This document shows, in pieces, positions 1 to 48,049 of a stretch of DNA of 48,049 nt; the stretch's first letter is position 1; each line of letters opens with the position of its first letter. A program made the translations under genes and the position numbers. The notes beneath the pieces were generated by a model. It saw nothing but the letters and a program-made list of their open reading frames with translations. It ran no database searches and was not told where the DNA came from. The DNA is from Arthrobacter sp. (lineage in GTDB: Bacteria > Actinomycetota > Actinomycetes > Actinomycetales > Micrococcaceae), in NCBI GenBank assembly GCA_029257465.1, contig JARIBG010000005.1, forward strand, positions 1 through 48,049, read 5' to 3'.

Positions 1-500
1 ATCCCCATCAGCGCGGGGATCGAGAAGCCGTAGATGTCCGCGTCCACGATCCCCACCCGAAGACCCTGCGCGGCCATGGCCACGGCAAGATTCACCGTCA
101 CACTCGACTTGCCCACGCCTCCCTTGCCGCTGGCGACGGCGTACACGCGCGTGAGCGATGCCGCGTCGGCGAAGGGGATGCCGCGTCGTCCACCCACGCC
201 CTTGAGCCGATCCTTCAGCGCATCGCGCTGCTCCTGGTTCATCACCCCGAGGTCCACCTGCACCTCGCGCACGCCGTCGACGCCGGACAGGGCGGCTTCG
301 GTGTCGCGGGTGATCGTCTCCCGCAGGGGGCACCCGGCGATCGTCAGCAGGATCCGGACCCGGACGAGCCCACCCTCGACGACGACGGAGTCGACCATCC
401 CGAGTTCCGTGACCGGACGGCGGAGCTCGGGATCGATCACGGTGGCGAGGGCGGAGTGCACCGCCTGCTCGGTGGGCTCGCCGGGTACGGAATTGTTCAC
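1..500 (-). CDS. mrp: Mrp/NBP35-family Fe-S cluster carrier ATPase (3' end outside window)
   Basis: This is a P-loop ATPase of the Mrp/ApbC/NBP35 family, which carries and inserts iron-sulfur clusters in the cytoplasm. Only the first ~166 residues lie in the window. An N-terminal MIP18/DUF59-type domain (about residues 5-85, containing VIDPELRRPV and the AGCPLRE segment) is followed by the deviant Walker A motif SGKGGVGKSS and then VGIVDADIYG. The GTG start at 500-498 gives MNNSVPGEPTE and overlaps the TGA of the upstream DUF1003 gene by 4 nt (GTGA), so the two are probably translationally coupled. Mrp beside DUF1003 and MgtE-N/CBS genes is a recurrent actinobacterial arrangement. The identification is firm; the C-terminal half cannot be judged. 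Confidence 0.93.
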   Translation of the reverse strand, partial: MNNSVPGEPTEQAVHSALATVIDPELRRPVTELGMVDSVVVEGGLVRVRILLTIAGCPLRETITRDTEAALSGVDGVREVQVDLGVMNQEQRDALKDRLKGVGGRRGIPFADAASLTRVYAVASGKGGVGKSSVTVNLAVAMAAQGLRVGIVDADIYGFSIPALMG

Positions 501-1105
501 CGCGGTTGTTTCCTCCCGGCATGCTGCACTTTCGGGGTGGAGATCGTGGCGTCGGAGGTCTTGCGGGGCTTGCGCTTCTGCAGCATCAGCTCCTGGCCGT
601 CGGCGGTCTCCAGCACCTCGTCGAGGACGGAGCGCAGCTCGGAGCGCACATAGTCGCGCGTGGCCACCTCACGCAGTGCGATGCGCAGCTCCGCGATCTC
701 CCGCGTCAGGTACTCGGTGTCGGAGAGATTCCGCTCGGCCCGCTGGCGGTCCTCCTTGAGGGAGACGCGGTCGCGGTCGTCCTGACGGTTCTGGGCCAGG
801 AGCAGCAGGGGAGCCGCGTAGGAGGCCTGGAGCGAGAGCATGAGCGTCAGCAGCGTGAAGCCGATGGCAGCGCTGTCGAAGCGCAGATCCTCCGGGGCCA
901 AGGTGTTCCACAGCAGCCATACGGCGCAGAACACGCTCATGTAGAAGAGGAACTGCGGTGTACCCATGAAGCGTGCGAAGTTCTCCGTCGCACTGCCGAA
1001 CGCATCGGGGTTCGGACGCAGTCGCGGTAGCAGGCGCAACCGATTCTGACGGGGCATGTCGAGCCCACTGGAACTAGACCTGATTCTCTCAACCACGGCG
1101 TTCAC
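497..1105 (-). CDS. DUF1003 family membrane protein
   Basis: A 202-residue protein with the DUF1003 signature: two adjacent hydrophobic segments (about residues 53-70, FLFYMSVFCAVWLLW, and 80-103) followed by LLLAQNRQDDRDR, the conserved N-R-Q stretch of the family. The C-terminal ~80 residues are charged and probably coiled coil (REIAELRIALREV). The molecular role of DUF1003 is not established. The gene overlaps the upstream MgtE-N/CBS gene by 17 nt and the downstream mrp by 4 nt, so the three form one operon. That link to a magnesium-sensor-like protein suggests membrane or ion homeostasis, but this is inference from context. Confidence 0.9.
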   Translation of the reverse strand: MNAVVERIRSSSSGLDMPRQNRLRLLPRLRPNPDAFGSATENFARFMGTPQFLFYMSVFCAVWLLWNTLAPEDLRFDSAAIGFTLLTLMLSLQASYAAPLLLLAQNRQDDRDRVSLKEDRQRAERNLSDTEYLTREIAELRIALREVATRDYVRSELRSVLDEVLETADGQELMLQKRKPRKTSDATISTPKVQHAGRKQPR

Positions 1106-2372
1106 CTCGTTTCACTTCCGGTGCATCGTCCTGCGCCCGCCAGTCGTCGGGTAGCAGGTGGTCCAGGACGTCGTCGACCGTGACGGCCCCGACGAGTCGG
1201 CCCTCGGTACTGATCACGGGGACCGAGTTCAGATTGTAGGTCGCGAGGATCCGTGACACATCGCTCACGGCCGCCTGGTCGCCCACCGCCTCCAGATCCG
1301 CGTCGATGATATTGCCGAGGGGTTCGGGAGGCGGATAGCGCAGCAGCTGCTGGATGTGGACCACGCCGAGGTAGCGACCCGTGGGGGTTTCCAGCGGTGG
1401 CCGGCAGACGAAGATCGCCGATGCCAGGGCAGGGGTCAGTTCTTCACGGCGCACGTGCGCGAGCGCCTCTGCGACGGTGGCCTCCGGTGGCAGGATGACC
1501 GGGACCGTGGTCATCAGCGACCCCGCCGTGTCCTCCTCGTATTCCAGGAGGCGGCGCACGTCCTCGGCGTCCTCGGGTTCCATGAGCTGGAGCAGTTCCT
1601 CCTTGTCGGCCTCGGGCAGTTCGTTGAGCAGATCGGCCGCGTCATCGGGATCCATCTCCTCGAGGACATCGGCCGCGCGCTCGCGGGTGAGGGAGGACAG
1701 GATCTGGACCTGGTCGTCGTCGGGTAGTTCCTGCAGCACGTCCGCGAGACGGTCGTCCTGCAGCTCTCCGGCAACCTCGACACGACGCTTGTCGTTCATC
1801 TCGTGCAGGGCGTCGGCGAAGTCCGCTGCCTTGAGGTCCTCGTGCTGCGCCACATACTGCGAGGCGCCCTGCGGCTCGTTCGTGGCACCGTGGAACGCAT
1901 CGAGCCAGTCGATGATCAGGCGCTCACCATTCCGCCGCAGGCCGCGCAGGGGCGAGCTGGATCCGCCGCGCCGCACGTACAGCTGCGAGACGTGCCAGTC
2001 ACCCGTGCGATTGCGTTCCATGGCGCTGTCCTCCACGACCGCGCTGCCACTGCCGTCACGGAGCGTGACGCGGCGGTCGAACAGCTCGGCGACGACGAGC
2101 ATCTCGGCGCCGCGCTGTTCGAACCGGCGCAGATTCACCAGCCCCGTGCAGATGATCTGGGAGGCATCCATCGACGTGATGCGTGTCATCGGGACGAAGA
2201 CCCGCTTCTTGCCGGGAACCTCGATCACCAGACCCACCACCTGCGGGTGGTCCCCGGGACCGCGATCGAGCACGACGGCGTCCCGCAGCCGGCCCAGGCG
2301 GTCACCGAGAGGGTCGAAGACGTCGAGGCCCAGCAGTCGGGCCACGAAGACGCGGGTCGGATTGTTAGTCAC
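1089..2372 (-). CDS. MgtE N-domain/CBS protein without channel domain
   Basis: A 427-residue soluble protein. Residues ~1-75 (VFDPLGDRLGRLRDAVV) look like a PRC-barrel. Residues ~165-285 are the superhelical MgtE intracellular N domain (DRLADVLQELPDDDQVQIL, then MDPDDAADLLNELPEADKEE). Two CBS domains follow (~285-410), ending in VGAVTVDDVLDHLLPDDW. MgtE Mg2+ channels have the same cytoplasmic domains plus about five membrane helices; none is visible here, so this is a stand-alone sensor-like relative and not a transporter by itself. The GTG start at 2372-2370 lies 6 nt downstream of a TAACCT hexamer, suggesting a leaderless mRNA. It is the first gene of the operon with DUF1003 and mrp. Confidence 0.9.
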   Translation of the reverse strand: MTNNPTRVFVARLLGLDVFDPLGDRLGRLRDAVVLDRGPGDHPQVVGLVIEVPGKKRVFVPMTRITSMDASQIICTGLVNLRRFEQRGAEMLVVAELFDRRVTLRDGSGSAVVEDSAMERNRTGDWHVSQLYVRRGGSSSPLRGLRRNGERLIIDWLDAFHGATNEPQGASQYVAQHEDLKAADFADALHEMNDKRRVEVAGELQDDRLADVLQELPDDDQVQILSSLTRERAADVLEEMDPDDAADLLNELPEADKEELLQLMEPEDAEDVRRLLEYEEDTAGSLMTTVPVILPPEATVAEALAHVRREELTPALASAIFVCRPPLETPTGRYLGVVHIQQLLRYPPPEPLGNIIDADLEAVGDQAAVSDVSRILATYNLNSVPVISTEGRLVGAVTVDDVLDHLLPDDWRAQDDAPEVKRGERRG

Positions 2373-2378
2373 CGATCT

Positions 2379-2384
2379 AGGTTA
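2379..2384 (-). promoter_or_regulatory. -10 element of the MgtE-N/CBS operon, leaderless geometry
   Basis: On the minus strand TAACCT is separated from the GTG start by 6 nt (agatcg), so transcription would begin at or next to the start codon. No Shine-Dalgarno sequence is present. No good -35 match was found. Confidence 0.55.
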
Positions 2385-2406
2385 TCGGGCACCGCGAAAC
2401 CTGGAG

Positions 2407-2441
2407 GCATCGGGCATCGGGCATCGGGCATCGGGCGCCGG
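2407..2441. repeat. Heptamer tandem repeat (gcatcgg, 4 perfect copies plus 1 degenerate)
   Basis: Four exact copies of gcatcgg occupy 2407-2434 and a degenerate copy (gcgccgg) ends at 2441. The array lies between the divergent MgtE-N/CBS and stress-protein genes, immediately upstream of the expected -35 position of the minus-strand promoter. It is non-coding in both annotated directions. Confidence 0.9.
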
Positions 2442-2460
2442 GCAGCACGGGGTCGTTCAC

Positions 2461-2504
2461 CAGCGGCGATACCGCTGACATGGTCCTGGTGAGTAGGCGA
2501 GAAT
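2461..2504 (+). promoter_or_regulatory. Promoter and palindrome upstream of the stress-type protein
   Basis: CTGACA at 2475-2480 (5 of 6 matches to TTGACA), an 18-nt spacer and GAGAAT at 2499-2504 form a promoter whose -10 ends 6 nt before the ATG at 2511, so the transcript would be leaderless. A perfect inverted repeat (CAGCGG, 5-nt spacer, CCGCTG; 2461-2477) overlaps the start of the -35 and could be an operator. Confidence 0.6.
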
Positions 2505-2510
2505 GGGATC

Positions 2511-3389
2511 ATGTCGACGCCACTTGGAACCACCGCAGCCCGCGACCAGGGCCGGATCCTCCCCACGGGTGAGATCATCGGCCGCTACACGAGTTACCTC
2601 GATGCGCAGAAGGCGGTGGACTATCTCGCCGACAACAAGTTCGCGGTGCAGAAGGTGGCGATCGTCGGCAACGACCTGAAGGCGGTGGAGCGTGTCACCG
2701 GACGCCTCAGCTATCCGCGGGTCGCTCTGGGCAGCGCCGCCACCGGAGCCTGGTTCGGTCTGTTCGTCGGTCTCATCCTGAGTCTCTTCGCGGGCAGTGA
2801 GTCCGGCATCACCATCACCTCCTCGATAGCGCTCGGGGCCATCTTCTGGCTCCTCTTCGGTGTGATCACCTATGCCTTCCAGCGCGGTAAAAGGGATTTC
2901 ACGTCGACGAGCCAGGTGATCGCGACCAGCTACGACGTCCTCGTCGATCCTTCCCTCGCCGCCGAGGCGCGCACGCTCCTGCAGCAGCTTCCGATGCAGG
3001 GCCAGGCCCAGCATCCGGGGGTCGACCCCGCAGGCTGGAATCAGCCCCAGGGGCAGCAGCAGGCGCCCCAGCGTCCCGCGCAGTGGAACGACCCCTACGC
3101 CGGTCAGCCACAGTCCGGCCAGCAGCCACAGCCCGGCCAGCAACCGCAGCAGGCACCCGGCCAGCAGCCGCAGCCCGGGGAGGATCCGATCACGGCCGCC
3201 GACACCGCAGGACCGGGCACCACGGGCCCACGCCGGGGTCAGTTCCCCGATCTCCCGGACGGTCGCCCGCAGTACGGGGTGCGCGTCGAGGACCAGGTGG
3301 GTGAACAACCGGACCGGACTCCCGCTACTGATCCCGCACCGACGAACGATGAGCGCAATCACGGGTCCTCCGCCGCGGACCGGGGATAG
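2511..3389 (+). CDS. General stress protein 17M-like membrane protein with Q/P-rich tail
   Basis: A 292-residue protein. Residues ~22-60 (IGRYTSYLDAQKAVDYLAD, then VAIVGNDLKAVERVTGRL) match the general stress protein 17M / YflT-type domain. Two glycine-rich membrane helices follow (~75-97, GAWFGLFVGLILSLF, and ~105-123, GAIFWLLFGVITYAF). The C-terminal half is disordered and low in complexity: tandem PGQQPQ units (about residues 195-225) encoded by an imperfect ~18-bp repeat. The function is unknown; a membrane-associated stress role is the usual guess. The start is fixed by a promoter whose -10 lies 6 nt upstream. The gene is divergent from the MgtE-N/CBS operon and convergent with the aminopeptidase. 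Confidence 0.85.
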   Translation: MSTPLGTTAARDQGRILPTGEIIGRYTSYLDAQKAVDYLADNKFAVQKVAIVGNDLKAVERVTGRLSYPRVALGSAATGAWFGLFVGLILSLFAGSESGITITSSIALGAIFWLLFGVITYAFQRGKRDFTSTSQVIATSYDVLVDPSLAAEARTLLQQLPMQGQAQHPGVDPAGWNQPQGQQQAPQRPAQWNDPYAGQPQSGQQPQPGQQPQQAPGQQPQPGEDPITAADTAGPGTTGPRRGQFPDLPDGRPQYGVRVEDQVGEQPDRTPATDPAPTNDERNHGSSAADRG

Positions 3390-3446
3390 TGTCCTAGCTC
3401 GGAGCTGACGGGCAGCCGGGGGCCGGCCCGTCAGCCGGGGCAGGAC

Positions 3447-3483
3447 GACGAAGGCAGGGACCCTGTGGGTCCCTGCCTTCGTC
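3447..3483. terminator. Bidirectional hairpin terminator
   Basis: A perfect 17-bp stem (gacgaaggcagggaccc, 3447-3463, with its reverse complement at 3467-3483) and a 3-nt loop lie between the convergent genes ending at 3389 (+) and 3514 (-). It is probably used from both sides. There is no long T tract. Confidence 0.85.
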
Positions 3484-3513
3484 ATTGCTCCGGGCGCGTG
3501 CCGGGAGGGCGGA

Positions 3514-5094
3514 TCACTCTCCGGTACTGCCCCAGATCCCGGCCATCCAGTCCTCGACGTCGTCGGGGTTGCGGGGGAGCGCGGCACTGAGATTGACCGG
3601 CCCGTCGGCGGTCATGAGGATGTCGTCCTCGATGCGCACCCCGATGCCGCGGTACTCCTCCGGCACGGCGAGATCCTCGGCCTTGAAGTACAGGCCCGGC
3701 TCGATGGTGAAGACCATGCCCTCCGTGAGAACGCCGTCGAGGTAGAGCTCGCGCTTGGCCTGCGCGCAGTCGTGGACGTCCATCCCGAGATGGTGGCTGG
3801 TGCCGTGCGGCATCCAGCGGCGGTGGTGCTGGCCCTCCGGGGCCAGGGCTTCCTCGAGGGACACCGGCAGCAGTCCCCAGCCGTCCAGATTCTCGGCGAG
3901 CACCGTCACGGCCGCGTCGTGGATCTCACGGAACCTACGCCCGGGCCGAGCGGCGGCGAAACCGGCGTCGGCGGCGTCGAGCACGGCCTGGTAGATCTTC
4001 CGCTGCGTGTCCGTGTACGTGCCGTTGATGGGGATGGTCCTGGTGATGTCGGCGGTGTAGAGGCTCTCGGCCTCGACGCCGGCGTCCAGCAGCAGAAGCT
4101 CACCGGCCCTGACGTGGCCCGTGTTGCGGATCCAGTGCAGCGTGGTGGCGTTGTTCCCTGCGGCGGCGATGGTGTCGTACCCGAGATCGTTGCCCTCCTC
4201 GCGGGCGCGGGTGAAGAAAGCGCCCTCGACGACGCGCTCGCCCCGGGGATGGGAGATGGCCCGTGGCAGTGTCCGGATCACCTCGTGGAAGCCGTTGACG
4301 GTGGCGGCCACGGCCGCCTCCATCTGCTCGATCTCCCAGGCATCCTTGACGAGCCGCAGTTCGGAGAGGAACTCGGCGAGCACCGCGTCGAGCGCGTCCG
4401 CCTTCTCGAGGTCCACGCCGGTGTTGATGCGCGAGGTGTCCACGAGTGCGTCCGCGGCCGGATCCACCTCGCGGAGCAGGCGGATGCTGACGCCGCCGAT
4501 CTCGGCGACGCCGGCGTCCTTCGTGATCGCGACCTCCAGCTCTCCGAGGTCCGCGGTCTCGAGGTCGAGCTGCGCATTGAGCTGGGCCATCGACGCGCGC
4601 TGGCCTATCCAGAACTCCCCGTAGCGCGCATTCGCGTAGAACTCGGCACTGTCACGGCCTGCGAGTTCGCGGAAGTACAGCCGGGCGGTGTGGTTCCCGC
4701 CGTCGTCGCCCTGTCCGTGCTCCACGGGTTCGAGCACCAGCATGGCGTCGGGCTCGTGATCCAGACCCAGACCGGTCAGGTGTGCGAAGCCGGAGTGCGG
4801 CCGGTACCGGTAGTCGGTGTCGTTCGAGCGCACCTTGAAGGGTCCTGCGGGGACGACGACGCGCTCGCCCGGGAAGCGGTCGGAAACGGCCCGACGACGT
4901 CGGGCGGCGTGCTCCGCGACGCGCGAGCGCTCCGGCAGGGCGGCGTCGGCGGGGGCCCACTCGCTGGCCATGAACGCCTTGAAGGCGTCGGAGTCGGGGC
5001 GCTGCGAACGATTCTCGTTGCGCGCGGAGAGGGGTTGCCCCTCCGGTGAGGAGGTGGGGTTGCTGGCGGAGGATTCGATGTCGGCGGTACTCAT
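3514..5094 (-). CDS. Xaa-Pro aminopeptidase (aminopeptidase P, M24B family)
   Basis: A 526-residue dinuclear-metal peptidase that removes an N-terminal residue preceding proline. An N-terminal AMP_N domain (~residues 55-200; RYRPHSGFAHLTGL) precedes a pita-bread catalytic domain in which the metal ligands can be picked out: Asp in LLLLDAGVE, Asp in TADITRTIP, His in MPHGTSHHLGMDVHD, Glu in FTIEPGLYF and Glu in GVRIEDDI. Length and motif order are normal for the family. There is no signal peptide, so it is cytoplasmic. The ATG at 5094 is preceded by GACGAT at 6 nt, which would fit a leaderless transcript; the alternative GGGAGG directly abutting the ATG is too close to act as a ribosome binding site. 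Confidence 0.94.
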   Translation of the reverse strand: MSTADIESSASNPTSSPEGQPLSARNENRSQRPDSDAFKAFMASEWAPADAALPERSRVAEHAARRRRAVSDRFPGERVVVPAGPFKVRSNDTDYRYRPHSGFAHLTGLGLDHEPDAMLVLEPVEHGQGDDGGNHTARLYFRELAGRDSAEFYANARYGEFWIGQRASMAQLNAQLDLETADLGELEVAITKDAGVAEIGGVSIRLLREVDPAADALVDTSRINTGVDLEKADALDAVLAEFLSELRLVKDAWEIEQMEAAVAATVNGFHEVIRTLPRAISHPRGERVVEGAFFTRAREEGNDLGYDTIAAAGNNATTLHWIRNTGHVRAGELLLLDAGVEAESLYTADITRTIPINGTYTDTQRKIYQAVLDAADAGFAAARPGRRFREIHDAAVTVLAENLDGWGLLPVSLEEALAPEGQHHRRWMPHGTSHHLGMDVHDCAQAKRELYLDGVLTEGMVFTIEPGLYFKAEDLAVPEEYRGIGVRIEDDILMTADGPVNLSAALPRNPDDVEDWMAGIWGSTGE

Positions 5095-5175
5095 CCTCCC
5101 ATCGTCTCACCGCTGCCGCGGGACGGGGAAGTCCGGCCTGCGGCAGAACTGGATGGCTGTACCTCGCGGGGCGCG

Positions 5176-5181
5176 TAGATT
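5176..5181 (+). promoter_or_regulatory. -10 element of the PHP phosphoesterase gene, leaderless
   Basis: TAGATT lies 7 nt before the GTG at 5189, and there is no Shine-Dalgarno site. This supports the GTG as the true start rather than in-frame starts further upstream. Confidence 0.6.
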
Positions 5182-5188
5182 GGATCCG

Positions 5189-6031
5189 GTGAGGATCGAT
5201 CTGCATACGCACTCCAATGTCTCCGACGGTACAGAGGATCCCGAGGTCCTCATCGGATCGGCTGTCGCCGCGGGCCTGGATGCGGTGGCCCTCACCGATC
5301 ACGACTCCACGGCCGGGTGGGACCGGGCCGCTGCGGCGGCGCGAAGGTCTGGGATCACGTTCGTCCCGGGCATGGAGGTCTCGTGTCGCACGGACACCGG
5401 CATCAGCGTGCACATGCTGTCCTATCTGCACGACCCCGAACACGTGGGACTGCGTGCGGAGATCGAGCGGTCGAGGACGGCGCGACTGACCCGTGCCCGC
5501 CGCATGGTCGAGCTGATGTCGGTCGACTACCCGATCAGCTGGGACCTCGTGGCGCAGCACGTGAGCGTCGGCGCCACGGTGGGACGACCCCATATAGCCG
5601 ACGCGCTCGTCACCCTGGGCGTGGTCCGGACGCGCTCGGAGGCCTTCGAGCGCGTCCTCACGGCGCGGTCGCCCTACTGGGTCAGCCATTACGCACCTCA
5701 TCCGGCCCACGCCGTCGCGCTCATTCGCGACGCCGGCGGGGTCCCGGTGTTCGCCCACCCCTCGGCGTCGAACCGGGGGGCCGTGGTGGGAGGCGCGGAT
5801 CTGGAGGAGATGATCGATGCGGGCCTGCTGGGTCTCGAGGTGGAGCACCGGGACAATCCACCCGCAGCGAAGCTGGTGCTGCGCAGGATCGCCGGCGAGC
5901 GGGGACTGCTGATGACCGGCTCCAGCGACTACCACGGGGACGGCAAGCCGAATCTGCTCGGGGAGAATCTCACCTCCCCCGAGACCCTGGAGACCATCTG
6001 CGGCCTCGCCACCGGCACGCCCGCTATCTGA
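5189..6031 (+). CDS. PHP-domain phosphoesterase (TrpH/Rnm type)
   Basis: A 280-residue PHP-domain protein. It opens directly with MRIDLHTHSNVSDGT, the first PHP metal-binding motif, followed by ALTDHDSTAGW, the Glu of PGMEVSC, VFAHPSA and TGSSDYHGD near the C-terminus. The layout matches the stand-alone TrpH/YciV group, some members of which are 3',5'-nucleoside bisphosphate phosphatases and 5'-3' exoribonucleases; the exact substrate here cannot be read from sequence. The open frame extends upstream to 4817, but that extension is antisense to the aminopeptidase and lacks family similarity, and the GTG at 5189 has a -10 hexamer at leaderless spacing. Confidence 0.9.
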   Translation: MRIDLHTHSNVSDGTEDPEVLIGSAVAAGLDAVALTDHDSTAGWDRAAAAARRSGITFVPGMEVSCRTDTGISVHMLSYLHDPEHVGLRAEIERSRTARLTRARRMVELMSVDYPISWDLVAQHVSVGATVGRPHIADALVTLGVVRTRSEAFERVLTARSPYWVSHYAPHPAHAVALIRDAGGVPVFAHPSASNRGAVVGGADLEEMIDAGLLGLEVEHRDNPPAAKLVLRRIAGERGLLMTGSSDYHGDGKPNLLGENLTSPETLETICGLATGTPAI

Positions 6032-6139
6032 GAGCCCGCTGATCCGGACTGAGGCTGTCCGCCGCGCGTCGAGCCAGGGTTGCTGCGCCGGGGCCGGGCC
6101 ACCGCTGCGCCCCCGGGTGACCCGCCGGTCGATGGCCGA

Positions 6140-6883
6140 TCACAGCCACGGGGCCAGGCGCGCCTGCATCACCTCGATGGCCTGCGGATTGCTGTCCACG
6201 CAGACGAACCGGCGACCGAGCTTGCCGGAGACGGCTCCCAGCGTGCCCGATCCGGCGAAGAAGTCGAGCACCCAATCGCCCTCGCGGCTGCTCGCCGCGA
6301 CGATCCGCCGCAGGAGGCCCTCGGGTTTCTGGGTGGGGTAGCCCGTCTTCTCCTTGCCCGTCGGCGACACGATGGTGTGCCACCAGACGTCGGTGGGAAG
6401 CTTGCCGCGTGCGGCCTTCTCCGCGGTCACCAGACCCGGGGCCATGTACGGTTCCCGGTCCACCTCGTCACTGTCGAAGTGGTAGGCCGCGGGATTCTTC
6501 ACATAGACGAGGATGTTGTCGTGCTTCGCGGGCCACTTCCGTTTGGTGCGCGCCCCGTAGTCGTAGGCCCAGATGATCTCGTTCAGGAAGCTCTCCCGCC
6601 CGAACAGGGCGTCCAGCATGACCTTCGCGTAGTGGACCTCGCGGTAGTCGAGGTGCAGATAGAGCGTGCCGTCGTCGGCCAGGAGCCGCCACGCCTCGAC
6701 GAGCCGGGGGAAGAGGAAGTCCCAGTAGTCCTCGAAGGCGTCGTCGTAGCTCGCCAGGGTGCCCTTGACGGTCGAGTAGGACAGCCCCTTGAATCCCACC
6801 CGATCCCCGGTTCCCGCCTCGGCGCGCCGCATGCTCAGCTGCTGCCTGCGCTGCGCACGTCCCGTGTTGAAGGGCGGGTCCAC
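6140..6883 (-). CDS. Orphan beta-class DNA adenine/cytosine-N4 methyltransferase (start unresolved)
   Basis: A site-specific amino-methyltransferase with catalytic motif IV DPPFNTG near the N-terminus and the AdoMet-binding motif DFFAGSGT near the C-terminus, the beta-class order. Between them lie typical segments (YVHLDYREVHYAKVMLDALF-like, KTGYPTQKPEG). The coordinates begin at the first ordinary start, a GTG at 6883 inside the catalytic motif (IYVDPPFNTG). The frame stays open upstream to a TGA at 7042-7040 and encodes LRDRTAHADNAEFLATLPDA, which looks like the genuine N-terminus, yet no ATG, GTG or TTG occurs in it. The real start must be a rare codon near 6967, probably coupled to the helicase stop (6966-6964), or an indel is present. 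No cognate restriction gene is nearby. Confidence 0.85.
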   Translation of the reverse strand: MDPPFNTGRAQRRQQLSMRRAEAGTGDRVGFKGLSYSTVKGTLASYDDAFEDYWDFLFPRLVEAWRLLADDGTLYLHLDYREVHYAKVMLDALFGRESFLNEIIWAYDYGARTKRKWPAKHDNILVYVKNPAAYHFDSDEVDREPYMAPGLVTAEKAARGKLPTDVWWHTIVSPTGKEKTGYPTQKPEGLLRRIVAASSREGDWVLDFFAGSGTLGAVSGKLGRRFVCVDSNPQAIEVMQARLAPWL

Positions 6884-6963
6884 GTAGATCAGGGTGAAGG
6901 ACGCATCCGGCAGCGTCGCCAGGAACTCCGCGTTGTCGGCGTGGGCCGTCCGGTCACGAAGGG

Positions 6964-8769
6964 CTAGTCCTCGGACGTGCCCGCGGGCTTCGCGACGACC
7001 TCGCCGTTGCGCCGGCGCGTTCGGCTGCGGCGCGGGCGGTCAGCGGACGATGTTCCGCCGTCGGCTCCCGAGCGGCGACGCCGGCCCTGGGTGTCCGGCG
7101 CGGCAGCATCAGCCGTCCCGGCCGAGGTTCCCGCCGTGCGACCTGCATCGGAGGTGTCCGGCGCGTCCGCCGGGGCAGCCGACGTATCGGCGGAGCGGTT
7201 GCCGCGCCCGCGGGAACCACGGGTTCCCTCACCGCCCTGGCCATTGCGTGCCGAGCCGCGACCACCCGATCCGCGACCACCCGATCCGCGACCCGCGGAG
7301 CGGTCCTGGCCGGAGCCCTGGGTCCCGCCGCGCTTGCCGGTCTCACCGAGATCCTCGAGCGTTTCCGCGTTGATGCCGGCGAGCTTGCGCTCCTTGCGGG
7401 GCAGGCGTCCCTTGGTGCCCTCGGGGATGTCCAGATCCGTGAAGAGATGCGGTGAGGACGAGTACGTCTCGACGGGCTCGGGCGTGTCAAGGCCGAGGGC
7501 CTTGTTGATCAGCCCCCAGCGAGGCACGTCGTCCCAGTCCACGAATGTGACGGCGGTCCCCTTCTTGCCGGCGCGCCCGGTGCGACCCACGCGGTGCAGA
7601 TACGCCTTCTCGTCCTCGGGGCACTGGTAGTTGATGACGTGCGTGATGTCCTCGACATCGATGCCGCGCGCCGCCACCTCGGTGGCGACGAGGACGTCGA
7701 TCTTGTCCCCGCGGAACGCGCGCAGCGCCTGCTCGCGGGCGCCCTGCCCGAGATCGCCGTGGATGGCACCGGCTGCGAAACCGCGGTCGATCAGTTCCTC
7801 GGACAGCTTCGCCGCGGTGCGCTTGGTCTTGCAGAAGATGATCGTGCGGCCGCGGTTCCGCGCCTGCAGGATGCGGGCCACCACCTCCGCCTTGTCCAGG
7901 TTGTGTGCCCGGTAGATGACCTGGCGGATGTCCTTCTTGGTGATGCCCTCGTCCTCGGGATCCGCGGCGCGGATGTGCGTGGGCTGGGTCATGTAGCGGC
8001 GGGCCATCGCGATGACGGGGCCGGGCATGGTCGCCGAGAAGAGCAGTGTCTGGCGGACCGGCGGCGTCGCGGCGATCAGCGTCTCGACGTCGGGCAAAAA
8101 GCCGAGGTCCAGCATCTCGTCGGCCTCGTCCAGCACCACGGTCTTGACGTTCTTGAGCACGAGCAGCTTCTGCCGGTACAGGTCGATCAGGCGACCGGGG
8201 GTGCCGACGACGATCTCGACGCCCTGCTTGATGGCCTCGATCTGCGGCTCGTAGGCCCGGCCACCGTAGATGGTGACGATGCGCGCGTTGCGCTTCTTGG
8301 CCGCCGTCGTCAGATCATTGGCGACCTGCACGGCGAGCTCGCGCGTGGGGACCACGACGAGGGCCTGCGGAGCGCCGGGGACGGGCAGCTTCTCGTAGCC
8401 GGCGTCGTCGGGCCCCACGACACGCTGGATCGCCGGGATGCCGAAGCCGAGCGTCTTGCCCGTGCCGGTCTTGGCTTGGCCGATGATGTCGTGCCCACCG
8501 AGGGCGATCGACAGGGTCATGGCCTGGATGGGGAAGGGGTGCGTGATGCCGGCGTCGGCGAGGGACTCGACGATGTCGGGGCGGACGTTGAAATCCGCGA
8601 ACGTCTCCGCGACGGCGGCGTGGGGCTCCTCGGTGGTGACGAGGGTTTCCTCGACGTCGATGGCGTCCTGGGAGTTGTCGGCGACCAGATGGGCGCCGGT
8701 CACCGGCGCCGGGTCTGCCGTCAGATCAGCAGTCGTGGTCATGGTCGTGTCAGATTCTGTGTTGTTCAC
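6964..8769 (-). CDS. DEAD-box ATP-dependent RNA helicase
   Basis: A 601-residue helicase with a complete core: Q motif region (FADFNVRPDIVESL, then PFPIQAMTL), motif I AKTGTGKT, Ia PTRELAVQ, GG, TPGRLID, II DEAD, III SAT, and VI HRVGRTGRAG. It unwinds RNA duplexes and probably acts in RNA decay, ribosome assembly or cold adaptation. The last ~120 residues are basic and Gly/Arg/Ser-rich (RGSGGRGSGGRG), a likely RNA-binding tail; a 15-bp unit is duplicated there. The GTG at 8769 gives MNNTESDTTMTTTADL; an ATG at 8742 is an alternative, and neither has a clear ribosome binding site. In gene order it resembles the RhlE-type helicase of the conserved actinobacterial block. Confidence 0.93.
   Translation of the reverse strand: MNNTESDTTMTTTADLTADPAPVTGAHLVADNSQDAIDVEETLVTTEEPHAAVAETFADFNVRPDIVESLADAGITHPFPIQAMTLSIALGGHDIIGQAKTGTGKTLGFGIPAIQRVVGPDDAGYEKLPVPGAPQALVVVPTRELAVQVANDLTTAAKKRNARIVTIYGGRAYEPQIEAIKQGVEIVVGTPGRLIDLYRQKLLVLKNVKTVVLDEADEMLDLGFLPDVETLIAATPPVRQTLLFSATMPGPVIAMARRYMTQPTHIRAADPEDEGITKKDIRQVIYRAHNLDKAEVVARILQARNRGRTIIFCKTKRTAAKLSEELIDRGFAAGAIHGDLGQGAREQALRAFRGDKIDVLVATEVAARGIDVEDITHVINYQCPEDEKAYLHRVGRTGRAGKKGTAVTFVDWDDVPRWGLINKALGLDTPEPVETYSSSPHLFTDLDIPEGTKGRLPRKERKLAGINAETLEDLGETGKRGGTQGSGQDRSAGRGSGGRGSGGRGSARNGQGGEGTRGSRGRGNRSADTSAAPADAPDTSDAGRTAGTSAGTADAAAPDTQGRRRRSGADGGTSSADRPRRSRTRRRNGEVVAKPAGTSED
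7256..7285. repeat. 15-bp direct duplication in the helicase tail
   Basis: Two exact adjacent copies of ccgcgaccacccgat, with a partial third copy, encode the GSGGR repeats of the helicase's Gly/Arg-rich C-terminus. Confidence 0.85.
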
Positions 8770-9036
8770 GTTCTACCGTTCATATCAGGCCGCGCGGCCG
8801 CGAAGGCTCGACGCCCTGGGCGAGTATTCGACCTGGGCGGAGCGTATCGACGGGCGCGGGGCGTCCAGTGGAAGCCGATCGCGGGCTTGCAACTGCGTGC
8901 GGGCTGCGAAGGGTGACCTGCGCCTGCGGGACTACTCGGGATCGAGGAGGTACTGCGGGTTATCGAAGACGTGATAACGACCGGGCATCCATTACTATGC
9001 GTTGAACTCTACCCTGCCCACCCCTGCCCTGTGGCA
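8770..9036. other. 267-bp intergenic region upstream of the DEAD-box helicase
   Basis: No gene is supported here. The region lies between two minus-strand genes, the RNB ribonuclease and the helicase. It holds an inverted repeat GTTATC-8 nt-GATAAC (8959-8978), a possible operator or RNA hairpin. If transcription starts near this repeat the helicase mRNA would have a leader of roughly 200 nt, as seen for some cold-induced helicases; that is inference. No convincing Shine-Dalgarno site precedes the helicase start. Confidence 0.45.
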
Positions 9037-10572
9037 TCACGATGCCGTGTCATCGCGGCCCATGCGCTCCGGGAGGGACGCATCACACGGCTTGACCTCG
9101 AAGCGCAGGCGCCGGCGGCCGATGTCCGCTTCCAGCAGGATCACCGTGACCCGCTCGCCTGCCGCGAGCTCCCCGTAGCAGGTCGCCTCGAGGGACAGCT
9201 CCGTCACCTGGACGGTCCCGGACAGACGCGGTGCCTGTCTGCCGGGGGCATCGTCGACGGCGGGCGGGGAACCCTGCAGGACGACGGCGGAGAACGCCTC
9301 ACCGATCCGGTGTTCCAGCAGGGCCGCCTGCACGGCGTCCATGGCACCGGAGTCCAGCCGGGACGCGGTGTGCGCGGAGGACGTCATGACCGCCTTCAGG
9401 TCCGGGAGTGCGCGGCGCACCCAACCGGGCACGTCCTCACCGGCGCACAGGGCCGCGCAGATCACGAGCACGAAGCGGTCGACGAGGCGCCGGAGGGGCG
9501 CGGTGGTGTGCGCGTAGGGCGCGGCGATCGCCGACTGCACGACGTCGTCGGGCACCTGACCGTCGAATGCCGTGTAGCCCGCGCCGCGGAAGAGTGTGGC
9601 GGCAGCGTGCATGAGTGCGAGCTGCTGGGGATCGGTGACGTCCAGGGAGCGCAGGAAGGCTCCGTAGGGCATGTCCTTGCGCCAGGGATGATCGAGCGCC
9701 TCGGACTGCCGCCGGAACTTCCGGAGGGCGCCGTCGTCGGGCGCGGGCAGGGTGCGGAGGATACCGACACGGCCGTCGATCATGATGCGAGCCGCTGCCA
9801 TGCCCGTCATCAGCGAGAGCTGGGCGTTCCAGTCCTCGCAGGGCAGCGCCGGCTCGGTGCGGATGCGATAGGCCCCGCCGTCGCGGGTGATCTCCTGGCG
9901 CGGCAGGGTCAGCCCGGCCCCGCCGCGCTCGAGCTCCAGGGCGATGCGCGCCCTGCCGATCTCCTCGAGCAGGAGGAACTGTTGCTCCGCCGTGTCGTGG
10001 TCGAGGGCCTCCTGCACCTGGGCATAGGTCAACCGGCGGCGGCTCCTGATGGTGGCCCGGCGGACCGAGACGGACCGGACGGCGGCGGACGCGTCGAGCT
10101 GGAAGTGCCACACGAACGCCGGGCGGTCCTGCCCGGGAAGCAGACTCGCCGCCGACTCGGCGATGATGTCGGGGTGCAGGGGGATCCGGCCGTCCGGCGC
10201 GTACAGGGTCTGACCGCGGAGCCGCGCTTCGGCGTCGACGGCGCCCTCCGGGCGGACGAAGCCCGGTACGTCGGCGATGGCGTACCAGACCTCGAAGCCA
10301 CCGTCGTCGAGCCCCGGCCCGGAGGAAGAGCTGCGGCGCGCGAGATGGACGGCCTGATCGAGATCAGCCGAGCCGGGCGGGTCGATGGTGAGGAACGGCA
10401 ACTCCCGCAGATCCTCGGCCGGCAGGTCATGCGCAGCCACGGAGGCTGCGGCTTCCCGCAGAACCGCATCGGGGAAGTCCTCGTGGAGCTCGAGTTCCGT
10501 ACGCAGCGCCGCCAGCGAACGGGCGAGGCGCTGCTGGGAATCCTGGTCGGGATGCGGCTGCTTCGCTGGCAC
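9037..10572 (-). CDS. RNB-domain ribonuclease (RNase II/R family)
   Basis: A 511-residue 3'-5' exoribonuclease-type protein. The RNB catalytic domain spans roughly residues 80-400 and carries the acidic metal-binding stretch TIDPPGSADLDQAVHLARR, then LHPDIIAESAASLLPGQDRP and the later TAPLRRLVDRFV. A short C-terminal beta-rich region (RVTVILLEADIGRRRLRFEV) is S1-like. N-terminal cold-shock domains of full-length RNase R are absent, as in the short actinobacterial RNB proteins. I chose the GTG at 10572 because TACCCT lies 7 nt upstream, a leaderless promoter; in-frame starts at 10596 and 10638 fall within the promoter and the 11-bp repeats. The gene is divergent from the ferritin-like protein gene. 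Confidence 0.9.
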   Translation of the reverse strand: MPAKQPHPDQDSQQRLARSLAALRTELELHEDFPDAVLREAAASVAAHDLPAEDLRELPFLTIDPPGSADLDQAVHLARRSSSSGPGLDDGGFEVWYAIADVPGFVRPEGAVDAEARLRGQTLYAPDGRIPLHPDIIAESAASLLPGQDRPAFVWHFQLDASAAVRSVSVRRATIRSRRRLTYAQVQEALDHDTAEQQFLLLEEIGRARIALELERGGAGLTLPRQEITRDGGAYRIRTEPALPCEDWNAQLSLMTGMAAARIMIDGRVGILRTLPAPDDGALRKFRRQSEALDHPWRKDMPYGAFLRSLDVTDPQQLALMHAAATLFRGAGYTAFDGQVPDDVVQSAIAAPYAHTTAPLRRLVDRFVLVICAALCAGEDVPGWVRRALPDLKAVMTSSAHTASRLDSGAMDAVQAALLEHRIGEAFSAVVLQGSPPAVDDAPGRQAPRLSGTVQVTELSLEATCYGELAAGERVTVILLEADIGRRRLRFEVKPCDASLPERMGRDDTAS

Positions 10573-10579
10573 AGGACCG

Positions 10580-10585
10580 AGGGTA
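10580..10585 (-). promoter_or_regulatory. -10 element of the RNB ribonuclease gene, leaderless
   Basis: Minus-strand TACCCT lies 7 nt before the GTG at 10572. The expected -35 region falls inside the 11-bp tandem repeats at 10596-10637. Confidence 0.55.
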
Positions 10586-10595
10586 ACGCTCGGCA

Positions 10596-10637
10596 CGGAC
10601 AGCGCACGGACAGCGCACGGAGCGCTCGGACAGCGCA
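10596..10637. repeat. 11-bp tandem repeat (cggacagcgca) in a divergent promoter region
   Basis: Exact copies lie at 10596-10606, 10607-10617 and 10627-10637, with a shortened degenerate copy (cggagcgct) at 10618-10626. The array covers the predicted -35 region of the RNB ribonuclease promoter. Confidence 0.85.
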
Positions 10638-10702
10638 CGGCCGGAGAACGCCGGGCGGAAGTGTGCTCGCATGGGTGCTGAGAAGCAGGTGCGCCGATTG
10701 CG

Positions 10703-10708
10703 TACTCT
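10703..10708 (+). promoter_or_regulatory. -10 element of the ferritin-like protein gene, leaderless
   Basis: TACTCT lies 7 nt before the ATG at 10716, and no Shine-Dalgarno sequence is present. Confidence 0.6.
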
Positions 10709-10715
10709 TAGCAGC

Positions 10716-11465
10716 ATGATCAACGGCTCCAGCAACAGCGTCGCCCCTCCCGCCTCCGCGCCGACGAGTGCGGCGCCGTCGGACCCCGTACCAGGCGCCG
10801 GCGCTGATGCTTTCGAGAACCCCCGCTATGTGCGCTTCGTCGCGGATCTGCTCGGCGCGATCGCCTACGCGGAGCTGTCCGGTTTCGAGCGCCTGTCCTC
10901 GGATGCCCGCTTCTCACCGAGCCTCGCGGACCGGGCGAGTCTCGGCAGACTCGCCGTGCAGGAGTTCGAGCACTTCGAGCTCGTGGGACGTTTCCTCGAT
11001 GGGCTCGGCATCACGGTGGAGGACGCCATGACGCCGTTCTGCGGCTCCATCGATGCGTTCCACGAACGCACCAGGCCGGGCGACTGGTACGAGTCGCTCA
11101 TGAAGGCATACGTCGTCGACGCGTTCTCCAGGGACTTCTACCGCTCGCTGGCCGGCAACCTGGATAGCAGGACCCGCGAGCTGATCGCCGCGATCGATTC
11201 GGGCGACGCCGCCGAACACCTCCAGCGCCGGCTGAAGGAAGCCCTCTCCGACGATCCCCGGCTCGCGTCGCGCTGCGCGCTCTGGGGGCGCCGGCTCGTG
11301 GGCGAGGCCCTGACCCAGGCGCAGCGCGTGGGCATCGAGCGGGAGAATCTCGCGGGCCTGCTCCTCACCGGCGAGGCCGCCTACACGACGCCGACCGGGG
11401 CGTTCTTCTCCGAACTGACCCGGAATCATTCACGACGCATGAGCGCTCTCGGCCTGACGGCGTAG
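10716..11465 (+). CDS. Ferritin-like fold protein (MiaE-like)
   Basis: A 249-residue helical protein. After a ~35-residue Ala/Pro/Ser-rich leader, the body (ENPRYVRFVADLLGAIAYAE, then GRLAVQEFEHFELVGRFLDG) has the spaced Glu/His residues expected of a ferritin-like four-helix bundle; the actinobacterial family is usually described as ferritin-like fold or tRNA hydroxylase (MiaE)-like. Whether a di-iron site is complete and what it oxidises cannot be determined here. The ATG at 10716 is preferred to the in-frame start at 10671 because a leaderless -10 immediately precedes it. It sits in the conserved block between the helicase and DUF3107/TetR/MoeZ. Confidence 0.85.
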   Translation: MINGSSNSVAPPASAPTSAAPSDPVPGAGADAFENPRYVRFVADLLGAIAYAELSGFERLSSDARFSPSLADRASLGRLAVQEFEHFELVGRFLDGLGITVEDAMTPFCGSIDAFHERTRPGDWYESLMKAYVVDAFSRDFYRSLAGNLDSRTRELIAAIDSGDAAEHLQRRLKEALSDDPRLASRCALWGRRLVGEALTQAQRVGIERENLAGLLLTGEAAYTTPTGAFFSELTRNHSRRMSALGLTA

Positions 11466-11478
11466 GGCCCGCACAGAA

Positions 11479-11520
11479 CGAAGACCCGCACCCGACCGGG
11501 AGGTCGACTGCGGGTCTTCG
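11479..11520. terminator. Terminator between convergent genes
   Basis: A perfect 12-bp stem (cgaagacccgca, 11479-11490, with tgcgggtcttcg, 11509-11520) and an 18-nt loop sit between the ferritin-like gene (+) and DUF3107 (-). It probably serves both. Confidence 0.75.
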
Positions 11521-11539
11521 CGGTCAAGCGATCAAAAGG

Positions 11540-11764
11540 TCAGAGTGCGCCGAAGCCCACGCGACGGGTCTCCTCCGCGCCGATCTCGACGTATCCGAGG
11601 GCTGATGTCGGGACGATCACCTGGCGACCCTTGGAGTCGGTGAGGTGGAGGTCCCCGCCGTCGCCCCTGGCCTTGGCGACCTGCTCGGCGATGGCGTCGG
11701 CGCTCTCGGTGGAATCGATGACGATCTCGCGATTGATGTTCTGGATACCGATCTTGATCTCCAC
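11540..11764 (-). CDS. DUF3107 family protein
   Basis: A 74-residue protein (MEIKIGIQNINREIVIDS at the N-terminus, ending ETRRVGFGAL), a clear DUF3107 member like the small TB9.4 protein of mycobacteria. The function is unknown. The GTG start at 11764 is preceded by a perfect AGGAGG at 8 nt (11773-11778), one of the few strong Shine-Dalgarno sites in the window. It lies 47 nt downstream of the TetR gene on the same strand and is probably co-transcribed with it; this pairing is conserved in actinobacteria. Confidence 0.93.
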   Translation of the reverse strand: MEIKIGIQNINREIVIDSTESADAIAEQVAKARGDGGDLHLTDSKGRQVIVPTSALGYVEIGAEETRRVGFGAL

Positions 11765-11811
11765 GGCGCGTGCCTCCTGTGTAGTGTGCCTGTTGCTCTC
11801 TGGAACCTACT

Positions 11812-12429
11812 CTAGATCTCCTTGGGGAAGCGGCTGATTCCGCGCCAAGCTAAACGGGAGATGAGCTCCGCGGCGGCATCGATGTCGAGGCTGCCGTCGG
11901 TCTCGAGCCAGTAGCGGGCGCTGATCTGGGCCATCCCGGCCAGGCCCCTGCCCAGCAGGGTCGCCTCGACCAGCGGAAGCTGGGTGTCGTCGGCGATGAC
12001 CTCGGCGATCGCGCTCGCGAAGTGGGCGTTGAACGCCTCCAGGCGGCTGCTGACATCGGGTTCGTTGCTGATGTCCGACTCGAACACGAGTCGGTGCGCC
12101 TGGCTGCCCTGGGCGATGAACTGGAAGTACGCACGCATGGTGGCGTGCACCCGCAGATCGTTGTCGTCGGTGGAGCGCAGCGCCTCGATCAACAGCAGGG
12201 TCAGCTCCGCCAGATGGCTGTCCAGCAGCGCGAGGTAGAGGTCGCGCTTGCCGGGGAAGTGCTGGTAGAGCACTGGCTTGCTGACCCGTGCGGCATCCGC
12301 GATGTCGTCCATCGCTGCACCGTGGTAGCCCTGACCCACGAAGACCTCCTGTGCTGCAGCCAGGAGCTGACGACGGCGCTCGTCGCGCGGGAGCCGCACG
12401 GCCCGTCCGGTGGTCGGTTCTGCACTCAC
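11812..12429 (-). CDS. TetR/AcrR family transcriptional regulator
   Basis: A 205-residue regulator. The N-terminal helix-turn-helix domain reads RRRQLLAAAQEVFVGQGYHG, then MDDIADAARVSKPVLYQHF, a canonical TetR DNA-binding domain; the C-terminal ~140 residues form the ligand/dimer domain. The frame is open from a GTG at 12477, but the GTG at 12429 (VSAEPTTGRAVRLPRDE) has a TGAGGA Shine-Dalgarno at ~9 nt, and a TAAACT -10 lies upstream inside the longer reading. It is divergent from moeZ (103 nt apart) and upstream of DUF3107, so regulation of either is possible. The ligand is unknown. Confidence 0.9.
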   Translation of the reverse strand: MSAEPTTGRAVRLPRDERRRQLLAAAQEVFVGQGYHGAAMDDIADAARVSKPVLYQHFPGKRDLYLALLDSHLAELTLLLIEALRSTDDNDLRVHATMRAYFQFIAQGSQAHRLVFESDISNEPDVSSRLEAFNAHFASAIAEVIADDTQLPLVEATLLGRGLAGMAQISARYWLETDGSLDIDAAAELISRLAWRGISRFPKEI

Positions 12430-12520
12430 GTAGGGAATCCTCAGGTTCTGCGGTGGGGTGAGGACCAGTTTACCCACCGGGTGCCCGGGTGCCCGGTGGC
12501 CCGGTCGCGCGGATGCGCCC

Positions 12521-12526
12521 TACCCT
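12521..12526 (+). promoter_or_regulatory. -10 element of moeZ, leaderless
   Basis: TACCCT lies 5 nt before the ATG at 12532. The region between it and the TetR start is short enough for the regulator to act on it. Confidence 0.5.
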
Positions 12527-12531
12527 TGGGT

Positions 12532-13770
12532 ATGACTGCTTTCCGGACCGAGCCGCCGGCTCCCGCCGTCGCGCCTGCCTCCTCCGGCCTGCCACCGCTG
12601 GTGGAGCCGCTCGGTACCCTGACGCAGGTGGAGGTACAGCGCTACTCCCGCCACCTGATCATCCCGGGCTTCGGTATGGAGGCGCAGTTGCGCCTCAAAC
12701 GGGCTCGCGTGCTCGTGATCGGTGCGGGCGGACTCGGCTCGCCGACCCTGCTCTATCTGGCAGCGGCGGGCGTGGGCACCCTCGGCATCGTGGACGACGA
12801 CGAGGTGGAGCTCTCCAACCTGCAGCGCCAGGTGATCCACGGGATGTCCGATCTCGGCCGCTCGAAGGCGGAGTCCGCGCGCCTGAGCATCGAGGAGGTG
12901 AATCCGCTCGTCGAGGTGGTGCTCCACGAGGAGCGGCTGGAGCGCTCGAACGCCCTCGAACTCTTCTCCGGCTACGACCTCGTCATCGACGGGACCGACA
13001 ACTTCGCCACCCGCTACCTCGTCAACGATGCAGCTGCGATGCTGGGTAAGCCCTACGTGTGGGGTTCCATTCTGCGCTTCGAGGGCCAGGTCAGCGTCTT
13101 CTGGCAGGACCACGGACCGACCTACCGGGATCTGTTCCCGCAGGCGCCACCGCCGGGCTCCGTGCCGTCCTGCGCCGAGGGCGGTGTGCTGGGCGTCCTG
13201 TGCGCGCAGATCGGCTCCGTGATGGTCAACGAGGCGATCAAGCTCATCACGGGTGTGGGAACCACGCTGCTCGGTAGGGTGCTGGTCTTCGACGCGCTCG
13301 GGATGACCTGGCGGGAGTTGCGGGTGCGGGCCGATACGACGGCGCCGCGGATCACCGAGCTCGTCGACTACGAGCAGTTCTGCGGTCTGCCCGCAACCGA
13401 CACCGGCACGGCTATGGGCAGGGACGCATCGGCTGCTCCGGTTCCGCTCGTGTCCGTCGACGAGCTGGCGGAGCTCCTGGCCGCGCGGTCCCAGGGTGGG
13501 GCGGACTTCGACCTGATCGATGTGCGCAGTCCCGAGGAGCACGCGATCGTGAGCATCGACGGTGCGGTCCTGATACCGAAGAATCTGATTCTGGACGGCG
13601 ATGCTGCGCTCGATCCCGCCCGGATCACGTACGTGCACTGCAAATCGGGGGTGCGCTCGGCCGACGTCGTCGGCTTCCTCCGGAAGCAGGGGTTCGGGGA
13701 CGTCCACTCGGTGGACGGCGGCATCACCGCGTGGGTGCAGCGGATCGAACCCGACAAGCCGACGTACTAG
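12532..13770 (+). CDS. moeZ: Adenylyltransferase/sulfurtransferase MoeZ (ThiF plus rhodanese)
   Basis: A 412-residue E1-like enzyme that adenylates and thiolates the C-terminus of ubiquitin-like sulfur carriers (MoaD, ThiS, CysO type) for molybdopterin, thiamin or cysteine synthesis. The ThiF domain (~35-280) holds the nucleotide loop VLVIGAGGLGSPTLLYLAAA and DGTDNFATRYLVND. The C-terminal rhodanese domain (~310-410) has DLIDVRSPEEH and the active Cys in VHCKSGVRS. The zinc cysteines of E. coli MoeB are absent (YRDLFP and EQFCGLPA where CxxC pairs would be), as in mycobacterial MoeZ. The ATG at 12532 follows a leaderless -10. It is convergent with hemA. Confidence 0.93.
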   Translation: MTAFRTEPPAPAVAPASSGLPPLVEPLGTLTQVEVQRYSRHLIIPGFGMEAQLRLKRARVLVIGAGGLGSPTLLYLAAAGVGTLGIVDDDEVELSNLQRQVIHGMSDLGRSKAESARLSIEEVNPLVEVVLHEERLERSNALELFSGYDLVIDGTDNFATRYLVNDAAAMLGKPYVWGSILRFEGQVSVFWQDHGPTYRDLFPQAPPPGSVPSCAEGGVLGVLCAQIGSVMVNEAIKLITGVGTTLLGRVLVFDALGMTWRELRVRADTTAPRITELVDYEQFCGLPATDTGTAMGRDASAAPVPLVSVDELAELLAARSQGGADFDLIDVRSPEEHAIVSIDGAVLIPKNLILDGDAALDPARITYVHCKSGVRSADVVGFLRKQGFGDVHSVDGGITAWVQRIEPDKPTY

Positions 13771-13786
13771 CCGGATCCGTCCCGCG

Positions 13787-13836
13787 GTCGGATTCTCTCC
13801 GACGTTCGGCTGACGCGCTCCCGTCCCGGCGGAGCG
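13787..13836. terminator. Weak hairpins between moeZ and hemA
   Basis: Two short stems, GTCGGA/TCCGAC (13787-13803) and CGCTCC/GGAGCG (13816-13836), lie between the convergent stops. They are plausible but short termination signals, with no T tract. Confidence 0.35.
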
Positions 13837-13839
13837 GGG

Positions 13840-15243
13840 TCAGGCCTCGCGGGCCGGGCGCAGCGGATCGGCCGGGCACACGCCGTCGGGCGCCGACAGC
13901 CTACCTGCGTCGCCCGTCGGTTCCGCTTCCGGGAACACAGCAGTCTGCTGGGCGCTCTCGGGTGATGCGGCGGTCCGTGGTCCGGTCGGCTGGGCGACGT
14001 CGATGCCGTACAGGGCTTCGAGAGCGGCCTCGTAGTCCTGCTGGCGGCCCTCGGCAGCGAGCTCGCGTGCCCGCACCGTCGGCACGTGCAGGAGCTGGCG
14101 CACCATGCGGCGCAGCGCGAACTCGACCTCTTCCGCAGCGGCCGTGCAGCCGTGCTGGGCCCTGACGCGTTCCATCTCCGAGTCGAGAACGGACTGCGTG
14201 TGCCGACGCAGAGCGACGATCGAGGCATTCATGGCGCGTGCGCTCTGCTGTTCCTCGAAGGCGCGGGCCGCTTCCCGGACGAGGTCGCTCGCCTGCACCA
14301 GGGAATCGGCCTGCTCGTCGGGAGCAGCTGCGCGGACCGACTCGAGCGTGATGAGCTCGACGTCGTCGAGCAGTCCCACGGCCGGGTCGAAGTCATGGCT
14401 CAGGGCCAGGTCGATCACGAGCAGCGGGGAGGTGCTGCCGACGCGCACACGCTCGATGTCAGCGGCGTCGATGCGGGCGTCGCTGCCGCTGCACCCGATG
14501 ACGACGTCGGCCTGTCCCAGCGCGCCGGCCAGGCCCGCGGCGGAGACGGCGGTGCCGCCACGCGATGCGACGAAGGCCTCGGCCCGGCCCGAGGAGGAGA
14601 ACACGGAGATGTCGGTGCAGCCCCTGTCCTTCAGGGCCGCGACGGTTGCACCGGCGTACGCGCCCGTCCCGAAGAGGACCACCGATTTCCGGGACCAGTC
14701 CGCGTCGGCGGAGATGTCGGTGCCGAGCTCGAGGGCCACCGACACGATCGAGCGTCCGCGGGACCCGAGGGCGGTCTGCGCCCCGACGTCCTTGGCGGTC
14801 TTCGAGGCCGCCTGGAACAGGCGCACCAGGGAGCCGCTGGCCGCACCGGAGCCCTGCGCCTCGATGAGGGCCCGGCGCACCTGCCCCGCGATCTCCCGCT
14901 CGCCGATCACGGCGGAGTCGAGGCCGGCGCCGACGGCGAAGAGGTGCTCGGCCACGTCCTGCCCGGTGTGGGTCCGGAAGGACGAGGAGACTGACTGCTC
15001 GGAGATGCCGGAGTACTCACTGATGGTCGAGATGATCGTCGAGCGGGCGGCTTCGACGTCGTCGACGGACGGCGCCTCGGCATAGATCTCGAAGCGGTTG
15101 CACGTGGACAGGACGACGGCGCCGGCAACGGACCTGTCGTCGGCGAGCACCACAGAGGGGACCTGGGGCGCTCCGACGCTGAGTCGGGCCACGGTTTCCA
15201 GGTCTACATCCGAGTGAGTCGCTACGAGCGAAAGAAGTACCAC
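13840..15243 (-). CDS. hemA: Glutamyl-tRNA reductase
   Basis: A 467-residue enzyme for the first committed step of tetrapyrrole synthesis, reducing glutamyl-tRNA(Glu) to glutamate-1-semialdehyde with NADPH. The N-terminal catalytic domain contains [11 protein letters not shown] with the nucleophilic Cys at about residue 48. The NADPH-binding domain follows ([20 protein letters not shown]), then the helical dimerisation domain ([20 protein letters not shown]). The last ~60 residues are a low-complexity Ala/Pro/Thr tail. I placed the start at the GTG at 15243, since the upstream in-frame extension lies in the promoter; TATGCT is 9 nt upstream. It is divergent from hemE and forms the pathway entry with hemL at the far end of the cluster. 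Confidence 0.95.
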
Positions 15244-15436
15244 AGTGATTTCAGCATACCGAGGTCCGGTCCCATTCCCTGAATAGGATCGCCTTACCCG
15301 GGAGGGTGTTCCGCGCCGTTCCGCGAGACCCGTCGTCCCGGAAGCGGAGTGATGTTGCGCACGGGGAGCGGCGCCGGGTGGCCGGGGCGTCTGCACCGGT
15401 TAACGCTCCGTGGGGATCTTCGGCAGAATCGAGCGT
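15244..15436. promoter_or_regulatory. Divergent hemA/hemE promoter region
   Basis: Minus strand: TATGCT at 15258-15253, 9 nt before the hemA GTG. Plus strand: TTAACG (15400-15405), an 18-nt spacer and CAGAAT (15424-15429), 7 nt before the hemE ATG at 15437, a leaderless arrangement. These are the only evident start sites for the two arms of the heme cluster apart from that upstream of chdC. No recognised iron-box consensus was identified here. Confidence 0.55.
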
Positions 15437-16498
15437 ATGGACCTTGGAGCATCGCACCCGCTGGTCGACGGACGCACGTCCGGCTCGGCCCTCATCCGCG
15501 CCTACCGTGGGCAGAAGCCGCACCGGCGCCCCGTGTGGTTCATGCGTCAGGCCGGGCGGTCCCTGCCCGAGTACCGGGCTCTGCGGGAGGGCACCGACAT
15601 GCTGCAGTCGTGCCTCATCCCTGAGCTGGCCTCCGAGATCACCCTCCAGCCCGTGCGGCGGCACGACGTCGACGCGGGGATCTTCTTCTCCGACATCGTG
15701 ATCCCGCTCAAGCTCGCAGGCGTCGACGTGGACATCGTTCCCGGCGTGGGGCCCGTCCTCGGCTCGCCGATCCGGTCCGCCGCCGACGTCGCCGCCCTGC
15801 CGCGCCTGACGCCCGAGGCCCTCGAGCCCATCCGGCAGGCCGTGCGCCTGACCGTCGAGCAGCTCGGGTCGACCCCCCTCGTCGGATTCGCCGGTGCTCC
15901 CTTCACCCTGGCCGCCTACATGGTCGAGGGGAAGCCGTCCCGGGACCACCTCGGGCCGCGCACCATGATGCACGCCGATCCGGGCACCTGGCGCGCCCTG
16001 ACGGAATGGGCGGCGGACGCCTCCGGCATGTTCCTCCGCGCCCAGCTCGAGGCCGGTGCCAGCGCCGCTCAGCTCTTCGACTCCTGGGCCGGCTCGCTCT
16101 CGCTGACCGACTACCACCATCACGTGGCGCCGGCGTCGCGCAGGGCGCTGGACCACGTCCGCGGCCTCGGAGCACCCCTGATCCACTTCGGCACGGGCAC
16201 CTCCGAGCTGCTCGTGGCTATGCGCGACGTCGGTGTGGACGTGATCGGTGTCGATTACCGGCTGCCGCTCGACGAGGCCAACCGGCGCCTCGGCGGTGCC
16301 GTCCCCCTGCAGGGCAACATCGATCCGGCTCTGCTGCCCGCACCCTGGCCGATCCTCGAGCAGCATGTGCGTGAGGTACTCGCCGCCGGAGCAGCAGCGC
16401 CGGGGCACGTGGTGAACCTCGGGCACGGTGTACCTCCCGACACCGACCCGGATGTCCTCACACGCGTCGTCGAGCTCATCCACTCGCTGGAGCCCTAG
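15437..16498 (+). CDS. hemE: Uroporphyrinogen decarboxylase
   Basis: A 353-residue cofactor-free enzyme that converts uroporphyrinogen III to coproporphyrinogen III. The family signature PVWFMRQAGRSLPEYR (about residues 34-49) contains the substrate-binding arginines. FFSDIVIPL, GFAGAPFTLAAYMVEG, QLFDSWAG and LQGNIDPALL all match conserved blocks, and the length is normal. The ATG at 15437 is chosen over an upstream in-frame ATG at 15410 because the latter lies within the promoter. It is first in the plus-strand heme operon, with 2 nt to the next gene. Confidence 0.95.
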   Translation: MDLGASHPLVDGRTSGSALIRAYRGQKPHRRPVWFMRQAGRSLPEYRALREGTDMLQSCLIPELASEITLQPVRRHDVDAGIFFSDIVIPLKLAGVDVDIVPGVGPVLGSPIRSAADVAALPRLTPEALEPIRQAVRLTVEQLGSTPLVGFAGAPFTLAAYMVEGKPSRDHLGPRTMMHADPGTWRALTEWAADASGMFLRAQLEAGASAAQLFDSWAGSLSLTDYHHHVAPASRRALDHVRGLGAPLIHFGTGTSELLVAMRDVGVDVIGVDYRLPLDEANRRLGGAVPLQGNIDPALLPAPWPILEQHVREVLAAGAAAPGHVVNLGHGVPPDTDPDVLTRVVELIHSLEP

Positions 16499-16500
16499 GC

Positions 16501-17994
16501 ATGGCCAGGCGTACCGGCACTGACACTGCGGCCGGCGCCGCCGCCCCCGGGCAGCAGCGCGGCGTCGTCGTGATCGGCGGAGGGATGGCGGGTCTGCTGG
16601 CCGCGCGGACCCTCCTCAAGCGCGGCATCCGCGTGACCCTGCTGGAGCGTTCGGATCGTTTCGGTGGCACCGTGGATGCGCGGATGCTCGGCGGCTTCTA
16701 CCTCGACAGCGGCGCCGAGTCCTTCTCCACCCGCTCGGCCACCGTTCCCGCCCTGGCGGCGGAGCTCGGGCTGGGCGAGCGCGTCGTGACCCCCGATACG
16801 AGCGGAGCCTGGGTGCAGCTACCGGGCAAGGATCTCCGGACCTCCGCCCGGCCCCTGCCGAACTCAGGGGTCCTCGGCATCCCGGCCGATCCGTCCGATC
16901 CGGCCATCGGCGCCATGATCAGCCGCGCCGGGTCCGTCCGGGCAGCCCTCGACAAGGTCCTGCCGCTGGGTTCCCTCGCCACCCGATCGGGGGTCAGTCT
17001 CGGAGAGCTGGTCCGCACCCGCATGGGCGAGGACGTCCTCACACGCCTCGTCGCGCCGGTCGCGGGAGGTGTCTTCTCCGCCGACCCCGACGATCTCGAC
17101 GTCGACTCCGTGGCCCCGGGTCTGCGGTCGACGATGGCGCGGCTCGGGTCCCTCGGGGCCGCAGCGGGCGCCCTGCGCGCGGCGGCACCGGCCGGTGCCG
17201 CCGTCGCCGGCCTCGAGGGAGGGATCGCCCAGCTCCGGGATCGCCTCGTCGCCGAACTCCGCACGGACGGTGCGGATCTGCGGACGGGGGAGGAGGTCAC
17301 GGGCCTGACCCGATCGTTGACCGGGTGGATCGTCACGATGGAGCGCTCGAATCTGACGCGTCACCTTCCGGCCGACGGCGCCGTCGTCGCCACCGAGGGG
17401 CGTGCCGCCGTCGAGCTGCTCGCGCCGGTTCTGCCTGCCCTGGACGGCGAGCGGCCCGATCCGGTACCGGGTGTGGCCCTCGTGACCTTCATCGTCGACG
17501 TTCCCGAACTCGACGCCAGCCCGAGGGGGACCGGCGTCCTCGTGGCTCGCGGCGTGGAGGGGATTGCCGCCAAGGCACTCACGCACTCGACCGCGAAGTG
17601 GGGTTGGCTGCGCGACCAGGCCGGACCGGGCTCCCACGTGCTGCGTCTGTCCTTCGGGCGCGTGGGCGACGATCCCGCCGACGTCGGGATCTCCAGTGCC
17701 GACGACGTCCTGTTCCGCCGCGCGCTCGCCGATGCCTCCGCGCTCCTCGATGTACCGATCGGCGTCTCCGACGTCCTGGACCAGGACGTGGTGCGCTGGG
17801 CCGGTTCCCTGCCGCACGCCGCCGTGGGACATCGTGAGCGGGTGGCCCGCATCAGGTCGCTCGTGGCGGAACGGGCGGACTCCCTCGCCGTCACCGGCGG
17901 GTGGCTCGCGGGGACCGGGCTGGTGGCGGTGATCGACGACGCCCGCGCGCGCGCGGAGGCACTCGCCGATGCTCTGACCTCTCGCCCGATGTGA
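16501..17994 (+). CDS. hemY: Coproporphyrinogen III oxidase (HemY type, CgoX)
   Basis: A 497-residue flavoprotein of the HemY/protoporphyrinogen oxidase family. The FAD dinucleotide fold is at the N-terminus (GVVVIGGGMAGLLAARTLLK, then VTLLERSDRFGG), and GGVFSADPDDLDVDSV and a C-terminal AITGGWLAGTGL-like FAD segment follow. In actinobacteria such proteins oxidise coproporphyrinogen III to coproporphyrin III with O2 as part of the coproporphyrin-dependent route; the neighbouring ChdC supports that here. It starts 2 nt after hemE, with GGAG 8 nt upstream of the ATG. The substrate assignment is by family and context. Confidence 0.93.
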   Translation: MARRTGTDTAAGAAAPGQQRGVVVIGGGMAGLLAARTLLKRGIRVTLLERSDRFGGTVDARMLGGFYLDSGAESFSTRSATVPALAAELGLGERVVTPDTSGAWVQLPGKDLRTSARPLPNSGVLGIPADPSDPAIGAMISRAGSVRAALDKVLPLGSLATRSGVSLGELVRTRMGEDVLTRLVAPVAGGVFSADPDDLDVDSVAPGLRSTMARLGSLGAAAGALRAAAPAGAAVAGLEGGIAQLRDRLVAELRTDGADLRTGEEVTGLTRSLTGWIVTMERSNLTRHLPADGAVVATEGRAAVELLAPVLPALDGERPDPVPGVALVTFIVDVPELDASPRGTGVLVARGVEGIAAKALTHSTAKWGWLRDQAGPGSHVLRLSFGRVGDDPADVGISSADDVLFRRALADASALLDVPIGVSDVLDQDVVRWAGSLPHAAVGHRERVARIRSLVAERADSLAVTGGWLAGTGLVAVIDDARARAEALADALTSRPM

Positions 17995-18003
17995 TGTTCG
18001 TCG

Positions 18004-18059
18004 CTTCTACGGAGTGTAGAAGAAAATGATTTCGATTCGTCTCCGGACAGAGGCAAACT
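18004..18059 (+). promoter_or_regulatory. chdC promoter with inverted repeat and A/T-rich box
   Basis: CTTCTAC-5 nt-GTAGAAG (18004-18022) is a perfect 7-bp inverted repeat. It is followed by an A/T-rich stretch with GAAA-4 nt-TTTC symmetry (about 18021-18033), unusual in this GC-rich window and loosely like a Fur-type box. CAAACT at 18054-18059 is 6 nt from the chdC ATG, giving a second, leaderless promoter inside the heme cluster. The inverted repeat could instead end hemY transcripts. Confidence 0.45.
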
Positions 18060-18065
18060 GGAGTC

Positions 18066-18794
18066 ATGACTGAGTCGACCGGCAGTACTCCCGACCACGC
18101 GCCACAGCAGACCGGAGAGGGCGACGACGCCCCCGGTGAGCTGTTCTACACCCTCTGGACCGTTTTCAGGCGCAGCGCCGGTGCCGCAGACATCGACGCG
18201 GGCGCTGCCGGAGAACTCGAGGAGGCCATCGCCTCCTTCGACCAGGACGGCGTGGTGTTGCGCGGGTTCTACGACGTCTCGGCGATGCGCGCCGGAGCGG
18301 ACGTGATGGTCTGGCTGCACGGCCCGGAGCCCGAGAAGCTGCAGAACGCCGTGAGGACACTGCGCCGCACCGGGGCATTCGCCGGGGCTGAGATCGAGTG
18401 GTCGGCCATGGGCGTCCACCGCGACGCCGAGTTCTCCAAATCCCACAGCCCCGCGTTCTCCCGCGGCGTGGCGCCGGCCGACTGGGTCTGCGTGTACCCG
18501 TTCGTGAGGTCCTACGACTGGTACATCCTGCCCATGGAGGAGCGCCGCCAGATGCTCGTCGACCACGGCATGAAGGGCCGCAAGTACCCGCAGGTCCTGT
18601 CCAACACGGTGTCGTCCTTCGCCCTGAACGACTACGAATGGATCCTGGCACTCGAGGCCCCCGAACTGGTGGACCTCGTGGATCTCATGCGCCACCTCCG
18701 GGAGACCGAAGCGCGCCGGCACGTGCGCGAGGAAGTGCCGTTCTTCACGGGCCGGCGGATCACCCACCACGAGATTGCAGAGGTACTCCAGTGA
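18066..18794 (+). CDS. hemQ: Coproheme decarboxylase ChdC (HemQ)
   Basis: A 242-residue member of the chlorite-dismutase-like family that performs the last step of the coproporphyrin pathway, decarboxylating two propionates of Fe-coproporphyrin III to give heme b using peroxide. Residues matching the actinobacterial enzyme can be seen: His127 (KSHSPAF), Tyr144 (VCVYPFVRSYDWY), and a proximal-ligand His167 in VDHGMKGRKY. Their spacing equals that of His118, Tyr135 and His158 of the C. diphtheriae enzyme. It has its own leaderless promoter candidate, and its stop overlaps the cpfC GTG by 4 nt. Confidence 0.95.
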   Translation: MTESTGSTPDHAPQQTGEGDDAPGELFYTLWTVFRRSAGAADIDAGAAGELEEAIASFDQDGVVLRGFYDVSAMRAGADVMVWLHGPEPEKLQNAVRTLRRTGAFAGAEIEWSAMGVHRDAEFSKSHSPAFSRGVAPADWVCVYPFVRSYDWYILPMEERRQMLVDHGMKGRKYPQVLSNTVSSFALNDYEWILALEAPELVDLVDLMRHLRETEARRHVREEVPFFTGRRITHHEIAEVLQ

Positions 18795-19996
18795 CCACTC
18801 AGGTATTCGACCCACGCGAGGGCATCGACGAGAACGGCAGGATGGCACCCAAGGCGTACGACGCCGTCGTGCTCGCCTCCTTCGGCGGACCCGAGGGGCA
18901 GGACGACGTCATCCCGTTCCTGCGCAATGTCACACGCGGCCGCGGCATCCCCGACGAGCGCCTCGAGGAGGTCTCGCACCACTACCGGGCGTTCGGCGGT
19001 GTGAGTCCCATCAACGGCCAGAACCGGGCGTTGCGCGGTGCCATGGAGGCCGAGCTGCGCCGCCGCGGCATCGACCTGCCGGTCTACTGGGGCAACCGGA
19101 ACTGGGAGCCGTTCATCGCCGACACGCTGCAGGAGGCGTACGACGCCGGCCACCGCAGGGTGCTCGCCGTGACCACGAGTGCCTACTCCTGCTACTCGAG
19201 CTGCCGGCAGTACCGCGAGGATCTCGGGATGGCGCTGGTGAAGACGGGCCTCGAGGGTCGCCTCGAGGTGGACAAGGTACGCCAGTACTTCGACCACCCG
19301 GGCTTCGTGGAGCCCTTCGTCGAGGGCGTCACCGAGGGCCTCGCAGCGGTTCGTGCCGGCCTCGCCGAGCAGGGCACTCCCGAGGCTCCCGTGCACATCA
19401 TGTTCTCCACGCACTCCCTCCCCATGGGTGACGCGGAGGCCGCGGGTCCCCGCGACGCGGACGGCGGTCCGGCCTACGAGGAGGGTGCCTACGTGGCGCA
19501 GCATCTCGCGACCGCCCAGGCCGTCCTCGACCGCATCCCCGAGGCCGAAGGACTCGAGTGGTCGCTCGTCTACCAGTCGCGCTCCGGCGCCCCGCACATC
19601 CCCTGGCTCGAACCCGACATCAGCGACGCCCTCCGTGACCGCTACGAGCACGGTACGCGCGGCGTCGTCGTCGTGCCCCTCGGGTTCGTCTCCGACCACA
19701 TGGAGGTGGCCTGGGACCTCGACACCGAGGCGAGGCAGACCTGCGACGAGCTCGGCATCGTCATGGACCGCGTCCCGACGCCCGGCACCCACCGGAAGTT
19801 CGTCGAGGGCCTGATCGACCTGATCCTGGAGCGTACCGTCGAGCACAACATCGCCGAGCGTCCCTCGACGACGTCGCTGGGTCCCTGGTACGACGTCTGC
19901 CGCCCGAACTGCTGCGCCAACCGACGCGGGGAGAAGCCGACCGTCGCGGCCGTCGACTCCACCGTTGGCACACCGCTGCCGAACCCCGGCGAGTAA
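18791..19996 (+). CDS. hemH: Coproporphyrin ferrochelatase (HemH/CpfC)
   Basis: A 401-residue ferrochelatase inserting Fe2+ into coproporphyrin III. LASFGGPEGQDDVIPFL, HHYRAFGGVSPING, GNRNWEPF, FSTHSLPM (with the conserved catalytic His) and VVPLGFVSDHMEV are diagnostic. The C-terminus carries VCRPNCCANRRGEKP; together with Cys residues in SCYSSCRQY these are candidates for the [2Fe-2S] cluster known from some bacterial ferrochelatases, including the mycobacterial one. The GTG at 18791 overlaps the chdC stop (GTGA). The stop TAA shares one base with the hemC ATG (TAATG). It is annotated as coproporphyrin-type by pathway context. Confidence 0.94.
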   Translation: MTTQVFDPREGIDENGRMAPKAYDAVVLASFGGPEGQDDVIPFLRNVTRGRGIPDERLEEVSHHYRAFGGVSPINGQNRALRGAMEAELRRRGIDLPVYWGNRNWEPFIADTLQEAYDAGHRRVLAVTTSAYSCYSSCRQYREDLGMALVKTGLEGRLEVDKVRQYFDHPGFVEPFVEGVTEGLAAVRAGLAEQGTPEAPVHIMFSTHSLPMGDAEAAGPRDADGGPAYEEGAYVAQHLATAQAVLDRIPEAEGLEWSLVYQSRSGAPHIPWLEPDISDALRDRYEHGTRGVVVVPLGFVSDHMEVAWDLDTEARQTCDELGIVMDRVPTPGTHRKFVEGLIDLILERTVEHNIAERPSTTSLGPWYDVCRPNCCANRRGEKPTVAAVDSTVGTPLPNPGE

Positions 19997-20940
19997 TGAC
20001 GCCCATCAGGATCGGGACGCGGGGCAGTGCCCTGGCGATGACGCAGACGACGACGGTCGCCGAGAGGGTGTCCCAGCTCGCCGGTTCGCCCTACGAGCTC
20101 GTGCGGGTCCGGACCGAGGGGGACATCCTGAAGGGCTCGCTCTCACAGATCGGCGGCACCGGTGTCTTCGTCGCGGCACTGCGCGATGCAGTACTCCAGG
20201 AGCGCTGCGACCTCGCGGTGCACTCGCTCAAGGATCTCCCGACGCTGCCCGCGCCAGGTCTGACGCTCGGCGCGGTACCGGAGCGGGAGGACGTCCGCGA
20301 CGCCCTGTGCGCCCGGGACGGTCTCACCCTCGCCACGCTCCCCGACGGCGCGAAGGTGGGGACCGGCTCGCCGCGCCGCGCCGCGCAGCTGAGGGCCGCC
20401 CGACCGGGGATCGAGGTCGTGGACATCCGCGGCAATGTCGATACACGTCTCGGTCGCGTCGCAGGTCTGTTCAGCGGTGCTCCGGGAGATCTCGACGCCG
20501 TCGTCCTCGCCGCTGCCGGACTGCGTCGGTTGGGCCGCGAGAAGGTCATCACCGAACTCATCGATCCCGCCGTCATGCTGCCGGCGCCAGGTCAGGGAGC
20601 CCTGGCCGTGGAGCGCCGCGAGAGCGAGGCGGTGCCCGGCGTGCGGGAGGCACTGACGTCCTACGATCACCTGCCCACCCGGCTCGCCGTCACGGCGGAG
20701 CGCGCTGTCCTGTGGCGTCTCGAGGCCGGATGCAGTGCCCCCATCGGCGCTCTGGCACAGCTGCAGGGCGACGAGCTGGCCCTCGAGGCCGTGGTCTGCA
20801 GCCTGGACGGGCGATCGATCCTCCGACTGACCCGCTCTGCCCCTGCCGCGGACGCGGACGCCGCAGCCGACCTCGGGCGCGAGCTGGCCGATGACCTCCT
20901 CGCCGCGGGCGCGGCCGGCATCGCTCCGCTGACGATCTAG
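19996..20940 (+). CDS. hemC: Hydroxymethylbilane synthase (porphobilinogen deaminase)
   Basis: A 314-residue enzyme that polymerises four porphobilinogens to hydroxymethylbilane. RIGTRGSALAMTQT opens the protein. HSLKDLPTLPAPG, GTGSPRRAAQL, RGNVDTRLGRV and APGQGALAVE are the usual blocks, and RLEAGCSAPIGA carries the Cys that anchors the dipyrromethane cofactor. The ATG is formed by the TAATG overlap with hemH, so translation is probably coupled. It ends 6 nt before hemD. Confidence 0.96.
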   Translation: MTPIRIGTRGSALAMTQTTTVAERVSQLAGSPYELVRVRTEGDILKGSLSQIGGTGVFVAALRDAVLQERCDLAVHSLKDLPTLPAPGLTLGAVPEREDVRDALCARDGLTLATLPDGAKVGTGSPRRAAQLRAARPGIEVVDIRGNVDTRLGRVAGLFSGAPGDLDAVVLAAAGLRRLGREKVITELIDPAVMLPAPGQGALAVERRESEAVPGVREALTSYDHLPTRLAVTAERAVLWRLEAGCSAPIGALAQLQGDELALEAVVCSLDGRSILRLTRSAPAADADAAADLGRELADDLLAAGAAGIAPLTI

Positions 20941-20946
20941 GCTCCA

Positions 20947-22815
20947 GTGGCAGCTGAGGGGCCGATCCGGCCGGTGATCGTCCTGCGGCACCCCGCACGC
21001 TCCGTGCGCCTGCAGGCGGCCCTGGGGGCCGGCGGTTTCCCGGTGCTCGCGCTGCCGCTCACGGACACCGAACTGCCGGGAGACACCGACGCCGTCGTGC
21101 GTGAACTGGCGGCGCTCGGCCAGGGCGAGTACGCCTGGCTCGTGGTGACGAGCGGCAACACCGTACAGGCACTGGATCTGCTCGCCCGACGCTCCGGTAC
21201 CTCGGTGGCGGACGCCGTCCGCTCCGGGGGTGCCCGGGTAGTGGCGGTCGGAGCGGCCACCGCGGAACTGCTGAACGGTATCGACGTCGGGGTCGGGCTG
21301 ATCCCCGACGACGAATCCGCCGCCGGCATCCTGGACATCTTCCCCCGCGGAGCGGGTCGGGTCCTCCTGCCGCAGTCCGATCTCGCCCCCGGCGGTCTTC
21401 GCGCCGGACTGGAGCACCTCGGCTGGTCCGTGCGGCGCGTCGAGGCCTACCGCACCGTGGCGTATCCGGCCGCGCCGGAGCGACGGGTTCCCGGCGCCGA
21501 GGAGGCCGGCAGTCCGCCTCCGCTGCTCGGCATGAGCGATGCCCTCGACCTCCTGAGCGGTAGCGTGCGGCCCATCGTCGTCTTCACCGCGCCCAGCACC
21601 GTCCGGCAGTTCCGTGACAGGCTGGTGGGTGAGGGTGGCGCCGGTTCCGGCAGCTTCACGGCGGTCGCCATCGGCCGGACCACGGCAGCAGCACTGCGCG
21701 CCGAAGGGTGGGAACCGGCGGCGACGGCTGCCACGCCCACACCGGACGGCGTCGCCCGTGCCGTCCAGGACGCGGCCGGACGCACTCCCACCACAGATCA
21801 TTCGCTGAAGACCGAACGGAGATCGATCATGAGTTTCCCCCAGCACCGGCCGCGACGGCTGCGCTCCACACCCGCGATGCGCCGCATGGTCGCCGAGCAC
21901 AGGGTGCACCCGGCGGAGCTGATCCTGCCGGCGTTCATCCGCGAGGGCCTCACCGAGCCCTCACCCATCTCGTCCATGCCCGGCGTCGTGCAGCACACCA
22001 CCGACTCGCTCAGGCGGGCCGCGGCCGAGGCCGTGGAGCGCGGCGTGGGCGGCATCATGCTCTTCGGCATCCCCGAGCACCGCGACGCCACCGGCAGCGC
22101 GGGCATCGATCCCGACGGCGTCCTGAACAGGGCGATCGCCGACGTCAGGAGCGAGGTGGGGGACTCGCTCGTCGTGATGAGCGACGTCTGCCTCGACGAG
22201 TTCACCGATCACGGTCACTGCGGGGTGCTCGACGCCGACGGCGCCGTGGACAACGACGCCACCCTCGCCCTCTATGCCCGGATGGCCGTGGAGCAGGCCA
22301 ACGCCGGAGCGCACGTCCTCGGCCCGTCCGGGATGATGGACGGGCAGGTCGGCGTCATCCGGCAGGCCCTGGACGAGGCCGGCCACCAGGACACCACGGT
22401 GCTCGCCTACGCCGCGAAGTACGCCTCCGCCTTCTACGGGCCCTTCCGCGAAGCCGTCGACTCCCAGCTCACCGGTGACCGACGGACCTACCAGATGGAC
22501 GCGGCGAACCGCCGGGAAGCACTCCTCGAGGTGGAACTCGATCTCGAGGAGGGCGCCGACCTGGTGATGGTCAAGCCCGCGATGAGCTATCTCGACATCC
22601 TCGCCGATGTCGCTGCGATGTCGCCCGTGCCGGTGGCGGCCTACCAGATCTCGGGGGAGTACGCCATGATCGAGGCTGCCGCGGCGAACGGCTGGATCGA
22701 CCGGCGACGCGCCATCGAGGAGTCGGTCCTCGGCATCAAGCGCGCCGGTGCGCAGCTGATCCTCACCTACTGGGCTTCGGAGCTCGCGCTCTGGCTCGAT
22801 GACCACCACAGCTAA
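20947..22815 (+). CDS. hemDB: HemD-HemB fusion frame: uroporphyrinogen-III synthase plus porphobilinogen synthase
   Basis: One uninterrupted 622-codon frame. Residues 1-~270 are a HemD uroporphyrinogen-III synthase ([47 protein letters not shown]). A ~20-residue hydrophilic linker ([13 protein letters not shown]) leads to residues 295-622, a full-length HemB porphobilinogen synthase: [18 protein letters not shown] (metal-site region, with Asp at the middle Cys position of zinc enzymes), [14 protein letters not shown] and [11 protein letters not shown] with the Schiff-base Lys. The internal ATG at 21829 has GGAG 7 nt upstream, so separate HemB could also be made. The GTG at 20947 follows hemC by 6 nt. 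The usual state is two genes; the fusion may be real or reflect a 1-nt indel near the hemD end. Confidence 0.9.
21818..21831 (+). promoter_or_regulatory. hemB: Internal ribosome binding site and ATG for HemB
   Basis: GGAG (21818-21821), a 7-nt spacer and ATG (21829-21831) lie in frame inside the hemD-hemB reading frame. Translation from here yields a 328-residue HemB of normal length, so the locus may make both a fusion and free HemB. Confidence 0.65.
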
Positions 22816-22824
22816 GGAACCCTC

Positions 22825-24162
22825 ATGACCACGCCCTCCACGACGTCCGACACCCTGTACGAGCGCGCCCGCGCCCTCATGCCCGGCGGCGTCAATTCCC
22901 CCGTCCGCGCCTTCGGGTCGGTCGGCGGGACGCCGCGCTTCCTCGTCGATGCCCAGGGAGCCTATGTCACCGACGCCGACGGCACGCAGTACGTGGACCT
23001 CGTCGGTTCGTGGGGCCCGGCACTGCTGGGCCACTCGCATCCCGACGTCATCGCCGCCGTCCACCGCGCCGTGGACCACGGGCTCACCTTCGGGGCGTCC
23101 ACACCCGCCGAGGCCGATCTCGCGCAGCTGGTCCAGCAGCGCGTCCCCGCCGTCGAGCTCCTGCGCATGGTGTCCACCGGCACCGAGGCCACCATGACGG
23201 CCGTGCGCCTGGCCCGCGGATTCACGGGGCGGAATCTGATCGTGAAGTTCGCCGGGTGCTACCACGGGCACGTGGACAGTCTGCTCGCAGCGGCCGGATC
23301 GGGGGTCGCCACACTGGCGCTGCCCGGATCCGCGGGTGTCACGGAAGCGACGACGGCGGAGACCCTCGTGCTGCCGTACAACGACGTCGAAGCCGTCGAG
23401 GAAGCCTTCCGCACGCACGGCGAGAACATCGCCGCCATCATCACCGAGGCGGCTCCCGCGAATATGGGCGTGGTGACGCCGGCACCGGGATTCAACGCGT
23501 TCCTCAGCCGGATCAGCGCCGAGCACGGCGCATTGTTCATCGTCGACGAGGTCATGACCGGCTTCCGTACGCACCCCGGCGGGTACTGGAAGCTCACGGG
23601 TGGGGCGGACGACGCCGAGCACCCCTGGACCCCGGATCTGCTCACCTTCGGCAAGGTCATCGGCGGTGGCATCCCGGCCGCAGCGCTGGGCGGTCGCGCC
23701 GACGTCATGAATCACCTTGCCCCGATCGGGCCGGTGTACCAGGCGGGCACGCTGTCGGGGAATCCGATCGCCATGGCCGCCGGCGTCGCCACACTGACCG
23801 CCGCCACGGACGAGGTCTACCGCCACGTCGACGCGCGCTCCCTGGAACTGAGCCAGGCCCTCGCCGAGGCCCTCGCCGACGCCGGGGTGGACCACTCGAT
23901 CCAGCGGGCCGGGAATCTGTTCAGCGTCGCGTTCGGGACGTCGGCGCACGGGGTGTGGAACTATGCCGACGCACAGGGCCAGGAGGCGTTCCGGTACGGG
24001 CCGTTCTTCCACTCCATGCTCGACTCCGGTGTCTATCTGCCGCCGTCGGTGTACGAGGCGTGGTTCCTCTCGGCGGCGCACGACGACGCCGCGATGGAGC
24101 GGGTCCTGACGGCGCTGCCGGCGGCAGCCCGCGCTGCTGCGACGGCGGTCCCGGTCGACTGA
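22825..24162 (+). CDS. hemL: Glutamate-1-semialdehyde 2,1-aminomutase
   Basis: A 445-residue class III PLP aminotransferase that isomerises glutamate-1-semialdehyde to 5-aminolevulinate, acting directly after HemA. Conserved blocks are [65 protein letters not shown], and the PLP-binding Lys in [17 protein letters not shown]. The ATG at 22825 has AAGGAA upstream and is 9 nt from the hemB stop, so it is the last gene of the operon. Length is normal for the family. Confidence 0.96.
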
Positions 24163-24174
24163 GCTTCTCCGCGA

Positions 24175-24194
24175 GCGGCGGTTCCCAGCGCCGC
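24175..24194 (+). terminator. Weak hairpin after hemL
   Basis: GCGGCG-8 nt-CGCCGC forms a short GC-only stem 13 nt past the hemL stop, with no T tract. It is a possible terminator of the heme operon. Confidence 0.35.
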
Positions 24195-24249
24195 ACGCTC
24201 TCGGGGCGAACCCTTGTCGACGGAGGAGTCTCAGGTCGACGGCCGAGTC

Positions 24250-24630
24250 TCAGACAGGCGCGAGATCGATGAGGTGTTCGACTCCGGCGAGGTCGATTGC
24301 ATTGCGCGTGTACAGGCGAGCCGAATGGGCGTGCGCCGTGGCGGCGATCAGCAGGTCCATGACGCCTGATCGGGGCTGCCGTCCGACCGCCGCGACGGCG
24401 GCGGCGAGTTGGCCATAGCTGGCGGCGACGTCATCATCGACGGGTAGAGCGTCGAATGTTCGTTGGAAATAGGACAGCCGGCGCAGTCGCTCCGCGCGGA
24501 TCGCCGTGTCGGCCGTGACCAGGACACCGAAGTGCAGTTCGGCCAACGAGGCGGAACTGATGGCCAACTCTCCGTCGAGCGGTGGTACGTCGGTAGCAAT
24601 AAGGACACTTGTGTCGAGAATCGCCTTCAC
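24250..24630 (-). CDS. PIN-domain toxin of a type II TA module (VapC-like)
   Basis: A 126-residue PIN-domain protein, expected to be a metal-dependent RNase. The acidic residues are in place: Asp in AILDTSVLI, Glu in ASLAELHFG, Asp in VMDLLIAATA, and the TRNAIDLAG end motif. The GTG at 24630 overlaps the antitoxin stop by 4 nt (GTGA). The longer in-frame extension to 24744 is antitoxin coding sequence in another frame. Downstream it converges on hemL. The RNA target is not predictable. Confidence 0.92.
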   Translation of the reverse strand: MKAILDTSVLIATDVPPLDGELAISSASLAELHFGVLVTADTAIRAERLRRLSYFQRTFDALPVDDDVAASYGQLAAAVAAVGRQPRSGVMDLLIAATAHAHSARLYTRNAIDLAGVEHLIDLAPV

Positions 24631-24878
24631 ACGCGGGGTTCCCACGGGTCCAGGACGGCTTGATCGAGCAGGGTGCGATCGCGCTCCCAGTCCGGGTCGC
24701 CCCGACCTGCGAATGCATCGGCGATGTTCTCCCACCGTTGCCACCGCTTCGGAGTAGCAGGGATGATGCGGGCGGCGAGGCGCCCGGACACGGTGATCTC
24801 GATCTCCTCGCCGCTTTCGGCCCGACGCACTAGCTCAGAGGCGTCCTGTCGTAATTCGCGCAGCCCGACGGTTTCCAT
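24627..24878 (-). CDS. Phd/YefM-type antitoxin
   Basis: An 83-residue antitoxin. METVGLRELRQDASELVRRA, followed by GEEIEITVSGRLAARIIP, is the prevent-host-death/YefM fold that binds DNA as a dimer; the C-terminal ~30 residues would wrap the toxin. The ATG at 24878 is 6 nt after the -10 hexamer TACTAT. The stop overlaps the toxin start. Autoregulation through the palindrome at 24889-24902 is likely. Confidence 0.92.
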   Translation of the reverse strand: METVGLRELRQDASELVRRAESGEEIEITVSGRLAARIIPATPKRWQRWENIADAFAGRGDPDWERDRTLLDQAVLDPWEPRV

Positions 24879-24884
24879 CGGCCA

Positions 24885-24902
24885 ATAGTAGCACTTGTGC
24901 TA
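24885..24902 (-). promoter_or_regulatory. TA promoter with overlapping palindromic operator
   Basis: Minus-strand TACTAT (24890-24885) lies 6 nt from the antitoxin ATG. The perfect palindrome TAGCAC-2 nt-GTGCTA (24889-24902) overlaps its upstream edge, so bound antitoxin would occlude the polymerase. Confidence 0.7.
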
Positions 24903-25019
24903 TCGCGGCTGTGATCGCTGCGGTAGACCCGGGCGGTGTAAGTCGGCACTGGCGGGGCGGCTCCGACCGAGTGCACGCCTGGGTCAGCGACGATCGCGCG
25001 ACGGTGCTCGGCGCCTGAC

Positions 25020-25445
25020 TCAGGCGCTCGGCGTCGTGTCCCATGGGTTGAGGCAGAGGACGCCGAGGGGCTCGAAGTGTCTGGTGTTCCGCGTCGCGAT
25101 GGTCATTCCTAGGGACTGGGCTACGGCGGCGATGAGGGCGTCGTCGAACGGTGTATGCTCCGGTACCCGATACCCTGCGAGAACCCGGGCCGCCGCGAGG
25201 TCGAAGGACAGCACTCGGTCGGCGAACGCGGGCAGGACGTTCTCCGTGAACCAGCGGCGCAGCACCTTCCCCTGCGCGGCGTCCGATCGCTCCCGGGCGA
25301 TCACCCCTCGCTCGATCTCCGCGATGGTGAAGGCTGAGACGAACTGGTCACCGAGGGGAACCGATGCGGCCCACACCTCGACGGGCCGGTTGCGGCCGCG
25401 GACGCGCAGCGCAGAGACGACGTTGGTGTCCAGGACGTACTTCAC
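25020..25445 (-). CDS. PIN-domain toxin of a second type II TA module (FitB/VapC-like)
   Basis: A 141-residue PIN-domain toxin. [11 protein letters not shown] carries the first Asp, [12 protein letters not shown] the Glu, [15 protein letters not shown] the second Asp, and [13 protein letters not shown] is the usual end motif of the FitB/VapC branch. The ATG at 25445 overlaps the upstream antitoxin stop (ATGA). It is unrelated to the neighbouring toxin beyond the fold, so this is a separate module rather than a duplication. Confidence 0.92.
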
Positions 25446-25669
25446 AGATCTGCCGAGCGGGCCGTCAGTCCGAGGCGGTCTGGTTCGAAGTCGATGTCGG
25501 CACCGTCGTCGGTTCCCAGAAGGTCGACGATGGTGACGGGCTCGTCCTCCAGGGCCCTGGTGAGCATCTCGCGCACCTCAGCCTCCACCGAGCGGTGACG
25601 CACTTTGGCACGCGCGCGCAGCGCGGCCTTGGTTCCCGCAGGAAGGTTGCGGATCAGAATCTGTTCCAT
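25442..25669 (-). CDS. FitA-like ribbon-helix-helix antitoxin
   Basis: A 75-residue antitoxin. [20 protein letters not shown], followed by [16 protein letters not shown], is the FitA/Arc ribbon-helix-helix fold; the acidic C-terminal part ([14 protein letters not shown]) should neutralise the toxin. The ATG at 25669 is preferred over an in-frame start at 25777 because AAGGTGG lies 8 nt upstream and the family begins here. Confidence 0.9.
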
Positions 25670-25683
25670 AGGTGACCACCTTC

Positions 25684-25703
25684 GATATCGATTCCACGAT
25701 ATC
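25684..25703. promoter_or_regulatory. Palindromic operator candidate of the second TA operon
   Basis: GATATCG-6 nt-CGATATC, perfect 7-bp arms, lies 15 nt upstream of the antitoxin ATG. Ribbon-helix-helix antitoxins of the FitA type bind inverted repeats of this layout. Confidence 0.65.
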
Positions 25704-25819
25704 AGTGCCGGATCGGATCGCTCTGACAACAGCAGAGCGGCCTTCGAAGGACCGCACCGCGCCGGTCGTCCGAGCACGCAGTGCTGGTCGCAGGCTTCAA
25801 TCCATAGGAGAGTTGATCC

Positions 25820-27160
25820 ATGGCGAAGGCGAACGCAACGGACTTGGATCCGACCAATGGATCCGCGAGGGACAAGCGCGAGGAACCAGGGGCCGGGCGG
25901 GTACGGCAGAATGCGATCTACCGAGCGGGAGTGCTGGGGCGAACGCCTATCGTGCCCACCGACTTCGCAACGCTCGAGCGGCGTGCACGCCGCAGGATGT
26001 CGGCGAAGGCCTGGGCCTACACGGCCGGAGGTGCGGGGGACGGTTCCACCATGCAGGCCAACCGGGAGGCATTCGAGCGGTGGAGGATCGTTCCGCGGGT
26101 CCTGCGCGACGTCTCCCGCCGCGACATCAGTGTGGAGCTCTTCGGCCGACGGATTCCCGCACCGGTCCTACTGGCACCCCTCGGGGCCTCCGACCTGGTC
26201 CACCCCGAGGCTGATAGGGCTATCGCCCAGGCTGCCGCGGAGCTGGGTGTGCCCTACATCCTCTCGAACCAGGCAGGGGTTCCGATGGAGGAGTGCGCTG
26301 CTGTGATGGGATCAGCCCCGCGCTGGTTCCAGCTGTACTGGAGCAAGGACGACAGGCTCGTGGACAGCCTGCTGGAGCGGGCAGACAGCATCGGCGCCGA
26401 CGCCGTCGTCGTCACCCTCGATACGCAGATGCTCGGGTGGCGTCCCATGGATCTCAACCTGGGCTCGCTGCCGTTCAGCCAGGGACAGGGAATTGCCCAG
26501 TACACCGCCGACCAGACGTTCCTGCAGATCGTTCGAGAACGACTCACCGCAGCAAGGGCTGCGGGTATCAAGGACACGGCCGACGTCACTCTCGGGTCCA
26601 TCAGGACCCTGGTGAACATCAGCAGACGCTTCCCCGGCAAGTTCCTGGACAACCTGCGCTCACCCGTTCCACGGGTAGCCGTCGAGACATTCCTGGACAT
26701 TTACTCACGCCCCTCACTGACCTGGGAGGACCTGGCCACCCTTCGGAACCGCACCGACCTGCCCATCGTCCTCAAGGGTGTGCTCCACCCCGACGACGCC
26801 CGGCGGGCGCTGGACATCGGCGTCGACGGAATCATGGTCTCCAATCACGGCGGACGCCAGGTCGGCGGCAGCATCGCGTCCCTGGATGCGCTCGAGGGTA
26901 TCGCCGGTGCTGTCAACGGCAGTGCCACTGTGCTGTTCGACAGCGGCATCCGCACCGGCGCGGACATCTTCAAGGCGCTCGCCCTGGGTGCGGACGCAGT
27001 GACCGTCGGTCGTCCCTACCTGTACGGGTTGGCGTTGAACGGCGCCCAGGGAGCGCGCGACGTCGTCGCCGACCTCATCGCGGAATTCGATCTCACGCTC
27101 GGGCTGGCCGGGCATGTTTCTGCCGGAGAGATCACGATGGAGAGCTTGAGCAGCCGCTGA
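25820..27160 (+). CDS. FMN-dependent alpha-hydroxy-acid oxidase, lactate 2-monooxygenase-like
   Basis: A 446-residue member of the FMN-dependent alpha-hydroxy-acid oxidising family, most like lactate 2-monooxygenases, which turn L-lactate into acetate, CO2 and water. A ~45-residue polar N-terminal extension precedes the TIM-barrel: YTAGGAGDGSTMQANREAF, PVLLAPLGA, YILSNQAG, FQLYWSKD, VVTLDTQMLGWRP, then the FMN-site Lys in PIVLKGV and the catalytic His in VSNHGGRQVGGS, and GADAVTVGRPYLYGLA. The substrate is inferred; related oxidases use other 2-hydroxy acids. AGGAGAG is 7 nt before the ATG. No lactate transporter or regulator is adjacent; it sits alone beside the TA modules. Confidence 0.88.
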   Translation: MAKANATDLDPTNGSARDKREEPGAGRVRQNAIYRAGVLGRTPIVPTDFATLERRARRRMSAKAWAYTAGGAGDGSTMQANREAFERWRIVPRVLRDVSRRDISVELFGRRIPAPVLLAPLGASDLVHPEADRAIAQAAAELGVPYILSNQAGVPMEECAAVMGSAPRWFQLYWSKDDRLVDSLLERADSIGADAVVVTLDTQMLGWRPMDLNLGSLPFSQGQGIAQYTADQTFLQIVRERLTAARAAGIKDTADVTLGSIRTLVNISRRFPGKFLDNLRSPVPRVAVETFLDIYSRPSLTWEDLATLRNRTDLPIVLKGVLHPDDARRALDIGVDGIMVSNHGGRQVGGSIASLDALEGIAGAVNGSATVLFDSGIRTGADIFKALALGADAVTVGRPYLYGLALNGAQGARDVVADLIAEFDLTLGLAGHVSAGEITMESLSSR

Positions 27161-27202
27161 CGCAGGTTCGGCTGCCATGGGTGTGGCCCCTCATGTGACT
27201 CC

Positions 27203-27223
27203 TGATGCACTGTTCCGGCATCA
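27203..27223. terminator. Short hairpin between convergent genes
   Basis: TGATGC-9 nt-GCATCA lies between the hydroxy-acid oxidase stop and the DUF1697 stop, which it includes. It is a weak but well-placed termination candidate. Confidence 0.4.
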
Positions 27224-27742
27224 AGAGGTGAGCTGCACGAGTTTCGCGACGGTGTTGGCATTGCGGGCAGTGCCGATCACACCGAGCCTCTTCTCGAACC
27301 AGGTGGACTGGAGTTTCGACGTCGCCACGGAATCGGCGTACCGCACGAACACCTCCCTGCCGTCCACCACGAACAGATCAGGGGTGCCGCTGTCCGGGTC
27401 CAGGACAGCGCCGGAGCGGGGTAGTTCGTTGAGGAACACCGTCATCACCCAGCGGCCCTCCTGCGTTCCGACGAACGGGTTGCGGCGCTCGGCGGCGGCG
27501 AGCTGTCGGTGGGATCGTACGATCACGGGCAGGTCGTGACCGAAGCTTTCCTGGACGGCACGCCTGACGAGCTCGGCGCACGCTGAGGCCGAACGGCCCT
27601 CGGGTTCGAAGACGACGTTCCCCGCGACCTGCAGGGTCGTGACCCCTTCGAGTCCCGCGTCCTCCAGCGCCGAGCGCAGGGCGGGCATCCGCAGGGCAGT
27701 GGGTCCTCCCACCCCTCGGATCAGCGCGACCGACGTCGACAT
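27221..27742 (-). CDS. DUF1697 family protein
   Basis: A 173-residue protein with the DUF1697 pattern: VALIRGVGGPTALRMPALRS, a central TLQVAGNVVFEPEG and AELVRRAVQESFGHDLPVIV, and a C-terminal TARNANTVAKL. The fold is thought to be ferredoxin-like; no activity is established. The ATG at 27742 is used because TATGCT lies 6 nt upstream (leaderless); the longer in-frame reading to 27832 runs through the promoter. Confidence 0.9.
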   Translation of the reverse strand: MSTSVALIRGVGGPTALRMPALRSALEDAGLEGVTTLQVAGNVVFEPEGRSASACAELVRRAVQESFGHDLPVIVRSHRQLAAAERRNPFVGTQEGRWVMTVFLNELPRSGAVLDPDSGTPDLFVVDGREVFVRYADSVATSKLQSTWFEKRLGVIGTARNANTVAKLVQLTS

Positions 27743-27748
27743 GGCGAC

Positions 27749-27754
27749 AGCATA
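27749..27754 (-). promoter_or_regulatory. -10 element of the DUF1697 gene, leaderless
   Basis: Minus-strand TATGCT is 6 nt before the ATG at 27742. Confidence 0.55.
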
Positions 27755-27815
27755 GCCGCGGGGTGTCACAGTCCGGCAGGCAGTCCGGTGGTGTCGCACG
27801 GTACATGAGCCCCGC

Positions 27816-28607
27816 TCAGCCGACGATTGCATCCTGTGGCGTCACGCACGGTGTGCGTGGGGCATCGTCCGGTGAAGCAGCCGGGGCGCTCGCTGCATCC
27901 ACGGCGCTCCTGTCCTCCACAGCGGCTCGAAGCACCGGCCAGTCGCGCTCGATGACGGCGTCGGGTTCCGTCCGCCGGAGGTACTCCTCGAAGTTCGCCG
28001 CCTGGTGAGCGGCCCAGACAACGAGTGAGGCATGGAGCTCTGCTGCGGGTTTGCGGAGGAAGGCGTACCGGTCGGCCAGGATCCAGCCGACCCGCAGGGT
28101 CGCCAGGACGTCCGCCGCAGAGGTGTGGGCGTTCTCGAAGCCGGCGCCGTAGAACTCGCACACGGCCGTGAGCGTGCGCTTGCCGCGGCGATACCGATCG
28201 GCCTGCTTGTCCATGATGTACGGGTCGATCACGGGGGAGGGGTCGGGCATGTCGACGTCGTGGCGCAGGCCCTCCCGCACGAGCACCGTGAAGTCGTAGC
28301 CTGCGTTGTAGGCCAGCACGGGCACGCCGTCGTCGAACAGTCGTGTCAGGACGGCGGCGATACCCTGTACCACCTCGGCCACCGGAAGACCGTGGGTCCG
28401 GGCGTGCTCCGTGGTGATCCCGTGGATCGCCGCTGCGCCCTCCGGGATCTCGACGCCGGGATCGGCCAGCCACTCGTGGTGCTCGAGGATCTCACCGTCA
28501 CCGTCCACCAGGATGATGGTCGCGGTGACGATGCGGGCGCTCAACGGATCGCGGCCCGTCGTCTCGAGGTCGAAGGCCGCCCGTGGTTCCTCGTGCCAGC
28601 TCGTCAT
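27816..28607 (-). CDS. DEDDh 3'-5' exonuclease (DnaQ-like)
   Basis: A 263-residue exonuclease-domain protein resembling the DNA polymerase III epsilon subunit. The DEDDh residues can be placed: Asp and Glu in AFDLETTGRD (Exo I), Asp in LAYNAGYDFTVL (Exo II), and His and Asp in AHTSAADVLATL (Exo III). The ~80-residue tail after the domain is acidic and variable. It probably trims DNA or RNA 3' ends in repair or RNA turnover. The ATG at 28607 is 6 nt downstream of TAGCGT. It shares a 77-bp divergent promoter region with the alkyltransferase-like gene. Confidence 0.92.
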   Translation of the reverse strand: MTSWHEEPRAAFDLETTGRDPLSARIVTATIILVDGDGEILEHHEWLADPGVEIPEGAAAIHGITTEHARTHGLPVAEVVQGIAAVLTRLFDDGVPVLAYNAGYDFTVLVREGLRHDVDMPDPSPVIDPYIMDKQADRYRRGKRTLTAVCEFYGAGFENAHTSAADVLATLRVGWILADRYAFLRKPAAELHASLVVWAAHQAANFEEYLRRTEPDAVIERDWPVLRAAVEDRSAVDAASAPAASPDDAPRTPCVTPQDAIVG

Positions 28608-28613
28608 GACTTC

Positions 28614-28677
28614 ACGCTACCGGCGGGGTCCGACCAATCAGCAGTACCGCTCCGCCGGAGGTCGCGACGCCTAGTGT
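28614..28677. promoter_or_regulatory. Divergent leaderless promoters, exonuclease and ATL genes
   Basis: Minus strand: TAGCGT at 28619-28614, 6 nt before the exonuclease ATG (28607). Plus strand: TAGTGT at 28672-28677, 7 nt before the ATL ATG (28685). The whole intergenic space is 77 bp, so the two promoters are nearly back to back. Confidence 0.55.
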
Positions 28678-28684
28678 TGAGCGC

Positions 28685-29119
28685 ATGAGATCTTCAGCTA
28701 GGGACCACGGTGGGGCCTCGGCAGGACGCCCCGCACCGCGGATGGACCCGGACGCCTACGCGTGGGCGGTCCTGACTGTGACCGGCATGATTCCGTGTGG
28801 GCGCGTGCTGACGTCCGGGGACATCGCAGAGCTGCTCGGCTGCGGTGGTCCACGGCAGGTCGGCCGCGCGCTGTCGCACAGTACGCGGGAGGTTCCGTGG
28901 TGGCGGGTGCTGCGCGCCGGAGGGTTCGCAGCGAACGGACTCGCCCTGCGTGCCAGAGCGCACTACGACGACGAGGGTACGCCGCTACGGGTTCCCTGCG
29001 ACTCGGCCGGTCCCGAGGATTATCGCGTGGAGCTCGCCGGCGCCCGGTGGTGGCCCACGACGGCGGAGCAGACCGTCATCGCGAACCTCGGTGCAACCCT
29101 GCGATCCACGCAGAAGTAG
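28685..29119 (+). CDS. Alkyltransferase-like protein (MGMT/Ogt DNA-binding domain, no catalytic Cys)
   Basis: A 144-residue protein of the MGMT/Ada C-terminal-domain family. IPCGRVLTSGDIAELLG, GPRQVGRALS and the ARG-finger helix are present, but the PCHR active-site Cys is replaced by Trp (VPWWRVLRAGG). This is the hallmark of ATL proteins, which bind O6-alkylguanine and hand it to nucleotide excision repair without transferring the alkyl group. The C-terminal part (YRVELAGARWWPT) is a lineage-specific addition. The ATG is fixed by a leaderless -10. It is followed by the AdnAB genes, the usual actinobacterial order. Confidence 0.9.
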   Translation: MRSSARDHGGASAGRPAPRMDPDAYAWAVLTVTGMIPCGRVLTSGDIAELLGCGGPRQVGRALSHSTREVPWWRVLRAGGFAANGLALRARAHYDDEGTPLRVPCDSAGPEDYRVELAGARWWPTTAEQTVIANLGATLRSTQK

Positions 29120-29190
29120 TTCCCGACACGAGCGTCGGGGTCCGTGGCCGCCAGATGCTCATTGTCCGTGGAGTGTGGTGGGCTTGACCC

Positions 29191-32100
29191 ATGACCAGCA
29201 CCGTCCATGACGCTCCCGCTCTGCCCTCCGGTGACGAACGGGACGGAGCAGCACAGGAGCTGACGAGCGGCTACGACGGCGTCCTCGCGTCGCTGCTGCA
29301 GCTGACCGGGCAGGTCCTCGTCCTCGGCGCCCCGGGGAGCGGTAAGTCCTCCCTGCTCACCGATCTGGCCGTCCGCCGGATCGAGGCCGGGACGCTCGAC
29401 CCCGAGGGCCTGCTGGTACTCGGACCGACGCGCGCCGCCGCTACCCACCTCCGGGACGAGCTCACGGCGAAACTCGACCGCAGCATCAGCACAGCGCCCG
29501 CACGGACCTGGTCCTCCTACGCCTTCGATCTCATCCGGCGGGCCCGCGCCGAGGGGCGGATGCCGGGCATCACGCGCGCACCTCGGCTCCTCTCGGGAGC
29601 GGAGCAGGATCTCATCATCAAGGAGCTCCTCTCCGGTCACGGGCAGGACGGCGCCTCCGGTCCCTCGTGGCCGGCGAGTCTGGCCTTGGCTCTGCCCACG
29701 CGGGGCTTCCGGCAGGAGATCCGCGACCTCTTCGACCGCGTCAGTGAGTACGCGGTGTCCGCCGAGGACCTCGCGGCCTGGGGAGAGCGCTTCGACCGAC
29801 CGGACTGGAGCGCCGCCGCCGAGCTCTACCGCGAGTACCGCGACGTCCTCGATCTGCGGATGCCCGAGGCCTTCGACCCGGCAGGAATCCTCACGGCTGC
29901 GCGCGAGATCCTGGAGACCGACCGCGACTTCCTCGACCGGGAACGGGCGCGCCTGCAATTGATCCTCGTCGATGACTACCAGGAGGCCAATCCGGGCGTC
30001 CATGCTCTGCTCGGACTCATCGGCACGGGCAACGACGTCGTGATCACCGCCTGCCCTGACACCGTGGCGCAGGGGTTCCGCGGCGCGCGCCCGGATCTCA
30101 CGGGGCGCCTCTCCACGCTCTTCCGGCGTCGCGGTGGACTGACGACACTGACACTGCCGGGGTCCTGGACCCTGACCGGTCGGCTGGCGGAAGCCTGGAC
30201 CAATGTGGCAGCCCGCATCGCCACCACCGGCGTCAGCACGGCCTACCGCTCGCTCCACACCGTTCCACCAGTGGCCTCGGCAGGGGAACGCCCGGACAGC
30301 CCCGCGGACGGCGCGGCGTACGACGGCGCGGTACCGGACGGCGCGGTACCGGACGGCGCGATGAAGGACGGCGCTGCGCACGACCCAGGAGAGGTCTCCG
30401 TGCATGTGCTCGACAGTGTGTTCCACGAGCAGCGCTTCATTGCCCAGCAGGTCCTCGAGGCCCACCTGTTCGGAGGACGCAGCTTCGACGACATCGCGGT
30501 GATCGTCCGCAACGGCGCCCAGGTCTCGGCCGTGCAGCGATACCTCACCGCGCAGGGGATCGCGGTGAACGTTCCGGCGGCGGAGACAGCCATCCGGGAG
30601 GAGCCTGCCGTGCGTCCCCTCCTCGATCTCTACGCTGTCGCTGTGGGACGCGCCGAGCTGGACACCGAGGTGTGCATCTCCCTGCTCACCTCGAGGATCG
30701 GCGGAGCCGGCAGCCTCGAGCTACGGCGCCTGCGCCAACAGCTACGGCGCACCGAACTCCAGCGTGGGGGAGGTCGCACGAGCGATGAGCTGCTCACCAC
30801 CTTGTTCTCCGCGCCGGAGGAGATTGCGGAGCTGCACGCGGAAGGCGCGCCGGTGCGGCGACTGCACCGCATGCTGGAGGCAGGCAGGGCAGCGGCCGAC
30901 GACGTCGCCGCCGACGCCGAGACCGTCCTGTGGGCGCTGTGGTCGGCGTCCGGGCTCGCCCAGCAGTGGTCGACGGCGGCTCTGTCCGAGGGCTCTTTCT
31001 CCGCCCGAGCGGACCGGGATCTCGATGCCATGATGGCCCTGTTCACCATTGCCGAGCGCTTCGTGGAGCAGGTGCCCGGCGCCGATCCCGAGCTCTTCCT
31101 CGACTACATCCTCAACCAGGACATCCCAATGGACACGCTGGCGCAGCGCACGAGCCGGCAGGCGTCGATCTCCGTCCTCACCCCGGCCAGCGCAGCGGGT
31201 CGGCACTGGCCCATGGTGATCGTCGCCGGTGTGCAGGACGGCGTCTGGCCGAATCTGCGGCTCCGCGGCGAACTCCTCGGCTCCGGAGAGCTGCGCGCCC
31301 TGCTCGATCACGGGGAGTCCTTCCGCAGCACCCGCGACCCCGTCTCCCTGCTGCAGGACATCCGCTTCGACGAGCTGCGCACCTTCTCCCTCGCGGTATC
31401 CCGGGCCAGCCAGGTGCTGGTGTGCTGCGCCGTCTCCTCCCAGGACGAGCAGGCCTCCCCGTTCCTCGACGTGCTGGATCCCCTTCCCGCAGGAGTCGAG
31501 GCACGGGAGCGCACGGAGGTGCTGCGGCCCCTGACTCTTCGTGCGCTGGTCGCGGAGCTGCGCAGGGCGGCGCAGGATCCACAGGCGAACGCCGTACTGT
31601 CCCGTGAGGCAGCGCAGCACCTGGGCCGCATGGCGGTGACGGACCCGCCTGTACCGGGTGCCCATCCCGCGCAGTGGTGGGGGCTCGCCGAGGTGAGCAG
31701 CAACGAGCCTGTGGTGCCGGAGGACCAGCCCATCAACGTTTCGCCCTCGAAGGTGGAATCCGTGCTCGCCTCGCCGCTGAGCTGGTTCGTCTCCGCCGCC
31801 GGTGGGGAGCGGACCACGGACTTCGCCCGGTCCCTCGGGACACTCGTCCACCAGATCGCCCAGGACCTCCCCGATGCCACGGGTCAGGAGTACGTGCGGG
31901 AACTCGAGCGCCGATGGCCCCGGTTGGGGATCAGCGACAGCTGGGAGGGGCAGGCCGATTTCCGGCGGGCCGAGGGCATGGTCCGCAAGCTCGCCACCTA
32001 TGTGCTCCTGATGCGGAAGTCCGGGCGCACCCTGCAGGCCACGGAGGTCGATTTCTCCGTGGACCTCACCTCCTTCGTGGAGGGGGTCGAGCGGACCATA

Positions 32101-32532
32101 CGGCTCCGCGGGCAGATCGATCGTCTCGAGCGCGACGGCGAGGGCCGCGCCGTCGTCGTCGACCTGAAGACCGGCAGGAGCGCGCCCTCCGCTGCGGACA
32201 TCGAGCGACACCCGCAGCTCGCCGCCTATCAGACGGCCGTGGCATCCGGGGCCTTGGCACCGGAACCCGCCGAGGCGGAAAGTGAGTCACCCGGAGGAGC
32301 CTCGCTCGTCCACCTCGGGACGAAGGCGAAGGGCGTCGCGGTACAGGAGCAGCACGCGGTGGGTGCTGCGGACACCTGGGCGCGGACCATGATCGACGAC
32401 GCCGCGGCACTGATGTCCGCCGCCACCTTCGCCACCGTCCACGATCCGCGGCGCTCCGGCTTCGGCGGTACGGGCTGCCGACTGCCCGAGATCTGCCCGC
32501 TGTGCGAAGAGGGAAAGCAGGTGACGCAGTAG
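29191..32532 (+). CDS. adnA: AdnA: helicase-nuclease subunit of the AdnAB complex
   Basis: An 1113-residue UvrD-like protein with a C-terminal RecB-family nuclease domain. The AdnAB heterodimer resects double-strand breaks in actinobacteria. Walker A is GAPGSGKSS (~residues 47-55). Motif II is LVDDYQEANPG, with Asp-Asp in place of the usual Asp-Glu. A 15-bp tandem repeat encodes DGA-rich linker residues at ~371-398. The nuclease domain has LGTLVHQIAQDL, GQIDRLERDG and VVVDLKTGRSAP with QLAAYQTA. It ends in a CRLPEICPLC cysteine cluster; the first Fe-S Cys of related nucleases appears to be Ser here (ASPLSWFV). The stop shares one base with the adnB GTG. Confidence 0.88.
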   Translation: MTSTVHDAPALPSGDERDGAAQELTSGYDGVLASLLQLTGQVLVLGAPGSGKSSLLTDLAVRRIEAGTLDPEGLLVLGPTRAAATHLRDELTAKLDRSISTAPARTWSSYAFDLIRRARAEGRMPGITRAPRLLSGAEQDLIIKELLSGHGQDGASGPSWPASLALALPTRGFRQEIRDLFDRVSEYAVSAEDLAAWGERFDRPDWSAAAELYREYRDVLDLRMPEAFDPAGILTAAREILETDRDFLDRERARLQLILVDDYQEANPGVHALLGLIGTGNDVVITACPDTVAQGFRGARPDLTGRLSTLFRRRGGLTTLTLPGSWTLTGRLAEAWTNVAARIATTGVSTAYRSLHTVPPVASAGERPDSPADGAAYDGAVPDGAVPDGAMKDGAAHDPGEVSVHVLDSVFHEQRFIAQQVLEAHLFGGRSFDDIAVIVRNGAQVSAVQRYLTAQGIAVNVPAAETAIREEPAVRPLLDLYAVAVGRAELDTEVCISLLTSRIGGAGSLELRRLRQQLRRTELQRGGGRTSDELLTTLFSAPEEIAELHAEGAPVRRLHRMLEAGRAAADDVAADAETVLWALWSASGLAQQWSTAALSEGSFSARADRDLDAMMALFTIAERFVEQVPGADPELFLDYILNQDIPMDTLAQRTSRQASISVLTPASAAGRHWPMVIVAGVQDGVWPNLRLRGELLGSGELRALLDHGESFRSTRDPVSLLQDIRFDELRTFSLAVSRASQVLVCCAVSSQDEQASPFLDVLDPLPAGVEARERTEVLRPLTLRALVAELRRAAQDPQANAVLSREAAQHLGRMAVTDPPVPGAHPAQWWGLAEVSSNEPVVPEDQPINVSPSKVESVLASPLSWFVSAAGGERTTDFARSLGTLVHQIAQDLPDATGQEYVRELERRWPRLGISDSWEGQADFRRAEGMVRKLATYVLLMRKSGRTLQATEVDFSVDLTSFVEGVERTIRLRGQIDRLERDGEGRAVVVDLKTGRSAPSAADIERHPQLAAYQTAVASGALAPEPAEAESESPGGASLVHLGTKAKGVAVQEQHAVGAADTWARTMIDDAAALMSAATFATVHDPRRSGFGGTGCRLPEICPLCEEGKQVTQ
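30304..30390. repeat. 15-bp tandem repeat encoding a DGA-rich linker in adnA
   Basis: Two exact copies of gtaccggacggcgcg (30331-30345 and 30346-30360) are flanked by diverged copies on both sides. They encode DGA units (AYDGAVPDGAVPDGAMKDGA) in frame, so copy number can change without a frameshift. Confidence 0.85.
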
Positions 32533-35500
32533 TGGCCTCCCGTACGGCTGCACCCACCTACTCGGCGCGGGCGCTCGCCGAGTTACTGCACACCGACACC
32601 GGTACGGAGGTGCAGTACCCCACGGAGGATCAGACCCGGGTCATCGAGGCACCCCTGGAACCCCTGCTCGTCATCGCAGGCGCGGGATCGGGCAAGACCC
32701 GGACGATGGCGGACCGGGTGGTCTGGCTGGTGGCGAACGGCCTGGTGCGACCCGAGCAGATCCTCGGCGTCACCTTCACGCGCAAGGCCGCCGGGGAACT
32801 CGCCTCCCGGGTCAGGCTGCGACTGGCGCAACTGTATGCAGCTCTCGGGCGGGACGACGCAGCTCAGGGTGCGGACGAGTCCGACCGGCTCGACCCGGCC
32901 ATCTCCACATACCACTCCTTCGCGAACGGGATCGTGCAGGACTACGGTCTGCGGATCGGCGTCGAGCGCGACTCCGTGATGCTCGGGAGCGCGCAGTCCT
33001 GGCAGCTCGCCCACTCCGTCGTCGAGGCGTACGACGGCGAGTGGGGGCACTTCACTGCCGCGAAGAGCACCCTCGTCAAGGCGGTGCTCGACATGGCGGG
33101 GGAGTGCGCGGAGCATCTGGTCAGCCCGGCGACCGTGCGCGCCGAACTCCGGCGCCACCTCGAGTACATCGCGGGACGGGCCTACGTGGACGGGACGACG
33201 AAACCCCCCACCCAGAAGGTGCAGGAGCTCCTCGACAAGCTGCGCACGCGTGTCACGGTCACGGAGCTCGTGGAGACCTATGCCGCCGCGAAGCTGGCCC
33301 GCCGGCAGCTCGACTTCGGTGACCTCGTGTCCCTCGCGGCCAGGATCGCGCGCGACATCCCCGAGGCAGGGCAGCTGGAGCGCGCGAAGTACCAGGTGGT
33401 GCTGCTCGATGAGTTCCAGGACACCTCCCACGCACAGATGGTCCTGTTCTCCCGCTTGTTCGCGGACGGCCGATCGGTCACCGCCGTCGGTGATCCGCAC
33501 CAGTCGATCTACGGTTTCAGGGGAGCATCGGCCGGACAGCTCGGAACCTTCCGCACAGCCTTCCCGGTACTGTCGGACGCCGGGCGTGCCCCGTCTGCGG
33601 TGGCGCACCTGTCGGTCGCCTGGCGGAACGCGACGTCCATCCTCGAGGCGGCGAACACAGTGGCAGCCCCGCTCAACAGGCCCGCTCCCTGGCTGCGTAC
33701 GACGACCGTCCAGCAGGTCCCCGGCCTGGACGCGCGTCCCGGGGCTCCGGTCGGGGAGGTGACGCTGGGTCGCTTCCTGACGGATGCCCCCGTGCAGTGC
33801 ACGACGTCGGGCGACTCCGCCCGGCGCGGGCCGGCTGCAGCCCTCAGCGAGGCCGAGGCGATCACGCAGGAGGTGCTGCGGCAGCGCCGCCGTTCCTTCG
33901 ACGCGCACAACGGCGTGGCTCTTCCGCCCACCATGGCCGTCCTCTGCCGGGGGCGCAAACAGTTCGCGCCGATCCGCCGGGAACTCGAGCGTGCCGGTGT
34001 CCCTGTGCAGGTGGTCGGGCTGGGAGGTCTGCTGCGCACCCCCGAGATCGTCGATCTGCTCGCCACACTGCGGGTGCTCGGCGATCCGGACCGGTCGGAC
34101 TCGATGCTCAGGCTGCTGTCCGGGGCGCGGTGGCGGATCGGCCCGGCCGATCTGCTGGCGCTCGCGGACTGGTCGCGTCAGCTTGCGCGCTCACGCGAGG
34201 CGATGTTCCGGCGCAGTACGACAGCCGGGGAGGAGTTCGACGACGATCGCCTCCGCGACGCCGTCGTGTCACCGGATACCGCCGAGGCGGGAAGCCTGGT
34301 CGAGGCCGTGGACCACCTGCCGCCGGTGGGCTGGGTGTCGTCGTCCGGGAGGACGCTGGGGGATGTCGCACGGCAGCGCCTCGACGCGCTGCGGAAGGAA
34401 CTACGGGTGCTGCGCGGGTTCGTGGGCGATGACCTCGGCAGCATGATCGGGGAAGTGGAACGCACCATCCTGCTGGACATCGAAGTCGCAGCCAAGCCCG
34501 GTGTGGGGATCAACGAGGCCCGTCGGAATCTCGACGCCTTCACGGACGCCGTGGCCGGGTTCGTGTCCACCGCGGAGCGCGTCGATCTGCCGGCCTTCCT
34601 CGCCTGGCTGGAGGCCGCGGACCAGGAGGAGGACGGTCTGCCCGTGACGCAGCTGGAGGCAAGCAGGGACGCGGTGCAACTGCTCACCGTCCACGCCTCG
34701 AAGGGCCTCGAATGGGACGTCGTGTTCGTGCCGGGTCTCAACGCGGGCTCCTTCCCGAGCGAGAGGGACTCCCGCTGGAGCAGCGGGAGCTCGTCCATCC
34801 CGTGGCCCCTGCGCGGTGACGCGCCGGAACTGCCCCAGTGGGACTGGGAGCAGCAGGACCAGAAGGCGTGGCTGGCCAGTGAGACGGACTTCACCGGAGA
34901 AGCGAGGGCGCACACGGAACGGGAGGAGCGACGGCTCGCGTACGTCGCGTTCACCCGCGCGAAGCAGGCGCTGGTCTGCACGTCGGCCGCGTGGGGCGGC
35001 GGACGCTCGAAGCCGTCCGCTCCGTCGTCGTTCCTCGATGAGCTCGTGAGCCTCGCGAAGGCGGATAGTGCCGGCATCACCATGCCGCACTGGATCGCGG
35101 AGGACGACGTGGGCGACACCAATCCGGCCACTGCGAGACCCGAGCAGGCCACGTGGCCCATTGATCCGCTGGGGCCGCGCCGCCCCGCCATGGAGCGTGC
35201 GGCGCAGGCCGTCCTCGAGCAGGCGGCGGCGCCGGCCCTGGAGGTCGACGTCGACGGCGGACGATGGGGTCGCGAGGTCCGGCTCGCACTGGCGCGGCAG
35301 AATCGGGAGGGAGAGCGCTTGCCGCTCACGCTGCCCGCGCACATCTCGGCCTCGACCCTGGTGGAACTCCGCGAAGATCCCGACGCCGTGATGCGGAACC
35401 TGCGACGGCCGCTGCCCCGCAGGCCGGGGTCGGCCGCACGCAAGGGCACCGCGTTCCATGCCTGGATCGAGGAGTTCTACGGATCGACCGGGATGCTCGA

Positions 35501-35942
35501 TCTGGGTGAGTACCCCGGTGGCGCCGATGCGTACGTGGACGAGTCGCTCGGGCTGCAGGAGATGGCGGCGATCTTCGAGAGGACCGAATGGGCCCTGCGC
35601 GAACCCGCCGCGATCGAAGTGCCGATCGAGACGAGGATCGGCCAGGTGGTGGTGCGTGGTCGCATCGATGCCGTCTTCCGGGATCCCGACGGCGCCTGGG
35701 ACCTCATCGACTGGAAGACCGGGCGTCCACCGGAGCCCCGGCTGCGTGCCGCGAAGGCCGTCCAGCTCGCCGTCTACAGGCTGGCATGGTCCAGGCTCAA
35801 GGGGGTCCCCCTCGAGAAGGTGCGTGCGGCCTTCTTCTACGTCGCGGACAATCTCGTGGTGCGTCCACACGATCTGGCGGATGCTGCCGAACTCGAGCGG
35901 ATCATCGCCTCCGCGGACCAGACCGGGGCCGGCCGGCTGTAG
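32532..35942 (+). CDS. adnB: AdnB: helicase-nuclease subunit of the AdnAB complex
   Basis: An 1136-residue UvrD/RecB-like protein and partner of AdnA. Motor: Walker A IAGAGSGKTRTMADRV, LGVTFTRKAAGELASRV (Ia), LLDEFQDTSHAQM (II), VGDPHQSIYGFRGAS (III), LLTVHASKGLEWDVVFVPGL (V) and LAYVAFTRAKQAL (VI) are all intact, consistent with AdnB being the active translocase in the mycobacterial complex. Nuclease domain: KGTAFHAWIEEF, VRGRIDAVFRD, LIDWKTGRPP and VQLAVYRLAW supply the His, Asp, Asp, Lys and Gln residues. The GTG start overlaps the adnA TAG by one base. It ends 37 bp from a convergent gene. Confidence 0.9.
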   Translation: MASRTAAPTYSARALAELLHTDTGTEVQYPTEDQTRVIEAPLEPLLVIAGAGSGKTRTMADRVVWLVANGLVRPEQILGVTFTRKAAGELASRVRLRLAQLYAALGRDDAAQGADESDRLDPAISTYHSFANGIVQDYGLRIGVERDSVMLGSAQSWQLAHSVVEAYDGEWGHFTAAKSTLVKAVLDMAGECAEHLVSPATVRAELRRHLEYIAGRAYVDGTTKPPTQKVQELLDKLRTRVTVTELVETYAAAKLARRQLDFGDLVSLAARIARDIPEAGQLERAKYQVVLLDEFQDTSHAQMVLFSRLFADGRSVTAVGDPHQSIYGFRGASAGQLGTFRTAFPVLSDAGRAPSAVAHLSVAWRNATSILEAANTVAAPLNRPAPWLRTTTVQQVPGLDARPGAPVGEVTLGRFLTDAPVQCTTSGDSARRGPAAALSEAEAITQEVLRQRRRSFDAHNGVALPPTMAVLCRGRKQFAPIRRELERAGVPVQVVGLGGLLRTPEIVDLLATLRVLGDPDRSDSMLRLLSGARWRIGPADLLALADWSRQLARSREAMFRRSTTAGEEFDDDRLRDAVVSPDTAEAGSLVEAVDHLPPVGWVSSSGRTLGDVARQRLDALRKELRVLRGFVGDDLGSMIGEVERTILLDIEVAAKPGVGINEARRNLDAFTDAVAGFVSTAERVDLPAFLAWLEAADQEEDGLPVTQLEASRDAVQLLTVHASKGLEWDVVFVPGLNAGSFPSERDSRWSSGSSSIPWPLRGDAPELPQWDWEQQDQKAWLASETDFTGEARAHTEREERRLAYVAFTRAKQALVCTSAAWGGGRSKPSAPSSFLDELVSLAKADSAGITMPHWIAEDDVGDTNPATARPEQATWPIDPLGPRRPAMERAAQAVLEQAAAPALEVDVDGGRWGREVRLALARQNREGERLPLTLPAHISASTLVELREDPDAVMRNLRRPLPRRPGSAARKGTAFHAWIEEFYGSTGMLDLGEYPGGADAYVDESLGLQEMAAIFERTEWALREPAAIEVPIETRIGQVVVRGRIDAVFRDPDGAWDLIDWKTGRPPEPRLRAAKAVQLAVYRLAWSRLKGVPLEKVRAAFFYVADNLVVRPHDLADAAELERIIASADQTGAGRL

Positions 35943-35979
35943 GCCCGGCGGCACGCAGCCGTCCCCCGGACCAGCTGAC

Positions 35980-37194
35980 TCAGCGGCCGTAGGACACGAT
36001 CGGCAGCATCGCCGTCTCCATCTTGTCGGGTGAGTTGCCACCATCGGTGGTCCGGATCCTGGCGTCATGAACGGTTCCGTCCACCCCGTGATCCGGCATG
36101 GACGCGGCGTCGACGTCGCTCGGGACGACGGCAGGCGTGCGGGGCTCGACGGCAGTCGAACCGTGCACGCCCGGAGGATCCACAGCGGGCGAGAGTGCAT
36201 CGGTCCCCAGCTCGTCACCCCAGTCGATCCGTTCCTGCTCGGCATCCCGCGCGCGCTCGGCTGCCTCCCGCTGCTCACGCTCGAGGGACGCGACGTCATC
36301 CTCGAGTGTCGCGAGCATGTCCTCGGCCTCGCGGATCATCGAGGGATCCTCGAGAGCCACACCGCGGACCAGCCACTGGGCGAGAGCGAACTCGGCGGCC
36401 AGTGCTGCACGCCGGGACAGGTGCGGGTCGACCGCCCCTGTCCGGGCCTCGGTGTACGCCTCATGGACGGTCCGGACGAAGTCCGTGTCCTCGGCCGCTG
36501 CGAGCCATGCGAAATCCTGTGCCGGGTCACTGATGCACAGCTCGGTCCAGCCGATCACGGCCGACACACTCGATGCGGACACGAGCACGTGGTCCTCGTG
36601 CAGGTCTCCATGCACCACCGTGGGGCTGAACCGCCACAGGGCCACATCCTCGAGCGCGTGCTCCCAGCGGCGCAGCAGGATCGAGGGGATCCGGCCGGTG
36701 GTGGCAGCCTGATCGAGCTCGTTCAGCTTCCGCTGACGGTACTCCTCGGCTTCGTAGCTCGGCAGGTCCGCACGCTGGACGAGATCCTTCGGCAGGTCGT
36801 GGATCGCCGCGATGACGCGGCCCACTTCCTGGGCGACGACCGAGCCGCCATGGGCCAGCGCGTCGAGGGTCCTGGCGCTTCCGGCCAGATGCGAGTAGAC
36901 GAACGTGCTGAGTTCGCCCTGGCGCACACTCCCTGCGAGATGGGGGATCAGGAACGGCAGTTCGGCCTTCACCGCCGGTGTGAAGGCCCGAAGCGCCTGC
37001 AACTCCGTCTCCAGCCTCATGCTGGCCTCGATGTGCCGGGGTGCTCGGACACGCCACTGCTTCCCCGAGTCGTCGACCAGCAGCGCCGAGTCGAAGTCGG
37101 TCGCGTCGTCGGGAGTCCCGGCCACGCCCGTCGGAGCCAGGCCGGGTACTGCGGCGCTGGCGATGGCGGCAAGTTCCAGGGGTGTGCGTTTCAC
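35980..37194 (-). CDS. APH-family phosphotransferase with altered Mg-binding motif
   Basis: A 404-residue protein of the aminoglycoside/macrolide phosphotransferase (kinase-like) fold. The catalytic loop VVHGDLHEDHVLV (Asp, His) is present. The metal-binding motif, normally IDW...DP, reads VIGWTELCISDPAQDFAWL, with Gly where the metal-binding Asp is expected. The last ~75 residues are an acidic, disordered tail ending in MLPIVSYGR. The natural substrate is unknown; resistance is not implied. The GTG at 37194 is chosen because TACCGT lies 7 nt upstream; an in-frame start at 37281 runs into the promoter of the divergent nudC. The gene is convergent with adnB. Confidence 0.85.
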   Translation of the reverse strand: MKRTPLELAAIASAAVPGLAPTGVAGTPDDATDFDSALLVDDSGKQWRVRAPRHIEASMRLETELQALRAFTPAVKAELPFLIPHLAGSVRQGELSTFVYSHLAGSARTLDALAHGGSVVAQEVGRVIAAIHDLPKDLVQRADLPSYEAEEYRQRKLNELDQAATTGRIPSILLRRWEHALEDVALWRFSPTVVHGDLHEDHVLVSASSVSAVIGWTELCISDPAQDFAWLAAAEDTDFVRTVHEAYTEARTGAVDPHLSRRAALAAEFALAQWLVRGVALEDPSMIREAEDMLATLEDDVASLEREQREAAERARDAEQERIDWGDELGTDALSPAVDPPGVHGSTAVEPRTPAVVPSDVDAASMPDHGVDGTVHDARIRTTDGGNSPDKMETAMLPIVSYGR

Positions 37195-37201
37195 ACTCCC
37201 A

Positions 37202-37337
37202 ACGGTAGGGCGTCCGGGCACCCCGGTTCGACCTGGAGAGCGGTGAGTCGCTTGATGCGCTACTCGTCTTCGGCGCCGCACTGCTCCTCCACCTGGGTGG
37301 TCCGGAATGCATTATTGGGGTGGCCAGACCGTACCGT
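37202..37337. promoter_or_regulatory. Divergent leaderless promoters, phosphotransferase and nudC
   Basis: Minus strand TACCGT (37207-37202) is 7 nt from the GTG at 37194. Plus strand TACCGT (37332-37337) is 6 nt from the nudC ATG at 37344. The same hexamer is used in both directions. Confidence 0.55.
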
Positions 37338-37343
37338 AGAACC

Positions 37344-38303
37344 ATGACAGAGACCCTCCCGCCACTCCTGCAGCCCCCTCTCGAGGCGCTCCAGCTCTCG
37401 CGTGCCGATTCGGACCGGCTGGGCGAGTCGAGGATCACCGAGAACTTCCTGGAGACGCTCTGGGACGCGCCTGACACGAGGGTCCTGGCCATCGCGCGCG
37501 GGAAGGCGCCGGTGACGGCGGGCGGGTTGCACCTGGTGATACCGGCGGACATCGGAGCGCACGGCGTACTCGCCTATCTCGGCCGGGTCAACGAGGGCGC
37601 CACCGACGCCGGAGCGCAGGTGATTCTCGCTGTGCTCGAGGAGGAGGACCCGCGTCTGGCTCCTCTCGACAGCTGGCTGGGTCTCCGCGATATCGCCACC
37701 TCGCTGGATGCCCGCGACGCCGGCCTGTTCACCGAGGCGGCCGCCATCGCCAACTGGCACGCCACCCATACCCATTGCCCCCGGTGCGGCACACCCACGG
37801 ACGTGCGCGACGCCGGATGGGTGCGCCAGTGCCCGCGGGACGGCTCGCAGCACTACCCCCGCACGGATGCGGCGATCATCGTCTCCGTGGTCGACGACGA
37901 GGACCGCCTGCTGCTCGGATCCGCTGTGGCATGGCCCGAGAACCGCTACTCGACCCTGGCCGGTTTCGTGGAGCCCGGCGAATCCCTCGAGGCGGCGGTC
38001 GTCCGTGAGGTCGGGGAGGAAGCGGGCATCACCGTCGATTCGACCCAGTACCTCGGGTCACAGCCGTGGCCCTTCCCCGCCTCGCTCATGCTCGGTTTCA
38101 CAGCGCACGCCGCGTCCACCGACGTCGTGCCCGACCAGCAGGAGATCCGCTCCCTGCGGTGGTTCACGCGGCGGGAATTGTTCACGGCACTGCAGGAGGA
38201 GGAGATCGCCGTCGCGGGCGGCGTCTCCATCGCCCGGGCGCTGATCGAGCGCTGGTACGGCGGACCGCTGGACGAGGAGCCGTCCCGGGCGGGTGAGCGG
38301 TGA
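37344..38303 (+). CDS. nudC: NAD(+)/NADH diphosphatase NudC
   Basis: A 319-residue Nudix hydrolase that splits NAD(H) into NMN(H) and AMP and, in other bacteria, decaps NAD-capped RNA. Order: an N-terminal domain, a zinc-ribbon-like segment (THCPRCGTPTDV, then VRQCPRDGSQHYPRTD, with three Cys visible) and the Nudix box GFVEPGESLEAAVVREVGEEAGI, with all consensus Glu residues. The NudC-specific SQPWPFPASLMLGF follows. The ATG follows a leaderless -10. It overlaps uvrD2 by 4 nt (GTGA). Confidence 0.94.
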   Translation: MTETLPPLLQPPLEALQLSRADSDRLGESRITENFLETLWDAPDTRVLAIARGKAPVTAGGLHLVIPADIGAHGVLAYLGRVNEGATDAGAQVILAVLEEEDPRLAPLDSWLGLRDIATSLDARDAGLFTEAAAIANWHATHTHCPRCGTPTDVRDAGWVRQCPRDGSQHYPRTDAAIIVSVVDDEDRLLLGSAVAWPENRYSTLAGFVEPGESLEAAVVREVGEEAGITVDSTQYLGSQPWPFPASLMLGFTAHAASTDVVPDQQEIRSLRWFTRRELFTALQEEEIAVAGGVSIARALIERWYGGPLDEEPSRAGER

Positions 38304-40411
38304 GCGGCGCACTGCTCGAGGACAGCATTCTCGAGGGCCTCGACGACGAACAGCGAGCGGTGGCCAGGACGCTCACCGGTCCGCTCTGTGTCCTGGCAGG
38401 GGCGGGGACGGGCAAGACGCGCGCCATCACCCACCGCATCGCCTACGGAGTGCGGACCGGGGTCTACAAACCGCAGCAGGTGCTGGCCGTGACCTTCACA
38501 GCGCGGGCCGCCGCCGAGATGCGCACGCGGTTGCGTGATCTGGGGGCCGGTGGAGTCCAGGCCCGTACCTTCCATGCGGCTGCGCTGCGTCAGCTGCAGT
38601 ACTTCTGGCCGCAGGCCGTGGGAGGGCCTCTCCCGGCGCTCGTGGACCACAAGGCGCAGCTCATCGCCGAGTCGGCTCGCCGGCTGCGTGTGTCCACCGA
38701 TCGGGCCGCAATTCGCGATGTCGCGGCGGAGATCGAGTGGGCGAAGGTCTCCATGCTCACCCCCGACGCCTACACCGTCGCAGCAGCCGGACGAGCGGAG
38801 CCGGCGGGGATGGATCTGACCACGGTCTCGCGCATCTTCTCCGCCTACGAGGATCTCAAGCTCGACCGCAATCTGATCGATTTCGAGGACGTGTTGCTCA
38901 GCACCGTCGCGATCCTCGAGGACGACGAGAAGATCGCGGCGACGGTCCGCGCCCAGTACCGGCACTTCGTCGTCGACGAGTACCAGGACGTCTCACCGCT
39001 GCAGCAGCGCCTGCTCGATCTCTGGCTCGGCGAGCGGCGGGAGCTGTGCGTGGTCGGCGACGCAAGCCAGACCATCTACTCGTTCACGGGGGCGTCGTCG
39101 CGCCACCTGCTCGACTTCACCAAGCGCTACGAGGGCGCACAGGTGGTGAAGCTGGTGCGTGACTACCGCTCCACACCGCAGGTGGTAAGGGCCGCGAACA
39201 CCCTGCTCGCGGCCAGGAGCACCCAGACCGACAGGACGGCGGCCGGCAGTACCACCTGGTCGGCGCCCCTCGAGCTCATCGCCCAGCAGCCGGCGGGCCC
39301 GGAGCCCGTGTTCACGGAGTGCAGCGACGACGAGGCCGAGGCCACCGAGTGCGCCCGGCGCATCGCTGTCCTGCTCGACCAGGGAGTCAAGGCGAGCGAG
39401 ATCGCCATCCTGTACCGGACGAACGGGCAGTCGGAGGCCTACGAGCAGGCCCTCGCCAGTGCCGGCATCGGCTACCAGCTCCGCGGCGGCGAACGGTTCT
39501 TCCAGCGCCGTGAGGTCCGCGACGCCCTGCTGCAGTTACGGGCCGCCGCACGGACCCCGGGCGACGACGACGTCCCGCAGCAGGTGCGCGATGTCCTCGC
39601 CTCGCTCGGCTACACCTCCGTGGCCCCGCAGAACTCCGGAGCCGTCCGTGAGAAGTGGGAGTCGCTCGCGGCCCTCGTCTCACTGGCGGACGAGCTCGCC
39701 CGCGTGCGAGGCGCCGACGCCCTCACCCTGCAGCTCTTCGTGGCCGAGCTCGAGGAACGCGCCGCAGCCCAGCACGCGCCCACGCTGCAGGGGGTCACGC
39801 TCGCATCCCTGCACTCGGCGAAGGGACTCGAGTGGGACGCCGTGTTCCTCGTGGGGATGAGCGAGGGACTCATGCCCATCTCCTTCGCCGACACCCAGGA
39901 GGCCGTCGATGAGGAACGGCGCCTGCTGTACGTGGGCATCACGCGGGCCCGGACGCATCTGGCGATGTCCTGGTCCACCTCGCGCTCTCCCGGGGGCCGG
40001 GCCAACCGCAAACCTTCCCGTTTCCTCGATGCACTCCGGCCCGCCGGTAGCGGGCAGGCCTCCTTCCGACAGCCCCGCGTCAGGGCCGCCCGCAAGAGCG
40101 GAGGACCGATCACGTGCCGGGTCTGCAAACGACCCCTGCTCACTGGCTCGGAACGGAAGATCGGCCGGTGCAACGACTGCCCGGTGAGTTACGAGGAGGA
40201 GACATTCGAGGCGCTGCGCTCGTGGCGGCTCGCCGAAGCCCGCGAGAAGGACGTCCCGGCGTTCGTTGTCTTCACCGATGCCACGCTGGTGGCTATCGCG
40301 GAGGCCAGACCAGAGTCGCTCGAGCAGCTCGGCGAACTGGCGGGGATCGGGTCGGCGAAGCTCGAGCGGTACGGTGAGGCCGTCCTCGAGATCATCAGCG
40401 ACAATGCCTGA
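38300..40411 (+). CDS. uvrD2: UvrD2-type ATP-dependent DNA helicase with HRDC domain
   Basis: A 703-residue superfamily 1 helicase. Motifs: LAGAGTGKTRAITHRI (I), LAVTFTARAAAEMRTRLR (Ia), VVDEYQDVSPLQQRLLDLW (II), VGDASQTIYSFTGAS (III), LASLHSAKGLEWDAVFLVGM (V) and LLYVGITRARTHLAMSW (VI). Beyond the motor is a tetracysteine motif (CRVCKRPLL, then RCNDC) and an HRDC domain (PAFVVFTDATLVAIAEARP, ending GSAKLERYGEAVLEII). Both are characteristic of mycobacterial UvrD2. It is a 3'-5' DNA unwinding enzyme of repair or replication. The GTG overlaps the nudC stop. Confidence 0.94.
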   Translation: MSGALLEDSILEGLDDEQRAVARTLTGPLCVLAGAGTGKTRAITHRIAYGVRTGVYKPQQVLAVTFTARAAAEMRTRLRDLGAGGVQARTFHAAALRQLQYFWPQAVGGPLPALVDHKAQLIAESARRLRVSTDRAAIRDVAAEIEWAKVSMLTPDAYTVAAAGRAEPAGMDLTTVSRIFSAYEDLKLDRNLIDFEDVLLSTVAILEDDEKIAATVRAQYRHFVVDEYQDVSPLQQRLLDLWLGERRELCVVGDASQTIYSFTGASSRHLLDFTKRYEGAQVVKLVRDYRSTPQVVRAANTLLAARSTQTDRTAAGSTTWSAPLELIAQQPAGPEPVFTECSDDEAEATECARRIAVLLDQGVKASEIAILYRTNGQSEAYEQALASAGIGYQLRGGERFFQRREVRDALLQLRAAARTPGDDDVPQQVRDVLASLGYTSVAPQNSGAVREKWESLAALVSLADELARVRGADALTLQLFVAELEERAAAQHAPTLQGVTLASLHSAKGLEWDAVFLVGMSEGLMPISFADTQEAVDEERRLLYVGITRARTHLAMSWSTSRSPGGRANRKPSRFLDALRPAGSGQASFRQPRVRAARKSGGPITCRVCKRPLLTGSERKIGRCNDCPVSYEEETFEALRSWRLAEAREKDVPAFVVFTDATLVAIAEARPESLEQLGELAGIGSAKLERYGEAVLEIISDNA

Positions 40412-40997
40412 GAGAGGCGACAGCGTGGGCGCCGGCTCACCGGGACCCGGACAGCTCCCGGTGGTGGTCCAGCGCTCCGCACGGCGCAAGCGAACGGTCA
40501 GCGCCGACATCCGCGACGGCGTGCTCCGGGTCCAGATCCCCGGGCACTTCTCGGCGAGCGAGGAACGCCGGTGGGTGGACCGCATGGTGGAGAGGATGTC
40601 AGCGAAGTACGCCGCTGCCCCGCTGCTCGAGGACCAGCCCGTGGCGGTGCTGGCGGACAGAGCCGGCAGGCTCGCACAGCAGTACCTCGACGGCAGGGGA
40701 GTGCCGTCGAGCATCTCCTGGGTCACGAACCAGAACACGCGCTGGGCCTCTGCCACCCCTGCACGCGGCAGCATCCGCCTCTCCCACAAGCTGCAGGGCA
40801 TGCCCGACTGGGTGGTGGACTACGTCATCCTGCACGAGATGGCGCATCTGATCGAGCCTTCGCACAGTGCCATCTTCTGGCACCTGCTCGCGGCGTATCC
40901 GAGGACCGACACTGCGAAAGCTTTCCTCGACGGCGCGGCGTTCGCGTTCCACCGGTCCTCTGGGACGGACCGGCCCGGATCGCCCGCTACTGACTGA
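40404..40997 (+). CDS. YgjP/SprT-like zinc metallopeptidase
   Basis: A 197-residue protein of the YgjP-like (M48-related, DUF45) group. The zinc-binding HEMAH sits in DYVILHEMAHLIEPSHSAIFW, which also provides the distal His. The preceding TNQNTRWASATPARGSIRLS is the family's second signature. The substrate is unknown. Two starts are possible: the ATG at 40404, which overlaps the uvrD2 stop by 8 nt, or the GTG at 40425, which has AGAGAGG ~7 nt upstream. The family core begins later, so neither can be excluded. It probably ends the nudC-uvrD2 operon. Confidence 0.88.
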   Translation: MPERGDSVGAGSPGPGQLPVVVQRSARRKRTVSADIRDGVLRVQIPGHFSASEERRWVDRMVERMSAKYAAAPLLEDQPVAVLADRAGRLAQQYLDGRGVPSSISWVTNQNTRWASATPARGSIRLSHKLQGMPDWVVDYVILHEMAHLIEPSHSAIFWHLLAAYPRTDTAKAFLDGAAFAFHRSSGTDRPGSPATD

Positions 40998-41019
40998 GTC
41001 GGTCCGGAGCTCCCGAGCC

Positions 41020-42588
41020 CTACCGGGCGGGATTCTCCCCGTCACCGTCACCGTCACCGTCACCGTCACCGGCGCCCGAGCCGTTGCCCGAGCCGTTGCC
41101 GCTGGGTCGGTCATCATCATCGTCCGCGTCGGCCGTGTCGGCCGCGTCGTCGGACACGGTGTCCGGTCCGTTCTCCGGGCCCGGCTGCGTTGTCGGGTCC
41201 TGGGCCGCGTCCTCACTGTCTGCTGCGCCCGGCTCATCCTGGTCCTCGAAGTCGCCCGCGAGCAGGCGTTCGAGAGCCGCGTCCACGTCGGCGTCGGAGG
41301 ACTCGATCAGGCGGCGTCGCTCGGAGAAGCCCGCAGGGTCGTCGAGGTCCTCGGCCGTGGGCAGCAGGTCCGGGTGCTGCCAGAGCGCGTCGCGGCCCGC
41401 GATGCCTCGTTCATCGGTGAGCAGCGACCACAGTGCGGCCGCGTCGCGCAGTCTCCGCGGGCGCAGTTCCAGCCCGACGAGCGAGGCGAAGGCGTGCTCC
41501 GCGGGACCACCTGTTGCACGGCGACGTCGGAGCATCTCGCGCAGTGCTTCGGCAGAGGGCAGATTGGCGGCGGCAGCAGCTGTGAGTTCGTCGACCCAAC
41601 CCTCCACGAGGGCGAGGGTGGTCTCCAGCCGGATGAGTGCGGCTTCCTGCTCCGGCGTGCGCTCGGGCATGAACACGCCCTGGGAGAGGGCGCCCTGCAT
41701 GCTCTCCGGATTGGTCGGATCGATGTCGCGCGCGGCTTCCTCGATCTTGCTGATGTCGATGTGGATGCCGCGGGCGTACCGCTCGATGCTGCCGAGCAGG
41801 TGCCCGGTGAGCCAGGGGACCTGGGTGAAGAGACGCACGTGGGCCGCCTCACGGACGGCGAGGAACAGCTGCACCTCCTGCTCCGGGATATCGAGACCGG
41901 CGCCGAAGGCGCTCACGTTGGCGGGCAGGAGGGCCATGCGACCGTCCGCGAGGGGCACGCCGATGTCCGTGGACCCCACCACATCCTTGGACAGGGCGCC
42001 GACGGCCTGGCCGAGCTGCATGCCGAACATGGCACCACCGACGTTCTGCAGCATCGACGCCGGTCCGCCCATGGAGCCGAGCATCGATTTCATCTCCTCG
42101 GGCAGTTGCTGGGAGATCACATCGGAGAGCGCCTTGGCAATGCTCGTCGCGACGGGCTCGGTCAGTCGTCGCCAGGTCGCCATGGTCGCCTCGACCCATT
42201 CGGCACGGGACCACGCACGACCGAGCTGGCCCGTCGTGGGGAAGTCGGTGACCGGGTCGAGCCACAGTTCGGCGAGCTTCAGCGCCTCGTCGACGCTCCT
42301 GCGCTGCAGTGAGGAGACCGAGGGATCGTTGTCCGCGGCCGCGATCCTCCTCGCCTGCTCGTGCGCCAGCTGCCAGTTGACGGGTCCGTCGCTCGAGCTG
42401 GAGAACATCGCCTGGACCTGCTGCATCATCATGGCCATCGCGGACGGATCGGAGGGCAGCCCTGCAGCCTTGGCAAGCTCCTGCGGATCGAAGCCTCCGG
42501 CACCTCCGCCGAACATCTTCGACAGCATCTCGGACAGGGGATCCTGGGGTGTGTCGTCGTCGTTCGAGGGGTTGGGCACTGATACCAC
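41020..42588 (-). CDS. DUF2342 zinc-dependent metalloprotease-like protein
   Basis: A 522-residue protein of the actinobacterial DUF2342 / 'zinc-dependent metalloprotease' family. The conserved core runs from about residue 70 (VNWQLAHEQARRIAA) through RAEWVEATMATWRRL to FLAVREAAHVRLFTQVPWL, whose EAAH is the putative metal site, then ARDIDPTNPESMQGALSQG. The N-terminus is Met/Gly-rich and the last ~80 residues are acidic and repetitive, ending in GDGDGDGDGDG. No signal peptide is seen, and proteolytic activity is not proven for the family. The GTG at 42588 is given; a GTG at 42579 is an alternative. It is convergent with the YgjP-like gene. Confidence 0.9.
   Translation of the reverse strand: MVSVPNPSNDDDTPQDPLSEMLSKMFGGGAGGFDPQELAKAAGLPSDPSAMAMMMQQVQAMFSSSSDGPVNWQLAHEQARRIAAADNDPSVSSLQRRSVDEALKLAELWLDPVTDFPTTGQLGRAWSRAEWVEATMATWRRLTEPVATSIAKALSDVISQQLPEEMKSMLGSMGGPASMLQNVGGAMFGMQLGQAVGALSKDVVGSTDIGVPLADGRMALLPANVSAFGAGLDIPEQEVQLFLAVREAAHVRLFTQVPWLTGHLLGSIERYARGIHIDISKIEEAARDIDPTNPESMQGALSQGVFMPERTPEQEAALIRLETTLALVEGWVDELTAAAAANLPSAEALREMLRRRRATGGPAEHAFASLVGLELRPRRLRDAAALWSLLTDERGIAGRDALWQHPDLLPTAEDLDDPAGFSERRRLIESSDADVDAALERLLAGDFEDQDEPGAADSEDAAQDPTTQPGPENGPDTVSDDAADTADADDDDDRPSGNGSGNGSGAGDGDGDGDGDGENPAR
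41041..41070. repeat. Hexanucleotide microsatellite (gtcacc)x5
   Basis: Five perfect head-to-tail copies of gtcacc on the plus strand encode the Gly-Asp repeat at the C-terminus of the DUF2342 protein. Just beyond, a 12-bp unit (gcccgagccgtt) is duplicated. Both unit lengths are multiples of three, so the frame is kept on expansion. Confidence 0.95.
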
Positions 42589-42880
42589 CGGTCCTGGACA
42601 TAGCGTGACGGGTCCGGCGAAGGCGGGGTCGTACCCTCCCTGCCGGCTGTGATCCCCACGCTACCGGGCCTCACCGGGCAGTGTCCTGCACGGCATCGAC
42701 CGTTAGCTGAGGGCAAAGCATCAGCGGAGGCCCCGCTCATCCGTACCCGTGGCGGGATCGAGCGCGACAGGGGCGACCACGCAGGAAGTACCCGGCAACC
42801 GTGGGGGTCGAAGCGTCTAGGCTGGATGAGCCGGTACGGGACTCCTGCTCCTACCCGCCACCACTAAAGAGAGAAGATCC
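42589..42880. other. 292-bp divergent intergenic region
   Basis: No gene is supported. TAGGCT at 42818-42823 is a -10 candidate for the YlbL-type protease gene, giving a leader of about 50 nt with a purine-rich GAGAGAAG ribosome binding site before the GTG at 42881. No clear -10 could be fixed for the divergent DUF2342 gene. No repeat or RNA gene was seen. Confidence 0.5.
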
Positions 42881-43975
42881 GTGACGCAGCCTGCCCACGT
42901 CGGGACATCCGGTCCAGGAGGACCTCAGCGTCCCAGGGATCCGCGCTTCCAGGCCATGGCTGTATCGGGCGGTCTCGCCGTCGTCCTCAGCGCGGCCGCG
43001 ATCCTGCTGCCGTCGCCGTACGTCCTCGAAGCTCCAGGGCCCACGTTCAACACCATCGGTGAGGTGGATGGGGAGCCGCTGATCCGGATCGACGGCGCCG
43101 AGAGCTTCACGCCCGAGGGCGAGCTCGACCTCACCACGGTTTTCGTCCGCGGCGGGCCGAACGGGCAGGTCAACGTTTTCGACACCTTCCGTGCCTGGGT
43201 GGATCCCGACGACGACGTGATCCCCGAGCAGCTCGTCTACCCGGAGGGCACGACCTCCTCCGAAGTGCAGGAGCAGAACGCCGTCGCCATGACGTCGTCG
43301 CAGGAGTCCGCGATCGCCGCGGCCCTCACCCACGAGGACATCGACTACACGCAGGAGCTCTTCGTCGTCGGCCTCGGCCCGGATTCCGCCGCCGATGGTC
43401 TCCTGCAGGACGGTGATGTGCTCCGTGCCATCGAGGGGCAGGAGATCGATACGATCGCCGCACTGCGCAACGCGCTCAACGACGCCGATGGAGCGGCGGT
43501 CGATCTTTCCGTGGTCCGCGACGGCACCCCCACCGAGGTCTCGGTGACACCGAAGGAATCCCCTGAGGGGGACTTCCAGCTCGGCGTCCTGCTGGGATCG
43601 ACCTTCGACTTCCCGTTCGACGTCATGATCCAGCTGGACGACGTCGGAGGTCCTTCCGCCGGGATGATGTTCGCCCTCGGGATCGTCGACAACCTCACCG
43701 AGGGCAATCTGACCGGCGGCCGGCACTTCGCGGGCACAGGGACCATCGACTCCGAAGGCGCCGTGGGTCCCATCGGGGGAATCGCGCAGAAGCTCGTGGG
43801 CGCGCGCTCGGCAGGAGCGGAGTTCTTCCTCGCCCCAGCAGACAACTGCGACGAGGTCATCGGGAACATTCCCGACGGTCTGACGGTCGTCAGGGTTCAG
43901 ACCCTCGACGACGCCGTCGAGGCCGTGGAGACGCTCGGGGACGGCGGCGACGCCGCGGCGCTCGCGTCCTGCTGA
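42881..43975 (+). CDS. Membrane-anchored PDZ/Lon-like serine protease (YlbL family)
   Basis: A 364-residue protein. One N-terminal membrane helix (~28-46, AVSGGLAVVLSAAAILLP) anchors an extracytoplasmic part. A PDZ domain (~155-235; GPDSAADGLLQDGDVLRAIE) is followed by a Lon-type S16 protease domain with the Ser in VGGPSAGMMFALGI and the Lys in GGIAQKLVGARSAGA, the Ser-Lys dyad. Members are thought to degrade secreted or membrane proteins; the substrate is unknown. The GTG at 42881 has a GAGAGAAG ribosome binding site. It lies upstream of UPF0182, as in mycobacteria. Confidence 0.92.
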   Translation: MTQPAHVGTSGPGGPQRPRDPRFQAMAVSGGLAVVLSAAAILLPSPYVLEAPGPTFNTIGEVDGEPLIRIDGAESFTPEGELDLTTVFVRGGPNGQVNVFDTFRAWVDPDDDVIPEQLVYPEGTTSSEVQEQNAVAMTSSQESAIAAALTHEDIDYTQELFVVGLGPDSAADGLLQDGDVLRAIEGQEIDTIAALRNALNDADGAAVDLSVVRDGTPTEVSVTPKESPEGDFQLGVLLGSTFDFPFDVMIQLDDVGGPSAGMMFALGIVDNLTEGNLTGGRHFAGTGTIDSEGAVGPIGGIAQKLVGARSAGAEFFLAPADNCDEVIGNIPDGLTVVRVQTLDDAVEAVETLGDGGDAAALASC

Positions 43976-44212
43976 CCAGCGCCCGCCCGCTCGGAGGAAG
44001 GGCCTTCACGGTGTCCCTTCGTAAGGACACGGTTCGGTGACGATCGACGCCGTTGCGCGCCTGTACGGAACCGAATTGGTCGGCCCGGACGTGGAGAGGG
44101 CAGAATGAGAGCAGGAATGGCGTGATTGCACGCTACCTTCTGTCCTCACGGGGCAAGTAGCGAGGCGGAACACCGGCCATCGTGACCCGCAGCATCTAAT
44201 GACGAGGTATAT

Positions 44213-47200
44213 GTGACATCCGGACCAGAACGATCGTTCGGCAGTAGCCCGAGCAAACCACGAGGATCCTCCAACCGGCGCCGTAGTCCGCTCATCCCGA
44301 CGATCATCGTGGTGGCGGTCATCGTCGTCGCCTTCGTGTATCTGTCGCAGGTGTACGCCGATGTCCTCTGGTACAACCAGCTCGGCTTCCTCGAAGTGTT
44401 CGTGACCGAGAATCTGACGCGGATCGCCCTGTTCCTCGCGGCCTTCCTCGTGATGGCCGGGGCGGTGTACCTCAGCCTGCGCATCGCGTTCCGCAGCAGG
44501 CCCATCTACGCCCCCGACAGTGCCATCCAGGACAACCTGAACCGGTACCAGGCGCAGCTCGAACCCATCCGCCGCCTCCTGATGATCGGCATCCCGGTGG
44601 TGCTGGGAGCGTTTGCCGGCACAGCGGCGTCGTCGCAGTGGCAGCAGGTGCTGCTCTTCATCCGCCAGGAGCCCTTCAACCGGCAGGACCCGGAGTTCGG
44701 GCTCGACTACTCGTTCTACATGTTCACCCTCCCGTTCCTCGGATTCGTGACGGGCTTCCTGATCAGCGTGGTCATCATCAGTGCCATCGCCACGATCCTC
44801 ACCCACTATCTCTACGGCGGCATCCGGCTCGAGGAGAAGGGCCTGTTCACCACGAAGGCGGCGCGGATCCAGATCGCGGTGGTCGTTGCACTGTTCCTCA
44901 TCCTGCAGGGGATCAACTACTGGCTCGACCGCTACGGCACGCTGCTGAACCAGGAGAGGTGGGCCGGAGCGCTCTACACCGACGTCAATGCCGTCATCCC
45001 CACGAAGGCGATCCTCGCCGTCGCGGCGGTCATCGTCGCCGTCCTGTTCATCGTCTCGGCGTTCATCGGGCGCTGGCGGTTGCCGCTGATCGGTACCGCG
45101 ATGCTGATCGTCACCGCGCTCCTCGCCGGTGGCGTCTACCCGGCGATCGTGCAGCGGTTCCAGGTGGAGCCGTCCGAGCTCTCCCGTGAGCGGGAGTTCA
45201 TCGACCGGAACATCGAGCTCACACGGGAGGCCTACGGTCTCGACCAGGTCGAGGAATCCGCCTACGACCCGGAGTCGACCCCCGTCGCAGGCGCCCTGAA
45301 CGAGGACGGGGAGACCACGGCGAACATCCGCCTGCTCGACCCGAACCTCGTCTCCGATGCTTTCAGCCAGCTGCAGCAGTTCCGCCAGTACTACCAGTTC
45401 CCCGGGACGCTCAACGTGGATCGCTACGAGATCGACGACGACATCGTGGACACCGTGATCGCGGTGCGCGAGCTCGACACGAGCGGTGTGCCGGACGGCT
45501 GGGTCAACGAGCACGTTTTCTACACGCACGGGTACGGCGTGGTCGCGGCCGCCGGGACGACCGTCCAGCCCGATGGCCGGCCGAGGTTCCTGCAGTCGGG
45601 GATCCCCTCCACCGGCGTACTCGGCGACGAGTCGACCTACGAACCCCGGATCTACTTCGGCGAGTCCTCGCCCGACTACTCCGTGGTGGGAGCCCCGGAC
45701 GGCCAGGATGCGGCGGAGATCGACCGGCCGCAGGACGAGAACTCCGACACGGACTCGCGGACGACCTTCTCCGGCGACGGCGGCCCTGATGTGGGCAACG
45801 CCTTCAACCGGTTGGTCTATGCCCTGAAGTTCCAGTCCACGGATCTGCTCCTGTCCGACCAGGTCAACAGCGACTCGCAGATTCTCTACGACCGCGATCC
45901 GGTGGAGCGGGTGCGGAAGGTCGCCCCCTATCTCACCCTCGACGGCAACAGCTATCCCGCCATCGTGGATGGCCGCGTGAAGTGGATCATCGACGGGTAT
46001 ACGACGAGCGCCAACTTCCCCTACTCCACGCAGCAGGAACTGGAATCCGCCACCCAGGACTCCCGGACCCAGGAAGGTCTTGCCACCGCATTGCCGGCGG
46101 ACCGGGTCAACTACATCCGGAATGCGGTCAAGGCCACCGTGGATGCCTACGACGGCTCGATCGACCTCTATGCCTGGGACGATCAGGATCCGGTGCTGCT
46201 CTCCTGGCAGAACGTGTATCCGTCATCGCTCAAGCCCTACAGTGAGATGTCCGCCGATCTGCTGGCCCATGTGCGTTACCCCGAGGACCTCTTCAAGGTG
46301 CAGCGCGAGTTGCTGGCCCGCTACCACGTCACCGCGACGAACGAGTTCTACAACAACAGCGAGGCCTGGAGCGTACCGGCAGATCCCGGTGAGAGCACCG
46401 ACGGCGCGACGACGGCGCAGACCCCTCGTCAGCCGCCGTTCTATCTGACGCTGCAGATGCCGCAGTACGACGAGGCGGCCTTCTCGCTGACCACGCCCTA
46501 CATCCCCTTCGTGCCGGCGGGTCAGACGCCCAGGAACGTGCTCTACGGCTTCCTGGCCGCCAACGGCGATGCGAGCACGGGTGAGGACGGAGTCAAGAGC
46601 GAGGACTACGGTCGCCTGACGCTTCTCGACACCTCGGGCCAGGACTCCGTGGTCGGTCCGGGCCAGGCGCAGAACCTCTTCAACTCGGACACCACCGTGT
46701 CGCAGGAACTGAACCTCCTGCGCCAGGGAGCATCCGAGGTGATCAACGGTAATCTGCTGACCCTGCCGATCGGCGGCGGCATCGCCTACGTGCAGCCGGT
46801 GTACGTGCAGTCCTCCGGCAGTTCGTCCTTCCCGGTCCTCCGACGGGTCCTGGTCAGCTTCGGGGACGTCGTCGGCTTCGCGCCGACGCTCGACGAGGCA
46901 CTCGACCAGGTGTTCGGTGGCGATTCGGGAGCAACCGCGGGCGATGAGGAGAACGTCGGGGCGACACCTGACGACCCTGCCGCGCCACCGGTCGGAGCCG
47001 ACGGTGAGACGCCTGCACCCGAGGCCACGCCGACGCCAACACCTGCTCCCTCCGAGGCCGGTACGCCAGGTGGGACGACCGACGATCCCGCAGCAGATCT
47101 GCGAACTGCCCTGGATGACGCCAACACGGCCATCCAGGACGGGAACGCGGCCCTCGCGGCCAACGACTTCGCCGCCTACGGTGAAGCCCAGGATCGGCTG

Positions 47201-47263
47201 CAGAACGCCCTCCAGCGGGCACTGGACGCCGAGGAGCGCGTCGCGGGCAGCGAAGGCCAGTAG
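44213..47263 (+). CDS. UPF0182 family large membrane protein
   Basis: A 1016-residue protein of the UPF0182 (COG1615) family. About seven membrane helices occupy the first ~330 residues ([36 protein letters not shown] and others). A large extracytoplasmic domain ([48 protein letters not shown]) and a Thr/Pro-rich, then helical, C-terminal tail follow. The function is unknown. The GTG start has ACGAGG 5 nt upstream. The 237-bp gap before it contains only a weak 6-bp hairpin (43997-44020). Confidence 0.93.
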
Positions 47264-47286
47264 ATACCGGACAGCCACCGCGCGGT

Positions 47287-47320
47287 GGGCCGAGGGGCTG
47301 ATCGATTTGCCTCTCGGCCC
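47287..47320 (+). terminator. Terminator of the UPF0182 gene
   Basis: A 12-bp stem with one G-T pair (gggccgaggggc, 47287-47298, with gcctctcggccc, 47309-47320) and a 10-nt loop lies 23 nt after the stop codon. There is no T tract. Confidence 0.65.
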
Positions 47321-47346
47321 CCCGGCCGGTAACGTTAGGAACACGC

Positions 47347-47420
47347 CGCGGGGTGGAGCAGTTCGGTAGCTCGCTGGGCTCATAACCCAGAGGTCACAGG
47401 TTCAAATCCTGTCCCCGCAA
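47347..47420 (+). tRNA. Initiator tRNA-fMet (CAT anticodon)
   Basis: A 74-nt cloverleaf: acceptor arm CGCGGGG (47347-47353) pairs with CCCCGCA (47413-47419), leaving the C1-A72 mismatch typical of initiator tRNA. The anticodon stem CTGGG/CCCAG has the three G-C pairs of initiators, with CAT at 47381-47383. The T arm ends GGTTCAAATCC. The 3' CCA is not encoded. No integrase or duplicated 3' end nearby suggests use as an attachment site. Confidence 0.95.
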
Positions 47421-47428
47421 CAAATCAG

Positions 47429-47459
47429 GAAGTCCGGCCCACCAGGTGGGTCGGACTTC
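47429..47459 (+). terminator. Strong hairpin terminator after tRNA-fMet
   Basis: GAAGTCCGGCCCACC pairs with GGTGGGTCGGACTTC: a 15-bp stem with one G-T pair, followed by tcgttt. It begins 9 nt after the tRNA. Confidence 0.8.
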
Positions 47460-47578
47460 TCGTTTAAGTGACTCCCTGCGGCATCCTTGCCGTCTCTGGC
47501 TCTTGCTGCCTCTGGCTGACGTGGACAACCACGTGGTCGTCAGGTTCTGGCTCAGAGCGAGGACTTGACGCCCGGGAC

Positions 47579-48049
47579 CTAGGGCAAGCCCGCTCTGCCG
47601 AATTCCTGCTGCAAGCGCGGACGACGGCGATGTGTCTCGCGCAGCTGCGCGATCAGAGCATCGACGTCTTCTTCCGCGGTCGTTCCGGTCGCGAGTCGCC
47701 GCATGGTGGCTAGCCTCCTGGCAGCGCGTCGGTAGTGCTGGACTCCTGCGTCCACCAGCTCGTTCTCGACAAGCCGCTGATGGACCGGCAGCACGGCCAG
47801 TGGGTCCACTTTCTCGTACACCTTGGCCAGCTCGCTCCAGGTCCGGTCGTCGTCGAGGTCCAGCGAGTGGGCCAGTGCCCACGCGAAGCTCGGATCCTTC
47901 AGCGTCAGGACCGCGCACCGGACCGCGTCTCTCGGGCTTGCCGAGAGCGTGGGGACAACCCCGTCACGCAAGTCAGGCCAGGAGGTACCGGCTGCGCCGT
48001 ACAGAAGGGCGGCCGAGGTCGACGAGGGCCACGTCCGGACCACCGTGAG
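47579..48049 (-). CDS. Hypothetical protein, 5' end outside window
   Basis: The last 156 codons of a minus-strand gene that stays open to the right edge; an internal GTG at 48043 is unlikely to be the start because the frame continues as L-T upstream. The visible part is helical and basic: VRTWPSSTSAALLYGAAGTS, then DRTWSELAKVYEKVDPLAVL and a C-terminal LRETHRRRPRLQQEFGRAGL. This end is reminiscent of the C-termini of some actinobacterial SWIM zinc-finger proteins, but the zinc motif would lie outside the window, so the identification is tentative. It faces the tRNA, with about 120 bp of featureless sequence after the terminator. Confidence 0.7.
   Translation of the reverse strand, partial: LTVVRTWPSSTSAALLYGAAGTSWPDLRDGVVPTLSASPRDAVRCAVLTLKDPSFAWALAHSLDLDDDRTWSELAKVYEKVDPLAVLPVHQRLVENELVDAGVQHYRRAARRLATMRRLATGTTAEEDVDALIAQLRETHRRRPRLQQEFGRAGLP

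Follow-up and report, generated by a model that had tools for sequence, protein, structure and literature searches.

Several gene fusions that join neighbouring enzymes of haem and uroporphyrinogen biosynthesis have been described. HemC-HemD and CobA-HemD fusions are listed in PMC4921024, and PMC11237513 lists CobA-HemD, HemC with CobA-HemD and, in one Sulfolobus assembly, a HemA-HemB fusion; an ahb-nirDH fusion is mentioned in PMC3004389. As a spacing between genes, the NTGA overlap is by a wide margin the most frequent according to PMC12548453 and PMC10666635. The pairing of HemD with HemB was not reported among the open-licence papers listed, at the level of titles and opening lines of abstracts, nor in the available parts of PMC4921024, PMC11237513 and PMC3004389.

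Here we analysed a stretch of 48,049 nucleotides from an Arthrobacter sp. (hereafter the window), which is contig C164 of a 2.43-Mb draft assembly; the draft comprises 187 contigs and is 84% complete. The haem operon in the window was read in the order hemY, hemQ, hemH, hemC, hemD, hemB and hemL, and hemD and hemB were found in a single reading frame (Table 1).

The hemD-hemB frame and its surroundings

The first-pass annotation had described hemD and hemB as one continuous frame, with HemD occupying residues 1 to about 270 ahead of a short hydrophilic linker, and both points were borne out by the sequence. The Pfam search placed HEM4 at residues 21-269 and ALAD at residues 300-616 of the fused product, both near full length, and the HemB part begins at residue 295. 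In particular, the HemD part matched the uroporphyrinogen-III synthase family PF02602 with 125.4 bits against a gathering score of 27.5 (profile positions 2-229 of 231), and the HemB part matched the porphobilinogen synthase family PF00490 with 457.8 bits (positions 2-317 of 317). The HemB part additionally scored 473 bits with NF006762, for which the cut-off is 297, and alignment with the solved chain 1w1z_A revealed that the motifs AKYAS-FYGPF and MVKP are retained; we take the two lysines in these motifs to be the active-site lysines of porphobilinogen synthase. The best score among the NCBIfam uroporphyrinogen-III synthase equivalogs was 47.1 bits against a cut-off of 365 (NF004594); these HemD models are narrow, so the low score lowers solely the claim of membership in those subgroups.

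Table 1. Positions of the features in the window
Feature	Coordinates	Strand	Observation
hemC (hydroxymethylbilane synthase)	19996..20940	+	Porphobil_deam and Porphobil_deamC; TAG at 20938-20940, 6 nt before the hemD GTG
Fused hemD-hemB frame	20947..22815	+	GTG at 20947, TAA at 22813-22815; 622 codons, 622 aa
HemD domain (uroporphyrinogen-III synthase)	20947..21753	+	HEM4; GTG start with weak binding site, -2.0 kcal/mol
Tail/linker	21754..21828	+	25 codons without a stop; first 19 in apparent near-neutral drift, last 6 the conserved binding site
Out-of-frame TGA	21806..21808	+	Not the difference between the window and the sister species
Junction codon	21808..21810	+	Window AAG; sister G017 TAG, the stop of its hemD; G011 CAG, fused
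GGAG (hemB ribosome-binding site), within the frame of hemD	21818..21821	+	7 nt 5' of ATG 21829; -8.7 kcal/mol; conserved in the clade
HemB (porphobilinogen synthase)	21829..22815	+	Own ATG and TAA; ALAD; NF006762 above cut-off
hemL, next operon gene	22825..24162	+	Aminotran_3
Antisense open frame, 588 codons	20143..21909	-	With the next, opposite hemC-hemD-hemB-hemL
Antisense open frame, 706 codons	21961..24081	-
Two PIN-domain proteins and one FitA-like ribbon-helix-helix protein	24253..24744, 25023..25445, 25445..25777	-	Just downstream of hemL
Perfect 6-nt tandem array, CCGTCA	41039..41071		5.5 copies

The operon names rest on matches to Amino_oxidase, Chlor_dismutase, Porphobil_deam, HEM4, ALAD and Aminotran_3. 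The name hemY was given from the family and the place in the operon, hemH is presumed from its sequence, and hemL is our assumption from the Aminotran_3 family and its place. Two known arrangements were not found in the window: hemC ends at its own TAG and is not fused to hemD, and hemD has no stop with which it could form an NTGA-coupled pair with hemB. The two long antisense frames are most likely by-products of high GC. The PIN-domain and FitA-like genes are probably toxin-antitoxin genes, with one PIN protein adjoining its likely antitoxin. A short tandem array was also present elsewhere in the window (Table 1).

Junctions and distribution among relatives

The hemD 3' ends of close relatives were compared, as the first-pass annotation had proposed. 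The nearest species by the seven haem genes (G017, 88% identical) aligned across the junction without an indel, and in place of the window's AAG codon G017 has TAG, which ends its hemD. A further species, G011, is fused like the window and carries CAG at this codon; its genome is rated 99% complete. In G001, 7 nt are missing in this region, which puts hemD in another frame, where it ends as an ATGA overlap. The annotation had also pointed to a TGA one frame away as the place where a single-base change could create or remove the fusion. This TGA is present, but the gap-free alignment with G017 gave no support for a 1-nt indel there as what separates the fused from the unfused state. The broader idea that one base can set the fusion held in two forms, as the single substitution against G017 and as a 1-nt difference, the latter in another genus (g27, Kocuria-like, which includes Kocuria coralli) rather than here.

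Of the 38 genomes of the window genus, which is that of Arthrobacter agilis, 36 gave any match and 2 had the two domains joined in a single row with no stop. Among the 29 of 30 genus loci in which both genes were located, 16 had an ATGA overlap, 2 were fused, 10 had a hemD stop ending no more than 35 nt before hemB, and 1 had it 157 nt before; the junctions of G028 and the Arthrobacter agilis record L034 were identical. The 27 genomes of g27 comprised 9 fused, 16 separate and 2 unclassified cases, where the fusion of G262 was the same as that of L053, the basis for reading the genus as Kocuria, and in one of the fused genomes (G344) the contig stops partway through hemB. A natural gene fusion, with one frame holding both domains in independent genomes, was found in G000 (the genome of the window), G011 and nine g27 genomes, and a Pfam scan of 6 further fused proteins revealed both domains in each. 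In a third genus, G324 (L116) also has hemD and hemB in one frame; it was left out of the firm fused genomes because 4 bases in the region are unread. In the family sample (395 genomes, 392 with a match), which led to the g27 fusions, all but about 34 of the matched genomes were looked at, and many were classed solely by the two domains joining in one row or by open-frame length. In the phylum sample, where 185 of 246 genomes had a match, the window alone was joined without a stop among the rows listed.

An open frame that extends upstream of hemB is unremarkable by itself in such GC-rich DNA; in several unfused relatives (L010, L011, L013, L015, L019, L027 and L030), the hemB frame stays open for 106 to 261 codons upstream. 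The feature that exceeds chance openness of this kind is a hemD frame that coincides with the frame of hemB and has no stop, as in 2 of the 38 genus genomes. The length of the hemB frame was tried as a marker of fusion and rejected. A screen of 160 family genomes gave 12 long frames (574-1117 codons) that were fetched, in 11 of which hemD was separate and in one of which (L177) there was no hemD match; hemD was also separate in seven further long frames (L120-L126). Of 12 long hemB frames from the phylum sample, 7 had hemD in a different frame and 1 had it in the hemB frame but separated by a stop, while the other 4 gave no match to hemD. For L212 and L215, the search gave lengths of 891 and 691 and direct reading gave 335 and 385, and reading further downstream did not explain the difference.

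Two loci of these surveys were of a different nature. In a distant phylum genome (L219 of G638, positions 113-2250), hemB overlaps the next gene by ATGA, a tightly coupled hemB of another kind; the product of that gene carries CxxxCxxC and is presumably radical-SAM-like. At G026:C32:13871-15696, hemD and hemB match in five pieces, which looks like indel errors of assembly.

The seven-gene tree grouped the species closest to the window as ((G000 fused, G017 separate),(G011 fused, G001 separate)), with a support of 99-100 at each fork; this tree is equally compatible with a single fusion that was lost twice and with two separate gains. With hemB alone, the four-species clade was left unresolved. 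On the g27 hemB tree, from which the two unclassed genomes were left out, at least 4 changes of state were required. In the junctions that were compared base by base, a single base or a short indel sets the fused apart from the separate form. In one g27 sub-clade, six fused genomes have 1 nt more between the binding site and the GTG than two separate genomes, in which hemD ends in a GTGA overlap. The tails of the six fused genomes measure 114, 114, 147, 174, 192 and 246 nt, all multiples of three, and those of the two separate relatives measure 122 and 134 nt and share one frame.

Repeats were observed in the hemD tails of other genomes. Growth by tandem repeats of a 12-nt unit, CTCAGCACCTAC or CTCAGCACCCAC, was seen in G032 and G020 (L011, L013), and a 15-nt unit coding PTTPF is repeated in G315 of g27 (L148).

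Probable stop loss, the tail and the internal hemB start

We consider it probable that the locus represents a real, recurrent and weakly constrained stop-loss fusion, from which both HemD-HemB and free HemB would be made. The starting point would be the usual arrangement of the relatives, an overlapping (ATGA/GTGA) or few-base-wide junction in the haem operon, with the hemB binding site within or beside the hemD 3' end and with the hemD end past the HemD domain acting as a drifting, stop-poor tail. A base change that removes the stop, or a short indel that shifts hemD into the hemB frame, would then let translation read on into hemB and would leave the hemB binding site untouched. Initiation at the weak hemD GTG would yield the fusion of 622 aa, and initiation at the internal ATG would yield free HemB (328 aa), the more abundant of the two products. 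If both products are active, gain or loss of the fusion would be nearly neutral. In the relatives with NTGA pairs, termination-reinitiation may couple the two genes (PMC10666635, PMC12548453).

The substitution pattern is consistent with this near-neutrality. Between G000 and G011, pN and pS were 0.143 and 0.37 for HemD, 0.291 and 0.38 for the 19 tail codons, and 0.011 and 0.23 for HemB, while in the six binding-site codons 0 of about 5 synonymous sites and one nonsynonymous site had changed. Between G000 and G017, the tail was slower (pN 0.17, pS 0.16) and the six binding-site codons were identical; these comparisons are based on 18-19 codons for the tail and 6 for the binding site. As judged from these counts, the tail appears to drift near-neutrally and has no clear protein-level constraint, while the hemB site appears frozen in the window clade. 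Such a drifting tail, together with a state that differs between sister species, fits near-neutrality.

No support was found for a function in tethering the two enzymes, which the first-pass annotation had raised. In its fuller form, the fusion would be a selected bifunctional enzyme, in which HemD carried on HemB oligomers fixes the ratio of the two or aids the capture of hydroxymethylbilane through a HemB-HemC-HemD assembly. Recurrence in two genera speaks for this, as do the six fused species of one Kocuria sub-clade whose tails differ by multiples of three, a pattern that we counted against the near-neutral reading and that could mean selection for the fusion in that sub-clade. The same pattern could nevertheless arise from repeat slippage in threes, and the two separate relatives in the sub-clade share one frame too. 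Moreover, the state differs inside both sister pairs around the window, and the tail evolves near-neutrally. HemC works between HemB and HemD, so the two joined steps are non-consecutive and there is no obvious channel to be gained from joining them. We regard a selected enzyme as improbable. A combined picture, in which a working two-product gene places a few HemD domains on HemB oligomers, lineages switch by single-base changes between the fusion and coupled separate genes, and selection has maintained the fusion in at least one Kocuria sub-clade, would also fit the sequences, and we hold it to be a speculative idea with a small chance of being right.

The preferred reading, with two products, depends on the internal hemB start. 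Binding energies were calculated for the duplex of the 20 nt before each start with the 16S tail CCUCCUUUCU; a 16S tail ending in CCTCCTTTCT was found exactly in 31 of the 38 genus genomes, and it was not found in the window's own draft. The GGAG that the first-pass annotation had noticed before the internal ATG gave a far stronger site than the hemD GTG (Table 1). Among 108 internal start codons within the operon genes, 5 reached this energy, as did 5% of 2000 random positions, so the strength of the site is no more than suggestive by itself, and its conservation carries more weight. The four clade species are identical over columns -19 to -3 ahead of the ATG, while the columns further upstream vary, and all 11 firm fused genomes retain an in-frame hemB start whose binding site scores between -7.9 and -9.3 kcal/mol. 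Given this retained start and strong site, fusion plus free HemB, which the annotation had offered as what the locus could make, is the likely output as predicted from the sequence. That the fusion is instead the sole product and the internal site a relic is very unlikely. No direct observation speaks for a relic; the site does sit within a translated frame, and equally strong sites occur at about 5% of random positions, but its retention in the 11 fused genomes, the lack of any synonymous-position change at the site in the window clade and the weak hemD start all argue against it.

Although the draft genome behind the window is split into 187 contigs, a sequencing or binning error is a highly improbable source of the continuous frame, since an independent genome (G011) is fused with CAG at the same codon, the junction aligns without an indel to that of G017, which is 88% identical over seven genes, and nine fused genomes occur in another genus. 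A frameshift error as the source of the open frame was rejected on the gap-free alignment with G017. With error unlikely on these grounds, we read the fusion in the window as real and not as a draft artefact.

Relation to known fusions and coupled gene pairs

Close species carry the same enzyme pair both fused and separate, with the deciding bases visible, so that this set of species allows a test of what is lost or gained when enzymes of non-consecutive steps are fused. The locus also bears on annotation; a gene finder that calls one long porphobilinogen synthase here would mask the second start.

Compared with the known systems, the HemD-HemB fusion resembles HemC-HemD and CobA-HemD in that neighbouring enzymes of the uroporphyrinogen pathway are fused. 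Those fusions join consecutive steps, whereas HemD-HemB skips HemC. The HemA-HemB fusion of Sulfolobus is similar in that HemB is joined to another early haem enzyme; it differs in the partner, and it is archaeal and known from a single assembly. HemD is likewise part of a longer fusion in HemD/HemX (NF005411), but HemX is not HemB, and one Kocuria fusion matched this model weakly, with 33 bits against a cut-off of 414. The NTGA-overlapping, translationally coupled pair is the type present in 16 of the 29 genus loci and absent in the window, where hemD has no stop and termination-reinitiation cannot occur at the junction. We place the hemD-hemB frame with the haem-pathway gene fusions, as one that would arise through stop loss or a frame shift and in which the internal start is kept.
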